27,826 bases of DNA from a virus. The position numbers and the translations under genes were made by a program. Below, piece by piece: positions 1 through 27,826 of the stretch (position 1 is the first letter of the stretch; each line of letters starts with the position of its first letter). The DNA lies in the IMG/VR virus record IMGVR_UViG_3300028041_000007, positions 1-27,826 of that record; one strand, 5' to 3'. The notes beneath the pieces are model-generated. The model ran no database searches and had not been told where the DNA came from. It worked only from the letters and a program-made list of their open reading frames with translations.

Positions 1-45
1 GCCGGCGTCTTCGATCAGCCCGGCGACGAGTTGTGTCAGGCTCAT
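1..45 (-). CDS. Start of an unidentified gene, cut by the window edge
   Basis: Only the first 15 codons are inside the window. They begin MSLTQLVAG. The ATG is preceded by GGGAGG at a good distance and shares ATGA with the stop of the gene upstream, so translation is probably coupled. Position suggests another small gene of the early operon, or the start of the packaging module. Too little is visible to name a function. Confidence 0.6.
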   Translation of the reverse strand, partial: MSLTQLVAGLIEDAG

Positions 46-251
46 GCCGACCTCCCCATGGCCATGCCCAGGTTCAGCAGCAGGGTGGCGTTCGCCTGCT
101 CGCGCACCGGGCGCGGCAGCGGCGGCAGTGACCAGAGGCGGTTGTCCTTCTTGCGGCGCGTGGTGCGGATGGCATCCTGCAGGCGCAAGGCCGGGATGGC
201 CTCGCCAGCCTTGAAGGAGCGGATGATGGCTTCGGCTTCGGGGCGGGTCAT
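42..251 (-). CDS. Small phage protein of unknown function (69 aa)
   Basis: I do not recognise this protein. It starts MTRPEAEAI, has a basic middle (TTRRKK) and a hydrophobic end (ATLLLNLGMAMG). The ATG at 251 is chosen because it overlaps the upstream stop as ATGA and has GGAG just before it. An in-frame ATG at 263 has a poorer ribosome site and would overlap the neighbour more. It lies in a run of coupled small genes at the downstream end of the early operon. Confidence 0.65.
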   Translation of the reverse strand: MTRPEAEAIIRSFKAGEAIPALRLQDAIRTTRRKKDNRLWSLPPLPRPVREQANATLLLNLGMAMGRSA

Positions 252-382
252 GGCCGGCTCCATCCCAGGCGATCCGCCAGCTTCTCGCGCAGGGCCTGGT
301 TCGCCTGCTCGCGCTGCGCTTCGAGCGCTTGAACCTCCTCTTCGCTCAGGGGAGGCATGGGGTCGGCAGGGGTAGGCGTCAT
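248..382 (-). CDS. Small acidic/helical phage protein (44 aa)
   Basis: This 44-codon gene fills the space between two better supported genes exactly, overlapping each by four bases (ATGA at both ends). The product starts MTPTPADPMPP and continues as a charged helix rich in Glu, Gln, Arg and Ala (SEEEVQALEAQREQANQALR), ending GWSRP. Function unknown. A short DNA- or protein-binding helix is possible, but nothing in the sequence proves it. Confidence 0.55.
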   Translation of the reverse strand: MTPTPADPMPPLSEEEVQALEAQREQANQALREKLADRLGWSRP

Positions 383-633
383 GGTTTCCTCATCAAGTCG
401 GGGTTGTAGTGGCCCGGGATGTCGGCCTTGCGAGCCCGCCAGTGCTCGAGCTGGGTTTCGATCAGCATCATTCCGTCCTCGCGTTTGCAGTTGCCCACGT
501 ACTGCACCGAGTCATCGACACTGACCAGCATCACGAAGGCGACTCGCTTTCCAGCGTGCATGGCTAGGTAGTCTTCGACGTTGGTCGCCAGCTCTTGGAG
601 GCTGACGCTCACGCGCTTCATGGCTTCGCTCAC
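379..633 (-). CDS. Conserved-looking phage protein of unknown function (84 aa)
   Basis: The gene starts at a GTG (633) that overlaps the upstream TGA as GTGA and follows AAGGTG. An ATG four codons later (621) is the alternative start. The product has a helical N-terminal part (VSLQELATNVEDYLAMHAGK), then a beta-like stretch (VAFVMLVSVDD) and a basic C-terminus. It has no cysteine pair or membrane segment. It is part of the coupled early operon; I do not recognise the family. Confidence 0.65.
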   Translation of the reverse strand: MSEAMKRVSVSLQELATNVEDYLAMHAGKRVAFVMLVSVDDSVQYVGNCKREDGMMLIETQLEHWRARKADIPGHYNPDLMRKP

Positions 634-848
634 GCTTTCACCTTGCGCAGGCTGCGAATGCGGGCGCGGTACTGCTGGCGGTTCTCGCCGGGCAGCTTCT
701 CGAACGACGAGAGCGGGTTGCTCTTGGGGGCATGTCCCTGCTGCCCTTGGCACGCCTCGGCGAAGAGTTTGTCGTTGTGCTCCATCAGCCTGCGCTTCAT
801 CTCCATGAAGTCGGCGGCGTCCTCAATTGCTCGATTCATCATTTCCAT
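630..848 (-). CDS. Small charged phage protein (72 aa)
   Basis: The product starts MEMMNRAIEDAADFMEMKRR and ends in a very basic tail (RQQYRARIRSLRKVKA). The basic tail would suit nucleic acid binding, but this is inference. The ATG at 848 follows TTGGAG, and the stop overlaps the next gene's GTG. It has no recognisable domain. It belongs to the run of small genes downstream of the HNH nuclease gene. Confidence 0.6.
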   Translation of the reverse strand: MEMMNRAIEDAADFMEMKRRLMEHNDKLFAEACQGQQGHAPKSNPLSSFEKLPGENRQQYRARIRSLRKVKA

Positions 849-851
849 GAC

Positions 852-947
852 TCAGTCTCCAAGTTGCGGGAGGTTCGCCGGCCACGCGCCGGCAGCGATG
901 ATGGCGGCGCGCGTATTCGCGCCGAGTTGGTCTTCCAGAGCGCTCAC
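852..947 (-). CDS. Very small ORF (31 aa) filling the gap after the HNH gene
   Basis: A 32-codon reading frame begins at a GTG (947) that overlaps the stop of the HNH gene as GTGA and has GAGGG upstream. It ends four bases before the next start codon. The peptide starts VSALEDQLGANTR and has an Ala-rich centre. Exact packing and a ribosome site are the only evidence, so it may not be a real protein. Confidence 0.4.
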   Translation of the reverse strand: MSALEDQLGANTRAAIIAAGAWPANLPQLGD

Positions 948-1681
948 AGCAGGAACCCTCGGCTCTGCATGAACGCGATCGGGTCTTTGGCGTTCTTGGT
1001 CAGGTTGCAAGGGGGGCAGAGCAACTGGATGTTGTTAGGCTCATGCAGGCCGCCGCGAGCCAGCGGCTGGATGTGGTCGATGTGGTACTTGTCGCGGATG
1101 CCAGTACGGCAGACCGCGCACTTCCACTTTTGGGCGGTGCCGATGCGCCTGATCGTTCCGCGTGGGAGCCGGCCGATGCCGCGCCGCTTTGCGACGTACT
1201 CGCGGTGGCGGTCAGGATTCGCCAGGCGCTTGGCCCTGGCCTGAGCCGCGAGCTTTGCCGCGTTCTTCTTTTGCCATGCAGCCTTGCCACCGGTCCACTG
1301 TGGATGATCGGCGCCGCGCAGCTTCTTCAGCACCCCCATCTCGTGTAGGCGCCTGAGCGTGGCGGATACCTTTGCTCTGTTCTCCGGCCGGTTGCCGATG
1401 TCGCCGAGCTGGGTTCCCTCGATCGAGCACTTCTTCGAGCAGTACCTACCGCCTCCGTTGGTAACCTGCACTTGGCGCGGCGTGAACGTGGCGCCGCAAG
1501 TCTCGCAGGGGCGCGTCCGCGCATGGACCGGTGCGCGCCGGACCTGCTCCGCGCAGTCGCCTCCACAGGTCTTGTACTTCCCTACCTTGCAGGGCGGAAA
1601 CCACATGGCACGACCGCAGACGATGCAGTCGAACCGCACCCGGCCCTCTTTCGCCTGGAATCGCTCAGCATGCCAAGTCAC
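944..1681 (-). CDS. HNH endonuclease with N-terminal zinc knuckles (245 aa)
   Basis: This is an HNH-family DNA endonuclease that would cut phage or host DNA in the cytoplasm. The nuclease motif is at the C-terminus: CAVC at about residue 188, HIDH at 200-203, Asn in EPNN and a second pair CPPC, so a zinc-braced HNH fold. The N-terminal half has further pairs (CIVC at 19-22, CETC near 58, YCSKKC near 80) that look like zinc knuckles for DNA binding. The middle has the short motif HPQWTGGK and a basic stretch. Start is a GTG with an almost perfect AAGGAGGT upstream, overlapping the previous gene as GTGA. Such genes can be free-standing homing nucleases, or help packaging when next to the terminase genes, which may lie beyond the left edge. 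Confidence 0.85.
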   Translation of the reverse strand: MTWHAERFQAKEGRVRFDCIVCGRAMWFPPCKVGKYKTCGGDCAEQVRRAPVHARTRPCETCGATFTPRQVQVTNGGGRYCSKKCSIEGTQLGDIGNRPENRAKVSATLRRLHEMGVLKKLRGADHPQWTGGKAAWQKKNAAKLAAQARAKRLANPDRHREYVAKRRGIGRLPRGTIRRIGTAQKWKCAVCRTGIRDKYHIDHIQPLARGGLHEPNNIQLLCPPCNLTKNAKDPIAFMQSRGFLL

Positions 1682-2160
1682 CGCTTACCTCCTTCGTAAA
1701 TCGCCCGCAGGTTGGCGAGCAGGTGTTCCTCTGACCCGTAGCGGCGCTCGAACCGGTGCTTCCACGGATGCCGGCTGACGAACCCCATTGGCTGACTGCC
1801 CTGGTGGTGACCGGGATCGCACAGCGGGATCGTGTAGAGATGGCCGATGCGGCGCCCGCCGCGGAGGAGGTGGTGAACCGCTGCCGGCCGGTAGCCGAGC
1901 CCATCAGCCCGACATGCCACGCACCCGTACGCCACGATCCAGTCCATCCACTCGCGCTCAGCCTTCGTCGGGGTGCGCTTACCGGGCCTGCAGGGCACAT
2001 CCTTCTCCACCGGCTGGCAGGTGGTGGTGCCGGCGTAGGTCGCCGTGCGCGTGGCCGGCTGGAGCTGGCGGATCGGCTTTTCCGCACTCGCGGCGCGCTT
2101 CTGTGCAGGTACAGGTGCACTGCGGAACGGCGTCTTGCGCTGGATGGGCGTGCGGCGCAT
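1678..2160 (-). CDS. Ref-like (P1 Ref family) RecA-dependent nuclease (160 aa)
   Basis: The C-terminal half fits the recombination-enhancement nuclease family of phage P1 Ref, an HNH-superfamily enzyme that in P1 cuts DNA at RecA-made joints. Visible are WMDWIVAYGCVACR (cysteines 80 and 83), AVHHLLRGG (histidines 96-97), then IPLCDPGHHQG (Cys114, His118-119). The N-terminal 60 residues are basic and disordered-looking, as in P1 Ref. The ATG at 2160 is chosen because it overlaps the upstream TGA by one base and follows GGAGGG; a longer frame upstream lacks a good site. It sits with NinB and RusA, so a recombination or branch-processing role fits. The family assignment is from motif memory. Confidence 0.75.
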   Translation of the reverse strand: MRRTPIQRKTPFRSAPVPAQKRAASAEKPIRQLQPATRTATYAGTTTCQPVEKDVPCRPGKRTPTKAEREWMDWIVAYGCVACRADGLGYRPAAVHHLLRGGRRIGHLYTIPLCDPGHHQGSQPMGFVSRHPWKHRFERRYGSEEHLLANLRAIYEGGKR

Positions 2161-2357
2161 CAGGCATCCCTCCAGCGGCACCCCTCGCACCCCGGGTCCG
2201 TGCGCCCGTCGTTCTTCCCGTAGACGCAGTCCGTGGACATGCGGTGCGGGACCGCCACCAGGCGCGGCGTGCGGGTCGTGCCGTCAAGGTAGAACCCATC
2301 CTGCGCGGGGTAGACGCGGCGGAACTCGGGGCGGTTGTGGCAGGCGTTGAGCTTCAT
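2160..2357 (-). CDS. Small Cys-containing phage protein (65 aa)
   Basis: The product starts MKLNACHNRPEFRR and ends with a cysteine cluster (DCVYGKNDGR, then CEGCRW) that could hold a metal ion. The start at 2357 overlaps the upstream stop as ATGA; an in-frame ATG further upstream lies inside the neighbouring gene. Function unknown. It is one of five tiny genes between the ninB and ref-like genes. Confidence 0.65.
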   Translation of the reverse strand: MKLNACHNRPEFRRVYPAQDGFYLDGTTRTPRLVAVPHRMSTDCVYGKNDGRTDPGCEGCRWRDA

Positions 2358-2518
2358 GCCGCCTCCAGCCAGATGCGGCGGGTGAGCTGCCACCAGTCGG
2401 CATAGGCCGCGGCGGGCGTGTAGCCATAGCCCATCGTCCGCCGGCGGCAGGGGTCCATCACGCGCGGCTCAAAGCAGCACCACACGCCGCGCCACTTGCG
2501 GATCCGGGGCTTGTTCAT
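2354..2518 (-). CDS. Small basic, Trp-rich phage protein (54 aa)
   Basis: The 54-residue product starts MNKPRIRKWRGVWCC and is rich in Arg and Trp, with a Tyr/Ala-rich centre (YGYTPAAAYADWW). It resembles short phage proteins built around one small beta-sheet, but I cannot name a family. The start overlaps the upstream stop as ATGA and the stop overlaps the next start in the same way. Confidence 0.6.
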   Translation of the reverse strand: MNKPRIRKWRGVWCCFEPRVMDPCRRRTMGYGYTPAAAYADWWQLTRRIWLEAA

Positions 2519-2811
2519 GCGGCCTCCGTGACAGGCGACGGAAGCCATGAGAGGGTTTCATCTCGCGCGTGGTCGCCGAGGTCGCGGAGCGGTCTCATCC
2601 ATGCATCAGGGACAAATGCCTGGCGGTCCATGCCCGCAGGCTCCCCGTCATCGCACCAAACTGTTGGCGTCGGGTAGCTACTCTCCGTGAGCCAGGAGAA
2701 GCCATCCACCTCGTCAAGCTCCCATTCGCTGAGAATCACAACGATGAGGCCGATGTTTTCAGGGCAGCGCGCCCGAACGATCACAGCGAGGTCACCGGGT
2801 TTGCAGTTCAT
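2515..2811 (-). CDS. Phage protein of unknown function (98 aa), SH3-like beginning
   Basis: The start (MNCKPGDLAVIVRARCPEN) has the pattern of a small beta-barrel opening, Pro-Gly-Asp followed by alternating hydrophobics, as in SH3-like folds. This is a weak fold guess. The rest is acidic and Trp-rich (SEWELDEVDGFSWL) and contains MDRQAFVPDAWMRPL. It has no catalytic motif. The gene overlaps both neighbours by four bases in the early operon. Confidence 0.65.
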   Translation of the reverse strand: MNCKPGDLAVIVRARCPENIGLIVVILSEWELDEVDGFSWLTESSYPTPTVWCDDGEPAGMDRQAFVPDAWMRPLRDLGDHARDETLSWLPSPVTEAA

Positions 2812-3011
2812 GGGTTCACCTCGAACAGGTCCATGGTCTTGGGATCGGCCGCCGCGCGGCGCACAGCCTCGAACAGCCGCACGGCGCCCTGGCGCTTCTT
2901 CGCCCGCTCGAGCAGGCCCGCCTTGCGCGCGCAGCGAGGTCCGACTGCTTTGTCGGCCAGCATCACCGCCGGCTCCGTCTTGCGGCCGCAGAGGATGCAG
3001 ATGGGCTTCAT
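2808..3011 (-). CDS. Small zinc-finger-like phage protein (67 aa)
   Basis: The product begins MKPICILCGRKTEP and continues with GPRCARKAGL, giving a Cys-x-x-Cys pair and a third Cys. The C-terminus is helical and basic. A minimal zinc-binding fold that touches nucleic acid or protein is plausible but unproven. The ATG at 3011 overlaps the ninB stop as ATGA, which fixes the start although a longer open frame exists. Confidence 0.65.
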   Translation of the reverse strand: MKPICILCGRKTEPAVMLADKAVGPRCARKAGLLERAKKRQGAVRLFEAVRRAAADPKTMDLFEVNP

Positions 3012-3493
3012 GCGGCCTCCCGCAGGATCTCGCCCGTCTCGGGGTCGACGAACTCGCGCCGGCGCGGCGGCGGCACCGTGAGGCCCAGGTCCGTGGACGC
3101 GAACGCCGTGACCTTCTCGATCAACTGGCCGTAGCCGCGCACGCCCAGGTCTTCCGTGCTCACCCGCACGCGCCGCCGCACCTTGCGGCCGGTCATCGGG
3201 TTCTTGAACGTCTTGACCTTGAAGCCCAGGAACTTGTCCCGGAAGAACTCCTTCCACACCGGCATCGGGAACTTCTCCCCGTTGGCCGTCGCGTGCTCGG
3301 CGATGAACTCCAGGACGACGTGGTAGTACGCGCGCTGCTCGCTGGTCTTGGCGTCCTCCAGCGGCTTGAACTCGACGGCCAGGCGGTGGCCAGCCATCAG
3401 CATGGACTTGGCCCATGGCCAGCCGCGGCCGACGATCTCCGCGTGGGCCTGCTGCGGGTTGTGCAGCTGGATGAGCAGGGACAGGTCGCTCAT
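3008..3493 (-). CDS. ninB: NinB family recombination protein (lambda Orf homologue, 161 aa)
   Basis: NinB/Orf supports phage recombination. Lambda Orf binds single-stranded DNA and SSB and can replace host RecFOR as a mediator. The sequence shows the family's central pattern: a paired-strand N-terminus ending AVEFKPLEDAKTSEQRAYYH, then a helical part (VVLEFIAEHATANGEKFPM), WKEFFRDKFLG, and a block of basic residues. The length is close to the usual 140-160. The start at 3493 overlaps the rusA stop as ATGA. Being directly next to a RusA resolvase, as in many lambdoid nin regions, supports the call. The C-terminal DPETGEIL ending is common in such phage proteins. Confidence 0.85.
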   Translation of the reverse strand: MSDLSLLIQLHNPQQAHAEIVGRGWPWAKSMLMAGHRLAVEFKPLEDAKTSEQRAYYHVVLEFIAEHATANGEKFPMPVWKEFFRDKFLGFKVKTFKNPMTGRKVRRRVRVSTEDLGVRGYGQLIEKVTAFASTDLGLTVPPPRRREFVDPETGEILREAA

Positions 3494-3930
3494 GCCGCCT
3501 CCCGAACTCGCACCGTGACCCCGGGACGGTCGCTGTAGCGCTTCTCTGCGTACAGGGTCACCACTTGCACGTCGTCGATCCACACAACGCCGTTGATGGC
3601 ATCGAAGATCGCCTTCGCCACGTTGTCGATGTCGGGCTTCGTGCCGGGGCGCACCAGGCCCTGCAGCGCCCTCGCCTGCTTGACCTTTGACCAGCTGGCT
3701 GGCACCTGAACGTCGATGTGCAGGCCAACAGCGACGGCGCAGGACAGCGGTGGCTGGCCACACATGGCCTGGGCCGCGAACAGGCGAACCGTCCCCTCAT
3801 AGCTCACGGTCTTCTCCGGGCTGTAGAGCCTTGCGTGCTTGCCTGCACGGCCAACTCTGGGGCGGCCCTTTCCGACTGCGGCGCCGGGGACGGTGAAGCA
3901 GATTGCCTGGCCGCGACCTTCTCGCGCCAC
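3490..3930 (-). CDS. rusA: RusA family Holliday junction resolvase (146 aa)
   Basis: RusA enzymes are dimers that resolve four-way DNA junctions by paired nicks using carboxylates and Mg2+. Visible are the N-terminal strand FTVPGAAVGKGRPRV and the catalytic block KPDIDNVAKAIFDAINGVVW with Asp100 and Asp102, followed by IDD with Asp119-120 and Lys130 in AEKRY; these match Asp70, Asp72 and Asp91 of E. coli RusA. The start is uncertain. A GTG at 3930 gives a protein of normal length but has only a weak ribosome site, and it puts the start 127 bases inside the upstream gene. The conserved domain itself begins near residue 9, so the overlap is real whatever the exact start. It works with ninB next door. 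Confidence 0.85.
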   Translation of the reverse strand: MAREGRGQAICFTVPGAAVGKGRPRVGRAGKHARLYSPEKTVSYEGTVRLFAAQAMCGQPPLSCAVAVGLHIDVQVPASWSKVKQARALQGLVRPGTKPDIDNVAKAIFDAINGVVWIDDVQVVTLYAEKRYSDRPGVTVRVREAA

Positions 3931-4088
3931 TCCGCAACCGTCTGCTCCACCTTCCTGGCCAGCCCCTCCAGCTCCTGCGGCTGGTGCTTCTCGTACCAAG
4001 CGGCTGCCCACTGCGCGTACTCCGGGTCCGACTTCGCCATCCAGAGGCAGTGGCGCAGCATCCGCTGGCGGTAGGTTGGTTCGGTCAT
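3804..4088 (-). CDS. Phage protein of unknown function overlapping rusA (94 aa)
   Basis: The first 60 residues look like a real helical protein (MLRHCLWMAKSDPEYAQWA, then a Gln/Glu-rich helix ending EWREKVAARQ). The last 35 are low-complexity Ser/Ala/Pro and coincide with the region where the rusA frame takes over. The gene starts three bases after the stop of the helicase-loader gene and has only GGTGGG as ribosome site. Either two genes truly overlap by about 127 bases, or this gene once ended earlier. Function unknown. Confidence 0.6.
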   Translation of the reverse strand: MTEPTYRQRMLRHCLWMAKSDPEYAQWAAAWYEKHQPQELEGLARKVEQTVAEWREKVAARQSASPSPAPQSERAAPELAVQASTQGSTARRRP

Positions 4089-4091
4089 GGG

Positions 4092-4760
4092 TCATTCGCC
4101 CACCCCGCGAACGCCGTCGCGCGCGGCCTGCAGCGTCTCCTCGTCGCTCAGCGGCGTCTCGTCGACGTCCGGCTTGCGGGTGAACTTCGCGCGCAGTTCC
4201 GCCAGCGCCCGGCGCTCGGCCTCGGTCGGCTGACGCAGCACCGGCTTGTGCTCGATGCGCGCCACCGGCGCCGGAACGCTCTCGCCCCAGCCCTTGGCGA
4301 ACTCGCGCTGCAGGGTCCACTCCCACCGGCGGCGCACCTGCGAGAACGTCGCGGTCTTCAGCTCGAAGGCGAACTGGCTCGCGGCGCGGTATACCGCCGG
4401 GTGGGTCCACTCGCCCACCTCGCCGTTCTCCCGGGCCCGCATCCCCTCCCCCGCCTCGAACCAGGCCAGCTCCGGATCCAGGCCCGGGCGGCACAGGCGC
4501 GTGAACTCGCCCAGCGTCGGCGCGAAGGCGCGGGTTTGGCAGGCGCGCAGCCCGCGGTCGATCTCCTCCGGCGCGAATCCGGCCAGGGCACTCGACCACT
4601 CGGCCTGCACGTTCTCGGCCGGCACGCCGGCGTACAGGTCCGCCACCTTGGCGCCCAGCTGCGCGGTGAGCCGGTCGAAGATCCGGGCGACCCAGCGCTG
4701 CGGCAGCGGCTCAGCCAACGACGCGGGCTTCGCCGTCGATAGTGCGGTCGTCACGTCCAT
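4092..4760 (-). CDS. Replication protein P-like helicase loader (222 aa)
   Basis: Lambda P-type proteins bind the host DnaB helicase and deliver it to the phage origin. The visible core is WVARIFDRLTAQLGAKVADLY, then AEWSSALAGFAPEEIDRGL and PTLGEFTRLCRPG, which is the usual pattern of P-like proteins in Pseudomonas and Burkholderia phages. The C-terminal third is charged and variable. The ATG follows CTGGAG. It overlaps the C-terminus of the DUF1376 gene by 50 bases. Its place directly after the DUF1376 gene supports an initiator-loader pair like lambda O-P. Confidence 0.75.
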   Translation of the reverse strand: MDVTTALSTAKPASLAEPLPQRWVARIFDRLTAQLGAKVADLYAGVPAENVQAEWSSALAGFAPEEIDRGLRACQTRAFAPTLGEFTRLCRPGLDPELAWFEAGEGMRARENGEVGEWTHPAVYRAASQFAFELKTATFSQVRRRWEWTLQREFAKGWGESVPAPVARIEHKPVLRQPTEAERRALAELRAKFTRKPDVDETPLSDEETLQAARDGVRGVGE

Positions 4761-5553
4761 GATGGGCTCCAGGGTTGGTCAGGCCGGCAATGGTTTGCGC
4801 GCGGCGGTCGGATGCGGAGTGATGGCCGGTGCGGGTCCGGCCAGCGGTCATCCCTGCGCCGAGGTGCTCGACGATCCAGGGGACGGGCTGCACAGCGCGC
4901 TCGGCGGCGCAGGCATGCAGCGCCTCCACCACGCGCTCCGGTCCGTGCGCCTTGCACTGCGCGGCGAGGAAGGACCGGGCGTTCTTGTCGCTGACGCTGG
5001 CGGCGGTCAGCAGGGTGACGCCGATGGCGAAGACCTGGTCTTGCGCTGTGACGCCCGAGCGCGTCGGCGGCGCGTCAGCGCCAGACCCGATAGGGTCTGA
5101 ACAACTGGGAAGTGGGAAGTGGGAAGTGGGAGCTTTCGAGTCGCTTTTTTCTGGGTTCCCGGAGATAACCGACTGGGTTTCTTCTGGGTTTTCTCCTGAA
5201 ACCGACTGGGTTTCCTGCGTGGCAGACACGGGTTTCCTTGGGCGCCCGCCCTTGGTTCCGTTCTGGCGTGCGCGCTCGGCGGCGGTGCGCGCCTTTGCGA
5301 TCACGTCCTCGCATTTGCCGTGCACCCAACCGCGCTCCTGGTCGAGCTGAAAGAACTCTTCAAGGACCGACTCGATGACGTCCTCGTGGCCGCGAAGACG
5401 AACAAGCTTCGCGACGCGATCAACCTCGTGGGGCAGCGGCTCCTCGCGCATGTAGTACAGGTCCAGCATGCGGCGATAGGCGAGGTCTTCCATCGGCTCC
5501 AGGTGCGCGGTGCGGCTGGTGTAGTCGCCGATGTGGAAGTCGTAGTAGTTCAC
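4711..5553 (-). CDS. DUF1376 (YdaU-like) phage replication protein (280 aa)
   Basis: The N-terminal 90 residues match DUF1376: YYDFHIGDYTSRTAHLEPME, DLAYRRMLDLYYMREEPLP, then a WHG-containing segment and a basic patch ending GRPRKP. DUF1376 proteins sit in replication operons and are thought to help start phage replication; the biochemical role is poorly known. Residues about 110-160 form a low-complexity linker encoded by tandem repeats (33-bp and 7-bp units). The C-terminal part, from about 175, is a helical domain (FAIGVTLLTAASVSDKNAR, then WIVEHLGAG) like those that contact helicase loaders. Start is a GTG overlapping the HNH gene stop as GTGA, with GGAGGG upstream. Confidence 0.8.
   Translation of the reverse strand: MNYYDFHIGDYTSRTAHLEPMEDLAYRRMLDLYYMREEPLPHEVDRVAKLVRLRGHEDVIESVLEEFFQLDQERGWVHGKCEDVIAKARTAAERARQNGTKGGRPRKPVSATQETQSVSGENPEETQSVISGNPEKSDSKAPTSHFPLPSCSDPIGSGADAPPTRSGVTAQDQVFAIGVTLLTAASVSDKNARSFLAAQCKAHGPERVVEALHACAAERAVQPVPWIVEHLGAGMTAGRTRTGHHSASDRRAQTIAGLTNPGAHHGRDDRTIDGEARVVG
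5106..5132. repeat. Tandem 7-bp repeat (TGGGAAG, three full copies and a partial)
   Basis: TGGGAAG occurs at 5106-5112, 5113-5119 and 5120-5126, followed by a partial copy to 5132. It encodes the linker part TSHFPLP of the DUF1376 protein. Because the unit is 7 bases, gain or loss of one unit would shift the reading frame, so copy number could switch the C-terminal domain off. Confidence 0.85.
5149..5214 (-). repeat. Two tandem 33-bp repeats inside the DUF1376 gene
   Basis: Units 5149-5181 and 5182-5214 share the ends TTCTGGGTT and ACCGACTGGGTTTC and differ in the middle. On the coding strand each encodes 11 residues starting ETQSV. The repeats are lower in GC than the surrounding DNA and sit next to the shorter 7-bp repeats. 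In-frame repeats in a linker could be neutral, but lambda keeps its origin iterons inside gene O, so an origin is a reasonable hypothesis. Confidence 0.8.
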
Positions 5554-6092
5554 CCCCTGCCCTCCGCGGCCCGCAACTTGTTCCAGCAGATGCCGCAGAA
5601 GTAGCGCCAGCACTTCGTTTCGCTGTACGGGCACTTGGCCATCGCAAGCTCCACGGCCTCGCGCACTTCCCAGTAGCCCAGCTTGTCGATGAACGAGCGC
5701 ATGCTGTTCATCCAGTCGCGCGGCGCATCGTTTTTGACCGACCGCAGCGTGTTCATCAGTTCCCACGCCTCCGAGTCGAGGCGCGCACGCTTCTCCTGCA
5801 TGGCCGAGTGGTAGCCCTTGATCTGCTCCTCGCGCTCCCGCGTCTCTGCGGCCTTCTCGCTCAATGACTGAGGAGCCGATGACAGCGGCGTGGCGGACTT
5901 GCCGAGGTTGCAGGGCTGGCACGCCGTAACCAGGTTGTCCATGTCGTTGGAGCCACCAGCCGCGACGGGCTCGATGTGGTCCACCTGGAGAAGCACGGCC
6001 GGCGGATGCGCGCCGCAGTACATGCACTTGAAGCCGTCGCGCTTGAAGACCTCGAACCGGGTCTTCTTGCTGAGAGCCTTGCGGGCGGTCAT
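5550..6092 (-). CDS. HNH endonuclease in the replication operon (180 aa)
   Basis: The N-terminal 80 residues are a classic HNH domain: FEVFKRDGFKCMYCG, LQVDHIEPVAAGG, then DMDNLVTACQPCNLGKS, with the catalytic His in DHI and two zinc-binding Cys pairs. The remaining 100 residues are helical and include AMAKCPYSETKCWRYFCGIC, a Cys-rich end that may bind metal or partner proteins. The ATG at 6092 overlaps the upstream stop as ATGA. Its position between an early small gene and the DUF1376 gene is found in several phages, so it may act in replication or may be a homing nuclease. The extra C-terminal domain argues for a specific function. Confidence 0.85.
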   Translation of the reverse strand: MTARKALSKKTRFEVFKRDGFKCMYCGAHPPAVLLQVDHIEPVAAGGSNDMDNLVTACQPCNLGKSATPLSSAPQSLSEKAAETREREEQIKGYHSAMQEKRARLDSEAWELMNTLRSVKNDAPRDWMNSMRSFIDKLGYWEVREAVELAMAKCPYSETKCWRYFCGICWNKLRAAEGRG

Positions 6093-6430
6093 TGGCACAA
6101 CTCCCACACCCTGCCGCCGGCAGTCCCGTTGCCTTTTTTGCGGAGCGTGAACCCCACGCATCGGATCACGCCGCGGCGGCTCAGGGCCTGGAACACGCCG
6201 CCGAACGCGCGGGCGTCAGGCGGGCAGGCGCCGGCAGCGATGGCGGCGTCGACCAGGTCTTCCCCGCAAGCTTGCCGGCCCGGGGCGGCGCGCAGGTGGG
6301 CGACGATGGCCTCCTGCGCCTTGCCGGTGAAGAACGGATCGCGCCGTTCGGCCGCGTCCTGCGCGCGCTGCATGCCGGCCCGGCCGGATGCGATCGCGTC
6401 GTCAATGGAGAGCTGAACGCCTTCAAGCAT
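6089..6430 (-). CDS. Phage protein with probable winged-helix fold (113 aa)
   Basis: The N-terminal part MLEGVQLSIDDAIASGRAGM and the later segments VDAAIAAGACPPDARAFGG and FQALSRRGVIRCVGFTL follow the pattern of small phage proteins predicted as winged helix-turn-helix, ending in a wing-like strand pair (RKKGNGTAGG) and VWEL. DNA binding near the replication genes is likely but inferred. It has GGAGG upstream of the ATG at 6430 and overlaps the previous gene by eight bases. Confidence 0.7.
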   Translation of the reverse strand: MLEGVQLSIDDAIASGRAGMQRAQDAAERRDPFFTGKAQEAIVAHLRAAPGRQACGEDLVDAAIAAGACPPDARAFGGVFQALSRRGVIRCVGFTLRKKGNGTAGGRVWELCQ

Positions 6431-6728
6431 GGGCGGCCTCCGAGCGCAGGGCGAGGATTTCCATGTCCGTGCGGCGGACCTCGTCGCGCCAGAAGCGGAA
6501 GTCTTCGGCGTTGCCTTGCAGGGCTGCCTCCCACACCAGTTCCATGTAGTCGCCGGCCAGCAGGCTCAGGGTGGCGATGTGCTCCTCCCGCAAGCTCAGG
6601 CGCCCTGTAGGCGCTGGGCTACGCGAACACGCGCCGCAGGAGGCTGAGCAGTTGCGCGCGCCCGGGGAAAAATCAAAGTGGGCAATTTCGCGCCCAGCAG
6701 ATGCGAGCGGGGAAAAAGAGGGGGTCAT
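6423..6728 (-). CDS. Small phage protein of unknown function (101 aa)
   Basis: The C-terminal half is a well-formed helix pair (REEHIATLSLLAGDYMELVW, then FRFWRDEVRRTDMEILAL). The N-terminal 40 residues are odd, with a Cys/Ser/Ala run (NCSASCGACS) unlike a folded domain. The start at 6728 follows AGGGACGG, and the gap to the CII-like gene is 20 bases. The real start could be further in, for example near REEHI. Function unknown. Confidence 0.5.
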   Translation of the reverse strand: MTPSFSPLASAGREIAHFDFSPGARNCSASCGACSRSPAPTGRLSLREEHIATLSLLAGDYMELVWEAALQGNAEDFRFWRDEVRRTDMEILALRSEAAHA

Positions 6729-6748
6729 GGTGCTGCCGTCCCTGTTCG

Positions 6749-7159
6749 TTAGGCCGCGACGCGGCCGTTCAATGCGTTCACCAGCACCACGTTCGCGGCC
6801 TCGGCGCGCTGCAGGCGCTCCTCCATAAGCCGAAGTTGGCGCTCCAGTTCGGTCTCGCGCTTGCGCAGGCTGGCGAGGTCGTAGCCGCGTGCGTGCAGCA
6901 TCCACAGCAGAGGCGCGTCGTTGCCGCACTTGTCCATGACCTGGACGAGCTTGGGCCACTCGATCCCCTCCTTGTCGTTGACCCAGCGGGACCATGCGGA
7001 CTTGTCGACGTCCTTGCCCTCGCTGGTTTTGACGGCATCCGTGACCTGCTTGGGCTCGAGTCCGGCCGCCTTGGCACACAGGCCGATCGCGCCGCCGAAG
7101 GTCTTCTCGCGCACGATGTCCTGGGGGGTCACGTCAGAGGGAAATCCGAGTTGGTTCAC
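6749..7159 (-). CDS. CII-like phage regulatory protein (136 aa)
   Basis: This looks like a phage regulatory protein of the CII-type group. The N-terminal part holds a helix-turn-helix-like segment (IGLCAKAAGLEPKQVTDAV, then DKSAWSRWVNDKEGIEW). A central motif NDAPLLWMLHARGYDL is typical of this group, and a coiled coil (LRKRETELERQLRLMEERLQ) probably mediates oligomerisation. Start is GTG at 7159 with GTGGAG upstream. It lies just downstream of the Cro-like gene and a terminator, the place of cII in lambda. A role in choosing lysogeny is inferred from position. Confidence 0.6.
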   Translation of the reverse strand: MNQLGFPSDVTPQDIVREKTFGGAIGLCAKAAGLEPKQVTDAVKTSEGKDVDKSAWSRWVNDKEGIEWPKLVQVMDKCGNDAPLLWMLHARGYDLASLRKRETELERQLRLMEERLQRAEAANVVLVNALNGRVAA

Positions 7160-7205
7160 AACGGCTCTCCACTTAGTTGATTGGTGTTGCGAGGCTTCGG
7201 AGGCG

Positions 7206-7243
7206 AAAAAAAGGGACAGTCGCGGCTATGACGCGACCTGCCC
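7206..7243 (-). terminator. Intrinsic terminator just downstream of the Cro-like gene
   Basis: On the minus strand the order is GGG, CAG, a one-base bulge, TCGCG, a 7-base loop, CGCGA, CTG, a one-base bulge, CCC, then seven T. This makes an 11-bp stem with two bulges followed directly by a T run. It lies two bases after the Cro-like stop codon and before the CII-like gene. That is the place of lambda tR1, so expression of the early operon probably needs read-through or antitermination. Confidence 0.75.
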
Positions 7244-7245
7244 TC

Positions 7246-7488
7246 TCAGTTGCTCCTGCTGCCCGCGCCGCTCATGGCGTCGGCCGTATCGCGGCCCCAG
7301 TGAAAGCCAGGGCACAGGCGCTCGCGCGGAATGCCGGTGAGGCCTTCGACGTCCACGGCGTGACGCGCCGGCACGTAGCCCGCGCGCTTCCAGTCGGACA
7401 TGGTTTGCTTCGAAAGTCCGAGCGATGTCCGCAGGGCAGTACGCCCTCCGGCTTTCTCGAACACCTCGTCGATCACGGGTTTAGCCAT
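7246..7488 (-). CDS. Cro/YdaS-like transcriptional repressor (80 aa)
   Basis: This is a small helix-turn-helix DNA-binding protein. It starts MAKPVIDEVFEKAGGRTALR and has the recognition segment GLSKQTMSDWKRAGYVPARH, then VEGLTGIPRERLCPGF, as in YdaS-type Cro proteins. It would bind the operator region upstream of itself and oppose the divergent repressor. The ATG at 7488 has no ribosome site and lies six bases after a -10 hexamer, so its mRNA may be leaderless. An in-frame ATG at 7524 would place the promoter inside the gene and is less likely. Confidence 0.75.
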   Translation of the reverse strand: MAKPVIDEVFEKAGGRTALRTSLGLSKQTMSDWKRAGYVPARHAVDVEGLTGIPRERLCPGFHWGRDTADAMSGAGSRSN

Positions 7489-7494
7489 TCGCTC

Positions 7495-7536
7495 AGTATG
7501 AACGGCTCGTACCGCATCGGTCAAGGTCAGTCGTAC
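7495..7536 (-). promoter_or_regulatory. Leftward early promoter for the Cro-like operon
   Basis: On the minus strand: GTACGA, six bases, TTGACC (-35), 18 bases, CATACT (-10). TTGACC matches five of six consensus bases and CATACT four of six. The predicted transcription start falls on or next to the Cro-like ATG. The arrangement is shared with the rightward promoter at 8753-8794, with 28 of 42 positions identical by eye. Confidence 0.65.
7496..7512. promoter_or_regulatory. Probable operator: 17-bp imperfect palindrome over the leftward -10 box
   Basis: GTATGAAC, a central G, then GCTCGTAC. Six of the eight base pairs are symmetric. It covers the -10 hexamer of the leftward promoter, so a bound repressor would block it. 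Related half-sites (GTACGA) occur at 7531-7536 and around the promoter at 8753. Confidence 0.5.
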
Positions 7537-7543
7537 TACAGAT

Positions 7544-7571
7544 TTGGCATATGACAGCCGCTGCTTATGCT
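7544..7571 (+). promoter_or_regulatory. Rightward promoter for the repressor gene
   Basis: TTGGCA at 7544-7549 (five of six consensus bases), a 16-base spacer, and TATGCT at 7566-7571 (four of six). Transcription would begin about seven bases later, at the ATG of the repressor gene (7578). The region upstream of that ATG has no ribosome site. This resembles the leaderless cI message made from lambda PRM. Confidence 0.5.
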
Positions 7572-7577
7572 CGTTTC

Positions 7578-7988
7578 ATGAGCTTTGGTGAACGACTGGC
7601 TGCGGCCAGGCAGAAGAAGAAGATGACCCAGACCGAGTTGGGCAAAGGGCTTGGCACGGACGGCGCCGACGCCGGCAAGCAAGTGATCTACGGTTGGGAG
7701 AAGAACCAGCACTACCCGCGCGTCGACCAGCTTATGCTTATCTGTAAGAAGCTAGACGTCAGTGCTGACTTTTTGTTATTTGGCGAGGAGAGCAGCTCGC
7801 GCTTCCTCATGGCGGAGGCGGCGGCCGAGAAGCTCAACGCGGACGAGCGCGCGGCGCTGATCAAACGTCTTGCGGCGGAAGCTGATGAGCACGATGACGG
7901 GGTCTTTGACGAGTCCGCCGTAGAACGCAGCCGCTCCAATAACCATAACCAGCCATCATCGCGCCGCAAGAAAATAACAGGGCTGTAG
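7578..7988 (+). CDS. CI-like phage repressor lacking a peptidase domain (136 aa)
   Basis: The N-terminal 65 residues form an HTH_3/XRE domain: MSFGERLAAARQKKKMTQTE, then QVIYGWEKNQHYPRVDQL and LDVSADFLLFGEES. This would bind the operators between the two divergent genes and maintain lysogeny. The rest is a short helix (AEKLNADERAALIKRLAAEA) and a polar tail. No S24 (LexA-like) Ser-Lys autoprotease domain is present, unlike lambda CI. The start at 7578 is preferred to an ATG at 7551 because the domain begins there and the promoter lies between. It heads a three-gene operon ending at a terminator at 8655. Confidence 0.8.
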   Translation: MSFGERLAAARQKKKMTQTELGKGLGTDGADAGKQVIYGWEKNQHYPRVDQLMLICKKLDVSADFLLFGEESSSRFLMAEAAAEKLNADERAALIKRLAAEADEHDDGVFDESAVERSRSNNHNQPSSRRKKITGL

Positions 7989-8063
7989 AAAACCCCAGCA
8001 TCTAAGCTGTACCGCACATCTACGATGACCCTCCAACCACTTCAATTGCAAAAGAGGGTTCCC

Positions 8064-8327
8064 ATGCGGTTAGTAAGCATGAGCGATTACCGCTCGCGCG
8101 ATACGGTAGACGTTCTGAAATACCTGCTTTCCAGGGCGAAGAAGGGAGAGCTAAAGGGGGTGGCCGTCATGGCACGGCTGGCCACCGAAGGCGAGGAGAT
8201 TCTGTTCACCGACTGGTACCGCCGTCGGATGGAACGTTGCGCCTATGCGGCAACGAGGATGTACTGGCGCGCGATGCAGAACCAGGACGAGATCGAGGAT
8301 TCGCGCAATTTCGACGAGGCCGGCTGA
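8064..8327 (+). CDS. Small soluble protein in the repressor operon (87 aa)
   Basis: I do not recognise the family. The N-terminus (SMSDYRSRDTVDVLKYLLSR) and the segment LKGVAVMARLATEGEEILF, followed by TDWYRRR, resemble small phage proteins with one beta-hairpin and helices. The ATG at 8064 follows AGAGGG; the ATG at 8079 has no such site. It sits between the repressor and a membrane-protein gene, the place of rexA in lambda, so it is expected to be made in the lysogen. Confidence 0.65.
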   Translation: MRLVSMSDYRSRDTVDVLKYLLSRAKKGELKGVAVMARLATEGEEILFTDWYRRRMERCAYAATRMYWRAMQNQDEIEDSRNFDEAG

Positions 8328-8348
8328 ACGGTCACCAGGAGCACGAAC

Positions 8349-8630
8349 ATGGATACCAAGCGATCACACGCCGGCGGCTTTCTCGCGCTCGCTGCGCTGG
8401 CTCTCGGCGCCTTCACACCGGCCATCCTCGCGCCGCTGTTCGTGCTAGCTGCATTCGCGTTCTCGGCCCTTGAGCTGCGCAGCGGCAGCACGCTGTTCGG
8501 CTGCGTGACGATCTGCCTGGCGGTGCTGCAGTTTGCCCTGGTGGCGGCCCACTTCGGCGCCTTCGACAACGCGAGCGCGGCTTTCGACATTGAGCGGGCG
8601 CGCGCGATCGCGAACGAGCCGACCCGGTAG
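8349..8630 (+). CDS. Small inner-membrane protein in the repressor operon (93 aa)
   Basis: Residues about 11-41 form two tightly spaced hydrophobic segments (FLALAALALGAFTPAILAPL onward) and residues 49-72 another (TICLAVLQFALVAAHFGAF). A charged C-terminus follows (ERARAIANEPTR). No signal cleavage site is seen. The ATG has AGGAGC upstream. It is the last gene of the repressor operon, directly before a strong terminator, like rexB in lambda. A role in exclusion of other phages is a hypothesis from position and topology only. Confidence 0.7.
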   Translation: MDTKRSHAGGFLALAALALGAFTPAILAPLFVLAAFAFSALELRSGSTLFGCVTICLAVLQFALVAAHFGAFDNASAAFDIERARAIANEPTR

Positions 8631-8654
8631 CACCCCCATCCTCCCAGCAGCCAG

Positions 8655-8675
8655 GCCCGCTTCGGCGGGCTTTTT
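8655..8675 (+). terminator. Strong intrinsic terminator closing the repressor operon
   Basis: GCCCGC, loop TTCG, GCGGGC, then TTTTT. It is a perfect six-bp GC stem with a stable tetraloop and a T run, 24 bases after the membrane-protein stop codon. It insulates the repressor operon from the promoter at 8753. Confidence 0.9.
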
Positions 8676-8717
8676 GCTGCCCGGCCGTTCTCCGCTTATT
8701 CCATCGGTACAGCCTGT

Positions 8718-8758
8718 TCGTACCCGCTTAGGAAAACAAATTCTAAGAAGCGGTACGA
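8718..8758. repeat. Long inverted repeat upstream of the second early promoter
   Basis: The left arm TCGTACCCGCTTAG (8718-8731) and the right arm CTAAGAAGCGGTACGA (8743-8758) are reverse complements apart from short bulges, with an 11-base A-rich spacer. The right arm contains the GTACGA motif of the promoter at 8753-8794. It may be an operator for the repressor or Cro, or an mRNA hairpin if transcribed. I favour an operator because it abuts the -35 region. Confidence 0.6.
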
Positions 8759-8794
8759 TTCGATTTGACCTCACAGGTCCGATTCGCTCATACT
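8753..8794 (+). promoter_or_regulatory. Rightward early promoter, sister of the cro promoter
   Basis: GTACGA, six bases, TTGACC at 8765-8770, an 18-base spacer, CATACT at 8789-8794. Both hexamers, their spacing and the upstream GTACGA are identical to the leftward promoter at 7495-7536. The spacer also shares GGT, CGA and CG in register. It would drive the recombination and accessory operon from 8834 on. Confidence 0.65.
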
Positions 8795-8802
8795 GCATCC
8801 AA

Positions 8803-8819
8803 CGCCTCGCAGTGAGGCG
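8803..8819 (+). other. Small hairpin in the leader of the rightward operon
   Basis: CGCCTC, loop GCAGT, GAGGCG: a perfect six-bp stem with a five-base loop, starting about nine bases after the -10 box. It is not followed by T residues, so it is not a terminator. Size and place resemble a boxB/nut hairpin, but no boxA-like element or N protein is recognised here. It could also only stabilise the mRNA. Confidence 0.4.
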
Positions 8820-8833
8820 CATGGAGGCAGGCA

Positions 8834-8953
8834 GTGGAACTCTCGACTCTGTTGACCGACCCGGCGATGCAGCTGGTGGTCGGCCTTCTCTTTCTGCTGG
8901 CGATCGCCGGCGGCATCGTCACCGGACTCATCGCCGACGAGGTGGCGTCATGA
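8834..8953 (+). CDS. Small single-pass membrane protein (39 aa)
   Basis: A GTG start at 8834 follows GGAGG, and the stop overlaps the next ATG as ATGA. The peptide is VELSTLLTD, then a hydrophobic segment (MQLVVGLLFLLAIAGGIVTG) and a short acidic end. It is the first gene behind the rightward early promoter. Small early membrane peptides in phages may affect host division or exclude other phages, but nothing here shows which. Confidence 0.6.
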   Translation: MELSTLLTDPAMQLVVGLLFLLAIAGGIVTGLIADEVAS

Positions 8954-9192
8954 GCCCCATCTCCACCATCGAGCCGATCCGGTACGTGACGCCGGACAAG
9001 GTGTCGCAGGTTCTGACGACGCTGATGGACGGGGCGCACATCCCCTGCACCCGCGCCGTGGCGGCCCGGTATCTGGACGCTGCGCGCGGCGACGTGGACG
9101 CAGCCTGCGAGAGCTGGCGCGAGGACCACCTGCACTGGAGCGCTCGCGTGGTGACGGAACGCCTGCCTGGCTCGCTGGAGGCTTCGGAATGA
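8950..9192 (+). CDS. Early phage protein of unknown function (80 aa)
   Basis: The 80-residue product has PIRYVTPDKVSQVLTTLMDG near its start and a helical centre (RAVAARYLDAARGDVDAACE) followed by SWREDHLHW. It has no recognised motif. The start is fixed by the ATGA overlap with the small membrane-protein gene. It sits in the rightward early operon and I cannot assign a function. Confidence 0.65.
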   Translation: MSPISTIEPIRYVTPDKVSQVLTTLMDGAHIPCTRAVAARYLDAARGDVDAACESWREDHLHWSARVVTERLPGSLEASE

Positions 9193-9614
9193 ACACCGCT
9201 AAGCAGCCGCTTCGCTTTGTCAACATCCATGGCGAACGCGTCAGCACCGAGCCATTGAAGCAGGCCAAGCGTGCCGCCCGAGCGCAGCCGGAGTCGTATC
9301 ACAACGGCTGGCGTGTGGTCGGCATTCCTCCTGGAGCGCTCGAAGAGGCCGAGAGGCAGCACCCGATTACTGTCGCCGAGATCCGGTCTTGGAATGAACG
9401 CGTCGCCAATGAGAAGGGGCTCGGCAAGGCCAAGCCGGTGCCCGGCCCGTGGGACGCTGAGCGCTGGCTGAGCGACGCAAAGAAGCGCCCGGTTCGCTCC
9501 AAGCCATACGAGATACCCGAGGCCGCCAAACTCTGCGCGGAAATGGCATCGAAGGCCGGATGGCTGCGAGTGGAGGTGGTCGAGCTGAAGAAGGAAAAGG
9601 AGAAGGCCGCATGA
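9189..9614 (+). CDS. Early phage protein of unknown function (141 aa)
   Basis: The protein is basic and hydrophilic, with a strand-like start (QPLRFVNIHGERVSTEPLKQ), the segment NGWRVVGIPPGALEEAERQH, then a charged helical part (AEIRSWNERVANEK) and a Lys/Glu-rich end (ELKKEKEKAA). It has no cysteine motif or membrane segment. It overlaps both neighbours by four bases. It could bind nucleic acid, but this is only a guess from charge. Confidence 0.65.
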   Translation: MNTAKQPLRFVNIHGERVSTEPLKQAKRAARAQPESYHNGWRVVGIPPGALEEAERQHPITVAEIRSWNERVANEKGLGKAKPVPGPWDAERWLSDAKKRPVRSKPYEIPEAAKLCAEMASKAGWLRVEVVELKKEKEKAA

Positions 9615-9799
9615 ACGCCCCGCAGCAACCACACAGCGGCACGGCCGCCGACCTCCTGCGCGCTGTGCAGGACTTCAACGACCGCCACCCGGCATTCATC
9701 GCCAAGGTCTTCGCCCAGGCGAACGACGACCGCGCGCTGTTCCAGCAGATGCAGCGCCAGGACGTTCTCACCCAGGCGGCGATGGGGGATCTGCGCTGA
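9611..9799 (+). CDS. Small helical phage protein (62 aa)
   Basis: The product starts MNAPQQPHSGTAADLLRAVQ and continues with short helices rich in Gln and Asp (NDDRALFQQMQRQDVL). Function unknown. The start overlaps the previous stop as ATGA and the stop overlaps the next ATG as TGATG, so the gene is well delimited in the operon. Confidence 0.6.
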   Translation: MNAPQQPHSGTAADLLRAVQDFNDRHPAFIAKVFAQANDDRALFQQMQRQDVLTQAAMGDLR

Positions 9800-10011
9800 T
9801 GGTCGGGCCCCGTACCAAGTACCAGCACATGGAGCCGATTGTGGTGCGCCCGTCCCACATCCGCGCCCCCCGAATGCTTCGGGACTGCACCTTCGAGCGC
9901 CTGCCGATCCAGCGCAGCGCGTTCCACCGATCCGGCCGGATCGCCTCCTGGGGCGTCGCCTGCGTGGCGCTCGCCCTCGCCCCCCTCCTCTACTTCACCT
10001 GGAGCTTGTGA
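9799..10011 (+). CDS. Small protein with a C-terminal membrane anchor (70 aa)
   Basis: The first 48 residues are basic and polar (IVVRPSHIRAPRMLRD), followed by one hydrophobic segment (WGVACVALALAPLLYFTWSL) that ends the protein. This is a tail-anchor-like topology with the soluble part probably cytoplasmic. Starts and stops overlap both neighbours (TGATG). Its role is unknown. Confidence 0.6.
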   Translation: MVGPRTKYQHMEPIVVRPSHIRAPRMLRDCTFERLPIQRSAFHRSGRIASWGVACVALALAPLLYFTWSL

Positions 10012-10232
10012 TGCCTGCCGTCGCTGAACAAGACCCGATCCTCGCCGAACTGGACGAGCGCCAGTCCCTGATCAACCTGCTGCTGACGGCGCACATGCAG
10101 CTGCAGATGGTCGCGCCCGCGCACCGCCCGCCAGGCACGCGGGAGCTGCTCGAAAAGATCGACCTGCTGATGGCGCGGCGCGTGGAACGCCTCGCCGCGT
10201 GCTCGCGCGCCCGCCGCCAGGGAGCCGCCTGA
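10011..10232 (+). CDS. Small helical phage protein (73 aa)
   Basis: The product begins MPAVAEQDPILAELDERQ and is mostly helical (SLINLLLTAHMQLQMV, then RELLEKIDLLMARRVERLA) with a basic end. The ATG at 10011 overlaps the previous TGA, with GGAG seven bases upstream; a GTG directly before it is a minor alternative. Function unknown. Confidence 0.6.
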   Translation: MPAVAEQDPILAELDERQSLINLLLTAHMQLQMVAPAHRPPGTRELLEKIDLLMARRVERLAACSRARRQGAA

Positions 10233-10321
10233 TGCGCCGCTTCCTCGCCCAGTTCCGCCTGTACCGCCGCGCCGGCTTCGGACGCCTTCGGGCGCTGCGC
10301 CGCGCCTGGCTCGCCCTCTGA
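10232..10321 (+). CDS. Tiny arginine-rich peptide (29 aa)
   Basis: The 29-codon frame encodes MRRFLAQFRLYRRAG and a similar second half, with about a third Arg residues and regular Leu/Phe spacing. It would form a basic amphipathic helix. It starts on TGATG overlap with the previous gene. Such Arg-rich mini-proteins occur in several phages next to recombination genes. Its role is unknown; RNA or membrane binding is possible. Confidence 0.5.
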   Translation: MRRFLAQFRLYRRAGFGRLRALRRAWLAL

Positions 10322-10349
10322 CTTCAACCAATCCCGAGGACAACAACAC

Positions 10350-11192
10350 ATGAATGCTCTCGTCGCGCAAGAAACTCGCGCGCTGACCCAGCACGCCGGC
10401 GGCCGCATGGCAGTCGCCGAAATCATCAGCCACGTCCAGGTCGTGCAGGAGGTCATGCGCGCGGTGATGAAGGAGGGCGTGCACTACGGCAAGATCCCCG
10501 GCGCCGGCGACAAGCCCACGCTGTTCAAGGCCGGCGCCGAGGTGCTGTGCATGGTCTTCCGCATCGCGGACAACTACCAGGTCGAGGATCTGTCGACGGC
10601 CGACTGCATCCGCTACCGCGTCACCTGCATCGGCACGCACCAGACCAGTGGCGTCGTGATGGGCGCCGGCCTGGGCGAAGCCTCCTCCAACGAGGAGAAG
10701 TACAAGTGGCGCAAGGCCGTCTGCCATGAGGAGTGGGAGGAGACGCCCGCCAACATGCGTCGGGTCAAGCACGCGCGCGGCCGCCAAAACACCACGTACA
10801 AGCAGGAGCAGGTTCGCACCGAGCCGGCCGACCTCGCCAACACCGTGCTGAAGATGGCGAACAAGCGCGCCAAGATGGCCATGGTGCTGAACGTCACGGC
10901 CGCCAGCGACTGCTTCTCGCAGGATCTGGAGGACATGGACGAGGCGCTGCGCGAGCACCTGGCGCGGCACCCGGACGAGGCGCAGGCCGAGCAGCAGCCG
11001 CCGGCGCCCTCCGCCTGGCCGGACGATGCCTTCGAGCAGCAGATGGCCAAGTTCTCCGGGGCGCTGCAGAAGGGCCGGTCCGTCGACGACGTGATCGCCT
11101 GGGCTGAGACGAAGGCACCGCTCACCGACGCGCAGAAGGAGCGCATCCGCGCCGCCGCGCCCTCCCCCGCCACCGAAACCGAACCGGAGTGA
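10350..11192 (+). CDS. Candidate single-strand annealing (recombination) protein (280 aa)
   Basis: The core HYGKIPGAGDKPTLFKAGAE, followed by VEDLSTADCIRYRVTCIGTH, marks a phage family found next to exonucleases. The segment RTEPADLANTVLKMANKRAK with a conserved basic helix (MANKRAKMAMV) resembles the annealing-protein end of such pairs. I infer it anneals single strands made by the exonuclease encoded next, as Red beta/Exo do; I cannot place it in RecT, Erf or Rad52 groups by eye. Residues from about 210 are Pro/Glu-rich, with a last helical domain. It starts at 10350 after AGGAC and its stop lies just before the exonuclease start. Confidence 0.6.
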   Translation: MNALVAQETRALTQHAGGRMAVAEIISHVQVVQEVMRAVMKEGVHYGKIPGAGDKPTLFKAGAEVLCMVFRIADNYQVEDLSTADCIRYRVTCIGTHQTSGVVMGAGLGEASSNEEKYKWRKAVCHEEWEETPANMRRVKHARGRQNTTYKQEQVRTEPADLANTVLKMANKRAKMAMVLNVTAASDCFSQDLEDMDEALREHLARHPDEAQAEQQPPAPSAWPDDAFEQQMAKFSGALQKGRSVDDVIAWAETKAPLTDAQKERIRAAAPSPATETEPE

Positions 11193-11197
11193 GCGCC

Positions 11198-12940
11198 ATG
11201 CAGACGATGCACCTTGTTCCTGGCACGCCCGCATGGCATGCCCACCGGGCCCAGCACCGGAACGCGAGCGACGCGCCGGCGATGCTCGGCTGCTCGCCCT
11301 ACACCACGCGCGCCGATCTGCTGCGCCGCGTGCACACCGGCATCACGGCCGAGGTGGACGCCGCCACGCAGCGCCGCTTCGACGCCGGGCACCGCTACGA
11401 GGCGCTGGCCCGGCCGCTGGCGGAGAAGATCATCGGTGACGACCTGGCGCCGGTGGTCGGCGTGCTGGAAGGGACGAACCTCTCGGCATCGTTCGACGGC
11501 CTCACGCTCATGGGCGATACGGCATTCGAGCACAAGACCTTGAATGCCGACCTGCGCGCCTGCATGAAGGACCAGGGTAACGGCTATGGCCTGCCGAAGC
11601 ACTACCAGGTGCAGATGGAGCAGCAGCTGCTCGTCTCAGGCGCCGAGCGCGTCCTGTTCATGGCGTCGGAATGGGACGGCGACACGCTCATCGAGGAGCG
11701 CCACTGCTGGTACGCGAGCGACCCGGTGCTGCGCGCCGAGATCGTCGCCGGCTGGAAGCAGTTCGAGGCTGACCTGGCCGCCTACGTGCCGCCGGCCGCC
11801 GTCGAGGTCGCCCCGACCGGCCGCGCGCCGGAGACGCTGCCGGCGCTGCGGATCGAGGTCACGGGCATGGTGACGGCCAGCAACCTCGATGCCTTCAAGG
11901 CTCACGCGCTGGCCGTGTTCGGCGACATCAACACGAACCTGCGCACGGACAACGACTTCGCCGACGCGGAGAAGACGGTGAAGTGGTGCGGCGACGTGGA
12001 GGATCGCCTGGCCGCCGCGAAGCAGCACGCGCTGAGTCAGACCGAGAGCATCGACGCCCTCTTCCGCGCCATCGACGAGATCAGCGCCGAGGCCCGCCGC
12101 GTCCGGCTGGACCTGGACAAGAAGGTCAAGGCGAAGAAGGAGGAGCGCCGCGGCGAGATCGTGGCCGGCGGCATCACGGCTCTGCGCGAGCACATCGCGG
12201 CCCTGAACACGCGCCTCGGCAAGCCGTACATGCCGCAGGTGCCGGCCGACTTCGCCGGCGCCATCAAGGGCAAGAAGTCCCTGGCCAGCATGGAGGATGC
12301 AGTGGCCACCGAGCTGGCGCGGGCCAAGATCGCCGCGAACGAGATCGCCGACCGGCTGCAGATCAACCTCACCTACCTGCGCGAGCATGCGGGCGAGCAC
12401 CGGGCGCTGTTCCCGGACACCACCACCATCGTGCACAAGGCACCGGACGACCTGCAGGCGCTGGTGACGGCACGCATCGCCGAGCACAAGGCGGCAGAGG
12501 AGCGGCGCCTGGAAGCCGAGCGCGAGCGCATCCGCGCGGAGGAAGCGGCGAAGCTGGCGCGCGAGCAGGAGGCGAAGGCGGCCGAGGAACGCCGCCAGGC
12601 TGCGGCCGCCGAAGCAGTGCAGCGCCAGGAGCAGGAGGCGCGGCAGGCCGCAGCCACACCGGCCGACCCGCCAGCACCGGCCCCGGCCCCGACCGTCATC
12701 CCCATGCCGCGCCAGGCCGCGCCGGCGAGCGCCCCCACCCTGCGCCTCGGCCAGATCGGCGAGCGACTCGGGTTCGCCCTCACGGCCGAGTTCGTCTCAC
12801 GCCTCGGGATCGAGGGCACCCGCGAGCGCAACTCGGTGCTGTACCACGAGGCCGACTTCCAGCGCATCGGGACCGCGCTGATCGCGCACGTCCAGGGCGT
12901 GCTGCGCCGGGACGCCGCCAGCCTGAAGGAGCGTGCGTGA
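11198..12940 (+). CDS. YqaJ-type exonuclease fused to a long coiled-coil region (580 aa)
   Basis: The first 200 residues fit the YqaJ/lambda-Exo fold of 5'-3' exonucleases, which digest one strand of duplex ends for annealing recombination. Signs are PGTPAWHAHRAQHRNASDAP, then SFDGLTLMGDTAFEHKT with Asp100, Glu111 and Lys113 as likely metal-binding and catalytic residues, and HYQVQMEQQL. Residues about 220-400 are a helical domain (DFADAEKTVKWCGDVEDRLA), followed by a highly charged coiled coil (EAERERIRAEEAAKLAREQE), a Pro/Ala linker and a small C-terminal domain. The ATG at 11198 follows GGAG; a GTG at 11189 overlapping the previous stop lacks a site. The usual YqaJ length is about 200-330, so the fusion is unusually long. 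Confidence 0.8.
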   Translation: MQTMHLVPGTPAWHAHRAQHRNASDAPAMLGCSPYTTRADLLRRVHTGITAEVDAATQRRFDAGHRYEALARPLAEKIIGDDLAPVVGVLEGTNLSASFDGLTLMGDTAFEHKTLNADLRACMKDQGNGYGLPKHYQVQMEQQLLVSGAERVLFMASEWDGDTLIEERHCWYASDPVLRAEIVAGWKQFEADLAAYVPPAAVEVAPTGRAPETLPALRIEVTGMVTASNLDAFKAHALAVFGDINTNLRTDNDFADAEKTVKWCGDVEDRLAAAKQHALSQTESIDALFRAIDEISAEARRVRLDLDKKVKAKKEERRGEIVAGGITALREHIAALNTRLGKPYMPQVPADFAGAIKGKKSLASMEDAVATELARAKIAANEIADRLQINLTYLREHAGEHRALFPDTTTIVHKAPDDLQALVTARIAEHKAAEERRLEAERERIRAEEAAKLAREQEAKAAEERRQAAAAEAVQRQEQEARQAAATPADPPAPAPAPTVIPMPRQAAPASAPTLRLGQIGERLGFALTAEFVSRLGIEGTRERNSVLYHEADFQRIGTALIAHVQGVLRRDAASLKERA

Positions 12941-13293
12941 TGAACCTCCCCAAGTCCTGCCCGCCCTGCGGGAGAACTTTTGCTGCCTCAGCCGAGGAGC
13001 TGAAGGACGGCTCCAAGGGCCAGAACAAAGAAACCGATCAATTGGTGCCTGAATTGCCCACGCATCTCCTCCCCAAGCTGAAGAATGATGGTCTCCAGCG
13101 AATCAATGGTGATCTTCATGTCCTTCAAGGCGCCCGCGGTTCGATAGGCCTGGAAGACGATGTAAAGGGCGGCGAGCACCTGCAGCAGGATCCCGACCTC
13201 GTTGAGGGTCACACAGTCGATCATGCGCTGGAGTGTAGCGATGGGGTTCCCGGCTGCCGGCTGGTGCAGGCAACCCGTCTGGAGGTGACTTAA
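12940..13293 (+). CDS. Reading frame with strong start signals, overlapped antisense by a membrane-protein ORF (117 aa)
   Basis: The ATG at 12940 overlaps the exonuclease stop (TGATG) and follows AAGGAG, and the stop (TAA) touches the next gene's ATG, so its borders look operon-like. The product starts MNLPKSCPPCGRTFAAS and then becomes a hydrophilic, uneven sequence that mirrors the opposite strand. From 12988 to 13224 the minus strand carries a much more protein-like frame. The true plus-strand gene may have been short, or be a relic interrupted by the antisense gene. Confidence 0.35.
   Translation: MNLPKSCPPCGRTFAASAEELKDGSKGQNKETDQLVPELPTHLLPKLKNDGLQRINGDLHVLQGARGSIGLEDDVKGGEHLQQDPDLVEGHTVDHALECSDGVPGCRLVQATRLEVT
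12988..13224 (-). CDS. Antisense-oriented small membrane protein (78 aa)
   Basis: The product has a hydrophobic N-terminal segment (VGILLQVLAALYIVFQAY), a helical linker (DMKITIDSLETIILQLGEEM), the polar stretch RGQFRHQ, and a second membrane segment (LIGFFVLALGAVLQLLG) ending the protein. This two-TM hairpin with an ordered linker is unlikely by chance. No ribosome site precedes the ATG at 13224. TACACT lies seven bases upstream and could be a -10 box of a leaderless message, without a good -35. It faces against the operon, as lysogenically expressed cargo often does. Confidence 0.55.
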   Translation of the reverse strand: MIDCVTLNEVGILLQVLAALYIVFQAYRTAGALKDMKITIDSLETIILQLGEEMRGQFRHQLIGFFVLALGAVLQLLG

Positions 13294-13512
13294 ATGAGCC
13301 TCTTCCGCGCGATCCGCCGCAGCGTGAACACCGCCGCCAAGCTGCCCTTCGCCATGGCTTGGGACGTCATCAGCCTCGGGAACATGGGCGACACCGCCAG
13401 CACGACGAAGGTGCTGCGCGAACACCGCTACCGCAAAGAACTGGACGACGCGACGGAGATCGTCGAGCGCCTCGGCGAGATCGTCCGCATCGCACGAAAG
13501 GCCGACCAATGA
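13294..13512 (+). CDS. Small phage protein of unknown function (72 aa)
   Basis: The product begins MSLFRAIRRSVNTAAKLPFA and has a helical end (DDATEIVERLGEIVRIARKA). The centre is short and Gly-rich (AWDVISLGNMGDTAS). The ATG follows GGAGGTGACT, a strong site. The stop overlaps the next ATG as ATGA. It resembles small phage proteins with an amphipathic N-terminal helix, but I cannot name it. Confidence 0.65.
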   Translation: MSLFRAIRRSVNTAAKLPFAMAWDVISLGNMGDTASTTKVLREHRYRKELDDATEIVERLGEIVRIARKADQ

Positions 13513-14363
13513 CCCGACTCGACATTGATCCGCGCTTCGCAGCAGCGCACTACCAGGACGGGCGCGATCTGAAGGGCGATTCTGTGGTTGGCGTTGGCCT
13601 GCCATTGAGCGCGGTACGGACTAGCGGGGAAGTGGCGCCGCCGATCAAGTTCCTCGGGCAACTGTTCGTCGCCAAGCATCAGTGCGGCCGGGCTGTGTAC
13701 CTCTCGTGGGACGAGCCGCGCGACGTGCACAAGGTTGCCCGCGAAATGGGTCTGACCGTCGAAGTGCTCTCGCAGCGTGCCGGCGACCCGTTCCCTGAGA
13801 TGGTTTGCGCGGAGTGCCGTGATGGCGTCTGCAAGCAGGCTGCCGCCGCACCCCCCGCGCAACTCGGAGTTGTGTCCGTACCGAGCGAAACCCTCTCCGG
13901 CGCGCAGAAGCAGGATCACCCTGAATGCTCCGGCTCCACCCAGCCCGCAGCCGCGCCGGCCTACCAGCCGATGACGGACGAGGAGCGGCTCGCCATCGTG
14001 CGCGAGGTGTCCCGAGGCGCAGCAATCCGCCGCGACGGGAACGTCAGCACCCGCATCGTTGAGGCCACGGAATCCGCAGTCCTGGCGCGTGTCGCCGCCG
14101 CTCCCGCAGCCGCCCCGGTGGCGTGGCGCGTCCGTGGCTATGCAGCGTTCAAGACGGGCGAGCCGGGGCCGTGGCGCTACGTGGACGGGCCTGCACGACC
14201 AAAGGTGAATAACCCGGAGTGTTGCGACTTCGAGCCGCTGTATCTCGCCGCTCCCGCAGCCGTGCAGCCAGTGGCGCAGCAACAGCCTTCTGTTCATCAG
14301 GTGGTTGGCTCTGGCCTGCCGTCGCAAGCGGTACGGACGGGCGAGGAGAGTGGTGATGCTTGA
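13509..14363 (+). CDS. Mosaic phage protein with internal repeats (284 aa)
   Basis: The protein looks assembled from unrelated pieces. An N-terminal segment carries VGLPLSAVRTSGE; the centre (FLGQLFVAKHQCGRAVYLSW onward) reads as a small folded domain; then comes CAECRDGVCK, a repeat-type motif SVPSETLSGAQ, and Ala/Pro-rich linkers around a part with WRVRGYAAFKTGEPGPWRYV. The end repeats the beginning (VGSGLPSQAVRTGE). The DNA behind these motifs recurs elsewhere in 13.5-15.2 kb. The start overlaps the previous stop as ATGA. Function unknown. Confidence 0.6.
   Translation: MTRLDIDPRFAAAHYQDGRDLKGDSVVGVGLPLSAVRTSGEVAPPIKFLGQLFVAKHQCGRAVYLSWDEPRDVHKVAREMGLTVEVLSQRAGDPFPEMVCAECRDGVCKQAAAAPPAQLGVVSVPSETLSGAQKQDHPECSGSTQPAAAPAYQPMTDEERLAIVREVSRGAAIRRDGNVSTRIVEATESAVLARVAAAPAAAPVAWRVRGYAAFKTGEPGPWRYVDGPARPKVNNPECCDFEPLYLAAPAAVQPVAQQQPSVHQVVGSGLPSQAVRTGEESGDA
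13584..13635 (+). repeat. Direct repeat A, copy 1 (second copy at 14301-14353)
   Basis: Both copies begin GTGGTTGGC, contain TGGCCTGCC and GCGGTACGGAC, and end AGTGG. They are about 52 bases long and 717 bases apart at the two ends of one gene. Recombination between them would delete most of that gene. Confidence 0.75.
14301..14353 (+). repeat. Direct repeat A, copy 2
   Basis: This matches 13584-13635 over most of its length, including the blocks GTGGTTGGC, TGGCCTGCC and GCGGTACGGAC. It lies at the 3' end of the 284-codon gene, just before the start of the nucleotidyltransferase-like gene, and also supplies that gene's GAGGAG ribosome site. Confidence 0.75.
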
Positions 14364-14778
14364 GTACAAGCCACACGGCCTTGCCGACCCTGATTACGCG
14401 CGCATTTTCACGCAGGCTCGTGTCATTGCGTGGCAGTTCGGATTTGCTCTCCTTGGGCACGGCTCGTTCACGCGCGACCTTGACCTGCTGATGGTCCCTT
14501 GGGAAGACCGCGCCTCGGATGACGTCGTGTCAGCAGTCATCAACAGGATTGCCCGAGTGACCGGCACCACGGTAAAGGGCGAGCCGAAAGACAAGCCGCA
14601 CGGCCGCAAGGCGTACACGCTATTCCTGCCGGACACGGTGCGCTGGGTGGACCTTTCGGTGATGTCGTGCCGTGCCAAAGCCACATCCGTACCTACGGAA
14701 GCGTCCTCCGGCGCGACGGGACAGGATGAACATGAACCGGGCGCCATGAACGCACAGCCCGCAGGAGAGCAGCCATGA
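14356..14778 (+). CDS. Nucleotidyltransferase-like phage protein (140 aa)
   Basis: Residues 34-43 (GHGSFTRDLD) fit the Gly-Ser ... Asp-x-Asp signature of the polymerase-beta nucleotidyltransferase superfamily, followed by LLMVPW. A later strand (RKAYTLFLPDTVRWVDLSVM) could provide the third acidic residue. The C-terminus ends in the repeat C peptide SVPTEASSGA. The ATG at 14356 overlaps the previous gene by eight bases and has GAGGAG upstream. If active it might modify a nucleotide, RNA or protein; substrate unknown. It could also be inactive. Confidence 0.55.
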   Translation: MLEYKPHGLADPDYARIFTQARVIAWQFGFALLGHGSFTRDLDLLMVPWEDRASDDVVSAVINRIARVTGTTVKGEPKDKPHGRKAYTLFLPDTVRWVDLSVMSCRAKATSVPTEASSGATGQDEHEPGAMNAQPAGEQP

Positions 14779-15176
14779 CCAAGGCGAAGACCTACCCGCT
14801 CGACATTCGCAGCGTGGGCGACGACACCTACATCGTGATGAGCAAGGGCCACCACGCCCCCGACGAGTTCATGCGCGCCGTCCGCACGGAAGGCTACGAC
14901 TGGCCGCTGGGCAAGCCTGCGCACAAGTGGGTGAAGGTCAGCCCGTGCGGCCCGTCCTGCGGCGAGCACAGTTGCCACTACACGCTCTCCGACGAACAGC
15001 GCCCCGGCTGGTTCCCGGCGACCTATGCGTGGGAAGCCTATGGCGATGACGCCTACAAACCGGAAACGCCACTTCTGGCCCCATCCGTACCTACTGAAAC
15101 GCTCTCCGGCGCGCGAGGGTCTGATGAACAAGAACAGAGCGCCGAGCGCATCGCCAAGGAGCCAGAGCATGGATGA
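14775..15176 (+). CDS. Accessory phage protein with repeat-type tail (133 aa)
   Basis: The first 95 residues form a compact domain with DDTYIVMSKGHHAPDEFMRA, then WPLGKPAHKWVKVSPCGPSC and an aromatic stretch (WFPATYAWEAYGDDAY). Three cysteines and four histidines cluster in the middle and might bind a metal. The last 30 residues carry the repeat C peptide SVPTETLSGA. It overlaps the previous gene as ATGA with AGGAGAGC upstream. I do not recognise the family. Confidence 0.6.
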   Translation: MTKAKTYPLDIRSVGDDTYIVMSKGHHAPDEFMRAVRTEGYDWPLGKPAHKWVKVSPCGPSCGEHSCHYTLSDEQRPGWFPATYAWEAYGDDAYKPETPLLAPSVPTETLSGARGSDEQEQSAERIAKEPEHG

Positions 15177-15444
15177 AATGAAGTTGCCCCCGCTCCCCGA
15201 GCCGGACATCTGGCCGGGCTTCTTCACCCCCGAGAAGATGCGCGAGCGTGACCGGCAGATCGTGGAGCTGTGCGCGCAGATCGCGGAGCAAATCTGCTCC
15301 AAACACTGGCAGGACTACAAGCGCGGCCCGCATCGAGCGGACCTTCACTATCAAGGCATGAGCGACGGAGCCGAGGAAGTCCGAGCCGCGATTAGCGCAC
15401 TGCTGGAGGACACACCGAAATGCGGGGAAGGAGCGAAGCAATGA
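15169..15444 (+). CDS. Small accessory phage protein (91 aa)
   Basis: The product starts MDEMKLPPLPEPDIWPGFFT and continues with a helix (KMRERDRQIVELCAQIAEQI) and a second helical part (DGAEEVRAAISALLEDT). An N-terminal PPLPEP followed by a helix with spaced Cys is seen in phage accessory proteins of unknown role. AAGGAG lies before the ATG at 15169; a longer open frame upstream falls in the neighbouring gene. It overlaps both neighbours. Confidence 0.65.
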   Translation: MDEMKLPPLPEPDIWPGFFTPEKMRERDRQIVELCAQIAEQICSKHWQDYKRGPHRADLHYQGMSDGAEEVRAAISALLEDTPKCGEGAKQ

Positions 15445-15659
15445 GCATCGTGCTCTCAGCGCAGGAGTTACAAGCCGTCACCGGCTACAAGCGCCCGGCC
15501 GATCAACTGAAGGTGCTGCACCGGCTGGGCTTCTACCGGGCCCGCATCGGCGCCGTGACGCGCCAGGTGGTGCTGGAGCGCGCACACTACGACGCCATCT
15601 GCTCGGGCAAGGTGGCGCCGGCCAACGGCTCCGAATACCGACCGCGACTGAGGGGATGA
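15441..15659 (+). CDS. DUF4224 family protein, probable excisionase partner (72 aa)
   Basis: The motif LSAQELQAVTGYKRPADQLK, followed by HRLGFYRARIGAVTRQVVLE, matches DUF4224, short proteins usually encoded directly upstream of phage integrases. A winged-helix-like DNA-binding role, perhaps as excisionase, is inferred from this position and is not proven. The start overlaps the previous stop as ATGA and its stop overlaps the integrase start. Confidence 0.75.
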   Translation: MSIVLSAQELQAVTGYKRPADQLKVLHRLGFYRARIGAVTRQVVLERAHYDAICSGKVAPANGSEYRPRLRG

Positions 15660-16721
15660 TGAAGAAGGACAAGGCGCTGCCGCCCGGCGTGTTCGCAAAG
15701 GGGCGCTGGTACTACCGCGTCATCGCGCAGGGCGAAAAGCGCATCTGGAAGAAGCTCACGCTGCAGCGCGAGGGCATCCCGGCGCTGTACCGCAAGCTGG
15801 CGCAGCTCGCCGACTTCGAGATCGCGCCCGACCGAATGCCGACGCTGGTGGAGGACTGGAAACGGGAAGTTGGCAGCGCCCTTGCCAAGCGCACGCAGGA
15901 GTCCGATGCGTGGCTGCTGGGCGTCATCAGCGTCGCCTTCGCCGAGTTCCGCGCGCAGGACGTGGATCCGCCCACGGTGGCCGAGTTCTTGGGCAAGTGG
16001 AAGACCAAGCGGCGCACTCACAACGCGCTGCGTTCCAAGCTGCTGGAGCTGATGCGCTTCGCCGAGGAAAAGGGATTCCGGCCGGCGGGCAGCAACCCGG
16101 TGGCATCGGTGAAGCGGGTGAGCACCCCGCCACGCACCACCTACATCACGGACAGCCAGCTGCGGCGCGTGAAGGTTGCCGCGATCTACGGCGACGACGG
16201 CCTGCGCACGCGCTCGGGCCCGATGCTGTGCGAGATCCTGAACCTGGCCTACCTGACCGGCCAGCGCGTCACCGACGTGCTCGAGCTGCGCTGGAGCAAA
16301 CAGGCCGCCATGGACGAGCGGGGCGTGGTGGCAGCCGCGTACATCAGCCAGGACGGGCTGCACTTCAAGCCGAGCAAGACGGCGGGCAGCACGGGGGCGA
16401 TGGTGCTGATCGCGTGGACGCCGCGCCTGGAGGCCGTCATCGCGCGCATCAAGGCGATCGGCCGGCGCCACCTCACCCACGTCATCACGACGCAGGACGC
16501 TCAGCCCTACACCTACTGGGGCGTGAACAGCGCCTGGCAGCGGGCACTCAGGCGGGCCGGCATCAAGTCCATCATGCTGCGCGACCTGCGCGCCAAGGCC
16601 ATCACGGACAAGGACGACCAGGAAGGCCTGCAGGCGGCGAACACGATGGGCGCGCACGCGACCGAGCGGCAGACGCTGGACTACATCAGGCGGCGCAAGG
16701 CGAAGAAAACGAAGGCGACCC

Positions 16722-16726
<5 letters not shown>
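15656..16726 (+). CDS. int: Tyrosine site-specific integrase (356 aa)
   Basis: This recombinase inserts the phage into the host chromosome at tRNA-Arg and, with helpers, excises it. The N-terminal arm-binding and SAM-like core-binding regions come first (residues 1-150). The catalytic part shows TGQRVTDVLELRW (Arg204), the beta-hairpin Lys in FKPSKTAG, MLRDLRAKAITD (Arg312), His334 in GAHATERQTLDYIRR and the nucleophile Tyr343. The first His of the usual His-x-x-Arg box is Arg309 here. The start overlaps the DUF4224 stop (ATGA). Its stop codon lies inside the first TTAGAAGG motif of attP. Confidence 0.95.
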
Positions 16727-16960
<234 letters not shown>

Positions 16961-16972
16961 AAAATCGGAGGC

Positions 16973-17179
16973 ATGAAATCGACCTGGCAGCCGATCTACA
17001 CCGCCCCGAAGGACGGCCAGGCCATCACGGCCGCGGTCGATCGCCTGCGCTGGGAGAGCGGCAAGGAGGACGGCCCGGTGATCGCTCAGGTGCGCTGGGA
17101 TGACCCGCGCTGGGTGCTGGCCGAGGCGTTCGGCCAGGATGCGGACATCGTTGTCTCGCAGTGGCTGGCGCCCGACTAG
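16973..17179 (+). CDS. DUF551-like small protein (68 aa)
   Basis: The start STWQPIYTAPKDGQAI matches the WQPI-x-TAPKDG opening of DUF551 and similar phage proteins, and the end VSQWLAP matches their closing Trp motif. Function unknown. The ATG follows CGGAGGC. It lies directly beyond attP, so after integration it would be the last phage gene at that end. Its TAG stop shares the palindrome CTAG with the TAG stop of the convergent lipoprotein gene. Confidence 0.75.
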   Translation: MKSTWQPIYTAPKDGQAITAAVDRLRWESGKEDGPVIAQVRWDDPRWVLAEAFGQDADIVVSQWLAPD

Positions 17180-17817
17180 GGCGTGCAGTGCCGCTCGATG
17201 CCCGCCAGGCAGCCGGCCGTGCGCGCCGCGCGCGACAGCGGAACGTAGCACCAGTCGGGGCTGTTGTTGGCGCGGCAGCCCCTGTTCCATGCAGCCAGGT
17301 TCCCGTCGTCGATCGCGCCGGCGCAGTCCGGATCCTGGTCGCATTTCAGCTGTGAGGCCGTGAGTTCGCGCGGGTCGGTGCCCATCCATGGCGTGCTGAC
17401 CCGGGGGTTGTGCGGCGGCCCGAACTCATCAATCCACCCGGGCGGCAGTTTGACCGGGGCCGGAGCGGGCGAAGGAGCCGGCGCTGGTGATGGGGCCGCG
17501 ACTGGGGCCGGAGCCGACGCTGGTGGCTGGGCAGGCACAGGAGGCCCAGCCCACACAGCCACGCCTTCTGGCGGCGATGCAGCTGGCGGTGTGGCCGGCG
17601 CGGGCGCTGGAGCCGGTGGCGGCGGCGCCGGGGATGGAGCGGGTGGAGGCGGTGCCAGCGTCGGCGCTGGCGCTGGGCTTGGCGCCGGCGGCGGCGCCAC
17701 CTGAATCGGCTCGGGCGCCGCGGCCACCGGCGTTGCCGCATCGCCTCCCCCTCCCCCTCCACAGGCTGCGATCAACGCCGCAATGGAAAGGATGGCGAGG
17801 GGACGGCTGGCGAGCAT
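17176..17817 (-). CDS. Pro/Ala-rich lipoprotein next to attP (213 aa)
   Basis: A lipoprotein signal is clear: MLASRPLAILSIAALIAAC with Cys19 in a usable lipobox, followed by a glycine run. Residues about 35-130 are a Pro/Ala spacer (APAPSPAPAP-type), likely to stretch across the periplasm or peptidoglycan. The last 75 residues are a cysteine-containing domain (LKCDQDPDCAGAIDDGNLA, then WNRGCRANNSPDWCYVP and IERHC), so disulfide-linked and probably periplasmic or surface exposed. GGAGG precedes the ATG. A terminator at 17899-17930 cuts it off from the lysis operon, so it would need its own promoter, which I cannot identify. It may be a lysogenic cargo gene. Rz1-type spanins are much shorter. 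Confidence 0.75.
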   Translation of the reverse strand: MLASRPLAILSIAALIAACGGGGGGDAATPVAAAPEPIQVAPPPAPSPAPAPTLAPPPPAPSPAPPPPAPAPAPATPPAASPPEGVAVWAGPPVPAQPPASAPAPVAAPSPAPAPSPAPAPVKLPPGWIDEFGPPHNPRVSTPWMGTDPRELTASQLKCDQDPDCAGAIDDGNLAAWNRGCRANNSPDWCYVPLSRAARTAGCLAGIERHCTP

Positions 17818-17898
17818 GGTGGCCTCCGGTATGAGGATTGGAACGGTGCCATGGACCCTGCTCGACCGTGGAAACGATGTGTTGCTGCCGCAAACGGG

Positions 17899-17930
17899 AA
17901 AAGCCCCCCACGGCCGAAGCCGCAGGGGGG
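17899..17930 (-). terminator. Terminator at the end of the late/lysis operon
   Basis: On the minus strand: CCCCCC, a two-base mismatch, CGGC, loop TTCG, GCCG, one mismatched base, GGGGGG, then CTTTT. It is a strong 10-bp GC stem with a short T run. It follows the last lysis-region gene (stop at 17970) and precedes the lipoprotein gene. The T run is short, but the stem is stable. Confidence 0.8.
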
Positions 17931-17969
17931 AAGTGCCGGGCGTGGCCAACCCGGCCCGAGGAGACTCGT

Positions 17970-18206
17970 TCAGGCGGCGGGCTTCTTGAACACGCCTACC
18001 TCATTGAAGGTCCGCACGATGTTGGCGATCACGCCGGCCAGCACTGGCCACAGCGCGCTGATGCTGGCGTCGGCTGCTTCGAGCGTCTCGCGCACCAGGC
18101 GCAGCTTGGCCTCGCCTTTGCCTTCGCCGGGGATGGCGTCTTCCACGGCCTTGATGGCCAGGATCAGGGCGGGCAGGATCTTGAGGATGGTCAGGAGCTT
18201 GTCCAT
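17970..18206 (-). CDS. Small hydrophobic phage protein in the lysis region (78 aa)
   Basis: The start MDKLLTILKILPALILAIKA is a membrane-active amphipathic/hydrophobic helix, followed by a charged helix (AKLRLVRETLEAADASI) and a second hydrophobic stretch (ALWPVLAGVIANIVRTF) and a basic end. Proteins like this accompany holins in Burkholderia-type phages, so a second holin or antiholin is possible. No good ribosome site is seen at the ATG. Last gene before the terminator. Confidence 0.65.
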   Translation of the reverse strand: MDKLLTILKILPALILAIKAVEDAIPGEGKGEAKLRLVRETLEAADASISALWPVLAGVIANIVRTFNEVGVFKKPAA

Positions 18207-18209
18207 GGT

Positions 18210-18440
18210 CTAGTACTCACAGGTTAGGCCGACAACGAAGCCGTCGACACAGGCATCAGGGAGCCTCGGGACCGCCGTGCACATCGGGCTGGTCCAGGGG
18301 CGGGAAAGGTTCGGCTTCAGGCTTGGGCGGCAGGCCGACCTTGTCGCTGGTTCCGTAGGCAAGGAACATGCTGACCACAAAGGCAATGACGCCAGCAACA
18401 GAAACGAGAGCGTCCTCGTTGACCTCGGGCGGAAGCTCAT
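18210..18440 (-). CDS. Possible Rz1-like lipoprotein overlapping the holin gene (76 aa)
   Basis: A second frame inside the holin gene encodes basic residues (MSFRPRSTRT), a hydrophobic stretch (LSFLLLASLPLW) and SAC, like a lipoprotein signal with Cys25, then a Pro-rich end. AAGGTG precedes the ATG. It extends 46 bases beyond the holin stop, so it is not a pure shadow. The residue at -3 is Trp, unusual for a lipobox, and no i-spanin frame overlaps it. The holin frame could explain the hydrophobic part. Confidence 0.3.
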   Translation of the reverse strand: MSFRPRSTRTLSFLLLASLPLWSACSLPTEPATRSACRPSLKPNLSRPWTSPMCTAVPRLPDACVDGFVVGLTCEY

Positions 18441-18585
18441 AGCCGAACACCTTGGCGAGTTGCACCAGCGCCGCGAGAAACGTGGCGATGGCGATGGCGA
18501 GCGCGCTGCGGTTCTTCCACACAGCGGGGTCAGCGACCGACGAGCCTTTCCTGAGCACGTCGACGAGGGCGGCGATCTTGTTCAT
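18256..18585 (-). CDS. Phage holin-like protein (109 aa)
   Basis: Holins make pores in the inner membrane at lysis time and let the endolysin out. Two membrane segments are visible: LAIAIATFLAALVQLAKVFG (about 31-50) and SVAGVIAFVVSMFLAYGT (about 63-80), with a polar loop and a Pro-rich C-terminus (PPKPEAEPFPPLDQP). A segment before the end (SDKVGLPP) is shared with holins of similar phages from memory. AAAGGAG lies before the ATG. It lies directly after the lysozyme gene. Confidence 0.75.
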   Translation of the reverse strand: MNKIAALVDVLRKGSSVADPAVWKNRSALAIAIATFLAALVQLAKVFGYELPPEVNEDALVSVAGVIAFVVSMFLAYGTSDKVGLPPKPEAEPFPPLDQPDVHGGPEAP

Positions 18586-18597
18586 GGGGTTCTCCTT

Positions 18598-19041
18598 TCA
18601 GGCGCCGGGGGCGTACTGCCACTTCCCGGTTTTCATCTGCTCGGACATGCGCTGCGCACGCGCGGGCGTCTGCCGCGCCCAAAGGCTGCGCGTCATCTGC
18701 TGGGAGGCGCCGACGTAGTCGCCCTCCTCCACCAGGCGCAGCGTGGTCTTGAACTCCAGCAGGCCGTCGACGCCAAGCTGGAAAGACATGTTCAGGAGCA
18801 CGCCCTTGCGCGCGTCGTCCAGGTTCTGGAACCACGGCAGCCGGCGCGTGAGCGCGTCCACGCGGTCGTCGATGTCGTTGCGCAGCATGAACTCCATCTC
18901 GGAGTCACGCAGGCCGGCGCCAGGCTTGCGGTCGTCCACCAGTCGGCCGATGCCGATGGTGTGGTAGCCGAGGTGGTCCTTGTAGACGCACTTCCTGCGG
19001 CCCTCGTCGCCGATCAACTGGCGGGTGAGTTCGTACCTCAT
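18598..19041 (-). CDS. T4-type lysozyme (glycoside hydrolase family 24) endolysin (147 aa)
   Basis: This endolysin cuts the glycan strands of peptidoglycan. The catalytic triad of T4 lysozyme (Glu11-Asp20-Thr26) maps onto Glu13, Asp22 and Thr28, with matching spacing (GDEGRRKCVYKDHLGYHTIG). The C-terminal pattern WARQTPARAQRMSEQMKTG is also typical. No signal peptide is present, so it needs the holin for release. The ATG at 19041 overlaps the upstream stop as ATGA; a longer open frame upstream belongs to the neighbour. Confidence 0.95.
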   Translation of the reverse strand: MRYELTRQLIGDEGRRKCVYKDHLGYHTIGIGRLVDDRKPGAGLRDSEMEFMLRNDIDDRVDALTRRLPWFQNLDDARKGVLLNMSFQLGVDGLLEFKTTLRLVEEGDYVGASQQMTRSLWARQTPARAQRMSEQMKTGKWQYAPGA

Positions 19042-19475
19042 TGGCGGTCCGCCTTCCTGGCGCCCTTTTTCATCAGGGCGCGGATGTCGATCCGCTGGCG
19101 CGGGAAGGCGTGGTACTTGCGCTCCCACCTGTCCTTGCACGCGCCCGCGCAGGACTTGAGGTTGAACGGCAGCCAGGTGAGGTTGATCTGCGAGTCACAT
19201 CCGCCGTTTTTTAATGGGATGGTGTGATCCAGCGCCCAGTCTTTGCACTGTCCGTACTCAGCTTTGAGGTCGGACGGGCACGGGAACACCTTCATGAAGT
19301 CGCGCAGCACTTGATGGTTGCGGATGATTCGGCCGTTTTCGTCGCGCGCCGGCTCCCCGCAGTAGCGCGGATCGTTCGGTGCGCCAGGCTCACCGGGCGC
19401 CGGCAATGCGGCGAAGACCGGCAGCGACAGGCAAACAAAAAGCGCCGCTAGGGCGCTTCGGATCAGGGCTTGCAT
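19038..19475 (-). CDS. Secreted HNH-type nuclease in the lysis module (145 aa)
   Basis: The N-terminus is a Sec signal peptide (LIRSALAALFVCLSLPVFA, cleavage likely after residue 22). The mature part has CGEPARDENGRIIRNHQVLR, then DWALDHTIPLKNGG with Asp-His and a following Asn in NLTWLPFNLK, and paired cysteines (CAGACKDRWERK). This fits phage HNH nucleases exported from the cell; a DNA-degrading job in the periplasm is inferred from the signal. GAGGTG precedes the ATG, and the gene overlaps the lysozyme start by four bases. Other possibility: a peptidoglycan-acting protein with a His-Me fold. Confidence 0.8.
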   Translation of the reverse strand: MQALIRSALAALFVCLSLPVFAALPAPGEPGAPNDPRYCGEPARDENGRIIRNHQVLRDFMKVFPCPSDLKAEYGQCKDWALDHTIPLKNGGCDSQINLTWLPFNLKSCAGACKDRWERKYHAFPRQRIDIRALMKKGARKADRQ

Positions 19476-19478
19476 GGG

Positions 19479-19769
19479 TCACCTCGTCGCTAACCGCCGT
19501 TCTGCTTCCAGCGCATCCACCCGGTATTTCAGCAACGCAATCTCGCCCGTCAAGGTCGAGGACGCCACGTTGCCGGCCTTCACCGTCACCTGCAGATCCT
19601 GGAGCGCGTCGCGCATCTGCTGGATCTGGTAGTACATGCTGATAACCAGGCCGGCGGTGGCGATGAAGCCTCCCAGCAGCCAGAGCAAGGGGATGCGGAA
19701 GTCCACCATCCTCATGAGGGCGACGGCGCTTGGTGGAGGTTGCTCTGGCGGAATTTGATCCGGGGTCAT
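19479..19769 (-). CDS. Small membrane protein with coiled coil, lysis module (96 aa)
   Basis: A Pro-rich start (TPDQIPPEQPPPSAVALM) is followed by a membrane segment (IPLLWLLGGFIATAGLVISM) and a coiled coil (QIQQMRDALQDLQVTVKAGN, then LLKYRVDALEAERRL). This topology resembles an i-spanin (Rz) or a holin accessory protein; I lean to neither. AAGGA lies before the ATG at 19769. A start at 19787 overlapping the upstream stop is the alternative. Confidence 0.6.
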   Translation of the reverse strand: MTPDQIPPEQPPPSAVALMRMVDFRIPLLWLLGGFIATAGLVISMYYQIQQMRDALQDLQVTVKAGNVASSTLTGEIALLKYRVDALEAERRLATR

Positions 19770-19783
19770 GGTGCGCGGTCCTT

Positions 19784-19960
19784 TCATCGCGGCTTGTTTC
19801 GTGTGGAGCGCGCCCGCTTGGGGTTCCGCCGCGGCTCCGTCTCGCTGTCCCGGATGGCTTGGGCCACCTCTGGAATGTTGGTAGGTGGTCCCTTCGGCGG
19901 CGGGTCCATCTCCATGGACTCGCGCAGGGCAGCGCGCAGGCGGTCCGCCGCCGTGTCCAT
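19784..19960 (-). CDS. Small basic phage protein (58 aa)
   Basis: The product begins MDTAADRLRAALRESMEMDP, has a Pro-rich middle (PPPKGPPTNIPEVAQ) and a very basic end (RNPKRARSTRNKPR). It starts two bases after the tail-protein stop, with GAGGCTG upstream. A longer open frame upstream lies inside the tail-protein gene and is ignored. Function unknown. Confidence 0.55.
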   Translation of the reverse strand: MDTAADRLRAALRESMEMDPPPKGPPTNIPEVAQAIRDSETEPRRNPKRARSTRNKPR

Positions 19961-19962
19961 GG

Positions 19963-22900
19963 CTACAGCCTCGCCTTCATGGTCGAGCCCCACTGATTCC
20001 CGCCCGACAGGTTCGTCTGAGCGTTCCAGCAGAACATGCCGCGGATCGTGGGGTACCTCGCCTTGATCGCATCCCACTCCCGGATGCAATCGGCGAGGGA
20101 CGGGCCGTTCGAGTAGTTGGCCGACAGGCCAACGGCCGTGCGAGTTGCGCCAAGCCGCGCGACCCACTGCTGATTGATGCCGCTGATAGAGCCAGGCTGG
20201 TTGTAGAAGCTCCAGTCGTAGTACTGAGGCGCGGCGTAGGTCAGGACACCCGCGTCGGCCAAGGCGCCCATCAGGTCCAAGTCGTAGGAGCTTGCCATCG
20301 CAATGTCATTCACTGGAGCGCCGCCGGTGTTGATCGCGCCGGGCGGGGACGTAATGGCGAAGTCACTGCCGTAGGTGGAGCGCAGCTGCGAGGCGATGTA
20401 GACCATTTCAGTCCGCACTGCGGCTATGTTCCCCGCGTTCAGCATGCCGGCTTCGAAGTTGTTGAAGTCGATCCCATCGACGCCGCCAAGGCGCGCGATG
20501 ATGCCTGTGCTGGGTGTGCGCAGTGATGCGAGCAGGTTGTCCGACTTGGTACGCGTATCGAAGGTAAATCCCGCCGCTGCACCGCCGAGCGTGAGGATCA
20601 CCTTCTGCCCGCGGTTGCGGCACTGCTGGATGGCCGCGGCTGGCACTTCATCGTAGAACTCGAAGAAAAACGAGCCATTGCCAACGTTGTTGTAGTTGCC
20701 GTTTACAGGCGTGCCGTTTGGTTTGCAGTGGAACAGGTAGATCACGTTGAAGTCCATTGGGACGTCGGTGATCTTGTAGGTACCAGTGGCCCAGCCCGTG
20801 TAGTAGCAGGCGAGCACCTTTGCCGGGAAGGTGCCGGTGCTGGTACTTCCGCCACCAGGTGCAGGGGCCGGAGCGGGAGCGGGCGCGCCAGCCGCAGGGG
20901 CCGGCGCGCTGGCGTTGTTGTAGTTACCGCTGATCGACACGCCGGTGGAGTTCTGCACCAAGACGTCAGTCCCGTTGGTCCAGCCGATCGAGTTGTTGTT
21001 GGTGATCGTGGCGTTGGTGGCTGAAACGACCTGGACGGACCAGCGATCGTTGGTGGTGGGCGCTTCAAGCCTGTTGTTGGTCACCACGCAGTCTTGGCTG
21101 TTCCCGTTGCCGCTGGTGAGGAACACCGCGCGCCAAGCGCCACGAACAATGTTGTCCTCGAATCGGATGCGGATGCCGCCGTGGGTATCCATCCCCTGCC
21201 ACGTCGGCACATCCTCCACGAGGTTGTTGCGAACGATGGTGTCCTGCGACTTCGCGTTGGTGCCGTTCTGCGTGATGGCGATGCCGTAGGCGTTGTTCGA
21301 GTTGGCCGCCGACGTGCCGTTCATGCCGATGCGCCGGACGGTGTTCAGCTCGATGACGCTGCTCACGTCCGAGGCGATCATCATCCCCGCGTAGACGACG
21401 TCCTCGATCGTGTTGCCGCGAATCTCGGCGCCGGACGTGAAATCGGTCTCGATGCCCGCGTTGCCATACCGGGAGATGTGGCAGTTCAGGATCCTCAAGC
21501 CCGTACGACGGGCGCTAGAAGTGCCGGCCGCGTACACGCCGTAGGCAAACTGGTCATACGCGGAAGCGGACGGACCCAGGATGGTGAGGCCATCCAACGT
21601 CACGTTGTTGGCCGTGACGTTCACCGTCTTCTGGGCCGTGGTCGATGTGATCTGCAACCCGATGATGGTCAGCGGCTTGTTGATGGTCAGCGCACCCGTG
21701 TAGGTGCGGTATCGCATATCCAGGGTCGAGCCTGCGACAGCTGCGTCCACAGCCGCCTGGGCGTTAATGGGCGATGGAGCTGGTGCAGGTGCAGGAGCCG
21801 ACGATGCAAAGGCTGCCTTCTCGCGCGCGTAGTTGTAGCAGGCGTCGCGCGCGCCTTGCAGCAGCGCCGTCCCGCGTGTGTAGAGGACGAAGAAGAAGCG
21901 CTGATTCCAGGCGCCTTGGTAGGATGAGGCGTACCTCCCAAGACCAATACCACCGGCGCCCAGTCCGATCATGTTCGCGCCCGTGGAGACAGTCCCGACC
22001 GCCCCGTCGTTGACTCGAACATTCAGCGACTTCGATGTGTTGTCGAACCAGAACTGAACGACGCATCGCCCGGGCCCCGTGAATGGAACACTGCAGGAGT
22101 AGGATGTTCCGGCGGCATACCCGACGCAGTAGACGGTATTCGAGTCGAAAACAACTCGAACGCCTTGACCGTTTACCGGCGGGTTATCCGTGTCGGCAAT
22201 GACCACGCAACTGCTGGTCGTGATCTCCAGGGCGACGCACCCATAGAAGGATCCGTTCCCGGCGATGCCGTTGCTCAGCCCCGAGCCCATCCCGGTCGCG
22301 TTGTAGTTGTCGACACACGGGGCGTTGTTCGATGCGATCTGATATGCCGGCTTGTCGAACTCGCTGGCGTTGTAGAAGTGCCGGTTGTTCCCCGACTGAT
22401 CCAGCCACAGTCCAACCTTGTCGCCAGGCTTGGTGACCTTGTCGCCGATCGGCTGCGAACCTGTGGTTGGGGCGGTCATCTCCAGGTACTGCATCGCAGC
22501 TTCGAACCAGCCGCCAACCACTCCAGTGCCGCTGAAGATCGTTGCGGGAGTCCAGCCCGCAGACGGAGGCGGCGTGGATGGACCAGGGGTTCCAGGCGGC
22601 GGCGGCGCAGGAACCACATCGGACGGCCCCTGAGTGGCCATGCCCTCAATCACCATCGAGCACAGCGCCCGGGTCGCATATGCGATGTCGACCGAGAAGT
22701 CCTTGAAGAAGCCGTAGATGGTGGTCGCCCGGTAGTGGGGATGACCGATCCAAAGGCACGGTCGCGCCCGCAGCGACTCGAGGGTGGTCATCACCGTGTC
22801 GATGTCGCTGCGCTCGATGGTCATCTCGAACGACGCGCGGCGCGCGAACGGGCGCGGAACGAGGATGGCCTCGCCGAACTCGTCGAACTCCTTGCGGCTG

Positions 22901-23541
22901 TAGTCCTGGAACTGGATCGCCGCGCCCTGGTGGACGCCGGCCCCGAGCTTCACGCCTGCGCCGAATACGATCTCCGACACAGCCAGGCTGCTGCCGCCGT
23001 AGACGTAGAAGAGGAGGTCGCAGTTCAACACCTGCGGAAGGTCCGAGAACACCTGGTCAGCGATCAGGTTGTTGATCCCGATGAGATCAACCGTCTTGTC
23101 GTAGATCGTCTGATCCTGTGCGTTCGCAACGACCAGCCGCACGACGGTGGCGCCGACCATCCCGATCACCGCGGCGTGGGTGCATATCCTCCCCGGGCGG
23201 ATGCGCCAGAACATGGAGTCGGCCTGCTTCGACCGGGTCGTGGAGCTTCGGTCGAACACGCGCCACTTGTTCGTGAACCCGACCTGCCGCCAGTCGCTGG
23301 ACGTCGCGGGGGAGTAGTTACTCGGAATGGTGATTCCGATGTCCTTGGTCGCCTCGTAGACGTAGTCCAGGTACTTGACCCGGGCGCCAGCTTGGAAGCC
23401 CTTACTCACAAGTGTCGACCACTCTGGCTCATCAAGGACGGTTGTGTTCACCAGCGTGCAGCCAGGGTCGATCTCCGAGGCGACTCGGGAGATCACCACC
23501 AGCGGGCGGACTACGGTCAGTGCATTGGTTGCAGCGGGCAT
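19963..23541 (-). CDS. Multi-domain tail tip/fibre protein with GH18 chitinase-like end (1192 aa)
   Basis: This large protein follows the tape measure directly and looks like the tail tip or receptor-binding protein. From N to C: a domain of about 300 residues with WRVFDRSSTTRSKQA and LIADQVFSDLPQ, like phage distal-tail proteins with a jelly-roll fold; a Pro-rich linker (about 305-330); a LamG/concanavalin-like region (about 331-577); an Ala-Pro linker; a right-handed beta-helix of repeated turns (about 590-875, NNVTLDGLTILGPSA and RNNLVEDVPTWQG); an Ala-Pro-Gly linker (about 877-904); and a GH18-like domain (about 908-1192) with VILTLGGAAAGF, GVDGIDFNNFE, APQYYDW and GMFCWNAQT. The GH18 catalytic motif is altered. 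ATG touches the tape-measure TAA. Confidence 0.8.
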   Translation of the reverse strand: MPAATNALTVVRPLVVISRVASEIDPGCTLVNTTVLDEPEWSTLVSKGFQAGARVKYLDYVYEATKDIGITIPSNYSPATSSDWRQVGFTNKWRVFDRSSTTRSKQADSMFWRIRPGRICTHAAVIGMVGATVVRLVVANAQDQTIYDKTVDLIGINNLIADQVFSDLPQVLNCDLLFYVYGGSSLAVSEIVFGAGVKLGAGVHQGAAIQFQDYSRKEFDEFGEAILVPRPFARRASFEMTIERSDIDTVMTTLESLRARPCLWIGHPHYRATTIYGFFKDFSVDIAYATRALCSMVIEGMATQGPSDVVPAPPPPGTPGPSTPPPSAGWTPATIFSGTGVVGGWFEAAMQYLEMTAPTTGSQPIGDKVTKPGDKVGLWLDQSGNNRHFYNASEFDKPAYQIASNNAPCVDNYNATGMGSGLSNGIAGNGSFYGCVALEITTSSCVVIADTDNPPVNGQGVRVVFDSNTVYCVGYAAGTSYSCSVPFTGPGRCVVQFWFDNTSKSLNVRVNDGAVGTVSTGANMIGLGAGGIGLGRYASSYQGAWNQRFFFVLYTRGTALLQGARDACYNYAREKAAFASSAPAPAPAPSPINAQAAVDAAVAGSTLDMRYRTYTGALTINKPLTIIGLQITSTTAQKTVNVTANNVTLDGLTILGPSASAYDQFAYGVYAAGTSSARRTGLRILNCHISRYGNAGIETDFTSGAEIRGNTIEDVVYAGMMIASDVSSVIELNTVRRIGMNGTSAANSNNAYGIAITQNGTNAKSQDTIVRNNLVEDVPTWQGMDTHGGIRIRFEDNIVRGAWRAVFLTSGNGNSQDCVVTNNRLEAPTTNDRWSVQVVSATNATITNNNSIGWTNGTDVLVQNSTGVSISGNYNNASAPAPAAGAPAPAPAPAPGGGSTSTGTFPAKVLACYYTGWATGTYKITDVPMDFNVIYLFHCKPNGTPVNGNYNNVGNGSFFFEFYDEVPAAAIQQCRNRGQKVILTLGGAAAGFTFDTRTKSDNLLASLRTPSTGIIARLGGVDGIDFNNFEAGMLNAGNIAAVRTEMVYIASQLRSTYGSDFAITSPPGAINTGGAPVNDIAMASSYDLDLMGALADAGVLTYAAPQYYDWSFYNQPGSISGINQQWVARLGATRTAVGLSANYSNGPSLADCIREWDAIKARYPTIRGMFCWNAQTNLSGGNQWGSTMKARL

Positions 23542-26500
23542 TTATGCAAGCTCCCTCACGTCGGGCATTCCGTCGATGTCCCACCGGGAGACGATCTGGG
23601 TAAATCGGTTCATCGCACGCACCAGCGCGGCGGCGTGCTCCTGGTTCTCGGTGCGGGTCTCGGCGAGTAGTTCGCGCGCCGCCTTGAGTTCGGCCACCAC
23701 GTCATCGGTCGATGCGGACGGCAGTTGATCGGAGACGATGGAGAGCGTTTCGTTGAGGCTCGCGGCGAGGCGAGCCTGCTCGCGCTCAAACTCGTCGCGT
23801 GAGCGCGCGGAGCCGAGCGCGGAGGCTTCGATGGCACGGCTCAGGCCCGGCAGGCGCTCCAGCGCCTTCGGGTCCAGGGCCCGGGCTTGGGCGGTGGAGA
23901 TGGCGAACTGCGCCTGCAGCGAGTTCCTGTCGCGTGAGTCGCCCAGCCCCTGCGTCAGCCGGCTGACCTCGCTGGCCACCTCGCTGATCGCGCCATCGAA
24001 CATGCGACGAAGTCGCTCCTGCAAGGCGGATTCCACATCCTTCATCTCGGCTGCCTGGGCGGCGGCCGCCTCCGCAGCCGTGCGCAGGTCTTCCTGGCGG
24101 TAGATTTGTTCTAGGAGCGCCGCGTTGGTCGCGTGAATAGCCGCGCGCTCTCGCTCGCGCGCACGGGCGAGCTTGTCGGCCTCGGACCCGGTGAGTTCAA
24201 CCAGGCGATCCTCCAGCGACATCCGCTCGGCGGCGGCGCGCTCCGCCTCCTGGGCAGCGCGTTCAGCCGCGGCGCGCGCGTCCTCCTGCGCGTGGACCTG
24301 GGCGAGCAGCGCGCGGTTCGTCTCGTCGATGGCCGCCATCTCCCGCTCGCGCATGCGCGTGAGCTTGTCGGCCTCCGACGCGGTGAGCTCGAACAGCCGG
24401 TCCTCCAGGGCCTGGCGCTCCATGAGCGCCTTGTTGACCCGGTTGAACACGGACTCCAGGGCACCGCCCGACAGCGCGTCGATGTCGCCGAGGCTGCGCA
24501 GGTACTCGCCGAGCTGACCGGGCACGTCCGCAGCTTGGAGCGCCTGGAGGGTGACCTGCTTGAGCTCCTCGCCGAACTCCTTGGCCGCCTCCTCCTGCGT
24601 CTTGCTGCCGCGCCGGTTCATGAAGCCGCGGCCATCGGCCCCCTGCCCCACCACCGCACCGTTGGACAGCTGCGCCCCGGCGTAGGCGAAGCCCTTGCCC
24701 TTCTCGCTCGACTCCAGGCCAGAGAACAGGGTTGCGATCTGGGTGGAGGAGCCAAGCCGGCGCAGCAGGTCGTTGATGCTGCTCTGCGTGTCCGCGATGG
24801 CGGCCCGGGTGGCCTGCCCATTGATCTCGCCACCGGAGGGGCCGGAGATCAGGCTCGTCCCAGCGTACTGGCCGCCCGAGCGGGTCTCGCCGCGGCCGCC
24901 GAAGATGCTGCGCAAGGCCATGGCGCCGAGCACGATGGGCCCGAGCGCGCCGGCAGCCATGCCCAGCCCGCTCGCGATGCCTGCCCCGGTGCCGGTGCCG
25001 ATCAGGGAGCCAGCAGCGGACAGGGCGCCGCCGAAGGACGTCGACCCGGTCAGCCAGCCAGCACCAGCAGCCAGGGAGCCACCGAGGCCACCGGCGCCGA
25101 AGATCGAGCCCGCGACATTCCCGAGCATGCCCATGCCAGGTGACGCCGCGCTCGCCGGCCCGCCGAGCATGCCAGCCAGCCCGCCGGCCACCGGCGCCAG
25201 CACGCCCTGGATCACGGGCCGCAGCACCAGCGTGGCGAACATGTTCTTGACCACATCGCGCAGGTTCGCGGCGAAGCTCTTGCCCGACTCGAAGCCGCGC
25301 ATCAGGGCGTCGGTGATGTTGTCCTGAATGCTCTCGGCCGCGCGCCGCCAGTCGTCCTTCGCCCGATCCGCCGCATCGCGCGACTCCTTGCCGGCGATCT
25401 GCGCGAGCAGGCGGTTGCGCGCCTCGATCTCGCGCTCGATGGCCTGGTAGCCCTCGGAGCCTTCGACGAAGCCCTGCTGCCTCTCCCTCAAGCGGGCGAT
25501 GGTGACTTGCTCGATCGCCTCGGCCAGCGTGATGTTCGAGGTGGCGGCCAGCTCGGCCGCCTTGTTCTCATCCTCCAGGCTGCGCACGCGCTCATTGACC
25601 GACGCCAGTCCCTGCGTGCTCGCCTGCTCGATTTCGCGCAGGGCGGCCGCCGACTGCTCGTAATCCGAGGTTCTGGCCGACTGGCGCGCCGCTGCGATCT
25701 GCTGTGCCAGCGCGAGCTCGCTGCGCTGTACCTGAACCAGCAGTTCCTTGGCCTGCGCTTGCTCGAGGTCGCGCAGGATGGCCGCCTTCTGCGCAGCACC
25801 GAGCTTGTTCTTCTCGCTGCCGAGCATCTCGACCAGCTTGATCTCCTGGCGCTCGACCTCGGTCAACTGGCGGCCCACGGACAGTTCTTCTTCCGCCAGG
25901 GCGATCCGCTCGCTGATGCGCAGCGAAAGGTCGGCGTACTGATTGGCCGCTTCGCGTGCGCTCGCAGCAGCATCCCTGGTGGCCTTGGACGCGTCCGACT
26001 GCGACTTGGCGGACTCCTTGCCCGCCTGGGACTTCTTGTAGGTCGCCGTGGCGAGGGCGGACACCTCGGCGACGTACTCCTTCTCCGAGATCACGCCGGC
26101 CTTGCGGGCGGCCTCCAGGGCCTTCAAGTCCTTGAGGTAGCCCTCGTCGACGCCGCGCAGGCGGCGGCGCACGGCGACCAGGTCTTCGGTGGCCTTGGCG
26201 ATCTCGGCGGTCTGCTGCGCCTCGAACCTGGCGTGGCTGCCGCGGCTGGGGAAGTTGCTGCGCGGGTCCGGCGGCGCGGTGGCGTTGCGCTCCTGCGCAT
26301 CGAGCGAGCGGAAGCGCTGCTTTGCCACCTCCAGCTTCGCATTCACCTCATCGAGTTCGGCCTTGAACTGCGGGCCATAGAAGCCATTGGCCAAGCCGTT
26401 CTTCAGCGCCTCCTGGCGGCGGTGGAGCTCGCGCACCTCATTTGCCGCCTCACGTAGTGGCCCCTGCCTGGTGATCTTCTCGATGTCGTTGGCGATGGCG

Positions 26501-27591
26501 TTGGAGACCGCCGTGGCGCCCTTGAGGATGGACTCGAAGAAGCTCGCGCCGCCGGCATCTCCCAAGGCCGCCTTGAGCCGAAAGATCGCCGTCTCCATGC
26601 GATTGGCAGCGGCACCCAGCCGGTCGGCGGCCTTCTCCGATGCGCCGCCAAGCTCGCGCTCGAGCTGCGCGGCGAACTTGGGCAGGAAGTCGTCGGTCAG
26701 CACGGAGCCGGACTCGAGCATCTTCCCGAGTTCCTGCGTGGTCACGCCCATGGCGCGCGCGGCGATCTGGAACGCGCCAGGCAGGCGCTCGCCCAACTGG
26801 CCGCGCAGCTCCTCGGCGTTCACCGTGCCCTTGGAGATCATCTGCTGGAGCGCCAGCAGCGCGCCGGTCGACTGCTCCGTCGACAGGCCCATCACGGCGG
26901 CGGCTTTCGCCACCGACTCGAAGATCACCTTCGTCTGCCCGCCCTCGAGCGCCGTCCCGCGCGCGGCGGCGGCGAACCCGGTGTAAGCCTGCGCCGTGGA
27001 CTGCAGCGACAGGCCGAGCCGGTTGGACAGCTCAGTGATGTAGGCCAGTTCCTGGCGGCCGCGACCCGCCGAGGCGAAGTCCAGCCCGATGCGCAGGCGC
27101 TCGGCCGACACGCTCGCGTCATACAGCACCTTGGACAGGCCCGCGGCGCTGGCCACGACACCGGCCACGGAGACCGCCACGCCCTTGAACAAGCTGGAGA
27201 CGTTGGCGAAGTCCTTCGCCGAAGCCGTCGCCGCGTTCTGCGCCCTGTTGACCGCCTCCAGCTGATTCAGGTACGGCCGCAGCACATCGAGCGAGACGCC
27301 GCGCTGGGCGGCCAGCGCCTCGAAATACTTGGTGCCGGACTTCGTGCCGGCCTCCATCGCAGCGGTGGTGCGCTGGATGCTCCCGATCATCGACCGCGTG
27401 GCCGAGTCCAGCCGCTGCGAGGCGACGGGCGCACCCGTGCCAATGCCGCTGATGCCCTTGGATGCTTTCTCCCCCGCCCTGGCGACGGAGTCGGCCATCT
27501 CGTTGGCGCCGCGCTTGACGCTTTCGAGTCCCTGTTTCGTCTGGTCCGTGACGACGACCGGGATCTGGATCTTGCGTGATTCGTCGCTCAT
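23542..27591 (-). CDS. Tail tape measure protein (1349 aa)
   Basis: Tape measure proteins set tail length and line the tail tube. The N-terminal domain is clear: AERLRIGLDFASAGRGRQE, AYTGFAAAARGTALEGGQTK, MGLSTEQSTGALLALQQMIS, then VNAEELRGQLGERLPGAFQI and DDFLPKFAAQLEREL. Long coiled coils follow (SVGRQLTEVERQEIK-type), then a Gly/Ala-rich hydrophobic stretch (about residues 840-960) that may insert into the membrane, and a C-terminal coiled coil with a repeat of about 64 residues. At about 1.5 angstrom per residue the tail would be near 200 nm, which is inference. The ATG at 27591 overlaps the DUF1799 stop as ATGA; the sequence upstream in frame is not part of it. Confidence 0.9.
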   Translation of the reverse strand: MSDESRKIQIPVVVTDQTKQGLESVKRGANEMADSVARAGEKASKGISGIGTGAPVASQRLDSATRSMIGSIQRTTAAMEAGTKSGTKYFEALAAQRGVSLDVLRPYLNQLEAVNRAQNAATASAKDFANVSSLFKGVAVSVAGVVASAAGLSKVLYDASVSAERLRIGLDFASAGRGRQELAYITELSNRLGLSLQSTAQAYTGFAAAARGTALEGGQTKVIFESVAKAAAVMGLSTEQSTGALLALQQMISKGTVNAEELRGQLGERLPGAFQIAARAMGVTTQELGKMLESGSVLTDDFLPKFAAQLERELGGASEKAADRLGAAANRMETAIFRLKAALGDAGGASFFESILKGATAVSNAIANDIEKITRQGPLREAANEVRELHRRQEALKNGLANGFYGPQFKAELDEVNAKLEVAKQRFRSLDAQERNATAPPDPRSNFPSRGSHARFEAQQTAEIAKATEDLVAVRRRLRGVDEGYLKDLKALEAARKAGVISEKEYVAEVSALATATYKKSQAGKESAKSQSDASKATRDAAASAREAANQYADLSLRISERIALAEEELSVGRQLTEVERQEIKLVEMLGSEKNKLGAAQKAAILRDLEQAQAKELLVQVQRSELALAQQIAAARQSARTSDYEQSAAALREIEQASTQGLASVNERVRSLEDENKAAELAATSNITLAEAIEQVTIARLRERQQGFVEGSEGYQAIEREIEARNRLLAQIAGKESRDAADRAKDDWRRAAESIQDNITDALMRGFESGKSFAANLRDVVKNMFATLVLRPVIQGVLAPVAGGLAGMLGGPASAASPGMGMLGNVAGSIFGAGGLGGSLAAGAGWLTGSTSFGGALSAAGSLIGTGTGAGIASGLGMAAGALGPIVLGAMALRSIFGGRGETRSGGQYAGTSLISGPSGGEINGQATRAAIADTQSSINDLLRRLGSSTQIATLFSGLESSEKGKGFAYAGAQLSNGAVVGQGADGRGFMNRRGSKTQEEAAKEFGEELKQVTLQALQAADVPGQLGEYLRSLGDIDALSGGALESVFNRVNKALMERQALEDRLFELTASEADKLTRMREREMAAIDETNRALLAQVHAQEDARAAAERAAQEAERAAAERMSLEDRLVELTGSEADKLARARERERAAIHATNAALLEQIYRQEDLRTAAEAAAAQAAEMKDVESALQERLRRMFDGAISEVASEVSRLTQGLGDSRDRNSLQAQFAISTAQARALDPKALERLPGLSRAIEASALGSARSRDEFEREQARLAASLNETLSIVSDQLPSASTDDVVAELKAARELLAETRTENQEHAAALVRAMNRFTQIVSRWDIDGMPDVRELA
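24030..24408 (-). repeat. Two similar 60-residue repeats in the tape measure C-terminus
   Basis: Both units begin LEDRL(F/V)ELT and continue SEADKL, RERE, AAI and QED. The first starts at 24408 and the second at 24216, 192 bp (64 residues) apart; the second is shorter. Such coiled-coil repeats occur in many tape measure proteins and may give a way to change tail length by unequal exchange. Confidence 0.8.
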
Positions 27592-27826
27592 TCGGTGTCC
27601 CGCATCGCTTCGAGCGCGGCGCGCTCCATGCACATGACGTCGTCGAGCATCTGGTCCCAGTCCTCGGGGGACAGGTCCATGCGGTCGATCAGGGGGTAGA
27701 CGGCCTCGTAGCAGAGGCCGGTGGGCCCGCCCATACCCGTGCGCCACTGGGTGCCCATGCGGGCGAACAGGCGGACGGCGGCCCAGTTCTCGGGCCAGAT
27801 TTCATGAGGGGGGGCCGCCGTCCGCC
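27588..27826 (-). CDS. DUF1799 tail protein, cut by the window edge
   Basis: About 78 C-terminal codons are visible. The pattern HEIWPENWAAVRLFARMGTQ, followed by WRTGMGGPTGL and YEAVYPLIDRM, fits DUF1799, a family found in phages just before the tape measure gene and often part of the tail-assembly chaperone region. The stop overlaps the tape-measure ATG. The N-terminus, and any frameshift link to the preceding gene, lie outside the window. Confidence 0.75.
   Translation of the reverse strand, partial: RTAAPPHEIWPENWAAVRLFARMGTQWRTGMGGPTGLCYEAVYPLIDRMDLSPEDWDQMLDDVMCMERAALEAMRDTE

Follow-up and report, generated by a model that had tools for sequence, protein, structure and literature searches.

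A predicted lambda-type operator-promoter system with a new 19-bp operator sequence at both early promoters of an uncultured phage

The closest studied system to the locus described here is the immunity region of CP-933P, a cryptic prophage of E. coli O157:H7 (PMC8630535). It combines a short CI analogue, PaaR2 (~15 kDa), with a Cro of the YdaS family and a regulator, YdaT, in the CII position; repressor and cro are divergent, the repressor operon carries extra genes, and the PL operators resemble those of PR, features that all have their counterparts in our locus (PMC8630535). Footprint and reporter assays demonstrated that repressor and Cro bind common operators, and PaaR2 and YdaS each repress PR as well as PL, the two promoters having the same -35 and -10 elements (PMC8630535). 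The PaaR2 mRNA is leaderless (PMC8630535), and in the immB region of the telomere phage PY54 both cI and cro were found by RACE to be expressed as leaderless mRNAs (PMC4488713). In lambda, the genes are ordered pL-rexBA-cI-pRM/pR-cro, and each early promoter has a pair of operators spaced by 24 bp, of which the first sits at the -35 and the second reaches from the spacer to the -10.

We analyzed a virus record of 27,826 bases (IMGVR_UViG_3300028041_000007, positions 1-27,826; the whole stretch is called the window below), for which it had been predicted that two promoters reading GTACGA-N6-TTGACC-N18-CATACT form a pL/pR pair with common operators under one repressor. Both 42-mers were confirmed in place, sequence, and extent of likeness (28 of 42 positions identical), as was a second half-site 24 bp downstream of the first at each promoter (GTACGA at 7512, minus strand; GTCCGA at 8777, plus strand). 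When both strands of the window were scanned (~55,600 places), the runner-up match to the minus-strand 42-mer (7536-7495) had 23 of 42 identities, and the best matches in Markov resamplings of 7601-13000 had a mean of 21.8 and reached 25 at most (n = 200). The identity of the pair is significant only because position fixes one arm; as GC-rich coding pairs reach 30 of 42 in a blind all-against-all search of the window, it is position, together with the operator analysis, that carries the argument. An idea-blind consensus scan of 6700-9700 returned exactly three sigma-70-like promoters against an expected 0.5, and these were pR, pL, and pRM. Repressor and cro are divergent with the operator-promoter region between them, and pL lies beyond the repressor operon, facing outward toward the recombination and integration genes (a RecE-like exonuclease at 11189 and an integrase at 15656, both on the plus strand). 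No viral contig matched the exact promoter pattern, and 6700-9700 had no DNA similarity to known phages. The features of the region are listed in the table.

Features of the predicted immunity region. Dyad and palindrome centres are given with the first T of the -35 as origin; ranks are among the 27,808 window positions.
Feature	Position	Strand	Remarks
Regulator in CII position	6749-7159	minus	Second gene of pR transcript; phrog_2345 transcriptional regulator, E 4e-4
cro-like gene, 80 aa, YdaS family	7246-7488	minus	Predicted first gene of pR transcript
pR (cro-side promoter)	7536-7495	minus	-35 TTGACC 7524-7519; 18-bp spacer; -10 CATACT 7500-7495
pR operator, spacer to -10	7495-7513		Centre 7504, +20; rank 1, pL-trained matrix
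pR operator overlapping -35	7519-7537		Centre 7528, -4; rank 5, pL-trained matrix
pRM (promoter of repressor gene)	7544-7571	plus	TTGGCA-N16-TATGCT
Short CI-like repressor, 136 aa	7578-7988	plus	HTH_3, E 3.4e-8
Repressor-operon gene, 87 aa	8064-8327	plus	No Pfam, PHROGs, NCBIfam, or PADLOC match
Repressor-operon gene, 93 aa, hydrophobic, likely membrane protein	8349-8630	plus	No Pfam, PHROGs, NCBIfam, or PADLOC match
Terminator-like hairpin with U run	8652-8676	plus	Between repressor operon and pL; fold -23.8 kcal/mol, z -3.3
pL upstream operator	8706-8724		Centre 8715, -50; rank 4, pR-trained matrix
19-bp palindrome TTAGGAA-N5-ATTCTAA, unlike operator	8728-8746		Centre 8737, -28; corresponds in position to lambda OL3
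pL (recombination-side promoter)	8753-8794	plus	-35 TTGACC 8765-8770; 18-bp spacer; -10 CATACT 8789-8794
pL operator overlapping -35	8752-8770		Centre 8761, -4; rank 3, pR-trained matrix
pL operator, spacer to -10	8776-8794		Centre 8785, +20; rank 2, pR-trained matrix

Each GTACGA half-site forms part of a 19-bp dyad, RGTACGA-N5-TCGTACY, and the window contains five such dyads. The prediction of operators common to both promoters therefore stands, with the units redefined as dyads, two per promoter and one more upstream of pL. With the left halves fixed, the score of the partner half was 24 at N = 5, none of the other spacings between 0 and 15 gave more than 15, and a direct-repeat model of the half-sites was rejected in favor of the better fitting dyad. 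For cross-validation, we trained a weight matrix on the dyads of one promoter only (the two of pR or the three of pL) and ranked all window positions. With either matrix the five dyads took ranks 1-5, with scores of at least 14.7 as against 9.3 or less for everything else. The dyad at 7519-7537 is weak, with 10 of 14 consensus positions, and is still separated by a clear gap from rank 6 under the pL-trained matrix. The same operator sequence is thus found at both promoters, at the -35 and at the spacer/-10, as in the paired OL and OR of lambda. The inner dyad halves, TTGACC and TCATACT, coincide with the -35 and -10 hexamers, and this double role explains why pR and pL have the same non-consensus hexamers; all three departures of TTGACC and CATACT from the sigma-70 consensus are in the direction of the operator half-site.

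The placement of the two promoters on either side of the repressor operon had originally been regarded as a departure from the usual arrangement. We rejected this view because the order is that of lambda, mirrored. The lambda operators OR2/OR1 and OL2/OL1 are centred at -6/+18, compared with -4/+20 in the window, and the lambda pR and pL are identical at 29 of 42 positions in the same register, compared with 28 here. The lambda operators, however, are 17 bp long and of unrelated sequence. The third operator also differs: OR3 (-29) covers pRM in lambda, whereas no site above background was found in 7540-7560, and the slot of OL3 (-26) is taken at pL by a different palindrome at -28, with a fifth operator farther out at -50. 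We handled the third operator as a variable feature, as PY54 and CP-933P also depart from lambda in operator number. CP-933P has four equally spaced GTTTAGTAA-type palindromes (PMC8630535), whereas in the window pR has two dyads and pL three. The PY54 Cro binds a single operator (OR3) (PMC4488713), in contrast to the several present at both promoters of the window.

The palindrome TTAGGAA-N5-ATTCTAA occurs once in the window, at pL only. It was considered as a degenerate operator copy and rejected, its half-sites having almost nothing in common with those of the operator. An extra inverted repeat had been noted at 8718-8758; the repeat is real and confined to pL, although imperfect (one gap), and the most fitting interpretation is that two operator half-sites face each other across this separate palindrome. 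What had appeared to be one element would accordingly comprise an added operator, 8706-8724, and a different palindrome in the OL3 slot. We also observed a hairpin, CGCCTC-GCAGT-GAGGCG, at 8803-8819, just past the predicted pL start and ahead of the ribosome-binding site of a GTG at 8834. It has a boxB-like shape or could be a 5' stabilising stem, and there is no second copy in the window.

The 80-residue Cro belongs to the YdaS family (Pfam PF15943, E 4.8e-9; 36.3 bits against a gathering cut-off of 30). Its nearest solved relative is PDB 3bd1 (E 8e-6), titled "Cro protein" in its entry, which we take to be the Cro of Xfaso 1. A homologue of the regulator in the CII position lies downstream of cro in phage L011 of the comparison set described below. 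The repressor resembles the DNA-binding domain of P22 c2 (E 4e-6), and the alignment gives it about 5 residues more than P22 c2 in the HTH region. Unlike lambda CI, which has a self-cleaving C-terminal domain, it has only the HTH, with no S24 peptidase C-terminal domain detected, and so falls outside the lambda CI/LexA type. By the curated NCBIfam cut-offs it is not a member of the short repressors RstR (47.7 bits against 80) or DicA (34.1 against 101), to which it appears weakly related. The 87- and 93-residue genes behind it (8064-8630) occupy the position of rexA/rexB in lambda or paaA2-parE2 in CP-933P, and unlike the latter they are no recognised toxin-antitoxin pair. We found no relatives of the repressor and Cro in a protein search of viral contigs, none of the repressor in genome contigs, and no repressor at 1e-8 in 399 and 398 genomes of two orders. 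With no close repressor relative in the collections searched, operators could not be compared with repressors across near relatives.

The start codons of cro (ATG at 7488, minus strand) and of the repressor (ATG at 7578, plus strand) each lie 7 nt past the last base of the -10, of pR and pRM, respectively. Both mRNAs are therefore predicted to begin at the AUG and to be translated without leaders. In lambda, by contrast, cro starts 25 nt after the -10, and the predicted leaderless cro also sets the window apart from CP-933P. In PY54 the leaderless state of both mRNAs was established by RACE, whereas here it is only predicted (PMC4488713). Among related phages, with -10 elements assigned by eye, the cro start is again 7-8 nt after the -10 in L003, L005, L006, L008, and L014, whereas L011, L015, L026, L045, and L046 have ordinary leaders, so that predicted leaderless cro recurs in 6 of the 12 phages examined; a wider count over the YdaS genes of 61 genomes yielded too few clean divergent loci. 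Given the precedents of PY54 and CP-933P, we regard this as a testable detail and not a new phenomenon.

As the repressor had no close relative in those collections, we assembled a comparison set of phages with a related RecE-like gene and looked in each for two similar 42-mers in divergent orientation. In 11 distinct other phages, and one near-duplicate, a promoter in the cro-repressor gap was matched by one 1.2-4 kb rightward. In this set, own-pair scores were 27-34 and scores across phages averaged 21.1 (sd 2.05), the own-pair values being inflated because only relatives with a detected pair were kept (the other loci showed none or excluded the region). Most of the high cross-phage scores came from comparisons between phages whose operators are of the TTACC type or close to it (L006, L051, L046, and L020). 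The left arms of the pairs are located in the cro-repressor intergenic region, and most of the phages have palindromes at about -4 to -7 and at about +18 to +20.5. Within one phage, pR and pL have operators in common that are mostly unlike those of other phages; the layout is constant and the operator letters vary. In L006, L008, and L046 the Cro proteins have a near-identical putative recognition helix (SxGYLRKA) together with TTACC-type operators, and their repressors look different; Cro and operator thus co-vary at the cro-side promoters of these three phages.

We wondered whether the likeness of pR and pL might only reflect two sigma-70 promoters with similar hexamers and no common operator. 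The hexamers do supply 12 of the 28 identities, and the all-against-all coding matches show what chance can produce, but 16 of the 30 positions outside the hexamers also agree, the hexamers in common are non-consensus variants, a dyad model built from one promoter places the sites of the other at ranks 2-4, and the upstream site 8706-8724 is no promoter element at all. We consider this explanation scarcely credible. Hardly better placed, and very improbable, is the proposal that only the pR pair is functional, with pL a decayed duplicate or tied by the extra inverted repeat to a different signal. The palindrome in the third slot and the operator at -50 are indeed peculiar to pL, but all three pL dyads outscore the weaker pR dyad, which argues that pL is not decayed.

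A further alternative accepts the dyads and assigns them mainly to the YdaS-type Cro or another phage regulator, the 136-residue HTH protein acting elsewhere. It draws on the co-variation of Cro and operator in L006, L008, and L046 and on the extra residues near the HTH of the window repressor, yet repressor and Cro have operators in common both in lambda and in CP-933P (PMC8630535), and we judge it improbable. It is also conceivable, though unlikely, that the locus departs from the known switch in two ways, with the pR operator and -10 abutting the start codon so that cro and repressor mRNAs are translated leaderless, and with TTAGGAA-N5-ATTCTAA replacing OL3 as the site of a different regulator; if this were true, pL would receive an input that pR does not.

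Taken together, the cross-validation, the lambda geometry, and the phage-specific pairing of promoters in relatives strongly support the original prediction, and we put at close to nine in ten the probability that the region represents the OR/OL operator-promoter system of a temperate phage of the lambda type, a pL/pR pair with one operator set and one repressor. The short HTH repressor, as a dimer or higher oligomer, would bind the dyads at both early promoters, one dyad lying over the upstream edge of the -35 and the other over the spacer and -10, such that occupancy would block RNA polymerase at pR (cro, the CII-like gene, and replication) and pL (recombination and integration) together and thereby maintain lysogeny. 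The most likely role of the YdaS-type Cro is to bind these sites as well and tip the switch to lytic growth, and looping between OL and OR may be possible over ~1.2 kb. For the identity of the binding protein, the order of binding, cooperativity, and any looping, we infer from lambda and CP-933P.

On this reading the locus is a known genetic switch whose binding sequence is new, rather than a novel type of system. Compared with CP-933P, it has a new operator sequence and differs in the third slot of pL, and its less ordinary features are the predicted leaderless cro and repressor mRNAs and the different palindrome in the position of lambda OL3. The recurrence of predicted leaderless cro offers a testable side point. 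For an uncultured phage, the analysis provides a sharply defined predicted operator, and comparing pL with pR in the same genome allows the operator of a phage to be deduced cheaply with nothing but its sequence. Across phages of several proteobacterial groups the operator letters vary but the lambda layout persists: pL and pR each have a pair of operators spaced by 24 bp, the first at the -35 and the second extending to the -10.
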